Program-made: the position numbers and the translations under genes
In this document: positions 1 to 64,000 of the stretch, in pieces
Layout: each line of letters starts with the position of its first letter
Position numbering within the stretch: position 1 is the stretch's first letter
Notes under the pieces: generated by a model
Databases searched by the model: none
The model's input: only the letters and a program-made list of their open reading frames with translations
What the model was told of the DNA's origin: nothing
NCBI GenBank assembly: GCA_000961575.1
Contig: LADP01000018.1
Location: 124,001-188,000, forward strand
Origin: Peptococcaceae bacterium BRH_c8a
GTDB lineage: Bacteria; Bacillota; Desulfotomaculia; Desulfotomaculales; Desulfallaceae
Length of the DNA stretch: 64,000 nt
Direction: 5' to 3'

Positions 1-57
1 AAATAAAAAAACAATAATGGCTAAAACAACAAGCATTACTAATAGCGCCTTAGGCAT
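1..57 (-). CDS. Partial hydrophobic protein, N-terminus only
   Basis: An ATG at 57 reading leftwards opens a frame of 19 codons that runs off the window edge. The residues are almost all hydrophobic (MPKALLVMLVVLAIIVF), as in a signal peptide or first membrane helix. An AGGGGG ribosome binding site lies about 10 bases upstream. Nothing more can be said about function because the gene is cut by the window end. Confidence 0.4.
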   Translation of the reverse strand, partial: MPKALLVMLVVLAIIVFLF

Positions 58-95
58 ATTATTTAACCCCCTAGGTCATAACCCAATTATTACGC

Positions 96-147
96 CATTC
101 AGATAAAAGTGAAAGATCTAGATCCTTCGCTAACGCTCAGGATGACA
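96..147. repeat. Intergenic palindromic repeat, copy 1
   Basis: The segment ends in a stretch (CTAACGCTCAGGATGACA) that is identical at 46895-46912, and its left half is a diverged version of the same element. Both copies span exactly 52 bases between the CATTC start and GATGACA end. The element resembles the CATTCTGA...TCAGGATGA repeat commonly seen between genes in bacteria. This copy has lost much of its left arm, so the hairpin is weak. Confidence 0.65.
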
Positions 148-247
148 TCATAATAGGGTTCCAGTTAGTAGGGGCACCCCTCGCGGGTACCCGGTTCACC
201 CATACTCCCGTGGTTCCAAAGTTTATTTTCTAAGTAGAAAGGCATAT

Positions 248-273
248 GAGTCAAGGGAAAATTTCCTTGACTC
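248..273. repeat. 26-bp palindrome downstream of UPF0145 gene
   Basis: The arms GAGTCAAGG and CCTTGACTC flank a short AT core. It sits just past the 3' end of the minus-strand UPF0145 gene, where a terminator is expected, but no T-run follows on either strand. It may be a weak terminator or a protein-binding site. Confidence 0.45.
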
Positions 274-301
274 AATGTATTATGCGGGTTTTATATGCCA
301 A

Positions 302-604
302 TTATATCTTTACTGCAGTCCCGTAAGCAATAATTTCGGCCGCTCCGGCGGAAACATTCGATGTACCGAATCTGATACCGATAATTGCGTTAGCCCCCAG
401 GGACTCAGCTTCCCGGATCATCTGGGCAATCGCCTCTTCCCGGGCCGACTTAAGCAGGTCGGCGTATTCTTTGACTTCACCGCCAATCAGCTGGCGGAAG
501 AAAGCAACAATATCCTTGCCCAAGTGTTTAGCCTTCATGGAACTGCCTCGGACCATGCCGATTACCTGGTATTCGGTCCTGATATCAACGGTTGTTAAAA
601 GCAT
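302..604 (-). CDS. UPF0145/YbjQ family protein
   Basis: This 100-residue cytosolic protein matches the YbjQ (UPF0145) family: it starts with a conserved VDIRTEYQVIGMVRG-type strand and has the AESLGANAIIGIRFGT segment typical of the family. Members form pentameric rings; the biochemical role is unknown, although a heavy-metal-binding fold has been suggested. The gene has a GGGGGT ribosome binding site and lies about 40 bases downstream of the ABC permease on the same strand, so it is probably the last gene of that operon. Full length. Confidence 0.85.
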   Translation of the reverse strand: MLLTTVDIRTEYQVIGMVRGSSMKAKHLGKDIVAFFRQLIGGEVKEYADLLKSAREEAIAQMIREAESLGANAIIGIRFGTSNVSAGAAEIIAYGTAVKI

Positions 605-642
605 ATTTGTACCCCCAATTTGTTTTAATTTATTTGTAATGC

Positions 643-1392
643 CTAAAAATCCTTTTTCAGCAATTGACTCAGCCCAATCCGGTAAAAAATCCAGGCCACC
701 AAAGTCATGATTACTATGGCTCCAAGCTGGAAACCGTCTCCGGTATAAACAGGCCAGGCATGCATCTGGCGGTATACGGAGTACATGCCATAACCGGGAA
801 TCCAGCCGGGTATGCTCAGTACTAATGCGACTCCACAGGCCGCCGCCCCAGCTTTGAGCTGGTCGTCAAATATTACCGAAAACATCAAAGCTAGACTGTA
901 AATTAACAGCAATCCCGCCGCGTTTACAACCAAACCGGCCATAAATAGGGCCGGCAACCCCTTTCCGGCTGTCAGGGCAGCCAGGTAAGTGAGGGTGGTA
1001 GCGACCGTCATCACTGTCAGCATGGCTGCCGCCCCGGCAATAAACTTGGAGCGGTATATTGTTTCCCGGCCCAGGGGCTTGCTGAATAAAAAGCCGGCGG
1101 TATTGCGGCCGGTTTCTCCGGCTAACTGAGCCATGCCCACGACAACGGCGTAAATAACCAGGATTTGATACAGGTTTTTACTGTACCAGTTAGCCCACAT
1201 ATAAAGTGTAAAGTCACTCATCTGACGACGGTACGTTTCACCCAGGGCACCACCGATGTCTACCTGGAATTTGCCCATCCACTCAAATACAAAGGGGAGC
1301 GTGATGCCCAGAACTGATAACAGTACCAGGGCCAGGGCATGTTTCCAGGCGGTTTCACGTAGTTCCTTTTTCAGCACAGCTCCATTAACCAT
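643..1392 (-). CDS. ABC-2 type transporter permease
   Basis: About 249 residues with at least six hydrophobic membrane segments, of the ABC-2 permease type that pairs with the ATPase immediately upstream. The motif GETGRNTAGFLFSKPLGR, seen between early membrane spans, is typical of these exporters. The frame can be extended 11 codons upstream, but the ATG at 1392 has a GAGGGGG ribosome binding site and leaves an 8-base overlap with the ATPase stop, so it is preferred. Substrate cannot be inferred; related YtrA-linked exporters respond to cell-wall stress. Confidence 0.8.
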   Translation of the reverse strand: MVNGAVLKKELRETAWKHALALVLLSVLGITLPFVFEWMGKFQVDIGGALGETYRRQMSDFTLYMWANWYSKNLYQILVIYAVVVGMAQLAGETGRNTAGFLFSKPLGRETIYRSKFIAGAAAMLTVMTVATTLTYLAALTAGKGLPALFMAGLVVNAAGLLLIYSLALMFSVIFDDQLKAGAAACGVALVLSIPGWIPGYGMYSVYRQMHAWPVYTGDGFQLGAIVIMTLVAWIFYRIGLSQLLKKDF

Positions 1393-2290
1393 TCCGGTCA
1401 GCCCCCTCTCGGCGGGTATATTCAATGAAAATATCCTCTAAATCCAGGTCGATTATTTCCAGGGCGAAATGAGGGTATTGGGATAACTTTTCCAATACCT
1501 CGTGGACATTCTCAGTGACCGTCAGCAGGTAACCGGAACCTTCAGGCTCAACCCGGGCAATGCCTGTCTGTTTAAACACATCTTCCGGCGGTCGGCCTTG
1601 GAATACAACCCTGATCCTTTTTTCAGCGGTTTTCAGATCGGCTACGTCCTTAACCGCTACCAGGCGTCCCCGGCTAAGAAAAGCTACCCGGTCGGCCAGT
1701 CGCTCAACCTCATGGAGGGTATGGGATGATAAGAGTACGGTGCTGCCCAGGGCCACCACCTGTTCCATCAGCAGCTTAAAATAATCCCTTCTTTTTATGG
1801 GGTCAAGGCCCGCCCCCGGTTCATCCAGAATCAGCAATTCGGGTTCAGGACCCAGAGCCAGAGTTAGGGTTAGGGCGCTTTTTTGGCCGTGGGAAAACTC
1901 TTTTATCTTTTTGTCTACCGGGATGCTAAATTGCTTAAAAGCCGAGTCCACCAACCTTGGATTCCAGCGGGGATACAAGGAAGCGCAAAAGTTCGCCATT
2001 TCCCGGGCTGTATAATAGCCGTACAAAACTGGATTTTCGGCCACGTAGCCTATTTTAGCCCTGAATGCAGTTTCGTTTGTGCTAACCTGGTAGCCTAGCA
2101 CCCGGGCTTCCCCGGAAGTTGGGCTGGCAAGCCCGGTCAGTATTTTAAACAGGGAGGTTTTGCCGGCACCATTGGGCCCCAGCAGGGCGAAGATACTTTC
2201 CCTCGGTACTTCCAGATTAAGACCTTGCAGAGCTGTTGAATGCCCGTATCGTTTGGTTAGGTTGCTGGTTTGAATGGCCAGGTCATGCAC
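1385..2290 (-). CDS. ABC transporter ATP-binding protein
   Basis: A 301-residue ATPase with Walker A GPNGAGKTS near residue 40, a signature-like FSHGQKSAL segment, Walker B LLILDEPGAGLDP, and an H-loop (SSHTLHEVE). The C-terminal ~80 residues form the regulatory extension usual in DrrA/CcmA-type exporter ATPases. The start is GTG at 2290, sharing one base with the TAG stop of the regulator; GGAGGAG lies seven bases upstream. The signature has FSHGQ instead of the canonical LSGGQ, a common variant in YtrB-like ATPases. It energises the adjacent permease. Confidence 0.9.
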   Translation of the reverse strand: MHDLAIQTSNLTKRYGHSTALQGLNLEVPRESIFALLGPNGAGKTSLFKILTGLASPTSGEARVLGYQVSTNETAFRAKIGYVAENPVLYGYYTAREMANFCASLYPRWNPRLVDSAFKQFSIPVDKKIKEFSHGQKSALTLTLALGPEPELLILDEPGAGLDPIKRRDYFKLLMEQVVALGSTVLLSSHTLHEVERLADRVAFLSRGRLVAVKDVADLKTAEKRIRVVFQGRPPEDVFKQTGIARVEPEGSGYLLTVTENVHEVLEKLSQYPHFALEIIDLDLEDIFIEYTRREGADRNG

Positions 2291-2685
2291 TATTTTTCTC
2301 CTCCCTTGGCGTAAAACTCCTGAATTATTTTTTGCAGCAAATCTACCAGTTTTGCTGGCTTAATGTTAAGCTCCCGGGCTTTGTGCACTGTTTCCACCAG
2401 CAGCGGTCGGAGTAGCTCAATTTGAAGTTCCTGTCGTTTATTAGCGTCAAACTGGGCCACGAAGGATCCCAGGCCGGGGCGGCTGTAGATTAAATCCTTC
2501 CTTTCCAGCTCACTGTAGGCCCGCCGGATGGTAATTATGCTCACCAAATTATCCTGGGCCAGCTGGCGTATGGATGGCAGGGGATCTTCGGGCTGCAGCT
2601 CACCGGTAAGAATCCTTTTCTCTATGTTGTTAAAAATTTGCTGGTAAGCCGGCAGCGGACTGTTTTTGGTAATGGGAATAAGCAT
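2290..2685 (-). CDS. GntR family regulator, YtrA type
   Basis: About 131 residues: an N-terminal winged-helix GntR domain (PLPAYQQIFNNIEKRILTGEL, then LPSIRQLAQDNLVS and TIRRAYSELERKDLI) followed by only ~45 residues of helix, which is the short C-terminus of the YtrA subfamily. Such regulators repress exporter operons and respond to antibiotics or other small ligands. An ATG two codons upstream abuts the GGGGGG motif, so the ATG at 2685, six bases away, is preferred. It heads the regulator-ATPase-permease-UPF0145 operon and probably represses itself through the operator at 2723-2743. Confidence 0.88.
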   Translation of the reverse strand: MLIPITKNSPLPAYQQIFNNIEKRILTGELQPEDPLPSIRQLAQDNLVSIITIRRAYSELERKDLIYSRPGLGSFVAQFDANKRQELQIELLRPLLVETVHKARELNIKPAKLVDLLQKIIQEFYAKGGEK

Positions 2686-2722
2686 TGGCATCCCCCCGGT
2701 AATAGGTTGTTAGTATCTGTGT

Positions 2723-2743
2723 ATACTATGTATGCACAGTATA
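2723..2743. promoter_or_regulatory. Candidate YtrA operator
   Basis: The half-sites ATACT and AGTAT are arranged as an inverted repeat in ATACTATGTATGCACAGTAT. The site covers the -10 hexamer and the expected transcription start, the position expected for autorepression by a GntR/YtrA regulator. Confidence 0.6.
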
Positions 2744-2766
2744 TTATATGAGCAGGGTTTCGTCAA
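2738..2766 (-). promoter_or_regulatory. Sigma-A promoter of the YtrA/ABC operon
   Basis: Reading on the minus strand, TTGACG (2766-2761) and TATACT (2743-2738) are separated by exactly 17 bases. It lies about 50 bases upstream of the GntR start codon. Confidence 0.75.
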
Positions 2767-2931
2767 TATTAGATGATAAAATTTTTTTAACTTTAAATAC
2801 GATTATTGAAGCTTTTCATAGTAAACTTTTTATCAGATAATAGATACTAAAAGGGGGAGTGGACTACCCACTGTGATTAGGTGTTTTGTATCTGTGTTTG
2901 GTAAGATGACCGGTAGGAGGCGTGAGGGGTT

Positions 2932-3639
2932 TTGAGTGGATGGACAATTTTGCTTTTAATCCTGGTTTTGCTGCCCGTGGGGTTGTTAAGCTTTCCCTTG
3001 ACCTTTAAGGCCAGGGGCAGCCTGCGTAAGGAAGAGCGTAATTTGAATTTAAAACTTGCATGGGGTTGGGGGCTGCTATCCGCTGCTGTTGAAATAAACG
3101 GCAAAGAAACTGCTTTCCGGTTGCGGCTGGCTGGGATTTGGCTACCTGCCCCCCGTAAGAAACCGGTCAACATCGGCACAACAAAAACCGGTAAGCAAAC
3201 CAAACGGGCTGGTAAACAGGCCCAAAAGCACGCCGGGCGCCGTAAAAAACACGGTTTCAGTTTCTCCTCGGTAATCGCTGTGCTCAACAGGCAGATGTTG
3301 GCGGCCGTACTGGGCTACCTAAAAAGGCTGTTTAAATCCCTTCGTTTACGATTGCGGCTAAACGGTGTTTACGGTACCGATGATCCGGCCATGACCGGAA
3401 TGATAGCCGGGCTCATCGCTGCGCTGCAAGCCAAACACTTAAAATTTGACCTGGATGCCGATTTTAGCGGGCCAATTATTGACCTAGCCGGTGAAACATC
3501 TGGCCGGATGGTACCCATTTTCATCCTGTGGCACACCATGAGCTTTTTCCTGGCTAAACCGGTGCGGAAGCTTTGGTGGTCCATGCTTAAAATAAAGAAG
3601 ACTTGGTTCAGGTGGGGTTTTACCCCATCTGAACCTTAG
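2932..3639 (+). CDS. ytfI: DUF2953 domain protein (YtfI-like)
   Basis: A 235-residue protein with one N-terminal membrane helix (TILLLILVLLPVGLLSF), a beta-rich stretch with FKARGSLRKEE and LRLAGIWLP, a Lys-rich linker around residues 75-105, and a C-terminal DUF2953 block (LRLRLNGVYGTDDPAMTGMI). In Bacillus the homologue YtfI stands next to ytfJ/gerW, and the same pair occurs here. The start is TTG at 2932 with AGGAGG 11 bases upstream. The last codons lie inside a near-perfect hairpin (3605-3635). Function is unknown; the pairing suggests a role in spore formation. Confidence 0.75.
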   Translation: MSGWTILLLILVLLPVGLLSFPLTFKARGSLRKEERNLNLKLAWGWGLLSAAVEINGKETAFRLRLAGIWLPAPRKKPVNIGTTKTGKQTKRAGKQAQKHAGRRKKHGFSFSSVIAVLNRQMLAAVLGYLKRLFKSLRLRLRLNGVYGTDDPAMTGMIAGLIAALQAKHLKFDLDADFSGPIIDLAGETSGRMVPIFILWHTMSFFLAKPVRKLWWSMLKIKKTWFRWGFTPSEP

Positions 3640-3705
3640 TCGCACTTATTTCGAGCTTACAGCCTGTTAATCCCCGACCTAAGAGGGCGGGGTTTTACAG
3701 GCTGT
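3605..3705 (+). repeat. Two consecutive hairpins between ytfI and gerW
   Basis: Hairpin one (3605-3635) has arms GGTTCAGGTGGGGT and ACCCCATCTGAACC and covers the ytfI stop region. Hairpin two (3659-3705) pairs ACAGCCTGT with ACAGGCTGT, with an inner CCCCG/CGGGG stem. Neither is followed by a T-run, so they look like RNA-processing or stabilising structures rather than terminators. Confidence 0.6.
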
Positions 3706-3751
3706 GCGAAGATAAAGTTGAGAAGAAAAAAAACAAAGGAGAGTGCCCAAT

Positions 3752-4102
3752 ATGTTTAAAGAAGACATTGAAACCCTTGTGTCCCGCCTGGAGAATCTTA
3801 TATCTACCAAGACCATCGTTGGAGAGCCTATTATCAGCGGCAATACAACCATCATTCCCATCGTAACTGCTTCCGTAGGCTTTGGTATGGGTAGCGGTGA
3901 AGGGCAGGATGGAGCGAACCAGGGTGGTAAAGGCACCGGCGGAGGTGCCGGCATGAAACTTAGTCCGTCAGCGTTGCTGATTATACAGGGGGATAATGTA
4001 CAGGTGTACTCCCTGGCTCAAAAAGGCAGTCTGACCAAGCTGGCCGAAATGATTCCTGATGTCATTAATAAGTTAAAGCCCCAGGAGAAGGATGAACAGT
4101 AA
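3752..4102 (+). CDS. gerW: GerW family sporulation protein (YtfJ)
   Basis: A 116-residue protein with the GerW features: N-terminal helix, the segment TIVGEPIISGNTTIIPIVTASVGFG, a glycine-rich loop around residues 42-68 and a C-terminal SPSALLIIQGDNVQVYSL strand. Homologues are needed for normal spore germination in Bacillus, where the protein is in the spore. The ATG at 3752 is chosen because AAAGGAG lies 10 bases upstream; a GTG three codons earlier would be only one base from it. It follows ytfI and is closed by a strong terminator. Its presence argues for an endospore former. Confidence 0.9.
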   Translation: MFKEDIETLVSRLENLISTKTIVGEPIISGNTTIIPIVTASVGFGMGSGEGQDGANQGGKGTGGGAGMKLSPSALLIIQGDNVQVYSLAQKGSLTKLAEMIPDVINKLKPQEKDEQ

Positions 4103-4140
4103 TTCCAAACAGAAGAAAAAAAGACCGTTGTAGGTCAATT

Positions 4141-4179
4141 AAGGGTTTTCGGACTTTTGCGAAAACCCTTTTACTTTTT
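4141..4179 (+). terminator. Rho-independent terminator after gerW
   Basis: Stem AAGGGTTTTCG/CGAAAACCCTT with a short loop, followed by TTACTTTTT. Confidence 0.85.
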
Positions 4180-4265
4180 GTGTTATTATCCCTTGCGCCT
4201 GGCGGGAGCAGTAAAATATACTAAATAAAAGTTAACCAGCAAACTAATTGCTTTGGAGGATTAAT

Positions 4266-5450
4266 ATGGAACACGTGCTTTGGAATATTGGACATGACCT
4301 GATTATAGAAGATATCGTCAGGGCGCAGGGCTCTTACCTTTATGATTCCGACGACCGGCGGTACATAGATTTTGAATCGGGGGTTTGGTGTACGCCCCTT
4401 GGGCACAGTCACCCGGTTATTAATCAGACCGTTAAAGCCCAGTTAGACCGGATAAGCCATACCGGTTATTGTTATGCCCACCCTGCCACTAAAGAAGCGG
4501 CTAAAGAAATTCTGAATGTGACCGGCTTACCGGGTGGTAAATGTGTATTCCTTAGCTCCGGCAGTGAAGCGGTAGAATTTGGGGTTCAGGTACTACGCAA
4601 GCTTGCGGGTAAACCGCTGCTTTTGACCCTGGTTGATTCATTTTTGGGTTCATACGGCTCGGCGAGCAAAAAGAAGGCCGATGAGTGGCACCTGCTGGAC
4701 TGGAGTTTATGTTCCACCTGTTCTCAACCGGAACAGTGCAGTCCGCAATGCCGTGTTTTTTTGGATATTCCCTTTGCCAAAATTGGTGGTTTTGTATTTG
4801 AACCTGGAAATTCTTCTGGACAGGTCAGGTTTCCGCCCGAGGCATTTATAAAGCACCTGGTGGAAATAACCAGGTGCAATGGCGGTTTTGTCCAGGCTAA
4901 TGAAATTACCACGGGAATCGGGCGTACCGGTGAGTGGTTCGGATTCCAACACTATGACATACAACCCGACATTATTTCCATGGGCAAGGGGTTGGGCAAC
5001 GGTTACCCGGTGAGCTCCATTGCCATGTCTCCGGAAATAATAGGCAAGCTGCAACAAATCTCATTTTACTACTCGCAGTCACATATCAATGACCCGTTGG
5101 GGTGTTCTGCGGCTAGGGCGGTAATAGCGGTGATTAATCAAGAAAAACTAATCGAGCGCAGCAAAAAATTAGGAAAAAAAATTCTTAACGAACTGACTGA
5201 GATATGCAGGCATTACAATTTTGTCAGGGAAGTCCGCGGCAGGGGGCTGATGATTGCCATAGAGTTCTTGCCGGCGCATGACATCAATCCTGCGGCGCTA
5301 GTCTACCGGGAACTGCTTAACAGGGGGTTTATTATTGCCCGTCGCCCCGGCCTTAATATACTGCGCGTAGACCCACCGCTAAACGTAGATGAAAATGATA
5401 TTAAAGGCTTCCTGGATAACTTTAATCAAGTGTTGAAAGGGATAGAATAG
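4266..5450 (+). CDS. Class III PLP-dependent aminotransferase
   Basis: A 394-residue fold-type I enzyme with the class III layout: GHSHP near residue 47, the phosphate-binding SSGSEAVE near 98-104, and the PLP lysine K241 in MGKGLGNGYPVS. The usual DEVQTGxGRTG motif reads NEITTGIGRTG, so Asn212 replaces the Asp that normally contacts the PLP ring nitrogen. A cysteine quartet (C149, C152, C158, C162) in an insertion before the active-site strand could bind metal. The ATG at 4266 has GGAGG six bases upstream; the longer frame has no such site. Substrate is not clear; acetylornithine, GABA and related omega-amino acids are typical. Monocistronic and convergent with the histidine kinase gene. Confidence 0.8.
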   Translation: MEHVLWNIGHDLIIEDIVRAQGSYLYDSDDRRYIDFESGVWCTPLGHSHPVINQTVKAQLDRISHTGYCYAHPATKEAAKEILNVTGLPGGKCVFLSSGSEAVEFGVQVLRKLAGKPLLLTLVDSFLGSYGSASKKKADEWHLLDWSLCSTCSQPEQCSPQCRVFLDIPFAKIGGFVFEPGNSSGQVRFPPEAFIKHLVEITRCNGGFVQANEITTGIGRTGEWFGFQHYDIQPDIISMGKGLGNGYPVSSIAMSPEIIGKLQQISFYYSQSHINDPLGCSAARAVIAVINQEKLIERSKKLGKKILNELTEICRHYNFVREVRGRGLMIAIEFLPAHDINPAALVYRELLNRGFIIARRPGLNILRVDPPLNVDENDIKGFLDNFNQVLKGIE

Positions 5451-5459
5451 TTTAGACGT

Positions 5460-6881
5460 CTACTGCCTGGAAAACGGCAGCAGTACGGTGAAAATGCTGC
5501 CGCCGCCCGGGCGGTTGGCGGCCCGGATGTTTCCCCGGTGCTGTTCGGTAATCCACCGGGCAATGGAAAGGCCCAGCCCGGATCCTTCTTTGGCCCGGGC
5601 TTCCCGGCTGCGGTAAAACCGGTCAAAAATTAATTCTTCATCCCCGGGGGCTATTCCCGAACCCCGGTCTGCTACCGTAATTTCAAACCGGCCCTGCGGC
5701 TCTTCCCGCATCGCCAGTTCCACGCCGGTGTCCGGTGGTGAGTATTTGAAGGCGTTGTCCAGCAGGATAAATATAAGCTGGCTCAGGTAGTCGGGGCTGG
5801 CCTCGACTAGTTTTCCCACCGGGTACTGGTCAGACAATTCCAGTTTTCTGCCCACGGCCCAGAAACGGGCCCGCCTGGCAATGTCATCCCACAATTGTTC
5901 CACCGGAACAGCCTTTTTTTTCAACTCAAAACCGGCATCGGCCCGGGCCAGGGCCAGCATGTGTTCTAAAAGCCTGGTCAGTCGGCGTGCTTCACCGGCG
6001 ATGTCCTCCATGGCTTCCCGGGTTGTTCTGGCGTCAAGATCCGGCGTCTGCAGAATAAACTCAGTATTGCCGCGGATGGTGGTCAGCGGTGTACGCAATT
6101 CATGGGAGGCATCGGACACAAAGCGGCGCTGCAACTCGTAGCTTTCCTGCAGCCGATTGTACATGACCTCCAAGCGACCGAACATATCGTTCAGGGTATT
6201 GACCATCCGACCTAATTCATCCTGGGGCCCCAAGTAATCAATGCGTTTGCTCAGATCGCCGCCGTCCCGGATGGATAAGGCGGTCCTACTGATCTTCTCC
6301 ACCGGGTTTAATGCAGCCCGGGCCAGAAACCACCCCAGCAGACCGGCAACAATAACGATGGCGACCCCGCCGGTAAAAACAATAAACCGCAACCGATCCA
6401 GCAGCAGATCAACGGTAGCCATGGTTCGACCAACCTGTAGAATGCCCAATAAACGACCATCTACAGCCAGGGGGACATTATAAACCCGGATGTCCTGCTC
6501 TCCGGAGCGCACTGTTTCATAAAATTTTTGGTTTTGCATGGCCGATTTCAAGGTATATTCACTGAGGGGCAGGTATTGTTGGCCCAGGTTTTTAGAGTGG
6601 CTGACCACCCGACCTCGGGTATCGACCACTTGCAGGTAGGTATCCGGAGCGGCAAAAACATTAATATCGGGTAGAACTATTTCCTGTAGTGAAAAGGGCG
6701 ATTGTTTGATCACCGTTGATTTTACAACTGAAGCGGCAGTGGCTGAAATGCTTTCGTCCACTTCGCGGTGCAGTATGCGCGTAGCGGTAAAAATAAGCAC
6801 TGTGGCTAAAAGTGCCAGAGCCAGTAATAAAACACCGGTATACAGCAACGTAAGTTTTAAACGCAGGGCCAACTTAATCAC
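5460..6881 (-). CDS. Sensor histidine kinase of HtrA-linked system
   Basis: A 473-residue membrane kinase: membrane helix ~12-33, extracytoplasmic sensor ~34-164, second helix ~165-187, HAMP (ARAALNPVEKISR), HisKA with H260 in SDASHELRTPLTT, and a HATPase domain with DNAFKYSPP, DRGSGIAPGD and GSGLGLSIA. The GTG start overlaps the response-regulator stop by four bases, so the two are translationally coupled. The nearby htrA gene suggests that it senses envelope or protein-folding stress, as in CssRS-type systems; this is inference. Confidence 0.92.
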   Translation of the reverse strand: MIKLALRLKLTLLYTGVLLLALALLATVLIFTATRILHREVDESISATAASVVKSTVIKQSPFSLQEIVLPDINVFAAPDTYLQVVDTRGRVVSHSKNLGQQYLPLSEYTLKSAMQNQKFYETVRSGEQDIRVYNVPLAVDGRLLGILQVGRTMATVDLLLDRLRFIVFTGGVAIVIVAGLLGWFLARAALNPVEKISRTALSIRDGGDLSKRIDYLGPQDELGRMVNTLNDMFGRLEVMYNRLQESYELQRRFVSDASHELRTPLTTIRGNTEFILQTPDLDARTTREAMEDIAGEARRLTRLLEHMLALARADAGFELKKKAVPVEQLWDDIARRARFWAVGRKLELSDQYPVGKLVEASPDYLSQLIFILLDNAFKYSPPDTGVELAMREEPQGRFEITVADRGSGIAPGDEELIFDRFYRSREARAKEGSGLGLSIARWITEQHRGNIRAANRPGGGSIFTVLLPFSRQ

Positions 6882-7555
6882 CCCTTAAGGACGTATCCGA
6901 CGCCTCGTACTGTATGGAGCAGCCGTTCTTGGCCGCCGCTACTTTCCAGCTTTTGACGGATATTGCCGATATATACTTCCAGCACGTTCGATTCACCGGT
7001 GAAGTCGTACCCCCAGATGCGTTGCATGATTACGTCCCGGGTTAGCACCTGACCGGGATGTTCCATAAAAAGACGGAGCAGTTCAAATTCGCGGGTGGTT
7101 AACTGGATTATCTCATCCCCGCGGCGAAGCTCTCTTCTTTCTATATCCAGTAACAGGTCGGCAAAGTTAAGAGTCATTTTTTCCCGGCTGTCGTGCCGGT
7201 GGACGCGCCGCAGCAGTGCCCGCACCCGGGCCAGCAGTTCCTCCAGGGCAAAGGGCTTGACCAGATAATCATCCGCACCGGCGTCCAGTCCCCGCACCCG
7301 GTCTGCCACCTCGTCCCTAGCAGTTAAAAGAAGTATGGACACATCGCTTTCCATTCTGAGACGGCGGCATGCCTCCCAGCCGTCCATCCCAGGCATCATG
7401 ATGTCCAGGATAACTAGTTCCGGTTTAAACCGCCTGGCCATACGCAAACCTTCTTCACCATTGGGGGCAACCATTACCTCGTGTCCCTCGAAGGTGAGCA
7501 CCCTCTTCATCATGGCAGTGATTTTAGCATCGTCATCAATAAGCAAAATACGCAT
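6878..7555 (-). CDS. OmpR-family response regulator
   Basis: A 225-residue regulator with receiver domain (DDD at 7-9, phosphoacceptor D51 in LVILDIMMPGMDGW, K in DDYLVKPF) and a C-terminal winged helix (TTREFELLRLF, VLEVYIGNIRQKL, HTVRGVGYVLKG). It is phosphorylated by the downstream kinase. It lies 97 bases downstream of htrA on the same strand and likely forms an operon with it. Paired TTTAAG repeats at the htrA promoter are candidate binding sites for it. Confidence 0.93.
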   Translation of the reverse strand: MRILLIDDDAKITAMMKRVLTFEGHEVMVAPNGEEGLRMARRFKPELVILDIMMPGMDGWEACRRLRMESDVSILLLTARDEVADRVRGLDAGADDYLVKPFALEELLARVRALLRRVHRHDSREKMTLNFADLLLDIERRELRRGDEIIQLTTREFELLRLFMEHPGQVLTRDVIMQRIWGYDFTGESNVLEVYIGNIRQKLESSGGQERLLHTVRGVGYVLKG

Positions 7556-7652
7556 CTAACCAGCTCCCGAGCTTTGGTAAAGAAAATATTATATTCAACT
7601 TTCGGCGGCGTTCGGCATTATCCTATTGGTTATTAACGGTAAGGGTGGTTTT

Positions 7653-8783
7653 TTATTTTTCCGCCAAGGTAACTACGATTGCCTTTTTACCACTGCTGTT
7701 TTCAATCTGCAGCTGCACTTTATCGCCCACCCTGCTCTTTTCTATAAAACCGGTAATATCGCCGGCATCGTTAACCTTTTGCTTACCTATTTGCAGGATG
7801 GCATCCCCTTCCTGTAAGCCTGTTTTTTCAGCTGGCGAACCGGGCACCACCCCGGCAACAACGGCTCCGGTTTCACTTGCCAAGCCCAACCGATTGGCCA
7901 GTCCGGGCGTGTTGTTCTGTAGATAAACCCCCATAAAAGGACGGGATATTTTGCCGTCGGTAATCAACGTATCGACCACTTCCTGTACGGTATTGGCCGG
8001 AATGGCAAACCCAATTCCCTGGGCTCCGGCGTTGATGGCGGTGTTGATGCCGATTACGCTGCCCTGAAGATCCAGCAGCGGGCCGCCGCTGTTCCCGGGG
8101 TTAATGGATGCGTCGGTTTGCAGCAAATTTTTGTAGTTGCGCTCCTCAATACTTACCGGCCGCCCCTTGGCGCTGATGACACCGGTGGTTACCGTATGGT
8201 CTAATCCGTACGGGTTCCCGATAGCAATAACCCAATGGCCTACCTGGGCGGCGTCCGAATCGCCAAACTCCAGGTGGGGCAGAACCGTATCGGCCTCCAC
8301 TTTAAGTATCGCCAGATCCAGTTCAGTGTCGGAGCCTACCAATCTAGCTACCAGCGGTTCTTCCTGATCGGAAAGATAAACCTTAATTTCAGTGGCCTCG
8401 CTAATTACGTGTTCGTTGGTTAATATATAGCCCTCTTTATTGAAGATAAACCCGGAACCCAAACCTTGCTGTACTTGTTGTCTCAGCTGCTTTTGGTCAG
8501 GCACACTGAAAAATTGCCTAAAAAACGGGTCAATGTCCTGAGATACCTGCTGCTTTGTCTCAATTTTAACTACCGCCGGGCTGGATTTGGCCACAACATC
8601 GGCCACAATGTTAGTACCTTCGGGCGAAGAAGTCACTACATCCGGCTGTGCTGCACCGGCCTTGACGGATAGGAAGCTTTCCGCAGGAGCAAAAAAGAAC
8701 ACCCCCGCCACCAGAGCAATTTGCAATACAATGGCTGCCGCCAGACCGGCCACTAAGGTGCCGCGGTATTTGTCTTTAAACAT
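7653..8783 (-). CDS. htrA: HtrA/DegP-like serine protease with PDZ domain
   Basis: A 376-residue membrane-anchored trypsin-like protease. An N-terminal helix (residues ~10-32) holds it to the membrane with the catalytic domain outside. The triad is H125 (TNEHVIS), D156 (ELDLAIL) and S232 (GNSGGPLL), and one PDZ domain follows (residues ~280-370). It degrades or refolds damaged exported proteins. The ATG at 8783 is preferred to the GTG three codons upstream because GGAGGG is nine bases away. First gene of the htrA-regulator-kinase group. Confidence 0.93.
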   Translation of the reverse strand: MFKDKYRGTLVAGLAAAIVLQIALVAGVFFFAPAESFLSVKAGAAQPDVVTSSPEGTNIVADVVAKSSPAVVKIETKQQVSQDIDPFFRQFFSVPDQKQLRQQVQQGLGSGFIFNKEGYILTNEHVISEATEIKVYLSDQEEPLVARLVGSDTELDLAILKVEADTVLPHLEFGDSDAAQVGHWVIAIGNPYGLDHTVTTGVISAKGRPVSIEERNYKNLLQTDASINPGNSGGPLLDLQGSVIGINTAINAGAQGIGFAIPANTVQEVVDTLITDGKISRPFMGVYLQNNTPGLANRLGLASETGAVVAGVVPGSPAEKTGLQEGDAILQIGKQKVNDAGDITGFIEKSRVGDKVQLQIENSSGKKAIVVTLAEK

Positions 8784-8813
8784 TATTATCACCCTCCATT
8801 TAAAATCTCTGTG

Positions 8814-8842
8814 ATAATAATGACAGGATCGGCTTAAAACAA
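8814..8842 (-). promoter_or_regulatory. Promoter of htrA
   Basis: On the minus strand, TTGTTT (8842-8837) and TATTAT (8819-8814) are 17 bases apart, about 30 bases upstream of the htrA ATG. Confidence 0.6.
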
Positions 8843-8849
8843 CCTTAAA
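8833..8849 (-). promoter_or_regulatory. Tandem TTTAAG boxes at the htrA promoter
   Basis: Two TTTAAG direct repeats (8849-8844 and 8838-8833 on the minus strand) are separated by five bases, giving an 11-bp period. This is the spacing of OmpR/PhoB-type regulator boxes, and they overlap the -35 hexamer. Confidence 0.6.
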
Positions 8850-8934
8850 GTAAAATAAAAATTTTTTAAGCCAAAATGAATGTTAAAATAGTGGATGTGG
8901 TGCACAATATTTTAAATAATGGATGGAGAATCAA

Positions 8935-10740
8935 ATGGATAACCAAATATACGAAAATTATCAGTCAAAGAGAGCAAGGGTGGCGGAAAAATTGTCCGGG
9001 GTAATGAAGCATAACAACCGGCTGGTTTTGTTGCGCCCTCTGGTTTTTTTGGCCGCAGTTGGTTTGTCACTGGTCTATTCCTTTCTGTCGGCCAAACCGG
9101 TATATCTGTTTGGCAGTGGCATGCTGATAGTGATATTTCTTTTTTTAATCGCCAAACATAATCGAATTAAAGCCCGGGCGCAATATTTGGAGTTTCTGGT
9201 GCATATAAATGATATGGCCGTACGGCGCCTTGAAGGCAAATGGTTGGGATTTGCCAACACAGGGGAAAATTTTATTAACCCTGAACACAGATACTCATCA
9301 GATCTGAACATTTTTGGACGGGGGTCGTTGTTTCAGTACGTTAATGCCGCCACCTCTATAGTTGGTGAAGAGAGATTAGCTCATTTGCTGAGTTCGCAAA
9401 CTAGTTTGGCTGAAATTCAACAGCGCCAGGAAGCTATCCAAGAGCTTGGCCTGCGCCTGGACTGGCGCCAGCATTTTCAGGCCACAGGAATGCTGGATAG
9501 CATAAAAAAACCCGGCGGGCTGGAAAAATTATTAGCCTGGGCCGAAGAAAAGCCGGTATATACAAACAAATACATCTCGCTACTATTGTTTATCCCTTTC
9601 ATTACCCTGTCTCTGGCTGTACTTGGGTATTTTCATTTAATAACATCGTATCTTTGGGTTATACCCCTTGGGTTTCAGGTTTTGATTGTGACCGTTACCG
9701 GTAAAAAGGCTTACCAAACATTCAATAAAACCGGCAGCGCGGTTACTGAAATACAGCGTTGCTCGGCCCTGTTGGCATGTATTGAACCGGAAAACTTTGA
9801 AGCCCCGTTGCTGAAAGAATTAAAGAACACCCTGGTTAAGCATGGTGATACCCCGTCTCGGCAGATAAAAAAGCTCTTTGGCATAGTTGACCGGATGAGT
9901 CTGCGGTATTCCAGTATCCACCCGGTAATTAACATAGCTATCTTGTGGGACTTGCAAACGCTAATTAAACTGGAGAATTGGCGAGGCGGTTCGGGCCGGT
10001 CACTGAGGGAATGGATTGGGGTGCTGGCTGAATTTGAAGCTTTGTCCAGCCTGGCTGGTCTGGCTCATGATTATCCCCACTGGACGGTACCCCAAATAAC
10101 AGAATCGGCACCGGCTATAAAGGCTGTGGCGTTGGGGCATCCGCTGATTAGGGATGAAATACGCGTGAGTAATGACGTAGAATTACCCGCACCGGGTACC
10201 ATTTTGCTTATCACCGGTTCAAATATGTCCGGCAAAAGCACTCTCCTTAGAACAATAGGAATCAATTTAATTCTTGCCTATGCCGGGGCTCCCGTATGCG
10301 CTAAAGAATTTAATTGTGCCCTGATGAACGTATATACAAGCATCCATATTAACGATAATCTGGAGAAAAACATTTCCACCTTTTATGCTGAATTACAAAG
10401 AATCAAGCTGATTGTGGACGCCGCCAGATCCGGGGAGTCAATCATTTTCCTGATCGATGAAATTTTCAAGGGCACTAATTCCAAAGACAGAATCTTAGGT
10501 GCCCGGGCGGTGATTAAGAATTTAAATGAACTGGCCGCCATCGGGTTGGTATCCACCCATGACCTGGAGTTAAGCCGCCTGGAACATGAAAGTCCTTTAA
10601 TTAAAAATTATCACTTTACGGATCAGATATCCGGTCAAGAAATTACCTTCGATTACCGCCTAAAGCCCGGGGTCTCCAAGTCAACCAATGCTATTGCGCT
10701 GATGAAGATTATCGGCATTGAAATAGGCAAAACGAAATGA
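8935..10740 (+). CDS. Membrane-anchored MutS-like ATPase
   Basis: A 601-residue protein with the MutS core and ATPase domains but no mismatch-recognition domain. Two membrane helices lie near residues 30-75 and two more near 210-255. The ATPase region has Walker A TGSNMSGKSTLL (~425), the SIHINDNLEKNISTFYAELQRIK segment and Walker B IIFLIDEIFKGTNS, then STHDLELS. Such proteins are distinct from mismatch-repair MutS and from MutS2; their role is unknown. The ATG at 8935 has GGAG six bases upstream, unlike the ATG four codons earlier. It stands alone, divergent from htrA. Confidence 0.85.
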   Translation: MDNQIYENYQSKRARVAEKLSGVMKHNNRLVLLRPLVFLAAVGLSLVYSFLSAKPVYLFGSGMLIVIFLFLIAKHNRIKARAQYLEFLVHINDMAVRRLEGKWLGFANTGENFINPEHRYSSDLNIFGRGSLFQYVNAATSIVGEERLAHLLSSQTSLAEIQQRQEAIQELGLRLDWRQHFQATGMLDSIKKPGGLEKLLAWAEEKPVYTNKYISLLLFIPFITLSLAVLGYFHLITSYLWVIPLGFQVLIVTVTGKKAYQTFNKTGSAVTEIQRCSALLACIEPENFEAPLLKELKNTLVKHGDTPSRQIKKLFGIVDRMSLRYSSIHPVINIAILWDLQTLIKLENWRGGSGRSLREWIGVLAEFEALSSLAGLAHDYPHWTVPQITESAPAIKAVALGHPLIRDEIRVSNDVELPAPGTILLITGSNMSGKSTLLRTIGINLILAYAGAPVCAKEFNCALMNVYTSIHINDNLEKNISTFYAELQRIKLIVDAARSGESIIFLIDEIFKGTNSKDRILGARAVIKNLNELAAIGLVSTHDLELSRLEHESPLIKNYHFTDQISGQEITFDYRLKPGVSKSTNAIALMKIIGIEIGKTK

Positions 10741-10783
10741 TATAAAACAGGCAGCCGGTACCCATTTAATAGTACCGACTGCC
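10741..10783 (-). terminator. Terminator after degV-family gene
   Basis: The stem GGCAGCCGGTAC (10750-10761) pairs with GTACCGACTGCC (10772-10783). Read on the minus strand it is followed by TGTTTTATA, fitting termination of the DegV gene. Confidence 0.65.
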
Positions 10784-10807
10784 AACGATAAAGAATATGT
10801 TCGTTAA

Positions 10808-11662
10808 TCATTCATTTTGGGTGTAATAAGCAATTCCCAATGTGCCCGGCCCCACATGCAGGCCTATCACAGGTCCAATGGGGTAGACAGATAATTTGAT
10901 ACCTAATTTTTCTTCCACCAGGGTTGCTAACCTGGTAGCCTCGGATTTGCAGTTGATATGGTGAATTATAACTTCCCCCAGCCCTTTTTGCCGCACATCT
11001 TCTAAAAAGATTTTGGTTGCTTCCTGGATAGCACGCTCTTTTTTGCGAAATTTGCTAAGCAGGGCGGTCTTGCCATCGATGACGGTAAGAATGGGACGGA
11101 TCTGAAATAATGAGCCCAATACTGCTGCGGCTCCACCTATACGACCGCCTTTCTGTAAATATTCCAACGTGTCCGGTACAAATAAAAACCTGCTCCTGGT
11201 TACGACAAACAAGGCCTGTCCCAAAACTTCTTTTATTGAAGCCCCTGCTTTAGCGGCCTTGGCCGCTGCCAGTACGGCAAAACCCAATTCCATACAATTT
11301 GATCTGGAATCAATTATTTCAATCACCGCTTCCGGGTACTTTTCAATAATCATCTTTTTGGCCATTAGTGCAGTGAAATAGGTGCCGCTCATATCCGAAG
11401 AGATAAAAATACCCACAACAGAGTTTTTGGCTATAATTAATTTTTCAAAAGTATTGTAAAAATCCATGGGTGATGGTTGGGACGAGGAAGGGATTGTTTT
11501 GCTGTTAGCCATTTTATCGTAAAAAGTTTCATTGTCTATTTCTTCTTCTTGAAAAGTTTCCAGGTCAAATGTTACCCCCAGTGATATAACGGAGATGTCA
11601 TATTCTTCTCTTAACTGATGGGGTAAATATGATGTACTGTCTGTAACTATTTTTATATTCAA
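10808..11662 (-). CDS. DegV family fatty-acid-binding protein
   Basis: About 284 residues matching the DegV/FakB family: IVTDSTSYLP at the N-terminus, IPSSSQPSP near residue 60, ISSDMSGTYFTA near 93-104, and LEYLQKGGRIGG. Such proteins bind a fatty acid and present it to fatty-acid kinase FakA. The TTG start at 11662 has GGAGG 10 bases upstream; the frame stays open for about 590 bases further upstream, but that stretch lies antisense to the aminotransferase gene and is rejected. No FakA is nearby. A 20-bp perfect palindrome sits close to its promoter. Confidence 0.9.
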   Translation of the reverse strand: MNIKIVTDSTSYLPHQLREEYDISVISLGVTFDLETFQEEEIDNETFYDKMANSKTIPSSSQPSPMDFYNTFEKLIIAKNSVVGIFISSDMSGTYFTALMAKKMIIEKYPEAVIEIIDSRSNCMELGFAVLAAAKAAKAGASIKEVLGQALFVVTRSRFLFVPDTLEYLQKGGRIGGAAAVLGSLFQIRPILTVIDGKTALLSKFRKKERAIQEATKIFLEDVRQKGLGEVIIHHINCKSEATRLATLVEEKLGIKLSVYPIGPVIGLHVGPGTLGIAYYTQNE

Positions 11663-11720
11663 GTAATTATAACCTCCAAAAGTGTTATTTAATAAAGCGC
11701 CTTTAATAAAGTTAACATTT

Positions 11721-11754
11721 ATTATAACATAATTGGGGAATGTATACATTCCCC
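11721..11754. promoter_or_regulatory. Perfect 20-bp palindrome by the degV promoter
   Basis: GGGGAATGTATACATTCCCC (11735-11754) is a perfect inverted repeat. On the minus strand it is followed by TATAAT (11726-11721), so it would cover the -35 region of the degV-family promoter. It lies in the divergent gap with the aminotransferase operon and could control both directions. Confidence 0.65.
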
Positions 11755-11906
11755 CGTTCAACATCATTCTAGGCGGGGCGAAATATTCACAAGTGAGGAT
11801 TATTAGCTTAATAAAATTGGATGGCAAGAATCGTCCAATTGGTCGTTGCTCGGCCATGATAAACAACATATAATAATTCTTAAATTTATAAAAGGAAGGG
11901 AAAAAC

Positions 11907-13076
11907 ATGAAATACCAATTTGCTGAGCGGGTTGACCTTATGAAAAGTTCAGCTATCCGTGAGATATTGAAAGTTACCCAGGAACCGGATATGATTTCTT
12001 TTGCCGGCGGTCTGCCAGCTCCGGAGTTGTTTCCCCTGGCAGGGATCCGGGAAGCCTTCCAGGAAGCGTTAAGCAGCGATCCAGCGGTCCTGCAGTACAG
12101 CAATACCGAAGGTTTTTTACCCCTCAGGGAATACATAGTCTCAAAAATGCAGCAGGACGGTATCAATGCCCGGGCAGAAAACGTCCTTATAACCAATGGT
12201 TCGCAGCAGGCCCTGGATTTAATAACCAAGCTTTTTATCAATCCCGGGGACATTGTGCTGGTGGAAAAGCCCAGTTACCTGGGAGCACTCCAGGTGTTTC
12301 GCAGTTACCAGGCCAAATTTGTCGACATTGCCACCGATTATGAAGGTATCAATGTAGATGCCTTTGAATTGGCTATAAAAGAGTATCACCCCAAATTAAT
12401 TTACCTGACCCCTACATTTAAAAACCCCACCGGCGTCACCTTGGCCGCTGACCGCCGCCGCGCTGTTGCTGGACTGGCAGCAAAATATAAAGTGCCGCTA
12501 ATCGAGGACGATCCTTACCGGGAACTGCGTTACTATGGAGACCCTGTTCCCCCAATCAAGTCCTTTGACGGGTCAGACTGGGTAATTTATATGGGGAGTT
12601 TCTCCAAAATCATCGCCCCCGGGTTGCGGTTAGGCTGGGTGGCCACAGAAGGGGAATTGATGGACAAGCTGGTGCTGGCCAAGCAGGGAACCGACCTGCA
12701 TACGGGTACCCTGGTTCAGAGAGGGGTATACAATTATCTGGTGAATCATAATATTAAAGCGCACATTGAGGCAATCAGGGCTGAGTATGGCCGGCGTAGG
12801 GATGTGATGCTGCAGCAAATGGATGAGCAATTTCCTAAAAATTTTTCCTGGACTAAACCGGACGGGGGCATGTTTTTATGGGTCACCCTGCCGGAAGGTG
12901 CAAATTCCGGTAGCCTTTTAAAACAGGCGATCAAGGAAAAGGTGGCCTATGTGCCCGGCGCCATGTTTTTCCCCAACGGGGGCGGTTTAAACACCCTGCG
13001 CTTGAACTTTTCCAACTCCACACCGGTTAAAATAAAAGCCGGCATTCAACGGCTGGCCCGGCTTTTGACCGAATGA
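11907..13076 (+). CDS. Class I/II PLP-dependent aminotransferase
   Basis: A 389-residue fold-type I aminotransferase of the LysN/MocR-like branch: ISFAGGLPAPELFP near residue 31, YSNTEGFLPLREYI, PTFKNPTGVT, the DDPYRELRYYG segment and the PLP lysine near 234 in GSFSKIIAPGLRLGW. Family members act on 2-aminoadipate, aromatic or branched-chain amino acids. No DNA-binding domain is present. It is followed by azlC after 48 bases, and the pairing with an amino acid exporter suggests branched-chain or related amino acids as substrate. Confidence 0.88.
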   Translation: MKYQFAERVDLMKSSAIREILKVTQEPDMISFAGGLPAPELFPLAGIREAFQEALSSDPAVLQYSNTEGFLPLREYIVSKMQQDGINARAENVLITNGSQQALDLITKLFINPGDIVLVEKPSYLGALQVFRSYQAKFVDIATDYEGINVDAFELAIKEYHPKLIYLTPTFKNPTGVTLAADRRRAVAGLAAKYKVPLIEDDPYRELRYYGDPVPPIKSFDGSDWVIYMGSFSKIIAPGLRLGWVATEGELMDKLVLAKQGTDLHTGTLVQRGVYNYLVNHNIKAHIEAIRAEYGRRRDVMLQQMDEQFPKNFSWTKPDGGMFLWVTLPEGANSGSLLKQAIKEKVAYVPGAMFFPNGGGLNTLRLNFSNSTPVKIKAGIQRLARLLTE

Positions 13077-13124
13077 TTAAAAAAACAGGGAGAACCATTG
13101 TTAAATACTGGAGGAATAAGCACC

Positions 13125-13829
13125 TTGCGCGGTAAAGAGGGTTTTTTAGCGGGAGCCAGAGACATTGCGCCCATTCTACTTGGAGTTGTCCCTTTTGCCA
13201 TGGTATCAGGTATTGCCGCAGTCGGAGCGGGCTTGTCCATGGCTTCGGCCATGGGCATGTCGGTATTTATTTTTGCCGGTGCCGCCCAACTGGCGGCGGT
13301 GCAATTAATTGGCATTGGCGCTGCCCCGCTAGTCATAATTAGTACTGCACTGATCATTAACCTGCGGTTTGTAATGTACAGCGCCTCAATTGCCCCTCAT
13401 TTTCAGCACCTGACCCAAAGATGGAAATGTTTATATGCCTACCTGCTTACAGACCAGGCATATGCGGTTTCCATCAGCCGGTTTTCCATTGACCGGCACA
13501 TAGACCGGGGGTGGTACTACTTTGGGGCATCTTTTGTACTTTGGGTGGTATGGCAGATATTCACCCTGACCGGGATACTGCTGGGATCGGGGGTACCAAA
13601 AAGCTGGGGCCTCGATTTTGCTGTACCCCTGACGTTCATGATACTGCTTGTCAAGGCCCTTGGGGATAATGCCACGGTGGTGTCTGCGCTGGTTGGCGGT
13701 ATCATTGCCGTTGCTGCAAAGCCGCTCCCCTACAACCTGGGGCTGTTGGTGGCAGCCTTATGCGGTATCGGGGCAGGGCTGTTTTTGGAAAAGAGTTTGG
13801 AAAAAAAATCTGCCGCAGAAAACATTTAA
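13125..13829 (+). CDS. azlC: AzlC family branched-chain amino acid permease
   Basis: A 234-residue membrane protein with the AzlC features ARDIAPILLGVVPFAMVSG, GAAQLAAVQLIG, INLRFVMYSASIAPHF and the LTDQAYAVS loop. With AzlD it forms an exporter of branched-chain amino acids or analogues in the cell membrane. The TTG at 13125 is used because GGAGG lies 10 bases upstream; an earlier TTG in frame has no binding site. Probably co-transcribed with the aminotransferase and azlD. Confidence 0.88.
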   Translation: MRGKEGFLAGARDIAPILLGVVPFAMVSGIAAVGAGLSMASAMGMSVFIFAGAAQLAAVQLIGIGAAPLVIISTALIINLRFVMYSASIAPHFQHLTQRWKCLYAYLLTDQAYAVSISRFSIDRHIDRGWYYFGASFVLWVVWQIFTLTGILLGSGVPKSWGLDFAVPLTFMILLVKALGDNATVVSALVGGIIAVAAKPLPYNLGLLVAALCGIGAGLFLEKSLEKKSAAENI

Positions 13830-13843
13830 GGTGGTGAAGTTTA

Positions 13844-14182
13844 TTGGATATGGCTTATATTTGGCCGGTAACGATTGCTATCGGCGCTGGCACTTTTGGT
13901 TTGCGCATTCTTTTTATTCAATTGTTTGGGAAAATAAAAATGCCGCCACTGCTCAAGCGTTCCTTGCGGTTTATACCGCCGGCGGTACTTTCAGCCCTGG
14001 TTTTCCCGGCCCTATTCTATCCCGAAACCACCCTTGACGTTTCCTGGGGCAATGAAAAATTATTAGCCGGGATTATTGCGGCCATTGTGGCCTGGCGGAC
14101 CGGAAATGTGCTGTTAACAGTATTTTTGGGTATGGTTATTTTATGGTTACTTAAATCTTTCATAGAACACGGTATCTTCTAA
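13844..14182 (+). CDS. azlD: AzlD family transporter subunit
   Basis: A 112-residue protein with four hydrophobic helices (IAIGAGTFGLRILFI, FIPPAVLSALVFPALF, LLAGIIAAIVAWRTG, VFLGMVILWLL), matching AzlD, the small partner of AzlC. The TTG start has AAGGTGGTG seven bases upstream; ATG 13850 is a possible alternative. Its 3' end overlaps the convergent nitroreductase gene by 36 bases. Confidence 0.85.
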   Translation: MDMAYIWPVTIAIGAGTFGLRILFIQLFGKIKMPPLLKRSLRFIPPAVLSALVFPALFYPETTLDVSWGNEKLLAGIIAAIVAWRTGNVLLTVFLGMVILWLLKSFIEHGIF

Positions 14183-14668
14183 AGGTTTACGTGCCTTGTC
14201 GTGTCTGTCAGGAGAGAGGATTTTCCCGGTCGGGTAACCGATGGCCAGTATATTTATCGGCTCAACTTGGTCGGGAATGTTAAACTCCGTTTTTAAGACA
14301 TCGGTTTTGAAATAACAAATCCAGACCGTCCCAAGCCCCAGTTCGGTGGCTTGCAGCATCATGTGATCGGTTACGATGCTGGCATCAATATCCACAGTTT
14401 TTTTACCGTCGAGAGGTCTTTTCCAGGCTACATCATGGTCGGCGCACACAATAATGGCCAAAGGGGCGTCAAATACATTGACGGCCTTTTTCAGTTTTTC
14501 CAGACCTGTTTTTTCACGCACCACAAGCACGCGCTGCGGTTGGAAGTTTACTGCTGTCGGCGCAACCCGGCCGGCTTCAAGGATTTTAAGCAGTTTTTCT
14601 TCCTCCACCGGTCGGTTTTCATATCTTCTTACTGAAAATCTTTTTTTGGCCAGTTCCAGGAAACTCAT
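14147..14668 (-). CDS. Nitroreductase family FMN oxidoreductase
   Basis: A 173-residue flavoprotein of the nitroreductase family. FSVRRYENRPVEEEKLLKILEAGRVAPTAVNFQP is the FMN-phosphate-binding N-terminus, IDASIVTDHMMLQATELGLGTVWIC is the core helix, and ILAIGYPTG is the C-terminal strand. Cytosolic, likely dimeric, using NAD(P)H to reduce nitro or quinone compounds; the real substrate is unknown. AAAGG lies upstream of the ATG. Convergent with azlD, with no terminator visible between them. Confidence 0.88.
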   Translation of the reverse strand: MSFLELAKKRFSVRRYENRPVEEEKLLKILEAGRVAPTAVNFQPQRVLVVREKTGLEKLKKAVNVFDAPLAIIVCADHDVAWKRPLDGKKTVDIDASIVTDHMMLQATELGLGTVWICYFKTDVLKTEFNIPDQVEPINILAIGYPTGKILSPDRHDKARKPLEDTVFYERFK

Positions 14669-14778
14669 TAATACGTCAACCTTTCGTTAATTTTATGGTA
14701 GTAGCTTAATTTTATTGTATTAATAAGCAACGAGTCAAATACTGGATCTGTTTCCGGTACGAAAGTAAATTTATTTCT

Positions 14779-14807
14779 GCAACCGGCTTGACATGAATAG
14801 TGTCTAA
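14779..14807 (+). promoter_or_regulatory. Candidate ECF-type autoregulatory promoter
   Basis: GCAACC (14779-14784) and GTCTAA (14802-14807) are separated by 17 bases, like the AAC/GTC hexamers of ECF sigma promoters. It lies directly upstream of the ECF sigma gene. A TTGACA within the spacer has no good -10 partner. Confidence 0.5.
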
Positions 14808-14835
14808 TGGGTAGAAGGTCATGGGGGAAGCATGC

Positions 14836-15405
14836 ATGCTCACAGAAACTGAAATTATTTCAGGGCTAAAAACCGGAAAAGATGAGGCCGTGGAAGCTGT
14901 GCTGAACATTTTCGGCGACCGGTTACTGCGTGCTGCTTTGGCCATCACGGGTGACTTACAGACTGCGGAGGAAGTGGTTCAGGATACCCTGTTGCAGGTT
15001 TGCCGCAAGATCCACTCCTTTCAGGAGCAATCTGCACTGCAGACCTGGATTTTTCGGATTGCCGTCAACCTGGCCAAAAACAAAGTGCGGGGTAGCTGGT
15101 TCCGCCGTGTTATACCAACTAAGGAAAAGGAATTAAACCAATTACCTGATAACCGGAATAGTAGTCCGGAAGTTGAAACAGTAGACCGGGAGAGCCGGGA
15201 AGAGGTGTTGAGATGCTTGCAGAGTTTGCCTGTCAAGTACCGCGAGGTGCTGGTTCTTTACTACCTTGAGGATTTAAATATCCGGGAAATTTGTGCAGTA
15301 CTTGAGCAGCCTGAGGGAACGGTTAAAAGTAAACTTTCCCGGGGCAGGGCTTTAATAAAGACTAAAATGGAAACAAAGTGGGGGGTTGCTGGTGGAACGT
15401 CTTGA
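14836..15405 (+). CDS. ECF RNA polymerase sigma factor
   Basis: A 189-residue sigma factor with region 2 (ITGDLQTAEEVVQDTLLQVCRKIHSFQ...TWIFRIAVNLAKNKVR) and region 4 (LPVKYREVLVLYYLEDLNIREICAVLEQPEGTVKSKLSRGRALIK) but no extra domains. It directs RNA polymerase to a small regulon, probably including its own operon. The ATG at 14836 has GGGGGA seven bases upstream, better placed than for the ATG at 14821. The following gene overlaps it and encodes a one-helix protein in the anti-sigma position. Confidence 0.92.
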   Translation: MLTETEIISGLKTGKDEAVEAVLNIFGDRLLRAALAITGDLQTAEEVVQDTLLQVCRKIHSFQEQSALQTWIFRIAVNLAKNKVRGSWFRRVIPTKEKELNQLPDNRNSSPEVETVDRESREEVLRCLQSLPVKYREVLVLYYLEDLNIREICAVLEQPEGTVKSKLSRGRALIKTKMETKWGVAGGTS

Positions 15406-15763
15406 TCGTGAGGTACAAAGTTTCTTAAAGGGCGGTCTGGAAAATGTCAAGCTGTCCGCTAAGCAAAAGCAAAGTCTGCAGTTGGCTATAGCCAAAGAAC
15501 TTACAGTACGGCAAGTTAGCTGGTGGCGGCGAATCATAATCATAATTAATAGGTTTATGGAAACGACCTTTGAAATACCGGTAGCCCCTGTGGCGGTAGC
15601 CGTGTGCTCGGTAATGCTGGTAGGGGCGGGTATGTTGGTTTTTAATTCAGGCACTGAGCCAGGCCAGGCGCCGAACCAGATTGTATATATCCAGCAAGCC
15701 GTCGCCGGTTCGGACGGTAGCCTCCAAATTACTTATATACCGGTACACAAGGAGGGCTTTTAA
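15392..15763 (+). CDS. Putative membrane anti-sigma factor
   Basis: About 123 residues: a cytosolic N-terminal helix-rich part (residues ~1-50), one membrane helix (VAPVAVAVCSVMLVGAGMLVF, ~66-88) and a short outer tail. No ZAS zinc motif (HxxxCxxC) is present. The call rests on position and topology: it overlaps the ECF sigma gene by 14 bases, and sigma/anti-sigma pairs are usually arranged this way. The GTG at 15392 has GGGGGG six bases upstream. The stop is followed directly by the next start codon. Confidence 0.55.
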   Translation: MERLDREVQSFLKGGLENVKLSAKQKQSLQLAIAKELTVRQVSWWRRIIIIINRFMETTFEIPVAPVAVAVCSVMLVGAGMLVFNSGTEPGQAPNQIVYIQQAVAGSDGSLQITYIPVHKEGF

Positions 15764-18043
15764 GTGGTCATCAGGGTCAAGGGCAAGTACCTGGTTTTAG
15801 TTGTCTTGTTATTAGTTGTTTTTGTCGGCGCGGCCTACGCTGCCGCACCTAAAATACTTTACTCCAGGGCCCAGGCTCTGGAGTCCGTGGGGCAGCAGGA
15901 ACGATCCGGTGTTTATTACAGTCTGCTGGCTAAATATTTTCCGGTATCGGATGAAGCGGTGCGGGCGCTGTTTTTTTCGGCCCAGCAGGATGTGCAGGGC
16001 TACAGTAACCAGGAAGAGCCCGGCCTGATTTACATTTTCCCGGGCGGCACTGGAATGAGCGGTTGGGCGGGAGAGGGAGATCTTAAAGGCGCTATCGCCA
16101 AGTTTAAGCTGGTTCGGGAACGTGCCCCGGAATCGCCGTGGGCCACACACGCACTACGTGAATTGGGTCAGGCATATTACGCCCTGGGTGATTATAATAA
16201 CGCCGTAAAGCATTTAAAGCTTTCCATAGAGGAAAGCGATATGCAGGCTTCGGAAAGCACTGAACTATTGGCTAAAATTTACCTGGAGCAGGGTGAAAAC
16301 CAAAAGGCCCTGAAACTGGTGGAACGCAGTTTAAATGAAAAACCAAGGTTTATTCCGCTGGAGATGATGAGTTTAAAGGGCCGGGCTCTTATGGCCATGG
16401 AGCGATGGGAAGAAGCCAGGCTGGTGTTTGAAGATTTACCACGTAAAGCTGATTCATATTATGGCGAGATTCTGCAGGATGAAGGGCCTGATACGGTCAG
16501 TATGAATATTGTAAACTGGCAAGCCACGGCCCAAGGTTACCTGCGCAAATTGGATGCATTGCAGCAAGACACAGGAATAGCGGGTACGCTTTCCGGTCGG
16601 GTGGTGCTGGATGACCGTAATTTACCGGGCGCACGCGTATATCTAATTGACAAAGCCGTTAATGATGACTATTTTCAGGGGCATACCAGTAACCTTGAAC
16701 ATGTGGTAACCGGCCCTGGGGGAGAGTATATTTTCGAGAACTTGGCATCGGGCCGTTACGCCCTGGGTTTGGGGGTCAGACCCGGGGAAGTAAAGGGCCA
16801 TACCTTACAGCAGTGGGAAGGGGATATTTTAGTCGCAGCTGGTGAAACTGTCCGGCGGGATTTGCGATTTGCGCCCACGGTTAAGCTTCTTTCGCCCCTT
16901 GCGGGCCCCACATTGTCAGGCCGGGTTGAATTTAGCTGGATCCCGGTACCCGGGGCGGCCAGTTACGACCTATTCATCGGGCCGATAACCAGAGATGACC
17001 AGGGGGGAATATCGGCTACCTATACCACCCTGCTAAAAACCGGGCTTACAGGCAGTCGGGTAAACCTGGACTTGCAAGAGGAAATGGCACGCAACCGTTT
17101 TAGCGGTGGAATAGCACATAGCGATGGAGGGGTTAACCCGCTGTCCATTCTGGGCCTGCTATACTATGGCGGTGAATATACCTGGGGAGTTTATGCCAAT
17201 GATGCCAGCGGTAACCGGATATCTGACAGCTCGGGGTACGGCTTTTACATGGCCCGAAAGGAACTGCCGTTATTTAAGGTAGCGGGGGGCAAGTTAAGCG
17301 CTGCCGATAAGCTGCTGTTGGATCGTAAGTATGATGAAGCCATAGCTGCCTACCGGCAGCAGTTGGATAAAACACCTGGTGACATCCATGCTTTACTAAC
17401 ACTGGCCAGGCTGCACCAGTACGGTTCCCGGATGGGTACCGCGGATCCGGCCACTGCCGCCACATATTACGAGCGTCTGCTGAAAGTGGAGGATACACCT
17501 GAAGCCAGGTCGGCCCTGGCCGATGTTTATTTCGATGCCGGCATGTATGACCAGGCTTACGCCAAGTATCAATCCCTTACCGACAGCCACATGGAAAGCT
17601 GGCGTACTTACTACCAGATGGGGAAAATTGAGTTTCATAACGGTAATCTGAAACAGGCATTGGCATTAATGGAGTTGGCTGTGGGCATGGAACATGGTTT
17701 GTATGCCAGGGCATATCCGGTGGCATTAGCGCTTCTTAGTGGAGATTTGGAACGGGCGGTTACCTTTGCCCGGGTAGTGGACCAGGGCGAGGGTTATCTG
17801 GAACTGCTCTCGGAATACGGTAACAGGGGTTATCCGGCCAATAGTGATATTATGCTGGCGGTTGGACAGGGTGAATATGACCGTGCTTTACAATTGCCGG
17901 CTCTGGAACAGCACGATTTGTTTATCAAGGGCCTGTTAATCTATGTTACCGCGGGGTCCTATCCCGGTGATCAGGTAACCGCTGTAATTAAAGACATGGA
18001 ACCGGGTCTACTATCAGATTTGCTATCTAAAATGGTACATTAA
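15764..18043 (+). CDS. Exported TPR protein with carboxypeptidase-regulatory-like domain
   Basis: A 759-residue protein with an N-terminal signal or anchor (LVLVVLLLVVFVGAAYAA), TPR-type helical repeats at ~35-240 (ALRELGQAYYALGDYNNAVKHL, LAKIYLEQGENQKALKLVE), a beta-sandwich at ~270-350 (GTLSGRVVLDDRNLPGARVYL...GEYIFENLASGRYALGL) like CarboxypepD_reg, a second beta domain at ~365-480, and a further TPR block at ~500-680. GTG start immediately after the upstream TAA. The operon suggests that it is the effector or sensor of the ECF system at the cell envelope, perhaps binding cell wall or secreted protein. No recognised catalytic motif. Confidence 0.75.
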   Translation: MVIRVKGKYLVLVVLLLVVFVGAAYAAAPKILYSRAQALESVGQQERSGVYYSLLAKYFPVSDEAVRALFFSAQQDVQGYSNQEEPGLIYIFPGGTGMSGWAGEGDLKGAIAKFKLVRERAPESPWATHALRELGQAYYALGDYNNAVKHLKLSIEESDMQASESTELLAKIYLEQGENQKALKLVERSLNEKPRFIPLEMMSLKGRALMAMERWEEARLVFEDLPRKADSYYGEILQDEGPDTVSMNIVNWQATAQGYLRKLDALQQDTGIAGTLSGRVVLDDRNLPGARVYLIDKAVNDDYFQGHTSNLEHVVTGPGGEYIFENLASGRYALGLGVRPGEVKGHTLQQWEGDILVAAGETVRRDLRFAPTVKLLSPLAGPTLSGRVEFSWIPVPGAASYDLFIGPITRDDQGGISATYTTLLKTGLTGSRVNLDLQEEMARNRFSGGIAHSDGGVNPLSILGLLYYGGEYTWGVYANDASGNRISDSSGYGFYMARKELPLFKVAGGKLSAADKLLLDRKYDEAIAAYRQQLDKTPGDIHALLTLARLHQYGSRMGTADPATAATYYERLLKVEDTPEARSALADVYFDAGMYDQAYAKYQSLTDSHMESWRTYYQMGKIEFHNGNLKQALALMELAVGMEHGLYARAYPVALALLSGDLERAVTFARVVDQGEGYLELLSEYGNRGYPANSDIMLAVGQGEYDRALQLPALEQHDLFIKGLLIYVTAGSYPGDQVTAVIKDMEPGLLSDLLSKMVH

Positions 18044-18243
18044 GTCTCCTAGCCGTAGGTTACAAGAAAGCGGTTAAATTCAAGTAGAGATGTATCATTG
18101 CGATTCTTCGTCAATTATTATATTATTAATAGATATAATTCAATATAAATAGTAACTGACCATAAAAAAGTCGCACCCGGGGTAACTTTGTGAAAATTAT
18201 TCCAATGCTACCGGGAACGATTACAAATTAAAGAGGGATAAAG

Positions 18244-19923
18244 ATGGGGTCAGAAATAATTTTAAGTGTCATTGGCGGCATGGGGCTCTTATTGTATGGA
18301 ATGCACATAATGAGCGAAGGCCTGCAAAAAATAGCCGGGCATAGGTTAAGGGACGCAATGGGTTCTTTGACCCAAAACAAAATTATCAGCCTTATCGTCG
18401 GTGCCCTGATTACTGTGTTATTCCAAAGCAGTACAGCTACCACTGTTATCCTTGTAGGTTTGGCCAACGCATCCATCATCACACTAAAACAAACTCTGGG
18501 CATTATCCTGGGGGCCGACATAGGCACAACCGTTACCGCGCAGCTTATCGCCCTCAAAGTTACGGAAATTGCGCTGCCTGTTGTTGGTATTGGGGCTACC
18601 ATAGTTTTCTTTTCCAAACGCGATAAGTACCGCAGGATAGGCCAGGCGATTTTAGGGTTTGGACTTTTATTCCTGGGCCTGAAAATTATGGCCGACGGTA
18701 TGTATCCGCTCCGTGATTCCCAATTTTTTAAGGACATCCTACTACAAATGAGTGATAATCCCCTACTGGCCATTTTTGTGGCAGCGCTGTTTACTTTCTT
18801 GGTCCACAGCAGTGCAGCCACTATCGGTATCATGATGGTACTGGCCATGCAGGGCATGCTGCCGCTTGTTTCGGCCATTTATTTGATGTACGGAGCCAAC
18901 ATAGGAACGTCTTTTACCGCTGTACTCAGCAGTCTCAGTTCTACCAGGGAGGCGCAAAGAGTTGCCACGGCCCACGTAATTTTTAAAGCGGCCGGTGTTT
19001 TGGTATTTCTACCTTTCACCATCCCGTTTGCTGAATTTATGCAGTCCATTGCCTCGGGGCCCGGGTTTCAGGTGGCCAATGCCCATACCTTTTTCAATAT
19101 TGCCATTGCCTTTATCTTCCTGCCGTTTACGTCCTACTTTGCAGTTTTACTGGAAAAGATTGTGCCGGAAAGAAAAGAGCGCTCTACCGAGCCGCGCTAT
19201 TTGGATGATTCGCTGATTGGTACTCCTTCTATAGCTATCGGGTTGGCCTTAAAAGAGATTATTTATATCTCCGATAATACGGTTAAAATGTTAAAAGAAG
19301 TGAAAAAAGTTTTGGAAAGCTATAATTCCGACCTGGTAGAGTCTATTTTGAAAACCGAAAACAGGGTGGATCGGCATACTTTAGCCACTAGGCAGTATCT
19401 CACGCAGGTATTAAGAAACCCTATATCCAAAGAGGAATTTACCAAATGTTTACGCTTGATTAACACGGTTAACGAGTTAGAAAAGATAGGTGACATTGTT
19501 GAGAAGAATCTTCTTTACCTCGCTGAAAGTAGAAAAATTAATAATGCCAAGTTTTCAGAAGAGGGCAATAAAGAACTAGAGATTATGTACAGTAATATCT
19601 TCAAGCTGGCCAACATGGTAAACAATATTATTATGACCAACGATTCCCGAATGACTTATAATGCCCTGTGCCTGCAGGAAGAAATTACCGACCTGGAGTT
19701 TAGATCGCGCATCTCGCATATTCAGCGATTAAGTAAAGGAGTCGTTGAATCTGAAAACACCAGTGCCATACATCTGGAGTTAATTAATGCATATTTGAAA
19801 ATTGCCCAGCACCTATTCCAAATCATTGAAATAGCCAATGACCCGGAGATATTGGATATTAAAAACATTGATGAATTTTGCAACGGCGGCAATATTTTTG
19901 ACGTTAACTCTTTCAAACAATAA
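18244..19923 (+). CDS. Na/Pi cotransporter family protein with PhoU domain
   Basis: A 559-residue membrane protein: two repeated transport blocks marked by QSSTATTVILVGLANASI and HSSAATIGIMMVLAMQG, each near GADIGTT/GANIGTS, followed from ~330 by a cytosolic PhoU-like helical domain (LKEIIYISDNTVKMLKEV, VNELEKIGDIVEKNL). Homologues move phosphate with sodium and the PhoU part may sense or gate. ATG with AGAGGG upstream. Single gene with an AT-rich upstream region; no clear Pho box seen. Confidence 0.9.
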   Translation: MGSEIILSVIGGMGLLLYGMHIMSEGLQKIAGHRLRDAMGSLTQNKIISLIVGALITVLFQSSTATTVILVGLANASIITLKQTLGIILGADIGTTVTAQLIALKVTEIALPVVGIGATIVFFSKRDKYRRIGQAILGFGLLFLGLKIMADGMYPLRDSQFFKDILLQMSDNPLLAIFVAALFTFLVHSSAATIGIMMVLAMQGMLPLVSAIYLMYGANIGTSFTAVLSSLSSTREAQRVATAHVIFKAAGVLVFLPFTIPFAEFMQSIASGPGFQVANAHTFFNIAIAFIFLPFTSYFAVLLEKIVPERKERSTEPRYLDDSLIGTPSIAIGLALKEIIYISDNTVKMLKEVKKVLESYNSDLVESILKTENRVDRHTLATRQYLTQVLRNPISKEEFTKCLRLINTVNELEKIGDIVEKNLLYLAESRKINNAKFSEEGNKELEIMYSNIFKLANMVNNIIMTNDSRMTYNALCLQEEITDLEFRSRISHIQRLSKGVVESENTSAIHLELINAYLKIAQHLFQIIEIANDPEILDIKNIDEFCNGGNIFDVNSFKQ

Positions 19924-20017
19924 TCATGGATTGTGGATTATCCGGAGAACGTTTAGAGAAGCATTAAGTATACAGTATTTATTGAGATTACCAGTAAACT
20001 TTTACAGCTAATTAGTT

Positions 20018-20107
20018 TATAATGTATGGTAAGAGTTGTTACCGGGGCAATGGCGTCCCTTACGTACCTGTATCTGCAGGAATGTAGGGGACGTTTTTAT
20101 TTTTTTA
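20018..20107 (+). ncRNA. Structured leader with terminator, riboswitch-like
   Basis: TATAAT (20018-20023) would start a transcript near 20030. It holds a hairpin GGTAA/TTACC (20028-20043), a CCGGGG segment, an inner CCTG/CAGG hairpin, and a long stem GCGTCCCTTAC/GTAGGGGACG (20053-20093) followed by TTTTTATTTTTTT. CGTCCC could pair either with upstream GGGG or with downstream GGGGACG, so alternative folding is possible. It ends about 30 bases before a small zinc-ribbon gene with its own AGGAGG. No known riboswitch class was recognised; a free small RNA is the alternative. Confidence 0.5.
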
Positions 20108-20138
20108 ACTCAACCTTTCCGGGTCAAGGAGGAATATA

Positions 20139-20345
20139 ATGGCTATAGCATGCAGAGTCAGGGACAACAAAGTTATTCCCATAAGAAAAGGCATACTTAT
20201 CAGTGTAAAAGAAAATATTACTGAACTAATAAACCAGGCCTTTGTTTGTGCCAACTGTGGATTCGGCACAGCTTTTGAAAAAAAGTGGCAGCCGGTAATG
20301 GAAACGAGTCGCTGCCCGATGTGTGGCAGCCAAAAGAAAAGGTAG
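20139..20345 (+). CDS. Small zinc-ribbon protein
   Basis: A 68-residue protein with C37-x2-C40 and C59-x2-C62, a classical zinc ribbon, plus C5. The middle (KGILISVKENITELINQ) is likely a strand and helix. The family is not recognised. The ATG has AAGGAGG seven bases upstream, and the gene is flanked by its own leader terminator and a downstream terminator, so it is a separate, probably regulated unit. Confidence 0.7.
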   Translation: MAIACRVRDNKVIPIRKGILISVKENITELINQAFVCANCGFGTAFEKKWQPVMETSRCPMCGSQKKR

Positions 20346-20351
20346 TTACGG

Positions 20352-20382
20352 AAGCCCGGTTTACACCGGGCTTTAACTTTTC
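20352..20382 (+). terminator. Terminator after small zinc-ribbon gene
   Basis: Stem AAGCCCGGT/ACCGGGCTT with a short loop, then TAACTTTT. Confidence 0.75.
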
Positions 20383-20548
20383 TAATCAAGAAAATAAATA
20401 AGCCGCTGGGCAGCTGGTTTGTTTTGTTGTTTTTAATCATTGCCCACAAAAATGCCGATCTTTTCTTACAGTTTTTTCATAATTAGTGGGTAAAATATAA
20501 GACAGTGAGGTTAAAAATATTACTGTTATGTGGAAAGGAGGTGTAACA

Positions 20549-21013
20549 GTGAAAAAGAAATTAGTTTTGTTAACCGTTACACTACTTTTGGTATTCAGTA
20601 TTACTCAGGTGGCTGCGGCGGCCGGAATGGGCTGGGATGGCGGCCCGCACAAGCTAAACAGTGATAAGATGTTTAACCCGGTTGAGAAATTAAACCTCAC
20701 CGATCAACAAATTGTTAAAATGCGGGAAATCAATCAAAAGACCTATGAGCAAACCCGCGACCTGCGTATTAAAATGATGGATAGCCGGCATGAGCTTAAA
20801 CAACTTAAACTGCAGAAAAACCCGGATCAAGCCCAAATTGATGCCAAGGTAAAGGAAATTAACAACCAGCGTGATAAGCTTCACGGCATTTTCCAGCAGA
20901 GCAAGGAACAGTGCCACTCTTTACTTACCCAGGAACAACTCGAACAGGTCAAACAATTCAAAGGGAATAGGGGCGGCGGTTTACGAGGGAATACCGGGCC
21001 GGCCAATCAGTAG
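20549..21013 (+). CDS. Spy/CpxP-like exported protein
   Basis: A 154-residue protein with a signal peptide (KKKLVLLTVTLLLVFSITQVAAAAG) and a long helical body. LNLTDQQIVKMREINQ and LLTQEQLEQVKQF are LTxxQ-type motifs of the Spy/CpxP family, whose members are ATP-independent chaperones or envelope stress sensors. The Gly-rich tail is unusual. The GTG at 20549 has AAAGGAGGT six to seven bases upstream; the frame's earlier start has none. Closed by a double hairpin. Confidence 0.75.
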   Translation: MKKKLVLLTVTLLLVFSITQVAAAAGMGWDGGPHKLNSDKMFNPVEKLNLTDQQIVKMREINQKTYEQTRDLRIKMMDSRHELKQLKLQKNPDQAQIDAKVKEINNQRDKLHGIFQQSKEQCHSLLTQEQLEQVKQFKGNRGGGLRGNTGPANQ

Positions 21014-21020
21014 ATTCTGA

Positions 21021-21092
21021 AATTAGCAAAAAGCTAATTAAAACAAGAACCAGTCTGCCTGTTTCCCGGGCAGACTGGTTCTTGTTAAATTT
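21021..21092. terminator. Bidirectional double-hairpin terminator
   Basis: A small hairpin AATTAGC/GCTAATT (21021-21039) is followed by a long perfect stem, with left arm from 21042 and right arm ending 21086 (AGTCTGCC/GGCAGACT at its core). It lies between the convergent Spy-like and SIMPL genes; TTTTAATT follows on the minus strand. Confidence 0.85.
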
Positions 21093-21121
21093 AGGATGCA
21101 GCGAAACCTGGTTCTTCGGCG

Positions 21122-21817
21122 TTATCTTATAAAATATACTATTTCGGCAGTGGCCCTGATGATTACCTTGCCAGGGTTTACAGGTGTGCTTTGCGCTTCC
21201 ATTTTGTCATAAAATATAGGTGATGGTGACTGGTCAAGCCAGTTGCCGCTGGCTGATTTGACTCCTACAATTTCTTTACCCAACGCACCGGCAAGTATCT
21301 CTGCCTTATGTCGGGCGTTTTCTACTGCCTGGCGAAGCGCAGCAATTTTTTGCTCGGTGTTGCCCACGGCATAAAAGTTAATATTGTGAACTTCATTAGC
21401 ACCGTTTTGTACCGCTGTGTCAATAATACTCCCGACAGTGCTCACGTCCTCTACTGTAACTTTAACCTCATTAATCACCTTGTACCCAATCAACTGCGGT
21501 TGACCTTCCCTGGCATAATCGTAATTCGGCTGGATGTTGTAGCCAGACGTCATGATGTTCTGCTGATTAACTCCCGCATTGTTTAAAGCTTCGATTAGTT
21601 TTTTGGCAATTTCAGCATTTTGGTTCTGGGCTATTTTTACGTCCGTGCTTTCGGTAACCACTGCTACGTTAATATCGACCCGGTTTGGGGTCACTTCCAC
21701 CGCGCTTTCACCATTTACCGAAATGTAAGGCTGCTCAGCCTCGGCGGCCCAGCCAATGGCGGAAAAAGATAGCAACAGCAATACCGTCAAAATTAAAACT
21801 ACAGGAAACCTACGCAT
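21122..21817 (-). CDS. SIMPL domain (DUF541) exported protein
   Basis: A 231-residue protein with an N-terminal signal peptide (VVLILTVLLLLSFSAIGWA) and one SIMPL domain: ISVNGESAVEVTPNRVDINVAVVTES, the MTSGYNIQPNYDY segment, and ALRQAVENARHKAEILAGALGKEIVGV. Family members are exported or outer-face proteins of unknown biochemical role, sometimes linked to oxidative stress or cell-surface assembly. The ATG at 21817 has AAAGGA nine bases upstream, better than the GTG three codons earlier. TATAAT and a CGGTGCACCG palindrome (21851-21860) lie upstream. Confidence 0.85.
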   Translation of the reverse strand: MRRFPVVLILTVLLLLSFSAIGWAAEAEQPYISVNGESAVEVTPNRVDINVAVVTESTDVKIAQNQNAEIAKKLIEALNNAGVNQQNIMTSGYNIQPNYDYAREGQPQLIGYKVINEVKVTVEDVSTVGSIIDTAVQNGANEVHNINFYAVGNTEQKIAALRQAVENARHKAEILAGALGKEIVGVKSASGNWLDQSPSPIFYDKMEAQSTPVNPGKVIIRATAEIVYFIR

Positions 21818-21908
21818 TAGTACCACTCCTTTATAGTATTATAACTTTGACGGTGCACCGGGCATTTTGTTCCGTAAAAAACAATCCATAAAATCCCTGT
21901 TCAAAAAA

Positions 21909-22703
21909 TTATATTTTAGCTTGCTCAAGCAGGCGCACTACGGCGGAATGGTTTCCTGCCCGGGCAAGTTTCAGGGCTGTCAAGCCGCTGCTACTGCACA
22001 TGTTATAGTCGGCCCCGGCAGCTAAAAACATTTCCACAATATCGGCATGACCGGCGTAAGCGGCTACCATCAGGGCCGTTACCAGGTCAACGCTTTGGGC
22101 ATTTACATTTGCCCCTTTATCCAGCAGGATTTGGGCTACTTGGACATGACCATCTTTGGCTGCCAGCATCAGGGCCGTAGCATCATAATTATCCTTAACA
22201 TCCGGGTTCATGCCCGTAACTAAAAAAAACTGAACCATGTCATAGTTCCCTTCCCGTACCCACTGCAGGAACGAATCCTTTGACCAATCAATTACCGATA
22301 CATTATCGCCAACTTTTACCCGTCCACCTTTAACCACTCGTCCGAAACGGCCTTCGCGGCTGACTATATAGGGCCGCCCGTGTTCTTTGAATTCTTCCTT
22401 GCCGATGTGCAGAACCCTAATGATAGATTCGCCAATAACTACATAACTGCCGGCGCTCAACTTGGCCTGTTCAATACCCTGGATAGTAAAATTTTCAGTA
22501 TATCCACCGTTGATCACTTCTTCTTTTTTCTCTGGCGGCACTTTTTCAATAGCTTCGACCGGTAAAATGCTTACCTGACGGTCCCAATCACCGCCGTGGG
22601 CATCCCCCTCAAGACCCCATCCTTCATTTACTTCCACCTGTGCTATACTGTTTTTTTCTATACCCCGGGTTAGGCCGATATTTATTGACAAAACTTGTCC
22701 CAT
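21909..22703 (-). CDS. MOSC domain-ankyrin repeat fusion protein
   Basis: A 264-residue protein. Residues 1-135 are a small MOSC domain (VNEGWGLEGDAHGGDWDRQVSIL, YTENFTIQGIE, REGRFGRVVKGGRVKVGD) and ~138-262 are about four ankyrin repeats (ATALMLAAKDGHVQVAQILLDKGANVNA and similar). MOSC domains usually handle molybdenum-cofactor sulfur through a conserved Cys in an IGKECH-type motif; here it reads IGKEEF, and the second conserved Cys is also missing. The only Cys left is in the last ankyrin repeat. So sulfur-carrier chemistry is unlikely; a binding or regulatory role is inferred. ATG with GGAGAGA upstream and a clear promoter. Confidence 0.88.
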   Translation of the reverse strand: MGQVLSINIGLTRGIEKNSIAQVEVNEGWGLEGDAHGGDWDRQVSILPVEAIEKVPPEKKEEVINGGYTENFTIQGIEQAKLSAGSYVVIGESIIRVLHIGKEEFKEHGRPYIVSREGRFGRVVKGGRVKVGDNVSVIDWSKDSFLQWVREGNYDMVQFFLVTGMNPDVKDNYDATALMLAAKDGHVQVAQILLDKGANVNAQSVDLVTALMVAAYAGHADIVEMFLAAGADYNMCSSSGLTALKLARAGNHSAVVRLLEQAKI

Positions 22704-22751
22704 GTTCTCTCCTTTGTCTTAAGAAAATTATTTATATGAACATCCGCTCAT

Positions 22752-22780
22752 ATTTTACTTGTTCCATTTTTACTTGTCAA
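22752..22780 (-). promoter_or_regulatory. Promoter of the MOSC-ankyrin gene
   Basis: On the minus strand TTGACA (22780-22775) and TAAAAT (22757-22752) are 17 bases apart. An inverted repeat CCTGAT/ATCAGG (22783-22802) lies just upstream of the -35, in the gap shared with the divergent NifU-like gene. Confidence 0.75.
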
Positions 22781-22830
22781 AACCTGATTATATGTTATCA
22801 GGATAATTAAAGCCAATTGTGTAGTTATTA

Positions 22831-22859
22831 TTGACGTATGTTTATAATAAATCTATAAT
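22831..22859 (+). promoter_or_regulatory. Promoter of the NifU-like gene
   Basis: TTGACG (22831-22836) and TATAAT (22854-22859) are 17 bases apart, about 33 bases before the start codon. Confidence 0.8.
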
Positions 22860-22891
22860 ATTTTTAATAAAAACTTTTATGGAGTGCTGTG

Positions 22892-23365
22892 ATGAGCGTT
22901 TTGGATTACAATGAGTTGACCATTGAACATTTTCAAAACCCCCGCAATGTTGGAATGGTTAAAGACGGCAATGGGTATGGAAAAATTGGTGAACCGGGGT
23001 GCGGTGATATTTGTGAAATTACCGTGCGCATTGAAAACAGTATTATAAAAGACATAAAGTTTAGAGTTTACGGGTGTGCCGGAGCTATAGCAACCTCTAG
23101 CGTGGTAACCGAGATTACCATGGGTAAAAATATTGATTTTGCTTTAAAACTAACAGATGACAACGTGGTTGATTTTCTTGGCGGGTTACCAGAAGGTAAA
23201 AAACATTGTTCACTACTGGCCATAAAAGCATTGCACCAGGCAATTTACGATTATTTAATTAATAAACGTCTTGTTAATGAAGGAACAGTAAGTACACAAG
23301 ACCAGTTTAATCAACTGGCTGAACAAACTCTGCGGGAGATACTGCAAAGGGCGAAACAAAATTAA
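22892..23365 (+). CDS. NifU/IscU-like iron-sulfur scaffold
   Basis: A 157-residue cytosolic protein of the NifU N-terminal family: YNELTIEHFQNPRNVGMVKDGNGYGKIGEPGCGD, VYGCAGAIATSSVVTEIT and EGKKHCSLLAIKALHQAI carry the three conserved cysteines and the Asp of the cluster site. It assembles [2Fe-2S] clusters for transfer to apo-proteins. No NifS/IscS gene is adjacent. The ATG at 22892 (after an in-frame GTG) has GGAG seven to eight bases upstream. Single-gene unit with a strong promoter and terminator. Confidence 0.9.
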   Translation: MSVLDYNELTIEHFQNPRNVGMVKDGNGYGKIGEPGCGDICEITVRIENSIIKDIKFRVYGCAGAIATSSVVTEITMGKNIDFALKLTDDNVVDFLGGLPEGKKHCSLLAIKALHQAIYDYLINKRLVNEGTVSTQDQFNQLAEQTLREILQRAKQN

Positions 23366-23400
23366 AAGTTCCAGGACTTAACAGGAACCGGTATATATTT

Positions 23401-23441
23401 AAAAGCCAACCCTGTGCCGAAAGGCCGGGGTTGGCTTTTTT
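23401..23441 (+). terminator. Terminator after NifU-like gene
   Basis: Stem AAAAGCCAACCC/GGGTTGGCTTTT followed by T residues. Confidence 0.85.
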
Positions 23442-23624
23442 AGGCGGCACCAACTTGATATCAGCCATCTCATCACCCGGGTTATTGAAAATACAGGTTC
23501 CAAAGAATACAAGTTTCAAAGAAGGGATACTGCCTGAATTTGTCGTATTAGACTAGAATAAAATAAAAAAAGTCGAATTAAGTTGATATAATAACAAAAA
23601 ATTAAAAAGGAGTAACTTAATTTG

Positions 23625-24176
23625 ATGAAATTGATTTCTAAAATTTACTTCCGTCTAATGGGGTGGAAAGCTATCGGCAGTTTACCTGCTGATGTTAAAA
23701 AATGCGTTTTTGTTGCGGCGCCTCATACCAGCAATCATGATTTTACTCTGGCCCGGGCAGCTTGTTATATCCTTAATGTAAAAATTAACTTTTTAATTAA
23801 AAAAGAGTGGATGGTTTACCCGCTGGGGCTTTTTTTTGAAGCCATAGGTGCTGTACCCGTCGAGCGTAAAAAAACAAGTAATATGGTTGACCGATTAATA
23901 GACATCTTTAAAAAGTCAGATGAACTGGCTATTTTAATTTCTCCGGAAGGTACGCGCAGAACCACAAAGAAATGGAAAACAGGTTTTTATTATACTGCCC
24001 TGGGAGCCAAGGTGCCATTTGTTTTGACTTATCTTGATTATAAAGAAAAAACTGCTTGTATTGGCCCGGTGATTTACCCAACCGGGGATTTTGTAAAAGA
24101 TATGGAGCAGGTCAAAGAGTTTTATAAAGACATTACTCCCAAATTCCCTTTAAATTACAGCCTGGAAATTACATAA
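23625..24176 (+). CDS. 1-acyl-glycerol-3-phosphate acyltransferase-like protein
   Basis: A 183-residue member of the PlsC-type acyltransferase family. HTSNHD is the HX4D catalytic motif (~residue 35), VPVERKKT the glycerol-phosphate-binding block, and ISPEGTRR the third motif. It likely acylates lysophosphatidic acid or a related lipid at the inner membrane face, although shortened members of this type have also been linked to ornithine-lipid or unknown acyl transfers. The ATG at 23625 follows an in-frame TTG; AAGGAG is about 12 bases upstream. Confidence 0.82.
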   Translation: MKLISKIYFRLMGWKAIGSLPADVKKCVFVAAPHTSNHDFTLARAACYILNVKINFLIKKEWMVYPLGLFFEAIGAVPVERKKTSNMVDRLIDIFKKSDELAILISPEGTRRTTKKWKTGFYYTALGAKVPFVLTYLDYKEKTACIGPVIYPTGDFVKDMEQVKEFYKDITPKFPLNYSLEIT

Positions 24177-24201
24177 TAATTATCAACTGCATAGCTGATT
24201 A

Positions 24202-24227
24202 GGCCGGTATAAATACCGGCCTTTTTT
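24202..24227 (+). terminator. Terminator after acyltransferase gene
   Basis: Perfect stem GGCCGGTAT/ATACCGGCC with a two-base loop (longer in practice), followed by six T residues. Confidence 0.85.
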
Positions 24228-24308
24228 AATCCTTAGCAACTTTTTGAAATGAGCTTGGGCAAATAGTGAGATAATACAAGTTAAATACAATGCCCGGGTG
24301 GAGTCATT

Positions 24309-25280
24309 ATGCTGGTACGTTTCGGTTTTGTTGCCATGTCAGTAACCCTGGAAGATGCTTCTCCGTCAAAGACAGTCACCATGAAGACCTATAAAAGAAT
24401 AGCGCTACAGGATTCTGATGCCGCCATGGAGAAAGTTAAACGTGTTGCCCGGGAGAACCTGTTTAACTGCTTGCGTTTGCTTCGCCACTGCCGGGCGCAT
24501 AACGTTAAAGTTTATCGTTTTTCATCAAAAATAATCCCTCTGGCCACCCACCCGGAAATAACCGGTTGGGATTATATAAAAAACTTGAAACCTCAGTTAA
24601 TAGAACTGGGTAACTTCATTAAAGAAAACAAAATGCGGGTGACATTTCACCCGGATCACTACACTTTAATCAATACGCCTAAAGAGGATGTATTTAAAGC
24701 ATCAGTTGCCGACCTGGTGCATCATTGCCGAATTTTTAACGCTATGGGGCTGCGTGAAAACGCCAAGTTGATTACCCACGTCGGTGGAGGTTATAACAAT
24801 AAAGAAGAATCTCTGGAAAGGTTTGTAGATAACTGGGCTCGCATACCCAAAGGCATCTATAAGCGCATGACTTTGGAAAATGACGATAAAACATATACAG
24901 CCAATGACACTCTTTATTTATGTGAAAAACTACAACTTCCACTGGTACTGGATATTCACCACTTTCAATGTAATCATGAAGAGGAAAGCACCCTGGATGA
25001 AATTTGCCCCAGGTTTATAGCCACCTGGGATGGAACAGGATTACCGCCCAAAATACACGTCTCCAGCCCCAGAAGTGCAGCCGATTTCCGCAGTCATCAT
25101 GATTACGTTGATACCGCTAACGTATATGCATTTTTATTGTTGGCCCGAAAATATATAGACAGCTTGGATGTTATGGTAGAAGCTAAACAGAAAGATAAAG
25201 CAATGTTTAAATTGGTGCAGGAATTAAGTGGATTGCCGGACATTGAATTATTAAATGACGCTTGCTTGAAAGTTTTTTAA
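24309..25280 (+). CDS. uvsE: UV DNA damage endonuclease UvsE
   Basis: A 323-residue TIM-barrel enzyme of the UvsE/UVDE family. Diagnostic segments are RFGFVAMSV at the start, KVYRFSSKIIPLATHPE, MRVTFHPDHYTLINTP, KLITHVGGGYNNK, MTLENDDKTYT and LVLDIHHFQCN, which supply the metal-binding His, Glu and Asp residues. It nicks DNA 5' of UV photoproducts and abasic sites, and is common in spore-formers. Full length with ATG start. Single gene just before the AT-rich catabolic block. Confidence 0.93.
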   Translation: MLVRFGFVAMSVTLEDASPSKTVTMKTYKRIALQDSDAAMEKVKRVARENLFNCLRLLRHCRAHNVKVYRFSSKIIPLATHPEITGWDYIKNLKPQLIELGNFIKENKMRVTFHPDHYTLINTPKEDVFKASVADLVHHCRIFNAMGLRENAKLITHVGGGYNNKEESLERFVDNWARIPKGIYKRMTLENDDKTYTANDTLYLCEKLQLPLVLDIHHFQCNHEEESTLDEICPRFIATWDGTGLPPKIHVSSPRSAADFRSHHDYVDTANVYAFLLLARKYIDSLDVMVEAKQKDKAMFKLVQELSGLPDIELLNDACLKVF

Positions 25281-25299
25281 ATTATCCATTTTTAAAAGG

Positions 25300-25308
25300 T
25301 GATATAAT
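25300..25308 (+). promoter_or_regulatory. Extended -10 promoter before pxpA
   Basis: TGATATAAT is a TGnTATAAT extended -10 element 90 bases upstream of pxpA. The -35 region is poor, which extended -10 promoters tolerate. Confidence 0.5.
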
Positions 25309-25397
25309 GAAATGTTTGCAAAACAATCCTGGTTGTTTGGTGTCTTTAATTATTAAACGGGTCAGAATCTCATTTTATTGAGAGAGGATGGTGTAGT

Positions 25398-26165
25398 ATG
25401 TTAAAAATTGATCTTAATTGTGATATGGGTGAGAGTTTTGGGCACTATGGCATTGGCATGGATGACGAGGTTATTAAATTAATTACATCTGCGAATATTG
25501 CATGCGGATATCATGCAGGCGATCCGGGGGTTATGCGTAATACAGTAAAAAACGCCAAAGAGTCTGGGGTACGAATAGGGGCACACCCTGGTTTGCCTGA
25601 CTTGCTTGGCTTTGGAAGGAGAAAACTATACGCTTCGTCTAGAGAAATAACCGATATGGTTATCTATCAGATTGGTGCTTTGAAAGCTTTTGCTGAAAGT
25701 GAAGCGTTGTCCTTACAACACGTTAAACCTCATGGAGCTCTTTATAATATGGCTGTTGCCAATGAAGAATATGCTAGAGCTGTGGCTGAGGGTGTATTCG
25801 CGGTGGACAATAAGCTAATTCTTTTTGGTTTAACAGGGTCCAGTTTAATTAAAGCGGGAAAAAAGTTAGGTCTTCGGGTTGCAAACGAGGTTTTCGCTGA
25901 TCGTGCTGTAAATGATGATGGTACGTTGGTAGCAAGGGATTTGCCAGGTGCTGTTATTAAGGATGTGGAGCAAGCTATAGATAGAGTAGTTGAAATGCTA
26001 ACCATTGGACAGGTAAAAACGATTCAGGGAAATAGAATAAAAGTCAAGGCAGATACTATATGTGTCCACGGGGATAATCCCAGTGCATTAAAATTTGTTA
26101 AATCTATTAGAAAACGTTTAGGTGAAGAAGGAATTAAACTAATGCCTGTAAGTGAGTTTATTTAA
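25398..26165 (+). CDS. pxpA: 5-oxoprolinase subunit A (PxpA, LamB/YcsF family)
   Basis: A 255-residue protein matching PxpA: DLNCDMGESFGHYGIGMDDE at the N-terminus, SANIACGYHAGDPGVM, GAHPGLPDLLGFGRR, and HVKPHGALYNM. With PxpB and PxpC it cleaves 5-oxoproline to glutamate using ATP. ATG with GAGAGGATGG upstream. First gene of pxpABC; the AT-rich codon use differs from the genes before it. Linkage to GDH, IclR and a TRAP importer suggests a catabolic rather than a repair role. Confidence 0.92.
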   Translation: MLKIDLNCDMGESFGHYGIGMDDEVIKLITSANIACGYHAGDPGVMRNTVKNAKESGVRIGAHPGLPDLLGFGRRKLYASSREITDMVIYQIGALKAFAESEALSLQHVKPHGALYNMAVANEEYARAVAEGVFAVDNKLILFGLTGSSLIKAGKKLGLRVANEVFADRAVNDDGTLVARDLPGAVIKDVEQAIDRVVEMLTIGQVKTIQGNRIKVKADTICVHGDNPSALKFVKSIRKRLGEEGIKLMPVSEFI

Positions 26166-26201
26166 TTAAAATAAACAATTTTAAATAATGGGAGTATTGT
26201 T

Positions 26202-26927
26202 ATGATGGAGCATGTACGTTATCTTCCTATAGGAGATACAGGATTGTTCGTTGAATTTGAAAACAAAATTTCTCAGGAAGTTAACGAAAAGGTTCGTAAT
26301 TTGTGGTTAGCATTAGAATTTGGTGATTTGAAAGGAATAAACGAAATTATACCAACCTACCGTTCATTATTTATAATATATAACCCGGGTGTCCTTGCAC
26401 TGGAAAAACTAATCTCGAAGATACAAGACGCTATAGAAATTATGGTAAAAAAGAATTTTCCCAAACCGGTAATTACAGAAATTCCAGTCCTTTACGGGGG
26501 TGAATATGGCCCTGATTTGGAATTTATAGCTGAATACCACGGTTTAATGGCCAAAGACGTTATTGAAATACATAGTTCTAGAAGTTATTTGATACACATG
26601 CTTGGATTTGCCCCGGGTTTCCCGTATTTAGGAGGAATGTCTAAAAAAATAGCGACACCACGTTTAAAGAAACCGCGTGTTTCTATACCGGCGGGTTCTG
26701 TTGGTATAGCTGACCAACAGACAGGAGTGTATCCTTTAGAAGGCCCGGCTGGATGGAGATTGGTCGGGAGAACACCTTTACGGCTTTTTGACCCGCATAG
26801 GGAGCCGCCAATTTTACTAAAGGCAGGGAACTACATTTTATTTAGGCCTATTGACCTAAAAGAGTATGGTGACATAGAAAAAGAAGTAATGAGTGGTTGT
26901 TACAATGTAAAGAGGTGGGAGTTCTAA
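26202..26927 (+). CDS. pxpB: 5-oxoprolinase subunit B (PxpB)
   Basis: A 241-residue protein of the carboxyltransferase-domain B / KipI type: IGDTGLFVEFENKIS, YRSLFIIYNPG, HMLGFAPGFPYLGGM and PAGSVGIADQQTGVYPLEGPAGWRLVGRTPLRLFDP. It forms the catalytic complex with PxpC. The second ATG (26205) is equally possible. Its stop is directly followed by the pxpC ATG. Confidence 0.92.
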   Translation: MMEHVRYLPIGDTGLFVEFENKISQEVNEKVRNLWLALEFGDLKGINEIIPTYRSLFIIYNPGVLALEKLISKIQDAIEIMVKKNFPKPVITEIPVLYGGEYGPDLEFIAEYHGLMAKDVIEIHSSRSYLIHMLGFAPGFPYLGGMSKKIATPRLKKPRVSIPAGSVGIADQQTGVYPLEGPAGWRLVGRTPLRLFDPHREPPILLKAGNYILFRPIDLKEYGDIEKEVMSGCYNVKRWEF

Positions 26928-27887
26928 ATGCCCGGTACGTTTAAGGTGATAAGCCCTGGTTTATTGACAACGGTTCAGGATTTGGGGCGTTTTGGTTTCC
27001 AACAGTATGGGATGACACCAGCTGGAGCTATGGATCCTTTTGCACTTCAAGTAGGTAATTTATTGTTAGGGAACGATATAGCGGAGGCGGCTTTTGAAAT
27101 AAATTATCTAGGGCCTGTAATGGAAGTTTTAAAAGATGCATTAATTGTTGTTAGCGGTGGCAACTTAAGCCCTGTAATAGATGGTAATCCTTTACCTATG
27201 TGGGAGGTAGCCTGTATTAGAAAAGGGCAGGTTTTGGGTTTTGGAAAAATTAAGAATGGATGCCGCGCTTATGTTGCTGTTGCAGGTGGAATAGATGTTC
27301 CTGTGATTATGGGGAGTAAATCTACTTTTTTAAGAGGCAAGATGGGAGGATTTAAGGGTAGACAATTATTGCCAGGTGATATTCTTTCCACCAGCAGCAT
27401 TAATGCGAATATATGGAAAAGAATGGGCCAAAGGTTACCGGCAAGGTTAATTCCCAACTATGATGTAATTGAACCCATCCGAGTTGTTATGGGTCCACAA
27501 GATAATTATTTTACAGCTACCGCTTTAAATACTTTTTTGACTTCTAAGTACACGGTAGGCATGGAATCGGATCGTATGGGTTATCGGATGGAAGGGCCTA
27601 AACTGATGCACAAAAATACGGCTGATATTATATCTGATGGGGTGCCGCTGGGAGCAATACAAGTGCCAGGCAGTGGAACACCAATTATTTTAATGGCTGA
27701 CCGTCAAACTACTGGAGGTTACACTAAAATAGCAACAGTTATATCAATAGACATACCAGCATTGGCACAATTAAAGCCGGGAAATTCAATTTATTTTAAT
27801 AGAATAACTGTTGATAAAGCTCAACAGTTATGGCGCCAGCAACAGGTAGTGTTTGAAGAATTAAAAAGTAGTTGTGTTACTAAATAG
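26928..27887 (+). CDS. pxpC: 5-oxoprolinase subunit C (PxpC)
   Basis: A 319-residue protein matching PxpC / KipA: FKVISPGLLTTVQDLGRFGFQQYGMTPAGAMDPFALQVGN, NPLPMWE, AYVAVAGGIDVPVIMGSKSTFLRG and VPLGAIQVPGSGTPIILMADRQTTGGYTKIATV. It completes ATP-dependent 5-oxoprolinase. Tight coupling to pxpB (no gap) and GGTGGGAG before the ATG. Confidence 0.92.
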   Translation: MPGTFKVISPGLLTTVQDLGRFGFQQYGMTPAGAMDPFALQVGNLLLGNDIAEAAFEINYLGPVMEVLKDALIVVSGGNLSPVIDGNPLPMWEVACIRKGQVLGFGKIKNGCRAYVAVAGGIDVPVIMGSKSTFLRGKMGGFKGRQLLPGDILSTSSINANIWKRMGQRLPARLIPNYDVIEPIRVVMGPQDNYFTATALNTFLTSKYTVGMESDRMGYRMEGPKLMHKNTADIISDGVPLGAIQVPGSGTPIILMADRQTTGGYTKIATVISIDIPALAQLKPGNSIYFNRITVDKAQQLWRQQQVVFEELKSSCVTK

Positions 27888-27927
27888 GTATCAACACTGC
27901 TATAAATTAAAAATGGAGGGATTGGCT

Positions 27928-28692
27928 TTGAATAATCTTTTTAATCTCAAGGGTAAAGTTGCTGTTATTACAGGCGCTTCCGGTGGTATCGGAAGTTTTT
28001 TTAGTAAAGAGTTAGCCCAACAGGGGGTAAAAATAGTTTTAAATGGACGTAATGAAAAAAAACTAGAACAATTGGTAACTGAAATTAATAATACAGGCGG
28101 AAACGCGTTGGCAGTTGTCGGCGATGTAACAAAAGAGGATGATGCAGAAAAAATTTTAAAAGCTTGTTTAGACAGGTTTGGTACCGTTGATATTCTTGTG
28201 AATTGTGCCGGCATTATTTTACGTATTCCTACTGAGGAGTTTCCATTGGAGAAGTGGGAGCAAGTGATGGACATTAATGTTAAGGGAACATTTCTAATGT
28301 GCAAAATAATTGGCGGTGAAATGATAAAAAAGAAGAGTGGTAGAATTATAAATATCGGCTCAGTAAGGGGAGGTTTTGGTTATCGCGGTGGTTATTCGGC
28401 TTACTGCCCAAGTAAGGGGGCGATACACTTGCTTACAAAGACACTTGCTGTGGAATGGGCGAAGCACGGTATTTTAGTTAATTGTATTGCTCCTACTTTT
28501 GTAAAAACCGAATTAACGCAAGAAGTCTTAAGTAATGAGCAGTTTTATCAAGAACTAATTAATGCTATCCCGCTGGGCCGGATAGCAACGCCGGAAGATT
28601 TAGTCGGCCCGTTAGTGTTTTTTTCATCTGCTGCCTCAACTTTTGTTACCGGGCAGATATTATATGTTGACGGCGGAGTTACTGCCGAATAA
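27928..28692 (+). CDS. SDR family oxidoreductase
   Basis: A 254-residue classical short-chain dehydrogenase: NAD(P)-binding TGASGGIG near the N-terminus, NCAGI, the catalytic Ser in NIGSVRG with Tyr and Lys in YSAYCPSKGAI, and the C-terminal GQILYVDGG. It interconverts a hydroxyl and keto group; substrate unknown. The TTG at 27928 is used because GGAGG lies eight bases upstream; the open frame before it overlaps pxpC. Last gene of the pxp transcript, followed by a terminator. Confidence 0.88.
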   Translation: MNNLFNLKGKVAVITGASGGIGSFFSKELAQQGVKIVLNGRNEKKLEQLVTEINNTGGNALAVVGDVTKEDDAEKILKACLDRFGTVDILVNCAGIILRIPTEEFPLEKWEQVMDINVKGTFLMCKIIGGEMIKKKSGRIINIGSVRGGFGYRGGYSAYCPSKGAIHLLTKTLAVEWAKHGILVNCIAPTFVKTELTQEVLSNEQFYQELINAIPLGRIATPEDLVGPLVFFSSAASTFVTGQILYVDGGVTAE

Positions 28693-28759
28693 GAAAAGGT
28701 TAGTGGCTTTAAAGTTGATGTACTGACCTATTGTAAATGACATAGATGATATTCATAAA

Positions 28760-28788
28760 AAGCGTCTCACAAAATGAGGCGTTTTTTT
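28760..28788 (+). terminator. Terminator after the pxpABC-SDR operon
   Basis: Stem GCGTCTCA/TGAGGCGT (with two G-T pairs) and a CAAAA-type loop, followed by seven T residues. Confidence 0.7.
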
Positions 28789-28892
28789 CTGCTAAAATAA
28801 TCTCCATACCAATATAACGAAGATTTTGATAGATATTGGGCGAAATTCAGTAAAAAATCATATTAACTAGTTCGTTTATTCAAAAATTACCT

Positions 28893-28967
28893 TTGCTTTT
28901 CGACAAAATTTTCAGATATAATAGAAAAAATTCTAATTGTGGATATGAAATTCGCAATGTGAAATTC
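28893..28967 (+). promoter_or_regulatory. Promoter region of gdhA with paired repeats
   Basis: TTGCTT (28893-28898) and TATAAT (28917-28922) are 18 bases apart. Downstream, TGAAATTC occurs twice (28946-28953 and 28960-28967), 14 bases apart. These repeats, past the start site and before the ribosome binding site, could bind the nearby IclR-type repressor. Confidence 0.5.
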
Positions 28968-28983
28968 AAGGAGGCATTCTATC

Positions 28984-30234
28984 ATGCAAGAGAATTCATC
29001 AGCGTGGGGTACAGCGGTAAAATCTCTTGAGGAGGCAGCAAAGCTAGCTAATTTAAACCAAGATGTGCTGAACATCCTCAAAGAACATCAGAGAATTTTT
29101 ATCACAACGTTTAGTGTTCGCATGGATGATGGGTCTTTAAAAATTTTTAAAGGTTACCGGGTTCATCATAATCATGCACTGGGGCCAATTCGTGGCGGCA
29201 CAAGGTTTCATAAGGAAGAAACGCTTGATGACATGAAAGCATTATCGCTATGGATGACAGTCAAAAACGCTTTAAACGGAATTCCCGCCGGTGGCGGTAA
29301 GGGTGGAGTTGTATGCGACCCGGAAGCAATGTCGGAAGGGGAATTACAAAGGTTATGCCGCGCATACATAAGGGCTATTGCACCTGTTATCGGTTCTTGG
29401 ATTGATTTTCCAGGGGCGGACGTGGGTACTAGTTCAAAAACCATGAGCTGGATGATGGATGAGTGGGAACAAATGCACGCCATGACCCATGAACCTACAG
29501 CTATAAGCGGTAAAGAAATAGTAATTGGTGGTTCAGAAGGTAGACCTGCTGCTACAGGTTATGGAGTATGCCTAACTGTAAGAGAAACCTGTAAAGCGTT
29601 AGGTTTGGATATTAATCAACAGCGGGTAGCTATTCAAGGTTTCGGTAAAGTTGGGTCCTGGGCGGCGCGTTTGATTTTTGACATGGGCGCAAAAATAGTT
29701 GCTGTTGGCGATGTTTTTTCTGGTGTTACCAATGAAAACGGTATTAATCCATATGAGTTGTTGGAGCACGTAGAGAAGACCGGCAAGGTGCAAGGTTTTG
29801 CAGGTACCAGCCCAATAACCAATGAAGAACTTTTAACGTGTGAATGTGATGTACTGATACCGGCAGCAACACAGAGCGTTATAACTGCAGACAACGCAGC
29901 TAAAGTTACAGCCAAAATTGTGGTCGAGGGTGCAAACGGTCCGACGACAACCGAAGCAGAAAAAATACTCGCTTCCAAAGGTGTATTTTTGATACCGGAT
30001 ATTTTAGCCAATGGTGGCGGAACTACTATTGCTCACCTGGAACGTGTGCAGTGTTTATGCGATGACTTTTGGACGGAAGAACAAGTAAATAACAGATATG
30101 AAGGTATGTTTATAAAGGCTTGTCAGGAAGTTTTTGACATAGCGAAAAAAGAAAATATCAGCATACGCATGGCAGCCTGGGTTAAGGCACTAAGAATAGT
30201 CGAAAAAGCGATTGTTGCCCGTGGTTGGGTGTAG
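28984..30234 (+). CDS. gdhA: Glu/Leu/Phe/Val dehydrogenase (glutamate dehydrogenase)
   Basis: A 416-residue enzyme with the glutamate dehydrogenase layout: GYRVHHNHALGPIRGGTRFH, MTVKNALNGIPAGGGKGGV with the catalytic Lys, FPGADVGTSSKTMSWMMDEWEQM, NAD(P)-binding GFGKVGSWAARLI and VEGANGPTTTEAEKIL. It deaminates glutamate to 2-oxoglutarate and ammonium, or the reverse. AAGGAGG precedes the ATG. Its place after pxpABC suggests that glutamate from 5-oxoproline is passed to it. IclR follows after 36 bases. Confidence 0.92.
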   Translation: MQENSSAWGTAVKSLEEAAKLANLNQDVLNILKEHQRIFITTFSVRMDDGSLKIFKGYRVHHNHALGPIRGGTRFHKEETLDDMKALSLWMTVKNALNGIPAGGGKGGVVCDPEAMSEGELQRLCRAYIRAIAPVIGSWIDFPGADVGTSSKTMSWMMDEWEQMHAMTHEPTAISGKEIVIGGSEGRPAATGYGVCLTVRETCKALGLDINQQRVAIQGFGKVGSWAARLIFDMGAKIVAVGDVFSGVTNENGINPYELLEHVEKTGKVQGFAGTSPITNEELLTCECDVLIPAATQSVITADNAAKVTAKIVVEGANGPTTTEAEKILASKGVFLIPDILANGGGTTIAHLERVQCLCDDFWTEEQVNNRYEGMFIKACQEVFDIAKKENISIRMAAWVKALRIVEKAIVARGWV

Positions 30235-30270
30235 TAGGATTGATTTTATAAAGGGGGAGAATGATAGCAT

Positions 30271-31038
30271 ATGGCTAGTATAAAATCTTTGGAGAAGGCC
30301 TTTGCTATTCTAGAGGCATTCTCCCCCGCTAATAAAAGAATAGGGATTGCAGAATTAAGTCAGATAGTAGGGATGCCCCGCCCCACAGTTAGTAGGATAA
30401 TCTCTACATTAGTTAAATTGGGCTATATGGAACAAGAACCGAAAGGACACAAATATAAATTAAGTTTAAGAATTTTAACGCTGGCAAACATAGTACAAGC
30501 AGGATTAGATTTACAAAAAGTTGCCATGCCTGTTTTGCAGCGACTTAGGGATCAAGTTGAAGAAACTGTTTACATGGATGTTGTGGACGGTGATGAGCGG
30601 GTATGTGTTTGTTCATTAACCGGAACACAAGCTGTACGTACGTTCGTTGAAGTCGGGCAGCGCTCTCCTTTGCACGCGGGGGCGGATTCTCGCCTTATTC
30701 TGGCCTCCCTTACAGATGATAAAATTAAACGCTATATTGAGCGTACCGGATTAAAACCATTGACTAATAAAACAATCAAAGAGGAAGATTGTTTATGGGA
30801 AGAAATAAATAAAATTAGGCAAACAAATATGTCGGTTAGCGCTGGCGAATATAATCCCGGCAGCGCCTGCATATCGGTACCGATTAGAGATTTTAGCGGC
30901 AAGTTTGTAGCTGGTTTATCGGTTTCCTACCCCGTTACCAGGGACAGCCCCGAAATATTTAACAAATACTCCAAGGCCATAAAGGAAGCTAGTTTGGAGC
31001 TTTCTCGCTTATTGGGGTATAAACAAAATCTCGATTAA
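30271..31038 (+). CDS. IclR family transcriptional regulator
   Basis: A 255-residue regulator: N-terminal winged helix-turn-helix (LEKAFAILEAFSPANKRIGIAELSQIVGMPRPTVSRIISTLVKLGYME) and C-terminal IclR effector domain (MPVLQRLRDQVEETVYMDVVDGDERVCV, LHAGADSRLILA, SACISVPIRDFSG). It likely controls the surrounding catabolic genes in response to a small carboxylate. AAGGGGGAG lies upstream. A second IclR protein of equal length controls the other catabolic block at 54.6 kb. Confidence 0.92.
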   Translation: MASIKSLEKAFAILEAFSPANKRIGIAELSQIVGMPRPTVSRIISTLVKLGYMEQEPKGHKYKLSLRILTLANIVQAGLDLQKVAMPVLQRLRDQVEETVYMDVVDGDERVCVCSLTGTQAVRTFVEVGQRSPLHAGADSRLILASLTDDKIKRYIERTGLKPLTNKTIKEEDCLWEEINKIRQTNMSVSAGEYNPGSACISVPIRDFSGKFVAGLSVSYPVTRDSPEIFNKYSKAIKEASLELSRLLGYKQNLD

Positions 31039-31088
31039 GAGCAGTTAGGTGTGATTTTCCAAGATATTTTTTACAAGGGGGCGATTTT

Positions 31089-32750
31089 TTGGTTAGAATT
31101 ACTACTAACACTAAATCAATTCTGAGAGAAACGGGCCTTGATACCAGAAATAACCTACTTTATGCACATATGGATTTAGATTCTACTGAATGCTCTTCAC
31201 CGTTGTTGGTTAGAAAAAATGATGAAAAATTTTTGCTGGTTAAAGATATTGAGCGCGGTAATTTCAATGATGAAGAGCTGTCCGCAAAGGTGAGTTATTA
31301 TAAGACATATATAACCTTTGACGTAAATGTAAATAAGAATCTACCTGCGGATTGGCTTGAATTACTAAAAGAAATAGCTGCCGATGATCAATTAGTTGAA
31401 GTAGATGATGATGTCTATACGTCTGCTTACTGGAAAGTGTCAGATTCTTTTGAAATAGCTTTAAGCAAAACGGGGAAATGGCAAAGAACTTATTTTTACG
31501 AAGTGCATCTAAACGATGTCACTGCTGCTTTTGCTGCTGGTGATAGTACGGGTCAAGTAGATGCCGAAAAAATTATCACTGGCCTGACACAAAAGCAGAG
31601 AATTTTAAATCTTTTACAAAATATTCCGGCGGATTCAAGGTTTACTGCATTAAATGATACCATAAAGGATCTGAATCTAGACTTAATTCTATTTAGCTCC
31701 CCTTTAAATGTTCAAGAAGTGACGGGTATTCCTTACACTTATTTGCTAGCCAACGATGTATTGGCGATGTATCGTGCAGACGGTTCCTTATATGTGTTTA
31801 GCAATAGGCCCATTCCTTATCAACACCTGCAGCTTAAAAAAGTATATCAAAATATGGAAGAAGCCGCTGTAAGTAGTGCCCCTGCAAATGCATCTAAAAT
31901 TGGCATTGAAGAAAATCACCTGGCCTACAAATACTGCCTGGCGTTTGGGTTGCAAAGGGACAAGACAGTTGCTATGAGTAGCAGGTTGCGTTTGTGGCGT
32001 GAGTCTCGCGCGTGGGAAGAGTTCCCATTTTATGTGGTTGCAGCCCAAGCTACCGTAAACGGTATGGAAAATGCGCTTAAAATAGCTGCTGAAAAATTCT
32101 CTGTGGGTGAGGATTTTACCGAGTCAGATGTCCAGTGCTGGCTTTACGAGCAATTTAGGTATTATAAAGCTTCAAATGGGCTTTCTACACAGATTGTGCC
32201 TTATTTTATCGTGTTGCATGCCGGTCATCGGGCGCGAAAGCCTAACTTACCATCCTTTGAACTGTTAAGTGCTAAGAATACGAAAACGCTGAAAATTGAT
32301 TGTGGAGTCATGGTATTAGACCAAAACGGTTTACTAAGGGGTGCTTCCGATCTTTGTCGGACATTAAATCTTAGTTCGGAAGCACAGGAACTTTATAAAT
32401 ATTTGGATAATCTTATGATTTCAGTCACAATTCCGGCTGCTCTACCCGGTAAAAACGGCAACCATGTTTACTTAGAAGGTGTGCGCGATATGATTGCCCA
32501 CGATAGCAGGTGGATTGAGTTGGGGTTATTGCCGAAAGAAGGTCTTGGCGGCAAATACGAACGGAATATAGGACACGTAATGGGAAAACAGGAACCTGCC
32601 AGTATCGGTTTTGAGAGTGGAAGTAATGGTGCACTTCAAGAGGGTATGGTGGCCTGTGTTGAGTACCAATGGCCGTATTACCCGTACGCGATCGGTGTTG
32701 AAGATATGTTTGTTATCACCTCTGACGGTCCGGTTAATATAACCAGATAG
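31089..32750 (+). CDS. M24 (Xaa-Pro peptidase/creatinase-like) family protein
   Basis: A 553-residue protein whose C-terminal ~250 residues form the pita-bread fold of family M24. The five metal ligands can be placed: Asp in KIDCGVMVL, Asp in GASDLCRT, His in IGHVMGK, Glu in ACVEYQW and Glu in GVEDMFV. A creatinase-type N-domain (LNLDLILFSSPLNVQEVTGIPYTYLL) begins near residue 190, and ~180 residues before it form an extra domain that is not recognised. Members include prolidase, creatinase, ectoine hydrolase and DMSP lyase DddP, so the reaction could be C-N cleavage of a non-peptide substrate. TTG start with GGGGGCG upstream. Confidence 0.75.
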   Translation: MVRITTNTKSILRETGLDTRNNLLYAHMDLDSTECSSPLLVRKNDEKFLLVKDIERGNFNDEELSAKVSYYKTYITFDVNVNKNLPADWLELLKEIAADDQLVEVDDDVYTSAYWKVSDSFEIALSKTGKWQRTYFYEVHLNDVTAAFAAGDSTGQVDAEKIITGLTQKQRILNLLQNIPADSRFTALNDTIKDLNLDLILFSSPLNVQEVTGIPYTYLLANDVLAMYRADGSLYVFSNRPIPYQHLQLKKVYQNMEEAAVSSAPANASKIGIEENHLAYKYCLAFGLQRDKTVAMSSRLRLWRESRAWEEFPFYVVAAQATVNGMENALKIAAEKFSVGEDFTESDVQCWLYEQFRYYKASNGLSTQIVPYFIVLHAGHRARKPNLPSFELLSAKNTKTLKIDCGVMVLDQNGLLRGASDLCRTLNLSSEAQELYKYLDNLMISVTIPAALPGKNGNHVYLEGVRDMIAHDSRWIELGLLPKEGLGGKYERNIGHVMGKQEPASIGFESGSNGALQEGMVACVEYQWPYYPYAIGVEDMFVITSDGPVNITR

Positions 32751-32752
32751 TA

Positions 32753-32775
32753 ACTATTCTGACTACCTGAATAGT
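32753..32775 (+). repeat. Inverted repeat after the M24 gene
   Basis: ACTATTC and GAATAGT flank a nine-base loop right after the M24 stop codon; no T-run follows. It may be a weak terminator or processing site before the TRAP operon. Confidence 0.4.
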
Positions 32776-32911
32776 CATCATGTGTGTAATAAATTTGCAG
32801 AAAGGAGGATTCTTAAGGCGCACGATAATGTAGTGTTGAGAGCCACCCTCTATCGGTATCCAGCGATCAGAAACTTATTCAAAATACTAAATTACGAGGA
32901 GGAAATGTTTA

Positions 32912-33958
32912 ATGCGTATGTTTAAAAAATCAAGTGTTATTACGCTTATTATTTGTTTATTCTTGTTATCCATGGTAGTCGTAGGTTGTGGAGGCAAAGA
33001 GCAGTCCGGTGAGGAGCCCAGTAATTCTGAACCTGTAAACTTGTTGGCAAACTCAGTGTGGCCTGCGGAAAACCAATATGCCATTGCCCTGCAGGAATTT
33101 GCAGACAGAGCTGAAGCAGAAACAGACGGGAAAGTGGTAATCACTGTTAATAGCGGTGGAGCCCTTGGTTATAAAGGACCCGAGCTATTGAAGGCGGTTC
33201 GCGATAATCTGGTTCCAATAACTTCAATGGTTATAACCCAGGCTGAAGGAGACGAGAAGCTTTTTGGTGTTGTTTCCTTACCGTTTCTTACTCGGGACTA
33301 TGAAGAAGCCAAGTTGTTAAGTGATATTGCTCGCCCATATTTTGACCAGGCGAGTGAAGGGAAATGGAACCAGAAAATACTGTTTATGGCCCCCTGGCCT
33401 CCAGCCGCTCTATGGACCAAAAATCAGGTTGACGCTGTGGACGATATGAAAAATTTAAAGGTTCGTACTTATGATAAGAACGGTGCTCTTGTAGTAGAGT
33501 CCACTGGGGGTACCCCATATGCCCTTCCGTTTAGCGAAGTTTACTCTTCACTGGCTACAGGTACCATTGACTCGGTTATCACGTCGACACCCACAGCGGT
33601 AGACGGGAAGTTCTGGGAAGTCCTTGATTACCATGCGCCCATCAATATTACCTCAACCTTGGAACTATTTACCATTAACCTCGATGAATTCAATAAACTT
33701 GACCAAGAAACTCAAGATACACTAATGAAGATTAGCCAGGAAATAGAAGCTGATATGTGGAATAAAATTTCTGTGTATGAAGAAGAAAAGAAACAGCAAT
33801 GCAATGAAAACGGAATTACTACCGTCGAGCCCAGCGATGAATTTATGAGTAATTTATCTACTCTTACGGAAAGCATTCGGGCTAATTGGCTAGAAAATGA
33901 AGCCCCGCCTGAGGCTAAAGAAATTGTTGAGAAGTTCCTTACTGAAGTTGGTCGCTAG
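32912..33958 (+). CDS. dctP: TRAP transporter solute-binding protein (DctP family)
   Basis: A 348-residue lipoprotein: signal peptide with lipobox VVGC (Cys ~26) then a DctP binding domain with LLANSVWPAENQYAIALQEFADRAEAETDGKVVITVNSGGALGY, LPFLTRDYEEA and NLKVRTYDKNGALVVESTGGTPYALPFSEVYSSLATGTIDSVITS. The Arg in LKVRTYD is the usual carboxylate-binding residue. It captures an organic acid outside the membrane and hands it to DctQM. AGGAGG upstream of the ATG. Confidence 0.93.
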   Translation: MRMFKKSSVITLIICLFLLSMVVVGCGGKEQSGEEPSNSEPVNLLANSVWPAENQYAIALQEFADRAEAETDGKVVITVNSGGALGYKGPELLKAVRDNLVPITSMVITQAEGDEKLFGVVSLPFLTRDYEEAKLLSDIARPYFDQASEGKWNQKILFMAPWPPAALWTKNQVDAVDDMKNLKVRTYDKNGALVVESTGGTPYALPFSEVYSSLATGTIDSVITSTPTAVDGKFWEVLDYHAPINITSTLELFTINLDEFNKLDQETQDTLMKISQEIEADMWNKISVYEEEKKQQCNENGITTVEPSDEFMSNLSTLTESIRANWLENEAPPEAKEIVEKFLTEVGR

Positions 33959-33991
33959 TAATTAAGTACCTTGGAGTAACCTAAATACCTC

Positions 33992-34030
33992 GGAGTAACC
34001 GCATAAATAGCAATATTTTGCGGTTACTCC
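33992..34030 (+). repeat. Stem-loop between dctP and dctQ
   Basis: GGAGTAACCGCA (33992-34003) pairs perfectly with TGCGGTTACTCC (34019-34030). An extra upstream copy of GGAGTAACC lies at 33973-33981. No strong T-run follows. Such structures after a binding-protein gene commonly stabilise its mRNA and lower expression of the membrane subunits. Confidence 0.75.
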
Positions 34031-34059
34031 ACTTTTCCCCCAAGAAAGGATAGTGAGAT

Positions 34060-34593
34060 ATGGAAAGGTTTGTTATTTTATGCGATCGCTTTTCCAAGGC
34101 TTGCGGTGCAATTGCAGGAGTTATGATGCTGATTGGTGTTACATTGACACTAAGCGAAGTCGTTCTGCGTACTTTTTTTGATAAGACGACTTATATTGCT
34201 GAAGAATATGCAGGTTACCTCATGGTAGGTTTAACCTTTCTTGCCCTAGCCTATACTCTCAAAGAGAAAGGTCACATTCGCATGACTTTTCTTCATTCGG
34301 TGGTTAAGGGGAAGGGTCGAATTTACCTTGATATCTATACATTTACTGTTGGCTTTGTGCTCTGTGCCGTCATCTTCTATACTACTAGTCAGTTTTTTTG
34401 GGACTCCTTGGTATCACAGTCCCAATCAATGAGTATTACCGCTACCTACCTTGCGATCCCTCAGTTCTTTATGCCTATGGGTATTCTTGTGTTGGCAATT
34501 CAATTTCTTGCTGAAATTGCCCGGTCAATTCTTCATCTACGTTTAGGAATTGTGGATGAACAGGATGTTGAATCCAGTATGTTGGGCCGCTGA
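34060..34593 (+). CDS. dctQ: TRAP transporter small permease (DctQ)
   Basis: A 177-residue protein with four membrane helices (IAGVMMLIGVTLTLSEVVLR, AGYLMVGLTFLALAYTLKEKGHIRM, LDIYTFTVGFVLCAVIFYTTS, MPMGILVLAIQFLAEIARS). The EEYAGYLMVGLTFLALAY and KGHIRM segments are typical of DctQ. It pairs with DctM. Confidence 0.9.
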   Translation: MERFVILCDRFSKACGAIAGVMMLIGVTLTLSEVVLRTFFDKTTYIAEEYAGYLMVGLTFLALAYTLKEKGHIRMTFLHSVVKGKGRIYLDIYTFTVGFVLCAVIFYTTSQFFWDSLVSQSQSMSITATYLAIPQFFMPMGILVLAIQFLAEIARSILHLRLGIVDEQDVESSMLGR

Positions 34594-34638
34594 GCTTTCA
34601 ATGGTAGATATGTCCCCAATTGAAGGAGGTAACTTGCC

Positions 34639-35940
34639 TTGGACGTTTTTACGAGCTCTTTTGTAATATTGGGCTTTCTGATCTTTTTTTTAGGAAGCAC
34701 TGTATGGATCGGTATATCTTTGTTTATTATTGGTATCCTGGCATTTATGTTCTTTACGGGCAGCCCGCCGCTCACGATTCTGTCTAATGTACTCTGGAAT
34801 AACGCAAGCAATTCCACCATGATCGCACTGCCGCTGTTCATCTTTATGGGAGAAATATTTTTTCGCAGCAATATATCCCAAAACCTTTTTAAAGGGCTTT
34901 CTCCCTGGTTGGAAATCATACCTGGCCGTCTTGTGCACGTTAATATTGTGGCCAGTGCTTTGTTTGCAGCCGTAAGCGGATCATCCGCTGCTACCACCGC
35001 TACCGTGGGAAAAATAACCATCCCTGAATTACTCAAGCGAAATTATAGTCGTTCGCTTAGCATTGGATCTTTGGCCGGAGCCGGTACCCTGGGGTTTCTC
35101 ATTCCCCCAAGCATGTTGATGATTGTTTATGGTATCGTTTCAAATGTCAGTATCGGAAAATTATTTGTTGGTGGTTTGATTCCCGGCTTCATGCTGGCTG
35201 TCGCTTTTTCCGGCTTTGTTTTTCTCAGATGTCTATTAGATCCTGAGCTTGCACCGCGAGGAGATCACAAATATACCTGGAATGAACGCATTAAAGCTAT
35301 TCCACTGGTGCTTCCGGTAATTATCCTGATTATCATGGTGCTGGGAAGCCTTTATGCGGGTTGGGCTACTCCCACCGAAGCAGCTAGCGTTGGCGTACTC
35401 GGGTCTCTTTTATTCGCAGTAATATCCCGTAGCATAGACTTAAAATCATTTTGGGAGGCAGTTCTTTCATCAATGAGGACAAGTTGTATGATCATGTTGA
35501 TCGTATGCGGTGCTTCATTTTTGTCAGTGGCAGTGGGCTATATTGGTATCCCGGCCCAACTTACCGAGTTCGTAGGCACTCTGGGGTTATCCAAATATGC
35601 CTTGATTGCAATCTTGACTATCTTGTATATTTTGCTGGGCTGTATGCTGGACGGGTTTTCTATAATCGTCATGAGCCTTCCGCTTGCTATGCCTCTAATC
35701 CTGGCGGCCGGGTTCGATCCCCTTTGGTTTGGCATATATCTTGTAATCATGATTGAGATATCTCAGATTACTCCTCCCATTGGATTTAATTTATTTGTTA
35801 TTAAAGGTCTTGTTAACGATGATATATTGACAATTGCCAAATACGCATTACCTTCCTTTTTATTAATGCTTGTAATTGCTGCGATTATTACTATTTACCC
35901 CAATATTGTGCTTGTATTACCAAATTATATGATTAAATAG
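34639..35940 (+). CDS. dctM: TRAP transporter large permease (DctM)
   Basis: A 433-residue membrane protein of the DctM family with about 12 hydrophobic segments: LPLFIFMGEIFFRSNIS, GRLVHVNIVASALFAAVSGSSAATTATVGKITIPEL, GSLAGAGTLGFLIPPSMLMIVYGIVS and ISQITPPIGFNLFVIKGL. It drives substrate uptake with the sodium or proton gradient. TTG start with GAAGGAGG upstream. Confidence 0.92.
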   Translation: MDVFTSSFVILGFLIFFLGSTVWIGISLFIIGILAFMFFTGSPPLTILSNVLWNNASNSTMIALPLFIFMGEIFFRSNISQNLFKGLSPWLEIIPGRLVHVNIVASALFAAVSGSSAATTATVGKITIPELLKRNYSRSLSIGSLAGAGTLGFLIPPSMLMIVYGIVSNVSIGKLFVGGLIPGFMLAVAFSGFVFLRCLLDPELAPRGDHKYTWNERIKAIPLVLPVIILIIMVLGSLYAGWATPTEAASVGVLGSLLFAVISRSIDLKSFWEAVLSSMRTSCMIMLIVCGASFLSVAVGYIGIPAQLTEFVGTLGLSKYALIAILTILYILLGCMLDGFSIIVMSLPLAMPLILAAGFDPLWFGIYLVIMIEISQITPPIGFNLFVIKGLVNDDILTIAKYALPSFLLMLVIAAIITIYPNIVLVLPNYMIK

Positions 35941-35984
35941 CCTAAGAAAAATATTATCCTTGTTTAAATGAGGAGAAGCATACT

Positions 35985-37880
35985 ATGCCCTATGGTTGGT
36001 CAGGAAAAATACTATATATAAACTTGTCTGATCAAATATTCTATACAGAGAATACAGCCAACTATAAAGAATTTATTGGTGGACGTGGGATAAACCAGTG
36101 GCTACTTTTTAAATTGCTAAACAATGATATAGATCCCCTGGCCCCTGAAAGCACTATCATTTTGGGTGCGGGCCCTTTTGTCGGCACATTAGTACCGGGA
36201 GCCAACAGGTTATCGGTAGATTTTAAGAATGTAATTAACAAAGGTGTGGGATCTGGCAACTGTGGTGGTCAATTTGCTGCAGAAATGAAGTTTGCGGGGT
36301 ACGATCATATAGTTATCTATGGCCAAGCGGAACAGCCCGTTTATATTTATGTTATAAACGATAGGGTGTATTTTAGAGCTGCTTCGTCCTTGTGGGGTAA
36401 AAACACCTGGGAAACAGAAAATATGATCAAACAGCGTGAAAGTGAACAAGATTTAAAGACCCTGACTATTGGAGTTGGGGGTGAACACCTGGTAAAATAT
36501 TCTTGTCTCATCGGCGATAGAGGTAGGGCTGTGGGGTATGGCGGCAGCGGTGCCGTATTTGGTAGCAAAAAGCTGAAAGCTATTGCCGTTAGAGGCACAT
36601 TGCCTGTAAAAATATATAATCCAGAAGGTTTTATTGATAAACTGAAAAGATTTAATCAAAAAATAGAGCATAGCGCTCACGTTGCCATGCACCGTCAAGG
36701 CGGTACTCTTTTAGCTTACCTGAGCCCTGGTCAAGACAGACCCCATGGGGTAAAGAACATGTCGGATGATTTTTGGGGTAATGAAGCAATCTATGATGTA
36801 AATAGGGAAAGATTCGACAGGTATCTTAAACGCAGGCACTCATGCTTTAGTTGTCCCGTTTATTGCAGTGGTATTTATGAAGTAAAGGGGTTTAAATGTG
36901 AGGGTGTCCAGGCCAATACCCTCAGGGCATTTGGCTCTAATTTGGACTTGCGATCCCCCCGGGCAATACTACAAGCAAATGCATTGGCCAACCTGTACGG
37001 GTTGGATGTTGATCAAACCTCAGCAGTTATAAGTTGGGCTACGGAATGTTTCGAAAACGGGATCATAAATGAAAGTGATACCGGCGGTATTCAGCTTAAC
37101 TGGGGAAATGGCGACAGCTTATTAAAGATGATTAAGAATATTGCATTTCGCAATGGCTTTGGCAATACCCTTGCCGAAGGAGTCCATGAAGCTTCCAGAA
37201 TTGTAGGCAGGGGGTCGGATAGATATACTGTTTTAGTTAAAAAGAATAGTATTATGGAAGCAGCCATGCGCTGCGCACGGGCTTGGGCGTTGGGTGTTGT
37301 AACGAGCACCAAGGGAGCCGGGCACTTAAGAGGGGCGCCTGCTATTGAAATGAAAAATATACCTCCGGAGGTAAGCTTAAAATTATTTGGCCTTGATGAT
37401 ATTTCAGACCCCGGGGTTTACAAAAATAAAGCCAAACTTGTTACTTGGCAAGAGTCTTATAAAGGCATTATAGATAGCATGGGTATTTGTGCATTAATTA
37501 CAATGTGGATGGATACAAATCTTTATACACTAGAGGATGTCGCTGACTTTTATCGACTCGTTACAGGTGAAAAATTTTCACCTGAGGAACTTATGACAAC
37601 AGGTGAAAGAATCCAAAACATAGAAAGAGCCTTTAACCTGCTGCATGCGGGGTTTGACCGAAAAGATGATATACCTCCTGATAAATTTGTTAATATACCT
37701 GTTAGTGATGGAAAATTTAAAGGAGACAAAATAAATCTTGATCAGTGGAACGTTATGTTAGATGAGTATTACTCTTGCCATAATTGGGATATTAAAACAG
37801 GGCTTCCTACCAAAGAGATTTTAAAAAAATTGGGTTTACAAGAGATTATTGAATCATTGCAAAAAAGCCGATTAATGTAA
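35985..37880 (+). CDS. Aldehyde ferredoxin oxidoreductase family protein
   Basis: A 631-residue tungsto/molybdo-pterin enzyme of the AOR family: YGWSGKILYINLSD and GGRGINQWLLF at the N-terminus, pterin-contact stretch ANRLSVDFKNVINKGVGSGNCGGQFAAEMKFAGYDHIVI, and the [4Fe-4S] cysteines C-x2-C-x3-C in CFSCPVYC (~286-293) with the fourth Cys near 502 (MGICALI). It oxidises an aldehyde to the acid and reduces ferredoxin. A dedicated small ferredoxin follows after 12 bases, so electrons probably leave through it. AGGAGAAG upstream of the ATG. Confidence 0.9.
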   Translation: MPYGWSGKILYINLSDQIFYTENTANYKEFIGGRGINQWLLFKLLNNDIDPLAPESTIILGAGPFVGTLVPGANRLSVDFKNVINKGVGSGNCGGQFAAEMKFAGYDHIVIYGQAEQPVYIYVINDRVYFRAASSLWGKNTWETENMIKQRESEQDLKTLTIGVGGEHLVKYSCLIGDRGRAVGYGGSGAVFGSKKLKAIAVRGTLPVKIYNPEGFIDKLKRFNQKIEHSAHVAMHRQGGTLLAYLSPGQDRPHGVKNMSDDFWGNEAIYDVNRERFDRYLKRRHSCFSCPVYCSGIYEVKGFKCEGVQANTLRAFGSNLDLRSPRAILQANALANLYGLDVDQTSAVISWATECFENGIINESDTGGIQLNWGNGDSLLKMIKNIAFRNGFGNTLAEGVHEASRIVGRGSDRYTVLVKKNSIMEAAMRCARAWALGVVTSTKGAGHLRGAPAIEMKNIPPEVSLKLFGLDDISDPGVYKNKAKLVTWQESYKGIIDSMGICALITMWMDTNLYTLEDVADFYRLVTGEKFSPEELMTTGERIQNIERAFNLLHAGFDRKDDIPPDKFVNIPVSDGKFKGDKINLDQWNVMLDEYYSCHNWDIKTGLPTKEILKKLGLQEIIESLQKSRLM

Positions 37881-37892
37881 GGGAGTTACCTG

Positions 37893-38132
37893 ATGAAGGC
37901 GCAGATAGTGATTGATAAAAATAAGTGTGTAGGGTGCCGTACTTGTGAATTGTCCTGTTCTTTTCAAAAAAACAAAGATTTTAACCCTGTTAATTCAAAT
38001 ATAAAAATATATCTTGATGATGACGGTAATTTGGAAATAAAGGTAAATCTTCAATGTGACTGTAGCTACGCGCTTCTACCCTTATGCGTTGAGCTATGTC
38101 CCTTGAAAGCTATGTCCCTTGAAAGCTATTAA
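37893..38132 (+). CDS. Small two-cluster ferredoxin paired with AOR
   Basis: A 79-residue protein with eight cysteines: C12-x2-C15-x2-C18-x3-C22 and C55-x-C57-x7-C65-x3-C69. The first motif and the final CVELCPLKAM are typical of bacterial ferredoxins, but the C-x-C-x7-C spacing in the second set is atypical. It is the likely electron acceptor of the AOR upstream. GGGAG precedes the ATG. Confidence 0.85.
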   Translation: MKAQIVIDKNKCVGCRTCELSCSFQKNKDFNPVNSNIKIYLDDDGNLEIKVNLQCDCSYALLPLCVELCPLKAMSLESY

Positions 38133-38195
38133 ATATAGGCCTGCTTAAAACACGTTTGTATTTAGAATAAATGTTCATGTTAAGGAGTGTTTTTT

Positions 38196-39386
38196 TTGAA
38201 TAAAGGTAAAGACAAAATGGAAACCACAATTATCCACCATGCTGAGAATAAAGGGGATTTCTGGGATTCCATCGTGCCACCTATTTTTGAAACGGTTAAT
38301 TTTTATTTTCACGATACCAAGGAAGCGGAAGATTACTTTTCCGGGAACCTGCCTGAAAAATATTATTACACACGGGGCCTTAACCCAACAGTTCATTTAT
38401 TAGAGAAAAAAATAGCAGCCATTGAAGGGACTCCGGCATGTAAGTGTTTTGGTTCCGGAATGGCAGCTGTAAGCGCTGCTATAATGGCTAATGTCCAGGC
38501 GGGCGATCATATTATCAGTATAGCTGGTATTTATAAAAACGCTTACCGTTTTCTTAATGAGGTAGCAATTCGATTTGGAGTCGAAGTTACTTTTGTAGAT
38601 GGAAATTGCATTGCTGATTTTGAAGCGGCCTGTAAATCAAATACAAAAGTTATTTATTTAGAAAGCCCTTCCAGCACCAATCATTCGCTGCAAGATCTTA
38701 CTGCTGTGGCGGAGTTTGCCAAGCAAAAAAAAATAACTACCATTATTGATAACGCCATGGCCACACCTTATAACCAGCGTCCTTATGGGCTTGGCATCGA
38801 CTTAATTATTCATTCAGCAACCAAGTATATCAACGGTCATGGAGATGTATTAGCCGGGGCTATATGCGGTAGCGAGCAGGCTATCAAGGAGTTACTCTCC
38901 AGGGAGCATGCTCTTTTTGGGGGCATTTTAGGGCCTTTTGAAGCCTGGCTTGTTTTACGTGGTTTGCGAACCTTTGCTGTGCGGATGAATCATTATAACC
39001 AAGTGGGGTTGGAAATAGCGAGCTACCTGGAAGAACACCCCAAAGTTAACAGGGTGTATTACCCTATGTTGCCTTCACATCCCCAACATGAGCTGGCTAA
39101 GAGGCAAATGAGTGGTGGGAGCTCCTTATTGACTGTGGAATTAAAGGCAGGGAAAAAAGGTGCGCTAACATTTATGGATAGTCTAAAACTTTTCAGAAAT
39201 GCGGCTAGTTGGGGTAGTTTTGAAAGCCTCGCTTGGTATCCTTTAACGGGGGTAGGCGCAAATAGTAATAATTATGAATGGTTAAAGTTGCGTGGCCTTA
39301 ACGAGTCTATGGTCAGGTTAGCTATAGGAATGGAAGACGTTAATGACATTAAAGAGGATATTGAGTCAGCTTTACAGAAATGTTAG
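38196..39386 (+). CDS. Cys/Met metabolism PLP-dependent lyase
   Basis: A 396-residue fold-type I enzyme of the cystathionine/methionine gamma-lyase family: YYYTRGLNPTVHLLEKKIAAIEGTPACKCFGSGMAAVSAA, YLESPSSTNHSLQDL, IDNAMATPYNQRP and the PLP lysine in IHSATKYINGHGDVLAGAI. It probably eliminates a thiol or other group from a sulfur amino acid to yield a 2-oxoacid and ammonium; the exact substrate is not readable. TTG at 38196 with AAGGAG eight bases upstream is preferred to the earlier GTG. Confidence 0.88.
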   Translation: MNKGKDKMETTIIHHAENKGDFWDSIVPPIFETVNFYFHDTKEAEDYFSGNLPEKYYYTRGLNPTVHLLEKKIAAIEGTPACKCFGSGMAAVSAAIMANVQAGDHIISIAGIYKNAYRFLNEVAIRFGVEVTFVDGNCIADFEAACKSNTKVIYLESPSSTNHSLQDLTAVAEFAKQKKITTIIDNAMATPYNQRPYGLGIDLIIHSATKYINGHGDVLAGAICGSEQAIKELLSREHALFGGILGPFEAWLVLRGLRTFAVRMNHYNQVGLEIASYLEEHPKVNRVYYPMLPSHPQHELAKRQMSGGSSLLTVELKAGKKGALTFMDSLKLFRNAASWGSFESLAWYPLTGVGANSNNYEWLKLRGLNESMVRLAIGMEDVNDIKEDIESALQKC

Positions 39387-39473
39387 GGCCAGCATATGTA
39401 ACACGCTTATTTTTACGATAACCTAAAAAAAACTTGAGGTTTAGGTTTAAACACCACGAGGGCTGGTTTTAAA

Positions 39474-40811
39474 GTGAATGAATTAAAACAAAATATTGAT
39501 GAACAGAAAACCCATGAAGCTAATTATAATAGACGAATCAGGGTTAGACGCGCTATTATTTTTCTGGTGTTAAATATTGCGTATTTAACAGTATATTTCC
39601 ATCGCGTATCGCCTGCGGTAATTGTAAATGATATTTTTGTATTGTTTAATGTTAAAGATGCGGCAGTAGTTGGCAGCCTAGCTGCGGTTTATTTTTACGT
39701 TTACTTTCTCATGCAGATTCCAGCTGGTCTATTAGCCGATTTGTTGGGACCCCGGAAGATAATTTTTGCTGGCATGTTGGTATCTGGTATCGGATCTATT
39801 TGGTTTGGTTTAACCAGCTCCCTATCGGGTTTGTTTGTGGCTAGGTTTTTGATAGGCTTAGGTGTTTCGGTAATTTTTATATCCTTAATAAGGGTATACT
39901 CAACGTGGTTCAAACCGCGCGAATTCGGAACAGTGATTGGTTTAAGCGTCTTTATAGGTAATTTAGGGGCGATTATTGCTGCTACGCCGTTGGCAGCAAT
40001 GATCGCTGCTTTTGGTTTACGCTATACGTTTGTGTTGGTGGGGCTTTTTTCCCTGGCTGTGGCATTGCTTGCTTGGTTTGTCGTACGTGATGATCCACAA
40101 GAATTACTGGTTCCCAAGCATGGTTATGCAAAAGAAGATAAGCGAGTTGCGATGTCGTTATCTACTATGGGCAGTGAAATTTATAAAGTGGTTTATAACC
40201 GGTATGTTTGGCATGCTTTTGCCAGCGCCTTTTGTGTTTATGGACCTTTTATGGCTATAGCAGGTATATGGGGTGTACCTTATCTGATGCAGGTTTACGG
40301 TATGGATCGGAGTACGGCCGCTACATTTATGATCATATCAACAATAGGTGTGATGTTTGGTTCATTTGCTATTGGTTTTATCTCTGATCGGTTATTTTCC
40401 AGGAAAAAACCGTATCTTGCTTTTGTAATCGGAAACGCTATGGTTTGGGCAGCACTGGTCTTTTGGAATGATGGAGCCCCCCCGCATAATAGTTTGTTTA
40501 TAATTTTTTTCTTGTTGGGTGTATTTGGTAATACAGGCATGGTATCGACAATAATGGTTAAAGAGTACAACCCTCCGGCCGTTGCCGGATTAGCGTCGGG
40601 CATTGGTAATATAGGTGCCTTTGTTGGTTCAGCGTTAATGCAACCTTTTTTAGGATATCTATTGGATAGAAAATGGGATGGAGCTATTGTCGAAGGGATC
40701 AAGTTTTACCCATTACAGGCCTTTCAATATGCGTTCGGAGCATGTTTTATTTTTAGCTGTCTGGCGATAGTTAATGTTTTTCTATTGCGGGAAAGCTTTA
40801 AGAAGGAATAG
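39474..40811 (+). CDS. MFS transporter, first of tandem pair
   Basis: A 445-residue carrier with about 12 membrane helices. AIIFLVLNIAYLTVYFHRVSPAVI opens it, LLADLLGPRKIIFAGM is the loop 2-3 MFS motif, and LASGIGNIGAFVGSALMQPFLGYLLD is near the end. It resembles organic-anion MFS carriers; direction and substrate are unknown. GTG start with GAGGG some distance upstream. It shares many positions with the next gene, so the two are an old tandem duplication. Confidence 0.87.
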   Translation: MNELKQNIDEQKTHEANYNRRIRVRRAIIFLVLNIAYLTVYFHRVSPAVIVNDIFVLFNVKDAAVVGSLAAVYFYVYFLMQIPAGLLADLLGPRKIIFAGMLVSGIGSIWFGLTSSLSGLFVARFLIGLGVSVIFISLIRVYSTWFKPREFGTVIGLSVFIGNLGAIIAATPLAAMIAAFGLRYTFVLVGLFSLAVALLAWFVVRDDPQELLVPKHGYAKEDKRVAMSLSTMGSEIYKVVYNRYVWHAFASAFCVYGPFMAIAGIWGVPYLMQVYGMDRSTAATFMIISTIGVMFGSFAIGFISDRLFSRKKPYLAFVIGNAMVWAALVFWNDGAPPHNSLFIIFFLLGVFGNTGMVSTIMVKEYNPPAVAGLASGIGNIGAFVGSALMQPFLGYLLDRKWDGAIVEGIKFYPLQAFQYAFGACFIFSCLAIVNVFLLRESFKKE

Positions 40812-40887
40812 AGTATGTAGCATCTATAACGTTTTACAGCACAGGCCTTATTATCCATTATGGGGGCTTCTGTTTGGAGGAATAAGT

Positions 40888-42228
40888 ATGAGTATAGATG
40901 TAATGAACCAAAGGGTTCAAAGAGTGTTAAAATTAAGATGGTTAATTTGGGGAGTTCTAGGGATTGCATATATCATAGTTTATTTCCATAGAGTTGCCCC
41001 AGCCGTGGTTTCTGATCAACTAATGGGGGGCTTTGGAGTTACTGCAATAGCACTTGGTAACCTTGGAGCCATATATTTTTACGTCTACATGATTATGCAA
41101 ATCCCGGCAGGGATTCTAGCGGATACCATGGGCGCAAGAAAAACAGTTACTATAGGTACTCTTGTCGCAGGTACGGGTTCCATTTTGTTTGGATTCGCTC
41201 CTTCAATTGGATTTGCGTATCTTGGCAGGTTTTTAGTAGGGTTAGGTGTTTCTGTAATCTTTATTGCCATACTAAAAATACAATCGGAATGGTTTAGAAC
41301 AAAGGAATTTGGGACGTTGTCCGGGTTAACCATGTTTGTGGGTAACATCGGGGCTGTTTTGGGAGCGACCCCATTAGCAATGCTTGTTGGATGGATAGGT
41401 TGGAGAAATGCTTTCGAGGCCATCGGGGTTGTTACTTTGATTATAGCATTAATAGGGTGGATAGTGATTAGAAATAGTCCTACCGAACTGGGATTGCCCT
41501 CGTTGAAACAAATAGAAGAGATGGAAGGCTCAAATACTCAAAAGGTTGTTTCGGAACCCAAAAGCTCAGTGTGGGAAAGTATTAAGCTAATTTTTAGGAA
41601 TAAGTATACATGGCCTCCTTTCTTAATATTTATGGGTATTTATGGCACTCTTATGGCTTACTCGGGGATGTGGGGTATTCCGTATTTGATGCAGGTTTAT
41701 GGATTGGATCGCAATAGCGCTTCAACATATTTGATGGCTATAGCGATAGGTATCATGGTAGGTAGTCCGATAGTGGGTTTCTTTTCGGATAAAGTCACCA
41801 GGAGAAAGATGCCCTTTGTCACATTCAGCTTAGCCTATATTATCATGTGGTTATTGCTGACATTATGGAATGGTGGCAAACCTCCATTGATATTGCTATA
41901 TCCCATCCATTTCCTAATCGGTTTTTTCGGCTCAACCTTTATTCTGACCTGGGCCTGTGCAAAAGAAGTCAATCCTCAAGAAATGGCCGGTATAGCTACT
42001 GGTACTGCCAATTTGGGCGGTTTTTTGGGTGCCGCAGTAATGCAAACCCTGTTTGGCTTAACACTTGATCTTAAGTGGCAGGGCCAAAGCTTAAATGGAG
42101 TACGGGTTTATCCCACAGAAGCATACCAACTGGCCTTTTATGTCTGTCTGATAGCGCTAGCTATTACTGTGATAGGTTTAATGCTGCTTAAAGAAACAAA
42201 ATGTCGAAATATATATGGTAATATTTAA
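40888..42228 (+). CDS. MFS transporter, second of tandem pair
   Basis: A 446-residue MFS carrier paralogous to the preceding gene: IAYIIVYFHRVAPAVVSDQLMG, IPAGILADTMGARKTV, YLGRFLVGLGVSVIFIAILKIQSEWFRTKEFG and GIATGTANLGGFLGAAVMQTLFGLTLDLKW. The ATG at 40888 has GGAGG seven to eight bases upstream; the longer open frame would overlap the first carrier. Both carriers have the YFHRV[SA]PAV signature. Last gene of the AT-rich catabolic block. Confidence 0.88.
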   Translation: MSIDVMNQRVQRVLKLRWLIWGVLGIAYIIVYFHRVAPAVVSDQLMGGFGVTAIALGNLGAIYFYVYMIMQIPAGILADTMGARKTVTIGTLVAGTGSILFGFAPSIGFAYLGRFLVGLGVSVIFIAILKIQSEWFRTKEFGTLSGLTMFVGNIGAVLGATPLAMLVGWIGWRNAFEAIGVVTLIIALIGWIVIRNSPTELGLPSLKQIEEMEGSNTQKVVSEPKSSVWESIKLIFRNKYTWPPFLIFMGIYGTLMAYSGMWGIPYLMQVYGLDRNSASTYLMAIAIGIMVGSPIVGFFSDKVTRRKMPFVTFSLAYIIMWLLLTLWNGGKPPLILLYPIHFLIGFFGSTFILTWACAKEVNPQEMAGIATGTANLGGFLGAAVMQTLFGLTLDLKWQGQSLNGVRVYPTEAYQLAFYVCLIALAITVIGLMLLKETKCRNIYGNI

Positions 42229-42330
42229 CTTTTAAGTCAAGTGGCTGGTTACCTATTAAAGTGTGGCTAATTTGTGCTTTGTAATAAAGTGCTGGTAGTT
42301 CCATGATTTAAAGACGATGGAGGAAGCATC

Positions 42331-42744
42331 ATGGTTGGAATTAGGGATCTGGCTGACGGGCAATTTTGGCATCTGTTGGGTATTGAACCAATTTACCATA
42401 AGGACGGAAAAATAATATTACAGGTACCGGTGGAAGAAAAGTTGCTTCAGTTTTACGGCAAGGTGCATGGAGGGGTTGTCGCTTCTCTGGTGGATGCCGC
42501 AGCTGCGGTGGCCTTGAACCAAGAGTTGGGTCGGGAGCGAGGGGCCACAACGGTGGAAATGAAAGTGAATTACCTACGTGCTGTGGAAAAAGGCGTTTTA
42601 TACGCGGAAGGTAATTTGGTGCACTTGGGACGCACGCTGGCGGTTGCAAACGCTCGGGTCTGGGATGATAGCGGGCGAGAGGTCGCGTTTGGCGTGGCAA
42701 CGTATTATTTATTGGATATGACCAAGGGGTTGAACGATAATTGA
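42331..42744 (+). CDS. PaaI-type hotdog thioesterase
   Basis: A 137-residue protein with the PaaI/YbgC hotdog pattern: FYGKVHGGVVASLVDAAAAVALNQEL (HGG motif and helix), TTVEMKVNYLRAV and LVHLGRTLAVANARVWDDSGREVAFGVATYYLL. It hydrolyses an acyl-CoA thioester, substrate unknown. ATG with GGAGGAAG upstream. Base composition is richer in G+C than the preceding genes, so it may lie outside the catabolic block. Confidence 0.88.
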   Translation: MVGIRDLADGQFWHLLGIEPIYHKDGKIILQVPVEEKLLQFYGKVHGGVVASLVDAAAAVALNQELGRERGATTVEMKVNYLRAVEKGVLYAEGNLVHLGRTLAVANARVWDDSGREVAFGVATYYLLDMTKGLNDN

Positions 42745-42837
42745 ATGGCTAGTTAAAGGAAATTACTATGCGTATATTATATAATTCTTTGGATAATTAA
42801 CTGATAAATGGGTTTTATACCGAGGAGTGTAAGCCAT

Positions 42838-43620
42838 TTGTTGAATAAATCTAAATTGTGGGTATTAATTATTCTATTAATTACGGCCATTACATTGGCG
42901 CCTGTTTTTTTCAACAGAATAAGTGAGACTTATAATGCTGTGCGACAAATTGACCTTTTGGATGAAGAAAATAACTCCTTAAAGAGAGACCTAAAAAAAC
43001 TTAAAGAGGAAAACGAACGGCTTCAATCCCAACTACAAAAACAAAAACTTTTTACCCTAGAGGCAAAAACCGGTCTGGTCAGAATTGAGGATGTAGATGA
43101 CACTATAGTGATGGAACTGAGGTATGCCACTGATAATAATTTTACCGGTCAAAAATTATATCCGGCGTCAGTTCCTCTTCTACAAAGGGGCACTGCAAAT
43201 AAGTTAAAAAGTGCCAACGACCGGTTCAAAAAGGATGGCTACAGAATAAAGGTATGGGATGCATACAGGCCTTTAGATGTACAAAAGAAGTTTTGGGAAT
43301 TAAACCCGAATAGGTTGTATGTTGCCAATCCGGCCTATGGATCTAAACACAACCGGGGCAGTGCGGTAGACATCACCCTGGTGGATAAGCTGGGCAATGA
43401 GCTGGAAATGCCAACTGAGTTTGACCACTTTTCGGAAAGAGCCTGGAGAAGTTATGCCGGAAATACACCGGAAGCACAGCGTAACATGGAATACCTGGGT
43501 AAAATTATGGAAGAAAGCGGGTTCATTGCCAACAGTACCGAGTGGTGGCATTTTGATGACAATGCATGGAAGTCCTATCCGGTGCTAAATATTCAGTTAG
43601 AAGATTTTATCTTGGAATAA
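42838..43620 (+). CDS. Membrane-anchored D-Ala-D-Ala dipeptidase-like (VanX family)
   Basis: A 260-residue protein: one N-terminal membrane helix (LWVLIILLITAITLAPVFF), a coiled coil of leucine heptads (~35-75, LLDEENNSLKRDLKKLKEENERLQSQL) and a C-terminal M15D catalytic domain. Zinc motif SKHNRGSAVDITL, Arg in WDAYRPLDVQ and EWWHFDD are as in VanX. It cleaves D-Ala-D-Ala or acts in cell wall turnover outside the cell. The TTG at 42838 has GAGGAG 10 bases upstream. No vanHA genes are adjacent, so a resistance role is not indicated. Confidence 0.85.
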   Translation: MLNKSKLWVLIILLITAITLAPVFFNRISETYNAVRQIDLLDEENNSLKRDLKKLKEENERLQSQLQKQKLFTLEAKTGLVRIEDVDDTIVMELRYATDNNFTGQKLYPASVPLLQRGTANKLKSANDRFKKDGYRIKVWDAYRPLDVQKKFWELNPNRLYVANPAYGSKHNRGSAVDITLVDKLGNELEMPTEFDHFSERAWRSYAGNTPEAQRNMEYLGKIMEESGFIANSTEWWHFDDNAWKSYPVLNIQLEDFILE

Positions 43621-43632
43621 CGTTTATTAAAA

Positions 43633-43674
43633 ACAAAAAAAACCTTCCCGGCTGTATATCCAGGAAGGTTTTTA
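43633..43674. terminator. Bidirectional terminator
   Basis: Stem AACCTTCC/GGAAGGTT with A-rich left and T-rich right flanks, between the convergent dipeptidase and zinc-ribbon genes. Confidence 0.85.
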
Positions 43675-43685
43675 ATGCAATTTAT

Positions 43686-43997
43686 TTACCAGTTATTGCG
43701 GCGCTGTTGGAAACACTCGCGGCAATATACCGGCTTGTCACCACTGGGTTTAAACGGTACGGTGGTGTCTTTCCCACAGGCTGAACAAACCGTATCGTAC
43801 ATTTGGCGCTGTCCACGGTCATAACCGCCACCGCCGCCTCTATTATTTCTGTTCTGTGCTTTCCTTGCTGCACGGCACTCAGGGCAACGACCGGGTTCGT
43901 TTGTAAACCCTTTCTCCGCGTAAAACTCTTGTTCGGAGACTGTGAAAACAAAATCGCGACCACAGTCCTTGCAGTTTAAGTCTTTGTCATTATACAT
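43686..43997 (-). CDS. Double zinc-ribbon protein
   Basis: A 103-residue basic protein with two zinc ribbons: C9-x2-C12...C38-x2-C41 and C71-x2-C74...C92-x2-C95, joined by an Asn/Gly-rich linker. The N-terminal part (CKDCGRDFVFTVSEQEFYAEKGF) matches the probable zinc-binding (zf-trcl) domain, and CRECF near the end matches the CxxC_CXXC type. Function unknown; nucleic-acid binding is plausible from the basic linker. AGGAGG-like site (GGAGG) before the ATG and a good promoter upstream. Confidence 0.85.
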   Translation of the reverse strand: MYNDKDLNCKDCGRDFVFTVSEQEFYAEKGFTNEPGRCPECRAARKAQNRNNRGGGGGYDRGQRQMYDTVCSACGKDTTVPFKPSGDKPVYCRECFQQRRNNW

Positions 43998-44114
43998 TTA
44001 AAAAACCTCCGTTAATAGTATTGCCCGTTCCGGGGAAGGTATTCATAAACTCTCCCAGAGACGGAACAATCGGAAGGTTTCTGTACTTCACCAGTATTTA
44101 ACGAGCCTTTATTA

Positions 44115-44143
44115 AGTATAATTACAGAACCCAAAAAAATCAA
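44115..44143 (-). promoter_or_regulatory. Promoter of the double zinc-ribbon gene
   Basis: On the minus strand TTGATT (44143-44138) and TATACT (44120-44115) are 17 bases apart, leaving a leader of about 110 bases before the ATG at 43997. Confidence 0.7.
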
Positions 44144-44200
44144 GCAGTATCTTTATATTTTCAGGTAGCGCTGTTGACGATATTTAAAACATATCAGTTC

Positions 44201-44245
44201 TTACGAGCTACAGTAGATAAAGGCATAGGGCTCGTAATTTTATTT
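44201..44245 (+). terminator. Terminator-like hairpin upstream of sodC
   Basis: TTACGAGC (44201-44208) pairs with GCTCGTAA (44230-44237) and is followed by TTTTATTT. It lies in the 324-base gap before sodC, which otherwise holds the zinc-ribbon promoter and leader. It could attenuate transcription into sodC; the 21-base loop makes it a weak terminator. Confidence 0.4.
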
Positions 44246-44321
44246 AAGGATTTAATAGCAACTGAACTACTTAATGCGTAAGATAAACCACACTAGGGAT
44301 ATAATGTCAGGAGGCGCTGTA

Positions 44322-44813
44322 ATGGTGGATATCATGTCCAACACAAAGGGGAATCCTTTGGCCATCGCCTATGTTAAAGGCGGGCCACTTAGGCCGCAAA
44401 TTGATGGCGTAGTTCGTTTTTACAATGCGCCGGGAGGCACCTGGGTTTGCGTTAAAGTAAAAGGGCTTCCTCCTTACCAGCCGGCGCCCAATGGTGAAGA
44501 TCCCATCGGCCCGCACGGCTTTCACATTCACGAGTTTGGAAATTGCCTAGTTGGCAATCCGCAAGATCCCTTCCAGGCGGCCGGTGGGCACTGGGATCCG
44601 ACAAATCAGCCTCACGGTAACCATGCCGGTGACTTTCCGGTGTTGTTTTCCAATCAGGGTTACGATAAAATGTGTTTTTTTACTGATAATTTTAGGCCGC
44701 ATGAAGTTATTGGATTATCAGTAATCATTCACCAGAACCCGGATGATTACAGAACTCAGCCGGCAGGAGATTCCGGAAAGAGGTTGGCTTGCGGCGTAAT
44801 CAGGGAACCCTGA
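44322..44813 (+). CDS. sodC: Cu/Zn superoxide dismutase family protein
   Basis: A 163-residue protein with all hallmark residues: copper and zinc histidines in FHIHEFGNC and GGHWDP...PHGNHAGDFP, the last copper His in VIIHQNPDD, the active-site Arg and Cys pair in SGKRLACGVI. It disproportionates superoxide. The ATG at 44322 follows AGGAGG by seven bases; the open frame extends 16 codons further but without a site. No signal peptide or lipobox is visible, unlike most bacterial SodC, so it may be cytosolic or leave by another route. Confidence 0.9.
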   Translation: MVDIMSNTKGNPLAIAYVKGGPLRPQIDGVVRFYNAPGGTWVCVKVKGLPPYQPAPNGEDPIGPHGFHIHEFGNCLVGNPQDPFQAAGGHWDPTNQPHGNHAGDFPVLFSNQGYDKMCFFTDNFRPHEVIGLSVIIHQNPDDYRTQPAGDSGKRLACGVIREP

Positions 44814-44814
44814 A

Positions 44815-44874
44815 AAACGGCGACCGTTGTGGGAGGTTGCTTTTAGTGGCCTCCCGGCATGGCCGCCGTTTTTT
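44815..44874 (+). terminator. Terminator after sodC
   Basis: AAAACGGC pairs with GCCGTTTT, enclosing an inner GGGAGG/CCTCCC stem, and is followed by TTTT. Confidence 0.75.
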
Positions 44875-44900
44875 AACCCTTAGACATGGACGGGCGCTTG

Positions 44901-46622
44901 TTAAAAATTCCATACCTCCTGCAGTTCTTCGGTGGTAAAATCCCATGTTTTGTTGTGGGGCGGGAAATCTTCGCTAAAGAACTCCGGTAGTTGATCGTCT
45001 TTGGCTGTAAATCCGGCGGCTATATTATACCCGCGTTCGGTACGGAGCACATTTTTACCCATTTCGTTAAGATCGTCTCCGGTCATGTTAAGGTTGCACT
45101 GAGCATTTACCAGGTCTACAATAGCCTGGAAGGCGTCGGGGTTGTCGAGGATGCTGAAAGCCACAAACAGACACAGGCCTGTGCTGTCCAGGGCTGCGGT
45201 GGCAATTTGCAGGTTCCTGGAGAGGTCGATGTTGCCCTCTTTCTCCAGTGGGCTGACGAAACCACCTACTTTCAGGATGTTTGTAGCCACTGCATACCCC
45301 GCAGTGTGGTCGGCACCCATGGTAGTGGTGGCATAAGTAACTCCTACGCCTTTAACTGCCCTGGGGTCGTAGGCCGGTATCGCCTGGTTCTTAACCACTG
45401 CCACCCTGGTTACCCCGTAGGCCTTACCGGTAAAACCGGCACCGTTGCCGATAATACGTCCCAGGGGAGTACCTTTTTTAATTTCATTCAAGAGGTTAAG
45501 CATTCCCTTACCGTCGCCAAATTCAATGACTCCGCCTTCCATGGCGGTGGAGACGGCCACCGCGGTTTCGATGGTGTCTATACCGATATCATCGCAGATT
45601 CGATCTGCCTGGGCAATGATATCCAGGTCGTCAATTAAACATACCGCGCCAAAACCCCAGATGGTTTCATATTCAAAGCCTGCAGTGACAAATTGCCCTG
45701 ATTCGTCATGGTAAACTTGGGAGCAACTGATTACGCATCCTGCATGGCAGTTGTGGGTGGGCTTGCCCTTACGGTCGATGATCTTTTCATACATGGCTTC
45801 GCCGCTTATCTTATGCGCCCCTTCAAAACGCCCCATACGGAAGTTTTTTGTAGGTAGCCCGCCGGCTTCGTTTAAAATATTAACCAGAACGTTGGTTCCG
45901 TACGTCGGCAGACCCTGGCCTGTAACAGGGTGCTCTTTCAGGGCTTTGCCCAGCCTGAGGGCCGCCGCCTTAAATGGCTCGGGGTTGGCTATGGGAACGC
46001 CCGGAGCGCCAGTATCATCCACGGTGATATACTTAATCTTCTTGGACGCCATAACCGCGCCCAAACCACCGCGTCCGGCGCTGCGGATATTGCCATGGTA
46101 GTCCTTAACCGAGATATTGGCGGCCGCCATTCTAAACTCCCCAGCTTGTCCAATGGTCATAACCCCTATTTTATCTCCGTGCTTTTTAGATAAGGTGTCA
46201 ATTACTTCGTAATTGCCTTTGCCCAACAACTCGGTTTCTTCCTGAATTTTAATGCCGTCCTTGTCCACGTGCAGGTTATAATACTTGTCCTCGGCAGGTT
46301 GTCCTTCAATTATTATCCCCTTGATGTTCATTTTGCCAAGCTTTTGAGATGCGGAACCCCCCACATTACTTTCCTTAATAGTCCCGGTGAGCGGGCTTTT
46401 GGCACCCACAGACATACGACCGGAATTGGGAGCATTGGTGCCCGACAATAACCCTGGGGCAAATACCAATTTGTTTTTTGCTCCCATTGGATTACACGCC
46501 GGGTCAACCTCTTTGGCCACAACTGCTGATGTAAACGCCCGCCCCCCCAAGTACTGCCACTCCTGGGGTACTTCTTCCTTCTTAACGCTTAAATCACCCA
46601 TATTCACTCGATAAATTATCAT
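44901..46622 (-). CDS. aor: Aldehyde ferredoxin oxidoreductase
   Basis: A 573-residue AOR-family tungsten/molybdenum enzyme. The N-terminal domain has YLGGRAFTSAVVAKEVDP, APNSGRMSVGAKSPLTGTIKESNVGGSASQKL and RSAGRGGLGAVMASKKIK; the cluster cysteines lie in NCHAGCVISC (C-x3-C-x3-C, ~residue 291) and TGLCLF (~481). It interconverts aldehydes and carboxylic acids with ferredoxin. It is only moderately similar to the AOR at 36-38 kb, is shorter and has C-x3-C instead of C-x2-C. It has no adjacent ferredoxin gene. GGGGGG precedes the ATG. Confidence 0.9.
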   Translation of the reverse strand: MIIYRVNMGDLSVKKEEVPQEWQYLGGRAFTSAVVAKEVDPACNPMGAKNKLVFAPGLLSGTNAPNSGRMSVGAKSPLTGTIKESNVGGSASQKLGKMNIKGIIIEGQPAEDKYYNLHVDKDGIKIQEETELLGKGNYEVIDTLSKKHGDKIGVMTIGQAGEFRMAAANISVKDYHGNIRSAGRGGLGAVMASKKIKYITVDDTGAPGVPIANPEPFKAAALRLGKALKEHPVTGQGLPTYGTNVLVNILNEAGGLPTKNFRMGRFEGAHKISGEAMYEKIIDRKGKPTHNCHAGCVISCSQVYHDESGQFVTAGFEYETIWGFGAVCLIDDLDIIAQADRICDDIGIDTIETAVAVSTAMEGGVIEFGDGKGMLNLLNEIKKGTPLGRIIGNGAGFTGKAYGVTRVAVVKNQAIPAYDPRAVKGVGVTYATTTMGADHTAGYAVATNILKVGGFVSPLEKEGNIDLSRNLQIATAALDSTGLCLFVAFSILDNPDAFQAIVDLVNAQCNLNMTGDDLNEMGKNVLRTERGYNIAAGFTAKDDQLPEFFSEDFPPHNKTWDFTTEELQEVWNF

Positions 46623-46967
46623 TCTTAAACGTCCCCCCTTTTACTAGTCTGATTTATTGTTTGCAAATGATAACCAAATTATGTCTGATCCGGCTATCTG
46701 CAATTAAACATCCAAACGGCATAATCCAAGGTTTTGATGGGAAATTTAATGTTACTATTAAAAAGTTTTAATTTAGATTTTCATGCTACTGCTTGCGGCA
46801 CCATCAGAAATGAAAACCTATTTTCAGGCAGTTTTATGTCATCAGGACATTTTGGGTTGTCATTCTGAACGCAGTGAAGAATCTAGATCCTGCACTAACG
46901 CTCAGGATGACAGCTTTGCTAAAGTATAGTTCAGAATAGAGTTCTAATTACAAAGGAGTTGTAGAGT
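46623..46967. other. 345-base divergent gap between aor and hcp
   Basis: This gap must hold promoters for the two divergent redox genes, but no convincing -35/-10 pair was seen. It contains a small hairpin ATGTC/GACAT (46837-46850) and the palindromic repeat at 46858-46912; the rest is AT-rich with no open frame. AAGGAG lies just before hcp. Confidence 0.5.
46858..46912. repeat. Intergenic palindromic repeat, copy 2
   Basis: The ends TGTCATTCTGAACG and CGCTCAGGATGACA form a near-perfect inverted repeat around a short centre. Its right part is identical to the repeat at 96-147. The better preserved of the two copies. Likely a small non-autonomous repeat of the CATTCTGA...TCAGGATGA class. Confidence 0.75.
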
Positions 46968-48611
46968 ATGGGTATGTTTTGTAACCAGTGCGAACAAACA
47001 GCTAAAGGATTTGCCTGTACAGTGGCCGGTGTCTGCGGAAAAACACCCGATGTGGCGGCGCTACAGGATTTATTGCTGCACGCAGTCAAAGGATTGTCCC
47101 TGTATGCCGAAGAGGGGCGCCGCCTGGGCATAGTAGACCCGGAGGTCAACGGGTTTACGGTTAAGGCGGTTTTCTCCACCTTAACCAACGTGGATTTTGA
47201 CCCCCCGCGCTTTCAAGGTCTAATCGGACGAACCGTAGAGCTCAGGAAACTAATGAGAGAAAAGGTGGCCAGTAAAGGCGGTAAAGTGGACTTTACCGAT
47301 CCCGCGGCTTCATTTGAGCCCGCGGCTAACCTGGCTGATTTGATTAAACAGGGTGAGAACATGGGCCTGATTATCGACCGCGAGGCCGACCAGGATATCC
47401 AGTCTTTGCAGCAGATTCTGGTTTACGGCATCAAAGGGGTTGCGGCTTACGCCGATCACGCGCTTATTATGGGCCAAGAGGATGATCAGGTTTTTGCCTT
47501 TATTCATCAAGGGTTAGCGGCACTGGCTAATAAAAATTTAACCATGGATGACTGGCTCAAACTGGTGTTTAAATGCGGCGAAATCAACCTGCGTACCCTG
47601 GAATTACTAGATAAGGGCAATACCGATACATACGGACATCCAGTGCCCACCGAGGTTCCCCTGGGACATAAAAAAGGTCCTTGTATCCTCGTATCCGGGC
47701 ATGACCTTAAAGACCTGTCAGACCTGTTACAGCAAACCGAGGGCAAGGGGATCAACGTATACACCCACGGTGAGATGCTGCCGGCTCATGGTTACCCCGG
47801 CTTAAAGAAATATGCTCACCTCTACGGCCACTTCGGTACGGCCTGGCAGAATCAGAAGAAAGAGTTTCCCACTTTCCCGGGTGCCGTCCTGATGACCACC
47901 AACTGCATCCAGGAACCCCAAGAGTCCTACCTGAATAACATCTTTAGTACCGGTCTGGTGGGCTGGCCGGGGGTTCAGCACCTGGAAAACGGCCAATACG
48001 GCCCGTTAATAGAAAAAACTCTGGGTATGCAGGGCTTCTCCGCGGATGAAGACAAGGGTACGGTGATGGTTGGTTTTGGGCGCAACGCTCTATTTGGCGT
48101 GTCCGATAAAATTATTGACGCCGTTAAACGCGGGGCAATCAAACACTTTTTCCTGGTGGCGGGTTGTGACGGAGCCAAGCCAGGCCGTAACTATTTCACC
48201 GAGTTTGTGGAGAAAGTGCCCCGGGATGCGGTGGTTTTAACCCTGGCCTGCGGTAAATTCCGTTTCTTTGATTTAAAGCTGGGCGATATCGAAGGGATTC
48301 CGAGGTTGATAGACATTGGTCAGTGTAATGATGCGTATTCGGCTATCCAAATTGCTGTGGCGCTGGCCAAAGCCTTTGACTGTGAAGTAAATGACCTGCC
48401 CCTTTCCATGGTGCTTTCCTGGTACGAACAAAAAGCAGTGGCCATCCTGCTGACGCTGCTTTACCTGGGCATTAAGGATATCCACCTGGGACCAAGCCTG
48501 CCGGCGTTTATATCGCCCAATGTCTTGGATGTACTGGTTAAAAATTTTAATATCAAGCCCATCACCACTCCTGATCAAGACCTGGCTGCCATCCTAAACA
48601 AAAACGCTTAG
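46968..48611 (+). CDS. hcp: Hybrid-cluster protein (hydroxylamine reductase)
   Basis: A 547-residue Hcp. The N-terminal cysteines C5-x2-C8-x8-C17-x5-C23 (MFCNQCEQTAKGFACTVAGVC) mark the class I [4Fe-4S] form of anaerobes. Hybrid-cluster ligands are visible in HGEMLPAHGYP, TTNCIQEPQESY, VAGCDGAKPGRNYF and LACGKFRF. It reduces hydroxylamine or nitric oxide in nitrosative-stress defence. AAAGGAG before the ATG; monocistronic with a terminator; no Hcr partner gene. Confidence 0.95.
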   Translation: MGMFCNQCEQTAKGFACTVAGVCGKTPDVAALQDLLLHAVKGLSLYAEEGRRLGIVDPEVNGFTVKAVFSTLTNVDFDPPRFQGLIGRTVELRKLMREKVASKGGKVDFTDPAASFEPAANLADLIKQGENMGLIIDREADQDIQSLQQILVYGIKGVAAYADHALIMGQEDDQVFAFIHQGLAALANKNLTMDDWLKLVFKCGEINLRTLELLDKGNTDTYGHPVPTEVPLGHKKGPCILVSGHDLKDLSDLLQQTEGKGINVYTHGEMLPAHGYPGLKKYAHLYGHFGTAWQNQKKEFPTFPGAVLMTTNCIQEPQESYLNNIFSTGLVGWPGVQHLENGQYGPLIEKTLGMQGFSADEDKGTVMVGFGRNALFGVSDKIIDAVKRGAIKHFFLVAGCDGAKPGRNYFTEFVEKVPRDAVVLTLACGKFRFFDLKLGDIEGIPRLIDIGQCNDAYSAIQIAVALAKAFDCEVNDLPLSMVLSWYEQKAVAILLTLLYLGIKDIHLGPSLPAFISPNVLDVLVKNFNIKPITTPDQDLAAILNKNA

Positions 48612-48629
48612 AATTTAGCTGATAATAAT

Positions 48630-48666
48630 AGCCGGTACGCAAATAAAGATGCGCACCGGCTTTATT
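48630..48666 (+). terminator. Terminator after hcp
   Basis: AGCCGGTACGCA pairs with TGCGCACCGGCT (one mismatch), followed by TTATT. Confidence 0.7.
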
Positions 48667-48679
48667 AATGCAAAAGTTT

Positions 48680-49624
48680 TTAGCTTTTTTTGACGGCTAT
48701 TTTTTTAAATACCGTTGGTTCATGCTCAACGAATATCCTGGTTTTAGCCAGGGAGAAAATGGTCAGCGCCGTCCAGATTAAACTAAATGAAATCAAATGT
48801 ACTCTGGTAAATGGTTCGTGGTATAGATTGACGCCTATAACCAACATTAAAGTTGGTGCAATATACTGCAAAAAACCGATTACCGTTAACGGCAGCCGGT
48901 TGGCACCAGCGGCAAACAGGATTAGAGGCACTGCAGTGATAACGCCCGCCCCCATCAACAACCCCGTAATACCAGGTGTAACGTTTCCAAAAGCCCCGCC
49001 TCCGCTGTTATGCACAAAACCCAGGTAAGTGAGCATAAAAGGGGAAATTAACATGGTTTCCAGGGTAATTCCGGTAATCGCCCCCAGGTGAACCATTTTT
49101 TTAATTAACCCGTACACACCAAAACTGGTGGCCAGGATCAGCGCTATCCAGGGGACAGTGCCAAAATTTACGGTCATATATAAAACACCGATGGCAGCCA
49201 GGATGAACGATACCACCTGCCAGAATGAAAGTTTCTCCTTCAGGACGATGATTCCCAACATGACGCTCACTAGCGGGTTTATGTAGTACCCTAAACTGGA
49301 TTCTACCACGTGATCGTGATTCACAGCCCAGATATAAGTAAACCAGTTAACGGTAATAAATACAGATGCCAATACCACGCCGATGATTTTTGAGGGTTGG
49401 GCAAGTATATCACGCAATTCAGTTACAAATGACTTCATCTTGCCGGCTACAAGCAGTACCACCAACAAGAAGACAAAAGACCACACAATCCGGTGAGCCA
49501 GTATCTCTTGCGGGGAGACAATTTGTACCAGCTTCCAGTAGATCGGCAAAAACCCCCATAGCACGTATGCTCCCGTAGCTGAAACTATGCCAATAAATTG
49601 ATCATTATTCTGCCAGTTTTTCAT
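48680..49624 (-). CDS. rarD: EamA family transporter RarD
   Basis: A 314-residue ten-helix drug/metabolite transporter. GIVSATGAYVLWGFLPIYWKLV, EILAHRIVWSFVFLLVVL, WFTYIWAVNHDHVVESSLGYYINPLVSVMLGIIVLKEKLS and RLPLTVIGFLQYIAPTLMLVIGV match RarD. It is a putative chloramphenicol-type permease; real substrate unknown. The ATG at 49624 has GGAG eight bases upstream; the open frame starts 28 codons earlier without a site. Confidence 0.9.
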   Translation of the reverse strand: MKNWQNNDQFIGIVSATGAYVLWGFLPIYWKLVQIVSPQEILAHRIVWSFVFLLVVLLVAGKMKSFVTELRDILAQPSKIIGVVLASVFITVNWFTYIWAVNHDHVVESSLGYYINPLVSVMLGIIVLKEKLSFWQVVSFILAAIGVLYMTVNFGTVPWIALILATSFGVYGLIKKMVHLGAITGITLETMLISPFMLTYLGFVHNSGGGAFGNVTPGITGLLMGAGVITAVPLILFAAGANRLPLTVIGFLQYIAPTLMLVIGVNLYHEPFTRVHLISFSLIWTALTIFSLAKTRIFVEHEPTVFKKIAVKKS

Positions 49625-49809
49625 TTTTTTAGCTCCGGTAAAAGTTATTACAAATAAACTAATTCTAATGCCATTTTTCCTTAATGACAATATCGTTTTG
49701 CTGACCATTACTAAGCCAAGGCTTAATAATTTCTTAATATTTCTATAAGCGGTGTTTAAGCTTTATTTGTAAAAATAGCTGTAGAGCACGATTTTGAGGA
49801 GATGGTCAA

Positions 49810-50736
49810 ATGAATGGTGAACACGTTATTGAAGTTAAGAGCCTGCGAAAATCCTTTGGTCCAACCAAAGTTGTGGACGGGATTGGCTTTAACGTTGAAA
49901 AGGGCGACGTTTTCGGCTTTCTTGGCCCCAACGGGGCAGGTAAAACTACCACTATGCGCATGATGCTGGGCCTGGTGTACCCCGACGAGGGGTCGGTAAC
50001 TATTAATGGATACAACATAGCCAAAGATTTTTTAAATGCCATCCGCGGGGTGGGCGCCATAGTAGAAACACCCAGGTTTTATCCCTACCTTACCGGGCGT
50101 CAGAATCTGTTGCAGATAGCCAATCTACACCCCCGGTTACCAGGCTCCAGAATCGACGAGGTGCTGGATATGGTGGGCCTGACCGGCAGAGCCGCTAACC
50201 GGGTGGGGACTTACTCACTGGGTATGAAACAGCGATTGGGTATTGCCCGGGCTCTTTTAAACCACCCCAGCGTTGTCTTTTTGGATGAGCCGACCAACGG
50301 TCTAGATCCACAAGGCATGAAAGAGATCAGGGAAATGATCAGCCAGTTGGCGCTGGAACAGGATATAACCTTTTTCATATCCACCCATTTATTACATGAA
50401 GTCGAACAAATATGCAACAAGGTGACCATATTAAACAAAGGCCGGCTAATCGCCCGGGGGACAGTAAAAGAATTGCTTGGCAAAGACAACGAACTGGTGG
50501 AAATTAGCACTCCGGATGCCGGAAAGGCCTTGGAAATATTAACAGGTATCGGTTATGTGAAGTCCGTTAAGCCCGGTCTCGGCGGTTTGGAAGTGGAGCT
50601 GGAAAGAGGCCGCTCGGCGGAATTAAACGGGCTGCTGGTATCTCACAGCGTGATGGTCAATTACCTGGTACCGAAAAATCAATCCCTGGAACAATTCTTT
50701 ATTGAACTTACCGAAGGGGGGCACCAAGTTGCTTAA
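49810..50736 (+). CDS. ABC transporter ATP-binding protein
   Basis: A 308-residue ATPase with Walker A GPNGAGKTTT (~residue 40), signature YSLGMKQRLGIARAL, Walker B VVFLDEPTNGLDPQG and H-loop STHLLHEVE. The C-terminal ~80 residues are the usual regulatory extension of bacitracin/lantibiotic-type ABC exporters (BcrA/CcmA class). ATG with AGGAGATGG upstream. Works with the overlapping permease; the adjacent two-component genes may control it. Confidence 0.92.
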   Translation: MNGEHVIEVKSLRKSFGPTKVVDGIGFNVEKGDVFGFLGPNGAGKTTTMRMMLGLVYPDEGSVTINGYNIAKDFLNAIRGVGAIVETPRFYPYLTGRQNLLQIANLHPRLPGSRIDEVLDMVGLTGRAANRVGTYSLGMKQRLGIARALLNHPSVVFLDEPTNGLDPQGMKEIREMISQLALEQDITFFISTHLLHEVEQICNKVTILNKGRLIARGTVKELLGKDNELVEISTPDAGKALEILTGIGYVKSVKPGLGGLEVELERGRSAELNGLLVSHSVMVNYLVPKNQSLEQFFIELTEGGHQVA

Positions 50737-51517
50737 CCTGATCAAGAATGAACTGATTAAACTAACCGCCAATAAAAAGCTTTACGTGGGCATGTTCATT
50801 ATCCTGGGTGTTAACCTGCTGCCTCTGTTGGAAATGGTTACAGGTTCCCTTGGTGATATACCTATTGCCGGTCAAACCTTCCCCCTTTACATGCTATCAA
50901 CCTATCTTAACGTGGTGATGCCCATTTTCATCAGTGTGTTAATCGCTGATATGATTACCGATGATTATGTAAACGGGACGCTGACGCTTTCCTTAATCCA
51001 TCCGGTGTCACGGGGTAGACTGCTGGCGGCGAAAGTGCTGGCCCTGGCAACAATGATAACTTTGCTATTGCTTTATTCATTACTGTTGGGATATGTTTTC
51101 GGGTCGGTAATCTTTGGCTGGGGTGAGCAGTTTATATACCAGGATGTAGTTTCCGAAACCAACTACACCTTTTCCGCTGCCACCGGTTTTGTTATAACCC
51201 TGGGATCTTACGCGGTTTCTATAGCCCCCCTGTTGGCCTTCGGCATGGTAGTCCTGCTGCTGGCGTTCCACTTTAACAGCGGCGGTGCATTGGTGGGCAC
51301 ATGCATCGGTTTGGTGATAGCACTCAGCTTTCTTGGAGAAATAGCTCAAGGTTTGCGTCCGGTTTTGATTAACCATTACTTTGCATTGTTTAAATATGCC
51401 TTTTTAGATAAGAACACTGCCCAGGTAATGGTTGCAGTTTTGGTACTCGGGGCCTACAGTATTGTACCGTTAATGCTGAGTTTAAGAACATTGAAAAAGA
51501 AAGATATAGTTTATTAA
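50729..51517 (+). CDS. ABC-2 type transporter permease
   Basis: A 262-residue membrane protein of the ABC-2 family (NLIKNELIKLTANKKLYVGMFIIL, DDYVNGTLTLSLIHPVSRGRLLAAKVLALATMI, then several more helices). The TTG at 50729 overlaps the ATPase stop by eight bases with GGGGGG upstream; the earlier TTG in frame is less likely. Likely exports or senses an antimicrobial or lipid-soluble compound. Confidence 0.87.
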   Translation: MLNLIKNELIKLTANKKLYVGMFIILGVNLLPLLEMVTGSLGDIPIAGQTFPLYMLSTYLNVVMPIFISVLIADMITDDYVNGTLTLSLIHPVSRGRLLAAKVLALATMITLLLLYSLLLGYVFGSVIFGWGEQFIYQDVVSETNYTFSAATGFVITLGSYAVSIAPLLAFGMVVLLLAFHFNSGGALVGTCIGLVIALSFLGEIAQGLRPVLINHYFALFKYAFLDKNTAQVMVAVLVLGAYSIVPLMLSLRTLKKKDIVY

Positions 51518-51611
51518 ATCACGAAAAAATGAATGCCTACAAAGAATAGCGCTTTCCGATTTGTTCCCGGCTGATATAATACACTTAATAACAGTAAAGC
51601 CGGGAGGTACA

Positions 51612-52307
51612 ATGTCTAGCGATAAGATTTTAATTGTCGAAGATGAAAAGGAGATTGCTGAATTAGTCCGCGATTACCTGGTGCGGGAAGGTTACCAGGT
51701 AATTATTTCCCCTGACGGGGAACAGGGTCTCCAGGATTACAGACGGCATGCACCGGATATGGTTATATTAGATATTATGCTGCCCAGGGTAGACGGCATG
51801 GAACTGTGCCGAATGATTAGGAATGAATCAAACATACCCATACTGATGCTGAGTGCTAAGCATAGCGAAGTGGATAAAATTTTAAGCCTGGGACTGGGCG
51901 CCGACGATTATATGACCAAGCCCTTTAGTCCCGGGGAACTGGTGGCGAGGATCAAAGCGCAACTGCGGCGGTATACTTTGCTATCAACCCCCCCGGGCAA
52001 TCAGGGGATGCTTAAATATGGTGAACTAGAAATTGACAGTAAAGGATATAACGTTTTTCTGGCCGGCAAAAAGGTGGACTTGTCGGCCAAGGAGTTTGAG
52101 ATTCTTAATTTATTGGCAGCCAATCCGCAGCAGGTTTTTACCCGGGAACAAATTTTTGACCGTGTTTGGGGCTTTAATGAGTTTGGTGACATCAACACAG
52201 TTACTGTGCACATAAGAAAAATCCGGGAAAAGGTAGAGCCGGAACCTGCACGCCCCCGGTTTATTAAAACAGTTTGGGGAGTAGGCTATAAGTTTGATGG
52301 AGGGTAA
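51612..52307 (+). CDS. OmpR-family response regulator
   Basis: A 231-residue regulator: receiver with ED acid pocket (VEDEKE), phosphoacceptor D54 (VILDIMLPRVDG), K in DDYMTKPF, and winged-helix domain (LSAKEFEILNLLAANPQQVFTREQIFDRVWGFNEFGDINTVTVHIRKIREKV). The ATG at 51612 has GGGAGG six bases upstream; the longer frame is not supported. TATAAT at 51575-51580 suggests its own promoter after the ABC genes. Followed by its kinase after two bases. Confidence 0.92.
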   Translation: MSSDKILIVEDEKEIAELVRDYLVREGYQVIISPDGEQGLQDYRRHAPDMVILDIMLPRVDGMELCRMIRNESNIPILMLSAKHSEVDKILSLGLGADDYMTKPFSPGELVARIKAQLRRYTLLSTPPGNQGMLKYGELEIDSKGYNVFLAGKKVDLSAKEFEILNLLAANPQQVFTREQIFDRVWGFNEFGDINTVTVHIRKIREKVEPEPARPRFIKTVWGVGYKFDGG

Positions 52308-52309
52308 AA

Positions 52310-53716
52310 ATGACACCGGGTATTAGGTCGAAGCTGGTAATTGCACTTATTCTGATTCTTCTTATACCGGCCGTTGCTGCCGGTGGTGGTTTTGCTATTA
52401 GTATGTACCGGCTGCAAAACAGTGCCGGCAACGAACAGTTGGATCAAATGCAGCAGATTAACCAGATTGTTGTCCATGAAGTAATTAACGGTTACCAATA
52501 TATTGGGAACCAGGATAGATTTTTTACGCATCTAAAGCCGCTGCTGGAAAAGTACCATTTAGAGCTGCAAATAGAGAGCCTGACGGGAAAAACTTTTTTT
52601 GATTCTACTCTTTTTAATACACAGGAACTGCCGGAAAGCGACTTTATTTGGAATCGGTTTGGTGGGCAGGCCAGCAGGTCTTCGATACCCATAGTCATCG
52701 ATAACAAAGTTGTGGCTAACGCTGTGCTTAATTCGTATGACCCAGCATTAACCGGTTTTTTTACCAGGGTATATTCATCAATGCTGATGAGCCTGCTCCT
52801 CGGGGTCTTAACCTTAATGAGCTTGGTAGTTATTTTTACATTGTATGTTTCTAAATCGGTCTTAAAGCCTTTGCAGGAGCTAAATAACACTGCGGAAAAC
52901 ATTGCCGAAGGTAATCTCGATCATGAAATTAAATACCGGGCCGGTGACGAGCTAGGGCGTTTCAGCCGCACATTTGATCAAATGAGGCTGAAGTTAAAAG
53001 AATCACTGCACAAGCAGCAGGAAATAGAAACGGCCAGAAAAGAAATGTTGGTCAGTATCTCCCACGACCTGCGCACCCCCATTGCATCAATAAAGGGGTA
53101 CGTGGAAGGCCTGCAGGACGGTGTTGCTGTTGACGCGGCTATGACTAACCGGTATCTAACGGTGATTAAAGATAAAACGGAAAGACTAGACCGGCTTATT
53201 GATGACCTCTTCCGGTTTTCTAGACTGGATCTGGGGCAGGTCGATATGCATTTACAGCAGACCAATAGCCTTGAACTTTTGGAAAGCGCTTTTTCGGGTT
53301 ACGAGTTGGAACTGGGTGCCGGCAGGTTCATTGTAGACAGGCCGTTGCCTTCAGCGACGGTTAAGTTGGATAGGTATAAAATAGAGCAAGTTATAGATAA
53401 CCTGATCCAGAACGCCCGGCGGCATGCCGGAGACAGCAGTATTATAGGTGCGGGGGCCTTTGTGCAGGACGACCGCTTAACCGTGGCGGTACGGGATAAT
53501 GGCCCCGGGATTGCAGAGCACGACCTGCCGCGGTTGTTTGATCGGTTTTATAGGGGGGAAAAATCGCGCTCCCGGGATTATGGCGGGACAGGACTCGGGC
53601 TGGCGATCTGTAAGCATATTGTAACCGCCCACGGGGGCGATATATGGGTTGAAAGCATCCGCGGCAGGGGCAGTACCTTTTATTTTTCCCTACCGTTGGA
53701 CGGTAATTTATATTAA
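52310..53716 (+). CDS. Sensor histidine kinase
   Basis: A 468-residue membrane kinase: helix ~8-32, outer sensor ~33-152, helix ~155-180, HAMP, HisKA with H252 (VSISHDLRTPIASIKGY), HATPase with NLIQNARRHAG, DNGPGIAEHDLPRLFDRFYR and GGTGLGLAICKHIV. It phosphorylates the upstream regulator. The adjacent ABC exporter suggests detection of an antimicrobial or envelope signal. Confidence 0.92.
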   Translation: MTPGIRSKLVIALILILLIPAVAAGGGFAISMYRLQNSAGNEQLDQMQQINQIVVHEVINGYQYIGNQDRFFTHLKPLLEKYHLELQIESLTGKTFFDSTLFNTQELPESDFIWNRFGGQASRSSIPIVIDNKVVANAVLNSYDPALTGFFTRVYSSMLMSLLLGVLTLMSLVVIFTLYVSKSVLKPLQELNNTAENIAEGNLDHEIKYRAGDELGRFSRTFDQMRLKLKESLHKQQEIETARKEMLVSISHDLRTPIASIKGYVEGLQDGVAVDAAMTNRYLTVIKDKTERLDRLIDDLFRFSRLDLGQVDMHLQQTNSLELLESAFSGYELELGAGRFIVDRPLPSATVKLDRYKIEQVIDNLIQNARRHAGDSSIIGAGAFVQDDRLTVAVRDNGPGIAEHDLPRLFDRFYRGEKSRSRDYGGTGLGLAICKHIVTAHGGDIWVESIRGRGSTFYFSLPLDGNLY

Positions 53717-53775
53717 AACCTAACTGGCAATGCATAAAACCGGGTGCAAAAACAGAAATTAAACCTGGAGGTGCA

Positions 53776-54012
53776 ATGCAGATGAAAACAATAGCTTTGA
53801 GCGGGGATCTGGCCAGGCTGCGCGGCGACCTGGAAAGAGAAGGTTTTAATGTCGTGGAAGGTACCAATGCTGAGCGTGCCGACGCTCTGGTGGTATCGGG
53901 CATGGACAACAACGCCATGAATATGGAGGACATCAAAACCAGGAAAGTGGTTATCGATGCCAGTGGCAAGAGTACCGGTGAAATAATAAACGAACTGCGG
54001 AATATCCCCTGA
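53776..54012 (+). CDS. UPF0180 (YkuS family) protein
   Basis: A 78-residue protein matching YkuS: IALSGDLARLRGDLEREGFNVV, ADALVVSGMDNNAMNMEDIKT and VVIDASGKSTGEIINEL. Small cytosolic protein of unknown function found in spore-forming Bacillota. GGAGG lies four bases before the first ATG and 10 before the second (53782), so the start is uncertain by two codons. Its last codons form part of a terminator stem. Confidence 0.85.
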   Translation: MQMKTIALSGDLARLRGDLEREGFNVVEGTNAERADALVVSGMDNNAMNMEDIKTRKVVIDASGKSTGEIINELRNIP

Positions 54013-54037
54013 CCGGGTGATGTTCCGCAGTTTTTTT
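53992..54037 (+). terminator. Terminator overlapping the ykuS-family 3' end
   Basis: AACTGCGGAA (from 53992) pairs with TTCCGCAGTT (ending 54032) and is followed by a T-run. It begins inside the coding sequence. Confidence 0.8.
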
Positions 54038-54040
54038 AGC

Positions 54041-54421
54041 TTAACCGGTCTGGTTTATTTTTGGCACGCACAACACATCAAAGGGGAAAATCATGTCGGG
54101 GTTCGCAATATGGGGATTGGATGTAATTAGTTTTTCCTCGCTAATATTAAACTTTTGAGCCACCGAAAAAATGGTGTCTCCGTCCAGCACTTCGTAACGG
54201 CCCTGGAAACCGGGCGGACAGTTTACCGGTTTGCGAAATCCCGGCACACACAAAGCGTCCCCGGGATAAAGCATATCGGGGTTTGAGATATGCGGGTTAA
54301 TAGCTATTAAATTCTTGGTACTGGTGCCGAACCGCTTTGCTATGATGGAAACCGTGTCGCCGGAGATTACAAAATAAATACTTTTGTATCCCGCCGGGCA
54401 ATCCGATGGATATCGGCCCAT
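54041..54421 (-). CDS. Protein of two LysM domains
   Basis: A 126-residue protein consisting of two LysM repeats (YFVISGDTVSIIAKRFGTSTKNLIAINPHISNPDMLYPGDALCVP and YEVLDGDTIFSVAQKFNISEEKLITSNPHIANPDMIFPFDVLCVP), each preceded by a Cys-Pro motif (DCPAGY, NCPPGF). LysM domains bind peptidoglycan; similar short proteins occur in spore coats. No signal peptide, which fits a coat protein made in the mother cell. AGGAAGG upstream of the ATG. Confidence 0.88.
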   Translation of the reverse strand: MGRYPSDCPAGYKSIYFVISGDTVSIIAKRFGTSTKNLIAINPHISNPDMLYPGDALCVPGFRKPVNCPPGFQGRYEVLDGDTIFSVAQKFNISEEKLITSNPHIANPDMIFPFDVLCVPKINQTG

Positions 54422-54547
54422 TTATTACACCTTCCTTGCCGAGGTTTACCTAATTAGAACATATGCAGTTGAATGCAAACACGTTTTTGATAATTAAAAT
54501 ATTTGATAATTAACCAGTTTTTTAACAATAATAATTTTCAATATTTA

Positions 54548-54577
54548 TTGACAAGTTAGGACAAACATCGGTAAAAT
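54548..54577 (+). promoter_or_regulatory. Promoter of the second iclR gene
   Basis: TTGACA (54548-54553) and TAAAAT (54572-54577) are 18 bases apart. The predicted transcription start, near 54584, is just before the palindrome at 54598. Confidence 0.65.
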
Positions 54578-54597
54578 TATAAGTACAATCCGTAAAA

Positions 54598-54625
54598 CGG
54601 TATACGTACCGCTAGATGGTATACG
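54598..54625 (+). promoter_or_regulatory. IclR operator site 1
   Basis: CGGTATACGTACCG (54598-54611) is a palindrome, followed after six bases by a second GGTATACG half-site (54618-54625). It lies between the promoter and the ribosome binding site of iclR, where a repressor would block transcription. A near-identical palindrome precedes the TAXI gene. Confidence 0.7.
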
Positions 54626-54636
54626 AGGTGCTATAA

Positions 54637-55404
54637 ATGTCGGAAGTAAGGGCTGTAAAAAGGGCTTTTGAAATACTGGATTATCTCCGGGTGGAAAAGG
54701 AGCCACAGAGTCTGGCATCTTTACATAGATCACTGGGTCTGTCCAAAACCACATTGGCAAGGATTCTGGGCACCCTTGAAAAAAGCGGTTTTGTGGAAAG
54801 AGACAGTGTTTCCCAGGGATACATACTGGGTATGAAATTTTTACATTTCGGGTACGTGGTATCTGAAAGGTTTACTGCAAAAAAAGTGTCAACGCCTGTT
54901 TTAAAAAGAATACGCGATGCTTGTAACGAAACGGTTTATATTTACCTGTTGAACGGAAATAGCAGAATATGCGTGGATTATCTCCAGGGTAAAAGCACGG
55001 TCAGGGTGATGGTATATTTGGGACAAGAATCACCATTATATAGCGGCGCATCAGGAAAAGCTATTCTTGCTTATTTTGCAGATGAGAAACTAGAAAAGTA
55101 TTTTAAAGAAACAGAATTGGTACCATTGACATCCAACACAATTGTGGATCGAGATAGGTTAAGGCAGGAATTGAAAACCATTAGGCAGCGAGGTTACGCA
55201 GTAAGCCTGGGAGAAAAAGTGCCCGGGGTATTTTCTATCAGTGCGCCGATACGGGACGAAAAGGGGATCGTCAATGCCTCACTATCTATTGCTGCTCCAC
55301 TTGATCGGCAGTCTGAAATAGATAGTTTTGTCAAGCTTGTGGTAGAAGGCGCCGTTGAAATATCAAATTATTCACAAGTATTTCGAAATGAGTTATTTAA
55401 TTAG
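54637..55404 (+). CDS. IclR family transcriptional regulator
   Basis: A 255-residue regulator: winged helix-turn-helix (VKRAFEILDYLRVEKEPQSLASLHRSLGLSKTTLARILGTLEKSGFVER) and IclR effector domain (LKRIRDACNETVYIYLLNGNSRICVDYLQG, LYSGASGKAILAYF, GVFSISAPIRDEKGIVNASL). It precedes the TAXI-TRAP/kor genes on the same strand and probably represses both itself and that operon through the shared palindromes. GAGGTG site before the ATG. Confidence 0.93.
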   Translation: MSEVRAVKRAFEILDYLRVEKEPQSLASLHRSLGLSKTTLARILGTLEKSGFVERDSVSQGYILGMKFLHFGYVVSERFTAKKVSTPVLKRIRDACNETVYIYLLNGNSRICVDYLQGKSTVRVMVYLGQESPLYSGASGKAILAYFADEKLEKYFKETELVPLTSNTIVDRDRLRQELKTIRQRGYAVSLGEKVPGVFSISAPIRDEKGIVNASLSIAAPLDRQSEIDSFVKLVVEGAVEISNYSQVFRNELFN

Positions 55405-55462
55405 ATAATTAGTTTGCGGACAAACAATTTATATATAACTCATCTTATTTTTCACCACTATG

Positions 55463-55475
55463 CGGTATGCGTACC
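55463..55475 (+). promoter_or_regulatory. IclR operator site 2
   Basis: CGGTATGCGTACC matches site 1 (CGGTATACGTACC) at 12 of 13 bases. It is nested in an outer inverted repeat CCACT (55455-55459) / AGTGG (55480-55484), about 130 bases before the TAXI binding-protein gene. Confidence 0.7.
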
Positions 55476-55530
55476 ACAGAGTGGGATGGTTTAGGTGAAA
55501 CTGTTATTGTATTTTTGTTCAGGGGGAGGT

Positions 55531-55560
55531 GAAATTAGTTTCTTAGAAATTAGTTTCTTA
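55531..55560 (+). repeat. Exact 15-bp tandem duplication in the TAXI leader
   Basis: GAAATTAGTTTCTTA occurs twice without a gap, directly after a ribosome-binding-site-like GGGGGAGGT that has no gene of its own. Confidence 0.8.
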
Positions 55561-55603
55561 ATAGACAACTGAATATTCGAACATGAAAGGAGAACGACAT
55601 TAA

Positions 55604-56599
55604 ATGTTAAAAAACAGAGGTTGGGTGTTTGTAGTCATTGCCATTATGGCCCTGTCATTAATGGTAGTCGGATGTGGTGGTAATCAGGAAGAAAAAACAC
55701 AGGGCGAGCAGAGCGATCCGCAGGCTATGAGTATTGCATCCGGTAAAGCCGGCGGCACATGGTACCCGATGGGTGGAGCGCTGGCGGAAATTGTTCAACA
55801 GACCATAGAAGGTTCCAGTGTATCAACCATGCAGGGAACCGGGGATGCCAATATCATCGGCGTAAATAATAATCAATATACCATAGGTATGTCCTTTTCT
55901 TTCTCTAATGCTGATGCGGTAGAAGGCCGGGGCCCCTTTGAAGGCACAAAGCAGGATAATATAGCTGGGATGTTAGCTCTTTATTCCTCGCCGCTGCAAA
56001 TTGTTGTCAGGGCAGATTCAGGTATTAATACCATTGAAGATTTGAAAGGCAAACGAATTGCTCCTGGTCTGGTGGGAACCTCCGGTGAAGTACTGGTCAA
56101 AAATATACTTGAAGTGCACGGGCTTACTTACGAAGATATGGCCAAGGTTGAACACCTTGCTTACGCTGACGCCGCCATGTTAATGCAGGATGGCCACCTG
56201 GATGCTTTTATGCCGTTTACAACTGTGCCGGCTCCGGTAATCCAGGATCTGGCCGTATCCATGGGCGGGGTCAAATTACTTAGTTTATCCGAGGATAAGT
56301 TTGCACAACTGAAGAGCATTAATGAAGGTTACAGCAAATATACGATCAAGGCTGATACTTACAAAGGTCAAACCGAAGAAGTGCTGTGCGTCGGTTCCAA
56401 CAACGTGCTTGTAGTACAGAAGTCCCTTAGCGAGGATCTTGTTTACAGGATAGTTAAAGGTATCTGTGAAAACAAACAAAAACTGAAGGACGTTCACCAG
56501 GTTATGTTGGACTGGAATGAAGAATATGCTGCCGCTGATATCGGCGTTGATCTGCACCCCGGTGCCGAAAAATATTTTAAAGAAATCGGTGCCCTTTAA
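55604..56599 (+). CDS. TAXI family TRAP solute-binding protein
   Basis: A 331-residue lipoprotein with lipobox VVGC (Cys ~24) and a TAXI domain: MSIASGKAGGTWYPMGGALAEIVQQ, NNQYTIGMSFSFSNADAVEG, IVVRADSGINTIEDLKGKRIAPG and VDLHPGAEKYFKEIGAL. It captures a carboxylate such as a dicarboxylic or 2-hydroxy acid for the fused permease that follows. AAAGGAG before the ATG. A long leader with operator, tandem duplication and strong binding site suggests tight control and high expression. Confidence 0.93.
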   Translation: MLKNRGWVFVVIAIMALSLMVVGCGGNQEEKTQGEQSDPQAMSIASGKAGGTWYPMGGALAEIVQQTIEGSSVSTMQGTGDANIIGVNNNQYTIGMSFSFSNADAVEGRGPFEGTKQDNIAGMLALYSSPLQIVVRADSGINTIEDLKGKRIAPGLVGTSGEVLVKNILEVHGLTYEDMAKVEHLAYADAAMLMQDGHLDAFMPFTTVPAPVIQDLAVSMGGVKLLSLSEDKFAQLKSINEGYSKYTIKADTYKGQTEEVLCVGSNNVLVVQKSLSEDLVYRIVKGICENKQKLKDVHQVMLDWNEEYAAADIGVDLHPGAEKYFKEIGAL

Positions 56600-56609
56600 G
56601 ATTTACATG

Positions 56610-56635
56610 GGCCAATCCGTGTAACCGGGTTGGCC
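56610..56635 (+). repeat. Stem-loop between TAXI protein and permease genes
   Basis: GGCCAA (56610-56615) pairs with TTGGCC (56630-56635), with possible inner CCG/CGG pairing and no T-run. Same position as the dctP-dctQ stem-loop in the other TRAP operon. Confidence 0.55.
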
Positions 56636-56684
56636 TATTATCTCCAAAACTATCACTTCGCTTTTAATATAAGGAGTTGGTAAC

Positions 56685-58595
56685 TTGGAAAACGCCGAGA
56701 GTTCAAATAATTTAAAACTACTTATGAGGATAACGACGCTGGTTGCTCTTTGTATGGCAGCCTTCCATATCTACACCGGGGTTTTCGGTGTTTTTGAATC
56801 GGTTTTTCAAAGGTCGCTACACGTTCTGTTTGCGCTGGTGCTGGTGTTTTTAATGTATACACCCAGTGGCGCAAAGAGAGAAGACAACTCAAAAATGGCC
56901 TGGTTTGACTATTTTCTAATCTTTCTGGTGCTAATTAGTGTAGGTTACGTTACGCTAAATTCCAGCACTATTGCCTCTCGCTATGCCTATGTAACCCCAT
57001 TAACAGGTTATGAAATATTTGCCGGTGTTATAGGTGTGGTGCTACTCCTGGAAGCCACCAGGAGAACAATGGGCTTGGCTTTGCCCTTAATAGCAACTGT
57101 TTTTATTGGTTATGTTTTTGTGGGTGACTACTTGCCCAGCATCCTTCGCCACCAGGGCTTCTCAGTAATGTGGACTGTCGACCAGCTGTTTTACACTACT
57201 GAAGGAGTCTGGGGTATCCCGGCGGGGGTATCGGCCACCTTTATTGTCATGTTTATTATTTTTGCCGCTTTTTTGGATAAATCCAGGGCCGGTGATTTCT
57301 TTATTAACTTATCCCTGGCAATGCTTGGTAAAGCACGTGGGGGGCCGGCCAAGGCAGCTATTTTTGCCAGCGGTGTAATGGGTACAATATCCGGCAGTGC
57401 GGTTGCCAATGTAGTTACCACCGGAACATTTACCATCCCACTGATGAAAAAGCTTGGTTATAGGCCAACATTCGCCGCAGCGGTTGAATCCGTGGCCTCC
57501 AGCGGCGGTCAGCTGATGCCCCCGATTATGGGCGCGGCTGCTTTTATCATCGCTGAATTTACCGGGGTGCATTATGTTAAAGTGGCCCTGGCGGCTGTAA
57601 TTCCGGCGCTGCTTTATTACATGAGCGTTTATTTCATGGTGCACTTTGAAGCACTGCGTATCGGGTTGGTGGGGCTACCCAAGAGCGAACTGCCAGATTT
57701 TAAGAAAACGCTGATTAACGGCATTCATTTTACAATTCCCTTGATCATACTGGTTTATTTCCTGATGCAGGGATACAGTCCCATGAAGGCCGGGATTTAT
57801 GGAATATTAGCAACTATATTAGTAAGTTATGTCAGGAAGAACACCTGGTTGACACCCGGGAAAATTATATCCGCTCTTGAGGCCGGAGCCAAAGGAGCGG
57901 TCGAGGTTGCTATTGCCTGTGCCACGGCGGGCGTGGTCATCGGGGTTCTAACTTTAACGGGCCTGGGCATGAGGTTTAATTCGGTGATTCTAGCCGTCGC
58001 CGGAGAGAATCTGCTGCTTACCCTTTTCCTGACCATGTGTACGTCGATTGTACTTGGTATGGGCCTGCCGACGGTGGCTGCTTACATTATCCAGGCGGCA
58101 CTTACGGTGCCGGCCCTTACGAACCTTGGTGTAGAGCCCCTGGCCGCCCACATGTTTATATTCTATTTCGCTATTATATCCGCCATAACTCCACCGGTTG
58201 CGCTGGCAGCCTACGCTGCGGGTGGTGTGGCCGGTTCCGACCCCATGAAAACAGCTTTTCAGGCCTGTAGACTGGGTATTGCCGCGTTTATAGTGCCTTA
58301 CATGTTTGTGTACGCCCCTTCATTATTGGCTATTGGCGAATCGACAGAGATAGCCCTAGCTACAGTAACGGCATTAATCGGTGTTCTGGCTCTGGCGGCG
58401 GCATCGGTTGGTTACTTTATTCGTAAAGCCAATGTGATTGAAAGAATTGTTTTTCTATGTGCGGCCCTGACACTGATTAAGCCCGGGATTATGACAGACA
58501 TTATCGGCCTGGGGCTTTTTGCACTGGGATTTTTCATGCAGAAGTTTCTTTTCAAGCAGGAAGCAAAGACTGATGAACTAAATTCAAATAGCTGA
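56685..58595 (+). CDS. Fused TRAP permease (DctQ-DctM type)
   Basis: A 636-residue membrane protein. Residues ~1-130 hold about four helices in the DctQ position; the rest is a DctM domain (AGVSATFIVMFIIFAAFLDKSRAGDFFINL, GTISGSAVANVVTTGTFTIPLMKKLGYRP, ASSGGQLMPPIMGAAAFIIAEFTG, TCTSIVLGMGLPTVAAYIIQAA, ISAITPPVALAAYAAGGVAGSDP), followed by extra C-terminal helices. This is the usual partner of TAXI proteins. TTG start with AAGGAG upstream. Confidence 0.92.
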   Translation: MENAESSNNLKLLMRITTLVALCMAAFHIYTGVFGVFESVFQRSLHVLFALVLVFLMYTPSGAKREDNSKMAWFDYFLIFLVLISVGYVTLNSSTIASRYAYVTPLTGYEIFAGVIGVVLLLEATRRTMGLALPLIATVFIGYVFVGDYLPSILRHQGFSVMWTVDQLFYTTEGVWGIPAGVSATFIVMFIIFAAFLDKSRAGDFFINLSLAMLGKARGGPAKAAIFASGVMGTISGSAVANVVTTGTFTIPLMKKLGYRPTFAAAVESVASSGGQLMPPIMGAAAFIIAEFTGVHYVKVALAAVIPALLYYMSVYFMVHFEALRIGLVGLPKSELPDFKKTLINGIHFTIPLIILVYFLMQGYSPMKAGIYGILATILVSYVRKNTWLTPGKIISALEAGAKGAVEVAIACATAGVVIGVLTLTGLGMRFNSVILAVAGENLLLTLFLTMCTSIVLGMGLPTVAAYIIQAALTVPALTNLGVEPLAAHMFIFYFAIISAITPPVALAAYAAGGVAGSDPMKTAFQACRLGIAAFIVPYMFVYAPSLLAIGESTEIALATVTALIGVLALAAASVGYFIRKANVIERIVFLCAALTLIKPGIMTDIIGLGLFALGFFMQKFLFKQEAKTDELNSNS

Positions 58596-58620
58596 CTAAC
58601 CGGGAAGAAGGTGTAGTGTT

Positions 58621-59637
58621 TTGGCAGGGCTTAAGGTTTTATTGACAGAACCAATCTCACAGGTGGGTATAGATTTACTAGCAGCACACGCAAAGGTGGT
58701 TATTGCTCCGGAGCCCGCGGAAGATATCCTGATACCGCTAATCCGCGATGCCGACGCCTTATTAATTAGAAGCACCCGTGCAACGATGCGCATGATGGAA
58801 GCCGGGGCAAATCTTAAAGTTATCGGTCGTCACGGTATTGGTTTGGATAATATTGATTTAACTGCAGCCACCACAATGGGCATAACAGTGGTGCATACCC
58901 CCGGAGCCAACACAAATGCAGTAGCCGAGCACGCCCTTTGGGCCATGATGCATTGCGCGCGCAATTTCAATAAGGCCGAAAGGGCTTTTCGGGATGGCAA
59001 ATTCTGCACTGGCGGTTCTTTGCCCGGCCTGGTGCAAAAATACGGTTATACCACCATTGAGTTGTCCGGTAAGACCCTTGGGCTGGTAGGGATGGGCAGA
59101 GTTGCGCAGCGATTGACCCAACTGGTCAAACCTCTTAATATGCGCGTAAAAGCATACGACCCACTTGTTAACGATGAAGTTTTTCAATCCGCCGGTGTGG
59201 AACGCTGTCTCTCGATAAGTGGTGTTTTTGATCAAGCTGATTTTATCTCACTGCATGTGCCGTACTCCAACGAGACACACCATCTGGTGGGGGCGAAAGA
59301 GCTGGCGCTGATGAAAGATTCGGGCTGCGTTATTAACACATCCCGGGGCGGAATAATTGATGAGCAGGCTTTATTACAGGCACTCAAAGATGGAACCATC
59401 GCCGGAGCAGCCCTTGACGTATTTGAAGAAGAACCGCCCGCTGTCGACATGCCGCTTTTTACTTTGGATAACGTTTTGGTTACACCGCACATGGCAGCTA
59501 TGACGGATCTGGCGCTTGTCAATATGGCCGTGGACGTAGCCAAAGGAATCATTGAGGTGCTGCAAAATAGAAGACCGCAGTACCTGGCTAATCCCGACGT
59601 GTGGGGTAGCTTGTCATGGCGTCTCAAAGACAAGTAA
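58621..59637 (+). CDS. D-isomer 2-hydroxyacid dehydrogenase
   Basis: A 338-residue NAD-dependent dehydrogenase: HGIGLDNIDLTAATTMGITVVHTPGANTNAVAEHALW, the Rossmann motif LGLVGMGRVAQRL, catalytic Arg in INTSRGGIID, Glu in DVFEEEPP, and His in VTPHMAAMTD. Members act on glycerate, 3-phosphoglycerate or other D-2-hydroxyacids. Its place between a TRAP importer and a 2-oxoacid oxidoreductase suggests that it oxidises an imported hydroxyacid to the 2-oxoacid. TTG start, GAAGGTG upstream; the 3' end overlaps the next gene by 22 bases. Confidence 0.9.
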   Translation: MAGLKVLLTEPISQVGIDLLAAHAKVVIAPEPAEDILIPLIRDADALLIRSTRATMRMMEAGANLKVIGRHGIGLDNIDLTAATTMGITVVHTPGANTNAVAEHALWAMMHCARNFNKAERAFRDGKFCTGGSLPGLVQKYGYTTIELSGKTLGLVGMGRVAQRLTQLVKPLNMRVKAYDPLVNDEVFQSAGVERCLSISGVFDQADFISLHVPYSNETHHLVGAKELALMKDSGCVINTSRGGIIDEQALLQALKDGTIAGAALDVFEEEPPAVDMPLFTLDNVLVTPHMAAMTDLALVNMAVDVAKGIIEVLQNRRPQYLANPDVWGSLSWRLKDK

Positions 59638-60998
59638 AAAGTTTTTTAATCTTTTTTGTTGCCTGTCTTTATCTGGTGATTAGCCTTATTGAAAACTACT
59701 TTTTGTATTGCCTGTTAGCTGCGTTATCTGCTGTAACGGTTATAATGTGTTTGCTTTCCGCAGGCAGGCTAAACAGGAATATAGGGATTCTGCTCTTTGG
59801 GCTCGGTTCTGTTATCCTGATTTATTTTGGGGCTCCGGGGTCGGTTTGGGTTGACTCACTGCATGCAAACGGTAATCTTATTGCACTTATAGTATTGGTG
59901 CAGATGCTGGGTATACCTCTAAAATTTGATCGTTATATAAAAGTTCTGGAAAGAGTGCGCAGTTTATTATCGGGCAAGGGTATTAAGGAATTGTATATGG
60001 GATCCTTCGGGCTCTCACACTTCCTGGCGGTAATATTGAATTTTGCCTGTATCCCGATCAGCTACCAGGTGTTGAATGCCGAAGGTAGTGATTCAAATGT
60101 AAAAAGAACTTTGTTAACTGCTCTCAGCAGGGGGTATACAACTTCATGCATTTGGTCCCCCAATACCGGGGTTATGGCGCTGGCGTTGATGTGGGGAAGC
60201 AGTTGGCTGGGTGTACTGCTGCCCGGCTTAATCCTGGCATTTATTGCACTGCCTGTGAGTTGGTGGTTGGAAAGAACCAGGCTGCGTAAAGAGAAAATCG
60301 ATTATGTGTATAGCGGTCAAGCCAACCCTAGACCTATACTGGAGCCCGGTTCCACAAGGGATACCCGCCAGTTTTTGCTTATTATCTTGGCTTTTTTGGT
60401 CGGTATTATTATGTTGGATCACTATACCATGTTTGGCATTATTACTATTGTACCTGCCCTTTCGTTGCTGCTGCCGCCTATTTGGGCCACAGGAATCGGC
60501 GAATGGGGAGCCTTTGCTACCGGGTTTAAGGGGTTTTTTGCCAACAGGTTGGCCGTTATGGATAATGAAATAATAATATTTTTGGGTGCCGGTTTTTTTG
60601 CCGCTTCGATAGGTTATTCACCAATTAAATATACGTTGATTGCTGTTTTTTCCCTGGTTGCGGGTTCACCCGTGGCACTGGCGGTGGCAATTATGTCTCT
60701 GGTCATAGTCCTGTCTCTTGTGGGCTGCCACCCGGTACTGGTGGTTAGTGCTATGGTGAGCACTCTTACCCCTGAACTTTTACAGTGTTCACCGCAGTTC
60801 TTGGCGCTGACTGTATTGATAGCCTGGAGCCTGGCCATTACCAGTTCGCCATTCTCGGCCTGTAGTTTAAGCGTAGCTGCGCTGGCCCGGAAAAGCGCCG
60901 TCGAAGTAGGGGTTAAATGGCATTTAGTATTCGTTTTAACTATGGTTTTAGTTTCAATTTTTTATCTGGCGCTATTAAATAAAGTCTTTGGTTATTAA
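59616..60998 (+). CDS. Polytopic membrane transporter, family uncertain
   Basis: A 460-residue protein with 11-13 hydrophobic segments and conserved-looking loops SRGYTTSCIWSPNTGVMALALMWG and SLAITSSPFSACSLSVAALARKS, placed as two related hairpin regions in each half. This pattern suggests the ion-transporter (IT) superfamily of organic-anion carriers, but no specific family was recognised. ATG overlaps the dehydrogenase stop. It may export a product or co-substrate of the pathway. Alternative: a permease-like protein of unknown role. Confidence 0.65.
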   Translation: MASQRQVKSFLIFFVACLYLVISLIENYFLYCLLAALSAVTVIMCLLSAGRLNRNIGILLFGLGSVILIYFGAPGSVWVDSLHANGNLIALIVLVQMLGIPLKFDRYIKVLERVRSLLSGKGIKELYMGSFGLSHFLAVILNFACIPISYQVLNAEGSDSNVKRTLLTALSRGYTTSCIWSPNTGVMALALMWGSSWLGVLLPGLILAFIALPVSWWLERTRLRKEKIDYVYSGQANPRPILEPGSTRDTRQFLLIILAFLVGIIMLDHYTMFGIITIVPALSLLLPPIWATGIGEWGAFATGFKGFFANRLAVMDNEIIIFLGAGFFAASIGYSPIKYTLIAVFSLVAGSPVALAVAIMSLVIVLSLVGCHPVLVVSAMVSTLTPELLQCSPQFLALTVLIAWSLAITSSPFSACSLSVAALARKSAVEVGVKWHLVFVLTMVLVSIFYLALLNKVFGY

Positions 60999-61015
60999 AA
61001 AAAAGGGGGATTATA

Positions 61016-62143
61016 GTGCAGCGTGAAGCAAAACTCGTGCAAGGTAATGAAGCTATTGCGCACGGGGCCATTTATGCCGGAGCCAGGTTTTACGCCGGTT
61101 ACCCCATCACACCCTCCTCGGAAATTGCCGAGGAATGCTCCAGGCTAATGCCCAAAGTGGATGGCGTATATTTGCAAATGGAAGATGAGATAGCCAGTAT
61201 TGCGGCTATTGTGGGAGCCTCACTGGCCGGCGCAAAGTCTTTTACCGCTACCAGCGGCCCGGGCTTTTCGTTAATGCAGGAAAATCTGGGTTTGGCGGTA
61301 ATGGGGGAAGTTCCGTGCGTTGTAATTAATGTGCAGCGTTCCGGCCCCAGTACCGGACTGGCCACCAAACCGGCCCAATCTGATGTAATGCAAATCAGGT
61401 GGGGTAGACATGGGGATCAATCAATAATTGCCTTGACACCGGCAACGGTGAAGGAATGCTTTACCTTGGCTGTTCAGGCTTTCAATTTTGCGGAAAGATT
61501 TCGCGTGCCGGTAATACTGGCCGCCGACGAAATAGTAGCCCATATGCGTGAGAACATTATTTTCCCGGATCCGGGTGAAGTGCAGGTTATCGACAGGAAA
61601 AAACCCACGGTGCCTCCGGAGCAATATAAGCCATTTGAACCCGAGTCCGACGGAATTGCACCCCTGGCTGCTTATGGCAGCGATTACGTGTATCACGTAA
61701 CTAGTTCCATGCATGGTCTGGATGGTTACAGTAACAATGACCCGGCCAACGCCCAGTGGAGAGTGGCCCAGTTGCACAGAAAACTGGAACGGTACCGGGA
61801 CGAGATAGTGATGACCAAAAGTTATGACACCGATGACGCAGAAGTGCTGCTGATTGCCTTTGGGGCAACAACCCGCGCGGCCAGGGCGGCAGCTTTGGAA
61901 GCACGCAAAAACGGTATTAAGGCGGGAGTACTGCAGTTGATAACCCTGTGGCCGTTTGCGGACAAGGAAATTGCGGCCCACGGTAAAGGCGCCAAAAAAA
62001 TAGTGGTTGTGGAAATGAACTACAGCGGCCAGGTGACCGGTGAGGTTCGACGCATCCTGGGGCCGGAAAAAGATATTACTCTGGTGAACAAGTACAACGG
62101 CCAAATCATCACTCCGAAGGACATCCTGGAGGTACTTAAATAG
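61016..62143 (+). CDS. korA: 2-oxoacid:ferredoxin oxidoreductase alpha subunit (KorA)
   Basis: A 375-residue subunit: LVQGNEAIAHGAIYAGARFYAGYPITPSSEIAE, MEDEIASIAAIVGASLAGAKSFTATSGPGFSLMQENLGLA and VEMNYSGQVTGEVRRIL match KorA-type alpha subunits. With KorB and KorC it decarboxylates a 2-oxoacid (2-oxoglutarate is the best-known substrate) to an acyl-CoA, reducing ferredoxin. GTG start with AAGGGGG upstream. The usual small ferredoxin-like delta gene is not adjacent. The gap to korB is filled by heptanucleotide repeats. Confidence 0.92.
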   Translation: MQREAKLVQGNEAIAHGAIYAGARFYAGYPITPSSEIAEECSRLMPKVDGVYLQMEDEIASIAAIVGASLAGAKSFTATSGPGFSLMQENLGLAVMGEVPCVVINVQRSGPSTGLATKPAQSDVMQIRWGRHGDQSIIALTPATVKECFTLAVQAFNFAERFRVPVILAADEIVAHMRENIIFPDPGEVQVIDRKKPTVPPEQYKPFEPESDGIAPLAAYGSDYVYHVTSSMHGLDGYSNNDPANAQWRVAQLHRKLERYRDEIVMTKSYDTDDAEVLLIAFGATTRAARAAALEARKNGIKAGVLQLITLWPFADKEIAAHGKGAKKIVVVEMNYSGQVTGEVRRILGPEKDITLVNKYNGQIITPKDILEVLK

Positions 62144-62331
62144 GAGTCAGGAGTCAAATGACAAGTGACAAGTGACAATTGACAATTGACAAGAGGCAAG
62201 AGGCAAGAGGAAAGAGGCAAGAGGCAAGAGGAAAGAGGCAAGAGGCAAGAGGCAAGAGGCAAGAGGCAAGAGGCAGTCTAAAGATAGAAGCCAGAAGACA
62301 GTAGACAGTAGACAGTAGAAAGTAGGCAGAA
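62143..62331 (+). repeat. 27-unit heptanucleotide repeat mosaic
   Basis: From the last base of the korA stop codon, 27 consecutive 7-base units keep one register: GGAGTCA x2, AATGACA, AGTGACA x2, ATTGACA x2, then 12 units of AGAGGCA (two are AGAGGAA), then degenerate units and GACAGTA x3, GAAAGTA, GGCAGAA. A further four units of the complementary style (TTCTGAA, TTCTGAC, TCCTGAT, TACTGAA) lie at 62358-62385. It resembles short tandemly repeated (STRR) heptamer arrays. No CRISPR features. Confidence 0.9.
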
Positions 62332-62419
62332 TGAGAGATGGTTTACGTCTTGTATTATTCTGAATTCTGACTCCTGATTACTGAATACCAATAAAAAGTT
62401 TTGTAAGAGAGGTGTTATC

Positions 62420-63250
62420 GTGTCGCACGCAACAGGCGTCGGGTATTTAAAAGACGGATGCTTGCCCCATATGTGGTGCCCGGGGTGTGGTAACGGCATA
62501 GCGTTGGCGAGTATGCTCAGAGCCTTTGAGGAACTGGGCTATAAAAAGAACGAAACGGTAGTCGTTACCGGAATCGGGTGCTGGGGAAAAACAGACGATT
62601 ATCTATTAACCAACGCACTGCACACCACACACGGGCGCGCCCTGGCCTTTGCCAGCGGTGTTAAGGCCTATAACCCCAAATTGAATGTTGTTGTACTGAT
62701 GGGTGACGGCGATAGCGTTACCATCGGAGGCAATCACTTTATCCATGCCGCCAGGCGGAACATAGACGTTACCGCCATCGTTTTAAACAATTACAACTAC
62801 GGTATGACCGGCGGACAATGTTCGGGCACTACTCCGTCGGAAAGATACACCAGCACCACTGTTTATGGTAACCCGGAAAGAGGCTTTGACATTTGCGCTC
62901 TGGCCGAGGTTGCCGGTGCCAACTACGTGGCCCGCGGAACGGTATACCATGGCTGGGATTTAAAGGAGCATATGAAAGAAGCCCTGGGTAACAAAGGCTT
63001 TTCAATGGTGGAAGTGGTTAGCCCATGCCCCACTCACTATGGCAGGAATAACAGCATGAAACAGGGCGTGGAAATGCTTAAGTGGCTCAAAGAAAAAGCT
63101 GTGAGTAAAGAAAAATACGCCCAGTTGACCGACCCTGAAAAAGAAGCTTATTTTGTAATTGGCAAAATGGTTGATAAAAATGAACCCGACTTTTCTACCC
63201 GGTACGAGCAAATTAGGGCCAGGGCGCTGGAGGGTGGTGCAAAAAGGTGA
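62420..63250 (+). CDS. korB: 2-oxoacid:ferredoxin oxidoreductase beta subunit (KorB)
   Basis: A 276-residue thiamine-diphosphate subunit: cluster cysteines in MWCPGCGNG, GIGCWGK and SPCPTHYGRNN, and the TPP/Mg motif MGDGDSVTIGGNHFIHAARRNIDVTAIVLNNYNYGMTGGQ. It carries the catalytic centre and a [4Fe-4S] cluster. GTG start with GAGAGGTG upstream. The KorC start overlaps its stop by four bases. Confidence 0.93.
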   Translation: MSHATGVGYLKDGCLPHMWCPGCGNGIALASMLRAFEELGYKKNETVVVTGIGCWGKTDDYLLTNALHTTHGRALAFASGVKAYNPKLNVVVLMGDGDSVTIGGNHFIHAARRNIDVTAIVLNNYNYGMTGGQCSGTTPSERYTSTTVYGNPERGFDICALAEVAGANYVARGTVYHGWDLKEHMKEALGNKGFSMVEVVSPCPTHYGRNNSMKQGVEMLKWLKEKAVSKEKYAQLTDPEKEAYFVIGKMVDKNEPDFSTRYEQIRARALEGGAKR

Positions 63251-63774
63251 AAGAACAATATGAAGTAATCATGGCTGGTTCCGGCGGCCAGGGTTTGGTG
63301 GTTTGTGGTATTATATTGGCCCAGGCAGCCATACTGGAAGGCCAGAATGCGGTGCAGACCCAATCTTACGGCATCGCCAGCCGGGGCGGTTTTTCCAAGT
63401 CCGAAGTGATTATCAGCAGGAACGAAATTATGTTCCAGCAGGTTCAGGAGCCCGACGTGATTCTGGCACTAACCGAACAGGCCATGAAAATGTACGCTTC
63501 CGGTGAGCCTGATAGGCCGGTTTTCTATGACACTACCCTGCTGGAGAAACGCAGCGGTCGCAATTTGTACGGTTTTCCCTTCACCGAAATGGCCAGCTTG
63601 CTAGGACATGTTGGTACCGCCAATATAATTGCCCTTGGCGCTATGGCAACGCTCACGGGCATGATTAAAACCGATAGCCTGGCTACTGTTCTGACCAGGC
63701 GGTTTGCTGGGAAAGTGGCCGATATGAATATCAAAGCCCTGCAAGCAGGTATTGAATTAGTTACACAAGACTGA
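63247..63774 (+). CDS. korC: 2-oxoacid:ferredoxin oxidoreductase gamma subunit (KorC)
   Basis: A 175-residue subunit: VIMAGSGGQGLVVCGIILAQAAILEGQNAVQTQSYGIASRGGFSKSEVIIS is the characteristic N-terminus. It contributes to CoA binding and completes the KorABC complex. GTG start overlaps the korB stop (GTGA), so translation is coupled. Confidence 0.92.
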   Translation: MKEQYEVIMAGSGGQGLVVCGIILAQAAILEGQNAVQTQSYGIASRGGFSKSEVIISRNEIMFQQVQEPDVILALTEQAMKMYASGEPDRPVFYDTTLLEKRSGRNLYGFPFTEMASLLGHVGTANIIALGAMATLTGMIKTDSLATVLTRRFAGKVADMNIKALQAGIELVTQD

Positions 63775-63787
63775 AAGGAGACCACCT

Positions 63788-64000
63788 ATGAATAACGCAA
63801 AGTGCGCAACACCCTCGTGCACTGAGGCCTGCCCGGCGGGGGTGGACGTTCCGCGCTATGTAAGTTATATCAGGGACGGAGATTTTAGTAGTGCCCTGGC
63901 TGTAATCCGAGAAAAAATACCTTTCCCTGCGGTGTGCGGGTATGCTTGTATTCATCCCTGTGAATCCAGGTGCGCGCGTGTACAGTACGACGAACCGGTG
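63788..64000 (+). CDS. FeS flavoprotein oxidoreductase, GltD-like, N-terminal part
   Basis: The first 71 codons of a gene cut by the window end. The cysteine pattern CATPSCTEACPAGVDVPRYVSYIRDGDFSSAL...CGYACIHPCESRC is that of the Fer4_20 domain found at the N-terminus of GltD/NfnB-like and dihydropyrimidine-dehydrogenase-type proteins, which join two [4Fe-4S] clusters to an FAD domain. It follows korC by 13 bases with AAAGGAG and likely moves electrons between KOR-reduced ferredoxin and NAD(P). Confidence 0.8.
   Translation, partial: MNNAKCATPSCTEACPAGVDVPRYVSYIRDGDFSSALAVIREKIPFPAVCGYACIHPCESRCARVQYDEPV

Follow-up and report, generated by a model that had tools for sequence, protein, structure and literature searches.

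The question raised by this locus is what controls a 68-codon gene for a small zinc-ribbon protein, encoded in the 64,000-nucleotide stretch of Peptococcaceae bacterium BRH_c8a DNA that was analyzed as a whole (the window). The initial annotation, made from the letters and their open reading frames, had described a TATAAT box, a terminator with a T-run, a ribosome binding site, and a 68-residue zinc-ribbon open reading frame, and all of them are present in the sequence. On the forward strand, the -10 box TATAAT occupies positions 20018 to 20023, which would place the start of transcription near position 20030. The hairpin GGGGC-AAUGGC-GUCCC, a candidate antiterminator designated P2, follows at 20044 to 20059, with a stem of 20044-20048/20055-20059 and a hexaloop, AAUGGC, at 20049 to 20054 that has A1 and G4. 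Its 3' portion is shared with the 5' arm of an intrinsic terminator stem-loop at 20052 to 20095, identified by folding and covariation. The terminator T-run TTTTTATTTTTTT (20094 to 20106), directly after the stem-loop, and a Shine-Dalgarno sequence, AGGAGG (20127 to 20132), were read from the sequence, and the open reading frame, with its CxxC...CPxCGS..KR pattern and a pI of 9.6, spans 20139 to 20345. A terminator-like hairpin lies 3' of the gene, on the same strand, at 20351 to 20374, and suggests a single-gene transcript. The next gene, at 20528 to 21013 of the window (+), encodes a CpxP/ZraP-like small exported protein and shows no sign of a common leader.

The segment CGUCCC (20054 to 20059) indeed has two exclusive partners, GGGGC (20044 to 20048) or GGGGACG (20087 to 20093), as had been proposed from the sequence. 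The 87-nt leader gave a folding energy of -34.0 kcal/mol, compared with -19.2 ± 3.2 kcal/mol in 200 shuffles (z = -4.6, with no shuffle as low), and the leader taken from the predicted start gave -31.4 kcal/mol. In folding of the growing transcript, P2 was in the lowest-energy fold at 30 to 55 nt (one alternative at 45 nt also keeps P2), and the terminator displaced it from about 60 nt. Comparison among genomes established the element and its covariation. An alignment of 22 leaders was used, from which 3 of 25 (G048, G016, and G030) were omitted with the terminator or T-run out of register. All five positions of the P2 stem were paired in 22 of 22, with a G-C to A-U exchange in 5; at five of the seven zinc-ribbon loci, GGGGC/GUCCC is replaced by GGAGC/GUUCC. 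Among 47 loop-anchored segments, stem pairs 3, 4, and 5 were formed in 43, 42, and 36, compared with means of 30.7, 31.3, and 26.0 in shuffled segments (0 of 1,000 shuffles as high as observed); these pairs were not required by the selection of the segments, some of which are chance occurrences, and relatedness was left in. The terminator helix covaries as well, with 25 both-sided cells and 0 of 500 shuffles as high. Hexaloop A1 and G4 were invariant in the 22 aligned leaders, where the search pattern had imposed them for most non-zinc leaders and the seven zinc-ribbon loci had come from a protein search instead; the hexaloop is likewise present at 20 of 29 sites located through the promoter. 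Transcription attenuation, the layout first put forward for this leader, is well supported, since P2 competes with the terminator and covariation is seen in each helix. Nor does the hairpin serve only to end the transcript of an upstream gene, a possibility the initial annotation had raised, as a clear -10 box of their own (5/6 or 6/6 positions in a scripted scan) is found in 26 of 29 leaders.

A DNA search showed that the 60-nt hairpin region recurs elsewhere in this genome and in its relatives. One copy precedes the glutamine synthetase gene, glnA, and sits directly downstream of a gene for an ANTAR-domain response regulator, and the other precedes an operon encoding a ferredoxin-type (Fe-S) protein, a reductase, and glutamate-synthase parts. 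A covariance model, R1, built from the 22 leaders, gave exactly three matches in this genome at E ≤ 0.05, namely, the zinc-ribbon leader (67.5 bits), glnA, and the Fe-S/glutamate synthase operon. An R1 match lies 96 to 125 nt downstream of the ANTAR domain in 12 of the 17 genomes scanned for ANTAR. In a phylum sample of 299 genomes, an ANTAR domain was found in 144 and an R1 match (E ≤ 0.01) in 31, and every one of the 31 fell within the 144 (hypergeometric P = 2e-11, relatedness ignored), so that restriction of the element to ANTAR-bearing genomes is likewise established by comparison. The R1-positive genomes divide into 9 of 31 within the order behind the model and 22 of 31 outside it. There was no R1 match (E ≤ 0.05) in 21 of 60 relatives, though ANTAR genes were present in 17 of 17 genomes scanned, and none in 113 of the 144 ANTAR-bearing genomes of the phylum sample. 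The R1-negative relatives either carry divergent elements missed by the model or lack the element; divergent P2 forms such as GGAC-AAUGGC-GUCC account for part of the misses.

On these grounds, we believe that the leader is very probably an ANTAR-dependent transcription attenuator. Its short A1/G4 hexaloop hairpin (AAUGGC, 20049 to 20054), overlapping the 5' arm of an intrinsic terminator, corresponds to the P2 element of ANTAR antiterminators as defined by Ramesh et al. in 2012 (PMC3369931), and this genome (G000) encodes two ANTAR proteins. An ANTAR protein from this genome aligns with EutV (6wsh/6ww6) over 182 residues with an E value of 1e-24. The EutV residues reported to contact RNA (PMC8934654), R142, K143, K147, K149, E160, and Y164, correspond to R, K, R, K, E, and F, respectively, by a manual count along the alignment. 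The ANTAR dual-hexaloop RNAs of Enterococcus faecalis eut, nasF, and amiE (PMC3369931) resemble this leader in having an A1/G4 hexaloop P2 that overlaps the terminator 5' arm, in the nitrogen genes downstream, and in the ANTAR response regulators encoded beside a target. The present leaders differ in having no detectable upstream hairpin (P1), in the addition of a fixed upstream DNA site, and in that one target is a zinc-ribbon gene. ANTAR targets have been described at glutamate synthase genes of Desulfotomaculum reducens, together with a 13-element nitrogen regulon in D. acetoxidans (PMC3369931). Those regulons, in which ANTAR elements likewise precede glutamate synthase genes and further nitrogen genes, are probably, going by their published description, of the same type as the one described here, and the main text of that paper makes no mention of the zinc-ribbon gene or the DNA site. 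The NitR antiterminator and clostridial control of glutamine synthetase and glutamate synthase (GS-GOGAT), cited in PMC4676874, are alike in that an antiterminator-type regulator is tied to glutamine synthetase expression, the comparison being one of regulator type and not of leader sequences.

A dual-hexaloop ANTAR RNA carries an upstream A1/G4 hairpin, P1, and a linker, and these were not found here. A scan for P1 (A1/G4 hexaloop, at least 3 bp, within 45 nt before P2) yielded 3 of 29 leaders, compared with 3.7 ± 1.9 in shuffles. The distance from the start of the -10 box to P2 is 18 to 28 nt in the seven zinc-ribbon leaders, which leaves approximately 6 to 16 nt of RNA if transcription starts 12 nt after the beginning of the box; the value is about 14 nt for the leader studied here and about 6 to 7 nt in G010 and G007, where the box starts 18 to 19 nt before P2. 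These leaders have no room for P1, since a 12-nt P1 and a 5-nt linker together exceed that length; the P1-P2 linker is 5 to 12 nt among the E. faecalis eut genes (PMC3369931). Since the defining P1 feature failed when tested, we do not class the leader as a dual-hexaloop ANTAR RNA; it is, judged by its sequence, a single-hexaloop variant. EutV requires P1 in vivo (PMC3369931), which weighs against ANTAR control of a leader that lacks it, whereas the paper on the EutV-RNA structure revised the minimal binding motif to one hexaloop and left open how broadly single hexaloops are used (PMC8934654).

A canonical dual-hexaloop target with an overlooked P1 would reconcile this leader with the need of EutV for P1 and with the matches that the dual-hairpin model of Ramesh et al. 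gave in two Desulfotomaculum species (both PMC3369931). The obvious candidate is the first hairpin of the initial annotation, GGTAAGAGTTGTTACC (20028 to 20043), which can be folded from the sequence as GGUAA-GAGUUG-UUACC, with a nonstandard hexaloop and 5 bp. Its loop has G1 and U4, though, and it is probably nonfunctional because it begins about 2 nt before the expected start (near 20030) and the same-genus orthologue (G002) is unable to form it. The few nucleotides of RNA before P2 in G010 and G007, deduced from the position of the -10 box, also speak against a hidden P1, and we regard one as unlikely. Canonical tandem A1/G4 hexaloops do occur in some R1 matches outside the order, for example, in G114 (GGAGGC-AAUGGC-GUCUCC, 10 nt, GGGC-AAUGGC-GUCC). 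The P1 count there was 7 of 20 (9 of 500 shuffles as high), a rough figure in that the rule took an upstream hairpin as P2 in G143, G186, and G388; of the 22 genomes in this set, G221 had no locus and in G158 (1 of 21 loci) the rule recognized no loop. P1 continues to be regarded as necessary for antitermination, and the zinc-ribbon leaders constitute a natural, testable set in which the promoter leaves it no room.

Two explanations without an ANTAR protein were weighed. The leader had been called riboswitch-like, and direct binding of a metabolite or metal would agree with an attenuator layout of competing helices; Rfam, moreover, is incomplete. Nevertheless, the Rfam scan that the initial annotation had recommended gave no gathering-level match over the window and no family for the leader, and at E values up to 10 there were only two chance-level matches, both outside the leader. 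The RNA upstream of P2 is only about 14 nt long, and P2 and the terminator were the only conserved folds found. The element is also common to the leaders of glnA, next to ANTAR regulator genes, and of glutamate synthase, and its distribution follows ANTAR genes. Direct ligand binding is thus highly improbable in our estimation. The suggestion that the small protein is a metal-responsive factor fares no better, as no evidence pointed toward metals and the regulon is one of nitrogen assimilation. Alternatively, the hairpin could simply end an approximately 70-nt transcript with no regulated read-through, as a constitutive terminator or the end of a small-RNA gene, the latter also raised initially. 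Such a role would suit the strength of the terminator (the -31.4 kcal/mol given above) but would make the P2 pairing, conserved with compensatory change, superfluous, and all 29 leaders listed have a gene downstream, mostly for glutamine synthetase or glutamate synthase. We give this explanation very little weight and retain ANTAR-dependent attenuation.

In the mechanism that we propose, the promoter, probably aided by a DNA-binding protein at 19966 to 19979, would start a short transcript in which P2 folds first. Unless P2 is held, the longer terminator stem would capture its 3' arm, and transcription would stop before the gene. An activated ANTAR response regulator would presumably bind the hexaloop and hold P2, allowing RNA polymerase to read into the zinc-ribbon gene. 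The regulator would most simply be one of the two ANTAR proteins encoded on contig C39, one of them directly upstream of glnA. Activation presumably occurs under nitrogen limitation, a signal that we infer only from the functions of the coregulated genes. The zinc-ribbon protein would then be coproduced with GS-GOGAT, as glnA and the glutamate-synthase operon lie behind the same switch.

The functional region appears to be larger than initially annotated, with a conserved DNA site upstream, AAGTATACAGTATT, at 19966 to 19979 (+), centered near -57, that is a putative operator or activator site. The corresponding motif, AAGTATACARTATT, is matched at 11 or more of its 14 positions in 22 of 29 leaders (a mean of 1.9 and at most 6 in shuffles), and each of these sites starts 50 to 53 nt upstream of the start of the -10 box. 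At the zinc-ribbon loci, the site is exact over 13 positions in six of seven and has one change in the seventh. The pattern GTATACARWAT-N37-41-TAWAMT had 66 matches in 60 genomes, compared with 4 for a reversed control. A site so fixed in position implies a putative DNA-binding regulator, and the leaders thus point to a second regulator that would act at the level of DNA. A literature search found no published GTATACA nitrogen site. The 30 promoter-pattern loci that were read precede glnA, glutamate synthases, amtB-like genes, a nifV-type homocitrate synthase gene (in this genome), lysA-like genes, and a few others; glnA, glutamate synthase, and nifV (TIGR02660) were assigned by family, and the remaining gene names were read from translations. 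These loci represent 29 distinct sites, biased to close relatives. At 20 of the sites, P2 and a terminator overlap, compared with 0.5 (maximum, 3) in shuffles, under an automatic rule that accepted doubtful hairpins (L174 and L177 among the 20).

Some promoters of this kind stand without P2. The nifV-type gene (TIGR02660; L075 2141-3298 [-], contig C5) has a GTATACARTAT-N-TAAAAT promoter at approximately G000:C5:36380-36435 and no P2, so that the DNA site may function independently of ANTAR control. The lysA-like genes of one family (L170, L171, and L172) likewise have a GTATACARTAT promoter without P2, a hint that the DNA-level regulon reaches lysine synthesis. In another setting, paired palindromic sites, AAGTATACAATAT...ACACTGTATACAGTAC (with variations), carry the same core motif as the DNA site just after an apparent spoIIIA sporulation operon in L079, L081, L084, L087, L089, L090, and L092.

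Among 113 genomes of the order, a profile of six homologues detected the zinc-ribbon protein in 7, and in a phylum sample of 398 genomes it was detected in this genome only; the gene is absent from the same-genus genomes G001 and G003. All seven zinc-ribbon loci, which were found without using the RNA, have the P2/terminator leader, a conservation established by comparison. Because all seven homologues carry it, the gene appears to be a conserved part of the GS-GOGAT ANTAR regulon. The encoded protein contains a CxxC and a CPxCG pair; its pI is 9.5 to 9.6 in the three homologues computed, and it reached no curated Pfam or NCBIfam cutoff. It shares the CxxC...CPxCG pattern of the Zn_ribbon_8/FmdB-type zinc ribbons (PF09723 and TIGR02605), and membership was rejected at scores of 18.0 against a cutoff of 34.4 bits and 14.8 against 31.3. 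A structure predicted from three sequences was unusable (mean pLDDT, 47.5), and comparison of a profile with solved structures yielded only weak matches (best E, 0.004).

Conserved regulation ties an unannotated zinc-ribbon protein to nitrogen assimilation. Judged by this regulation, it would be a nitrogen-response protein, most likely a small basic effector that targets a nucleic acid or an assimilation enzyme. A literature search, outside whose scope lay the supplementary tables of Ramesh et al., which could list the gene unnamed, returned no earlier report of ANTAR with zinc-ribbon or small proteins, nor one in Desulfotomaculum nitrogen regulation. We offer a broader model tentatively and consider it possible rather than probable. 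The GS-GOGAT regulon of the order might combine P1-less, single-hexaloop ANTAR antiterminators with a nitrogen-responsive DNA-binding regulator whose site is fixed about 57 nt before the transcription start. Under their joint control, a new small zinc-ribbon protein would be made that might tune glutamine synthetase, glutamate synthase, or transcription when nitrogen is limiting.

Two further observations concern the other leaders. In five glnA leaders (L009, L013, L049, L051, and L053), the 5' leader seems able to pair with the segment ahead of the ribosome binding site, e.g., AGGTAAAT...ATTTACCT, and in a few close relatives the match was striking. Such long-range pairing was rejected, as 17 glnA leaders paired no better than swapped partners (permutation P = 0.13); the same test gave P = 0.66 for the zinc leaders and P = 0.06 for the glutamate-synthase leaders. 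The glutamate-synthase operon leader (L020, reverse strand from 608; L023, from 2787) contains another terminator, which has a P2-like hairpin of its own, GGGC-AAUGGA-GCCC. Between the two terminators lies a further hairpin, AACCCC-AAAGAC-GGGGUU, whose loop is AAUGGC in a sister genome, and from its sequence this leader reads as tandem attenuators.

Follow-up and report, generated by a model that had tools for sequence, protein, structure and literature searches.

The heptamer array between the korA-like and korB-like genes of Peptococcaceae bacterium BRH_c8a is very probably the left arm of an ORF-less, MITE-like, nonautonomous derivative of an IVS/IVP-type mobile element. The array lies in the window, i.e., the whole stretch of 64,000 nucleotides that was analyzed (contig LADP01000018.1, positions 124,001 to 188,000). 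Two loose ends meet at this locus. One is where the phase-locked heptamers scattered over cyanobacteria and numerous other phyla come from; the other is what is done by the IVP/S23 protein, which since the 1990s has had no identity beyond that of an ORF in 23S rRNA insertions. Mobile IVP elements with heptamer arms, if such they are, would account for the patchy spread of the repeats and would give a context to genes annotated as encoding a "four helix bundle protein." For the kor operon itself, the message is modest, the array probably being a passenger.

Structure of the korA-korB junction

From position 62143 onward, the window contains an unbroken series of 27 7-mers that keep one phase: GGAGTCA (twice), AATGACA, AGTGACA (twice), ATTGACA (twice), a block of 12 AGAGGCA or AGAGGAA units, GTCTAAA, GATAGAA, GCCAGAA, GACAGTA (three times), GAAAGTA, and GGCAGAA. 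Identity at lag 7 was 151/182 (0.83), compared with 0.23 to 0.29 at lags 3 to 6 and 8 to 12, which bears out the initial annotation of a 27-unit, single-phase, period-7 array of the STRR type. The transition from AGAGGCA to GACAGTA passes through weakly matching units (adjacent matches of 1/7, 3/7, 5/7, and 5/7), and the korA stop codon (TAG, 62141 to 62143) shares its last base with the first base of the array. As a tandem series of 7-bp units held in phase between two genes, the array is an STRR-type repeat. The length of the array was equalled by only one other stretch, a CTGACTA array, in 0.86 Mb of the genome. That array (L332; G000 C5:168738-169097) is nearly perfect and has approximately 50 units. 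Contig C7 (G000 C7:1-178) starts within a CTGACTA array; long arrays thus probably break assembly in this draft of 48 contigs.

The second, inverted-style patch that the same annotation had placed just before korB was also present (Table 1). Its statement that the other junctions of the operon overlap was correct for korB and korC but not for the upstream side, where a gap of 17 nt precedes korA. The alpha subunit alone passed its NCBIfam cutoff, and the korB and korC assignments are best matches below the cutoff. No IVP-family ORF was found at the kor element, and we therefore filed the kor copy as a derivative rather than as a full member of the IVS/IVP class.

Table 1. Features of the kor locus in the window and Y1/RAYT-type transposase genes elsewhere in the genome
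Feature	Position	Strand	Basis or remark
korA-like 2-oxoacid:acceptor oxidoreductase subunit alpha	61016..62143	+	NCBIfam NF006412, E=2e-156, above cutoff
Left arm, outer end: GGAGTCA twice, with predicted pairing to TGACTCCTGA in the right arm	62143..62156	+	Sequence, RNA fold
Left arm, expanded part: in-phase heptamers with changing word (xxTGACA, AGAGGCA/AGAGGAA, GACAGTA)	62157..62327	+	
Conserved core AGAATGAGAGATGGTTTACGTCTTGTATT	62328..62356	+	Matches element core AGAATGAGAGAACGGTTTATCGTCTCGAATT; model R1
Right arm ATTCTGAATTCTGACTCCTGATTACTGA (second patch of the initial annotation)	62357..62384	+	
korB-like subunit beta, GTG start, AGAGAGGTG upstream	62420..63250	+	Not a gene of the element
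korC-like subunit gamma	63247..63774	+	4-bp overlap with korB (63247-63250)
Y1/RAYT-type transposase gene L096	C25:81534-81863		Flanking palindrome TGGTGCCAGGTGTTGCAAG...
Y1/RAYT-type transposase gene L097	C21:82373-82708		Flanking palindrome GGGGTCAGGCCCGGCATAACTGC...

Insertion relative to other kor operons

The element was absent at kor in all six relatives compared. Within the same genus, the korA and korB genes of G002 (83% and 82% identical, respectively, to those of the window) overlap by 4 bp and contain no heptamers between them; the korA-korB gap is 20 nt in G007, G008, and G010, 140 nt in G009, and 12 nt in G024, all likewise without heptamers. Given the 4-bp overlap or 20-nt gap in relatives, these gene junctions show that the kor element is an insertion relative to the relatives. 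The initial annotation had held that a related strain with overlapping korA and korB and no array would count against the feature. Such an arrangement does exist in G002; it denotes an insertion, and the feature itself is real. The 140-nt gap of G009 (L040) holds a different small palindrome, GGGGAGTTGAATGCCCCCC, indicating that the korA-korB junction tolerates insertions.

A dispersed element family and its predicted folding

The array region had 41 matches in this genome and belongs to a dispersed family. Within 458 kb picked around BLAST matches, there were 45 period-7 segments versus 0 to 2 segments at unrelated periods, and most of the former were two mutually inverted arms flanking a short core. 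Alignment of the cores gave the family consensus (AGTAGTC or AGGAGTC)n - AGAATGA(G)AGAACGGTTTATCGTCTCGAATT - ATTCTGAATTCTGACTCCTGAATTCTGA, which the kor copy fits with an expanded left arm (62143 to 62327), a core, and a right arm. Model R1 matched the kor copy, itself among the 15 sequences from which R1 was built, at 62311 to 62383 (65.7 bits; E=2.6e-18). A strict period-7 scan gave 16 loci and was too insensitive for diverged arms; R1 was used instead for a census of 864 kb chosen without regard to matches (i.e., whole stretches of four contigs plus the window), which contained approximately 27 elements at E<0.01. By extension from this census, the whole genome perhaps holds approximately 130 elements.

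The arm pattern CTGANTNCTGANTNCTGA had 442 matches in this genome and the reversed pattern had none; its distribution in relatives was patchy, with 248 matches in one congener and 0 in two others. The elements lay mostly between codirectional genes, at a frequency not clearly above background (11/15 versus 282/425). Left arms exceeded 60 nt in 6/32 cases and right arms in 0/32, which is only suggestive of a bias of long expansions toward the left arm. With inverted termini, no transposase gene, and multiple dispersed copies, the kor element has these attributes of a MITE. Searches of phage records gave no match for the element and none for IVP.

Folding predictions paired GGAGTCAGGAGTCA with TGACTCCTGA at kor (-50.9 kcal/mol; z, -2.2; 3/200 shuffles were as good). 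In the predicted fold of the kor transcript, GGAGUCAGGAGUCA pairs with the right arm, and the mRNA can form a hairpin of core and outer arms from which the extra heptamers are looped out. Hairpin-capable inverted terminal arms, as in IVS/IVP elements, are therefore predicted for the kor copy. Other single copies likewise folded better than their shuffles, with z values of -5.6 and -6.3 but also -1.1. RNAalifold found no consensus structure on the aligned cores, and R1 is consequently a sequence-only model.

A hairpin that separates korA from korB, genes that overlap or almost abut in relatives, might also be expected of a device that regulates the kor operon and is maintained by selection (i.e., an mRNA processing site, a translational uncoupler, or a length-variable switch), particularly as the hairpins of 23S rRNA IVSs are RNase III substrates (PMC4990558). 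We regard such a device as unlikely because the same family occupies many unrelated sites, the element is absent at kor in the six relatives, no Rfam match was obtained in 61900 to 62600 up to E=5, and the element shows no sign of conservation at kor. Nothing was found in support of a kor-specific spacing switch or regulator; the initial annotation's ideas of whole-unit change and RNA folding held up, but it had not recognized the array and the second patch as the two arms of one inverted-repeat element that is related to IVP and has many copies. Most likely, the kor element is a tolerated passenger, and its transcript may possibly be processed by RNase III, by analogy with 23S rRNA IVSs.

Association of heptamer arms with IVP genes

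Several comparisons of flanking regions show that heptamer arms of this kind are associated with genes of the IVP family (PF05635). The right-arm 21-mer ATTCTGAATTCTGACTCCTGA occurred in at least 117 stretches among 84,980 named genomes scanned (estimated chance expectation, approximately 0.1), including those of Nostoc, Pelotomaculum, Desulfotruncus, Armatimonadetes, Ignavibacteria, Deltaproteobacteria, Thiotrichaceae, and others. Several matches were preceded by an ORF ending in ...EVSKLLEAYSQAILNSDS*, i.e., the C terminus of the four-helix-bundle IVP, and the IVP profile placed IVP beside the 21-mer in L144, L128, L166, and L151. The right-arm stretch of complete elements encodes the IVP C terminus (...ILNSDS-stop), and this coding role may be the reason for the strong conservation of that part of the arm.

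PF05635 loci were collected in 41 relatives and in 398 genomes of the phylum; 46 had full flanks. Period-7 flanks (at least 20/28 within the adjacent 200 nt) were detected at 30/46 IVP loci, at 0/4 Avd-like loci, and at 1/28 korB control loci, the single case being that of the window itself; clearly inverted flanks were detected at 36/46 IVP loci versus 0/28 korB loci. After removal of a duplicate rRNA copy, 29/45 IVP loci had the period adjacent to the gene versus 5/45 at a distal position; some of these five distal matches are probably neighboring IVP elements. The best period over the 45 loci was 7 in 30, 8 in 4, 5 in 1, and 11 in 1, and no clear short-period array was present in the other 9 (about a fifth). 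Loci with period-8 arms, and one with period 11, form a minority (L226, L243, L245, L248, L308; L268).

The arm units vary among genomes (e.g., GTAGTCA, TTCGAAG, GTGAAGG, AATTCGG, and ACCCGTG), and the two arms match as inverses within one IVP element (median score, 21, versus 10 between elements). The arm words of L217 and L218 are the same as those of the kor family. Three IVP elements with heptamer arms (L220, L222, and L225) are classic IVSs within 23S rRNA, as judged by eye from their flanks. Beyond this phylum, IVP flanks were sampled from plasmids, one viral contig, and named contigs matching the ATTCTGAATTCTGACTCCTGA 21-mer. Heptamer arms flanked 10 of 12 IVP genes on cyanobacterial plasmids (words include AAAGCTA, GGGAGTA, GGTGACA, and GGGTGTA), with one of the other two having period 8 and one being imperfect.

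Among the 398 genomes of the phylum, the CTGA arm pattern occurred in 15/59 IVP-bearing versus 22/339 other genomes (p=5e-5). The backward-read control pattern was present at least four times in just four genomes, all IVP-bearing, at least two of which have related arm units (AGCTGGT-like in L249 and AGCTNTC-like in L267). The idea that the heptamers serve as a three-frame stop-codon device was rejected, as AGAGGCA, TTCGAAG, and GGAGTCA contain no sense stop. IVP domains were also observed within open frames of 1775 (G271:C1:175017-175259) and 1753 (G055:C1:47499-47705) residues, which represent either an in-frame IVP element in a big gene or an overlapping frame.

Filled and empty sites on cyanobacterial plasmids

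Near-identical filled and empty plasmid sites show that IVP and both arms arrive together as one unit, often at operon stop/start junctions, and, if the elements are mobile, make the mechanism testable. One pair of strains that differ by a single IVP element is Trichormus variabilis ATCC 29413 (plasmid C) and Nostoc linckia NIES-25 (plasmid2). Trichormus and Scytonema plasmids (L306 and L307) carry IVP with both arms at a site where the element is absent in six approximately 98.5% identical plasmids. Two of these six, L316 and L317, were read at the site; the block (428 bp in L306 and 414 bp in L307) is missing from them as one unit, and GTAAT, which flanks the block, is present once only in the empty allele. 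Between L306 and L307, the left arm differs in length by exactly two heptamers (14 bp), which is whole-unit change seen directly. At the same site, Brasilonema (L323) has an ORF-less armed element of 82 bp and Nostoc C052 (L321) has a truncated element.

Further filled and empty pairs were L305/L322 versus L319/L367/L368, L320 versus L319, L314 versus L365/L366, L313 versus L364, and L308, at a cas10-cmr3 junction, versus L318. The gaps at the empty sites are approximately 13, 3, -1, 3, 40, and 12 bp, i.e., narrow gene junctions in 5/6, as at korA-korB. Target duplications were short and nonuniform (GTAAT at one site, probably TTCTA at a second, and at most ATG at a third); none was readable at kor. 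The cas10-cmr3 junction of a type III-B CRISPR operon (L308, L318, and L369) is empty in Picosynechococcus PCC 7002 and holds an IVP element in PCC 7003; in Synechocystis PCC 7338, the same junction holds a Uma2 endonuclease gene. Two IVP elements, one built of GGTGACA and the other of AAAGCTA units, also lie between cas6 and cas4 on cyanobacterial plasmids (L310 and L311), and CRISPR operon junctions thus recur as targets.

IVP-less arms are more numerous than arms with IVP and are the only kind in some genomes, as would follow if preexisting heptamer arrays came first and preferentially captured IVP genes. This order of events appears quite improbable given that the empty alleles lack arms and gene alike, as read for L306, L305, L320, L314, and L313 against L316/L317, L319, L319, L365/L366, and L364, respectively.

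Probable derivation of the short copies

The complete element is approximately 0.4 kb long and consists of a tandem array of short period, with units that almost always measure 7 bp, one PF05635 gene (IVP/S23, a four-helix bundle), and an inverted array. No intact IVP gene was found in this genome (G000), so its copies would have been mobilized either at an earlier time or from another source. An armed element of this genome (L022:15201-15490) encloses a decayed IVP gene, whose alignment score against the L258 IVP gene was 68.5, compared with a shuffled maximum of 18, and korB loci were at the null in this test. The short core GAGAACGGTTTATCGTC corresponds to the IVP start GAGAACCGG fused to GCGGTTTATCGTC from further in, a fusion consistent with one deletion between CGG repeats. 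At kor, the core matches the IVP gene start (AGAATGAGAGAACCGG) joined to an internal IVP segment (GCGGTTTATCGTCTATC). The kor copy thus shares sequence with IVP-bearing elements in its core and arm words, and the decayed IVP gene lies in a sister element.

From the shared sequence and the decayed intermediate, we infer that the short copies arose by internal deletion of the IVP gene, which would have left the arms and a short core. One such ORF-less copy would then have entered the korA-korB junction, where the left arm would have grown to 27 units by slippage gain of whole heptamers, the phase being kept while the word mutates.

Slippage of this type is the sole process required if the kor array is an ordinary STRR or microsatellite that was grown locally by the polymerase from the end of korA, with no mobile element involved. 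Whole-unit length change is real, as the 14 bp between the left arms of L306 and L307 demonstrate, and many bacteria have an excess of period-7 arrays (PMC4692102). Nonetheless, a purely local origin is very improbable: the same core and inverted right arm recur at dozens of unrelated sites, the core matches the IVP gene start, and neither the inverted partner nor the shared core can come from slippage.

Relation to known systems

As an IVS/IVP derivative, the kor element most closely recalls the 23S rRNA IVSs with S23p/IVP, which have inverted arms, tandem heptamers of variable number, and a hairpin. In the IVS of Coxiella burnetii, tandem GACAGAT heptamers stand upstream of the S23p gene and number two or three, varying among strains; mobility of IVSs has been suspected, and they are treated as selfish or horizontally acquired (PMC4990558). 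The kor copy differs from these IVSs in that it sits between protein genes rather than in 23S rRNA, lacks an IVP gene, belongs to a many-copy dispersed family, and has a far longer left arm.

STRR arrays resemble the kor array in being intergenic and of period 7, with in-phase word variants, a patchy distribution across distant phyla, and an occasional location within operons (e.g., pecE-pecF in Nostoc). Arrays of GGGGATT in Nostoc and GGGAATC in Xanthomonas (PMC4692102) and of TAACTGA in Beggiatoaceae (PMC4679880) were described without an origin, and the Beggiatoaceae report makes no mention of S23 or 23S. Such reports consider the arrays by themselves, with a role in G4 formation or in translation being proposed, whereas here the arrays are arms of an element with a core and IVP relatives. 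In the open-access literature searched, we found no paper that joins heptamer arrays to IVP or IVSs, and priority is thus uncertain.

A broader proposal, to which as a whole we give somewhat less than even chances, is that IVP elements are a widespread autonomous mobile class whose sole gene encodes a four-helix-bundle protein without known transposase or nuclease activity, that they insert at operon stop/start junctions, that a large share of the dispersed bacterial STRRs derive from them, and that the period of 7 is set by whatever machinery copies or lengthens the arms. IVP and the diversity-generating retroelement (DGR) accessory protein Avd are homologous four-helix bundles (weak bAvd match; solved IVP relative 2gsc; PMC10053308), although none of the Avd-like loci had heptamer arms. 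This relationship hints that IVP elements perhaps move by an RNA/cDNA path with a reverse transcriptase acting in trans, which is a fair guess and no more.

MITEs are similarly short and noncoding, with inverted termini, and are internal-deletion derivatives of a longer element. They differ from the present family in that its parent encodes IVP and no known transposase, its termini are variable tandem arrays, and there is no fixed target duplication. REP/REPIN elements moved by RAYT (Y1 tyrosine transposase) are likewise small, dispersed, intergenic palindromes, and the genome has two Y1 transposase genes, but these are flanked by other palindromes of their own (TGGTGCCAGGTGTTGC... and GGGGTCAGGCCCGGCATAACTGC...) rather than by heptamer arms, the gene between heptamer arms is PF05635, and no RAYT partner was found for the heptamer element, so that an origin of this kind is barely credible. 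The L096-type palindrome also occurs directly beside a heptamer element in L021, near position 13151.
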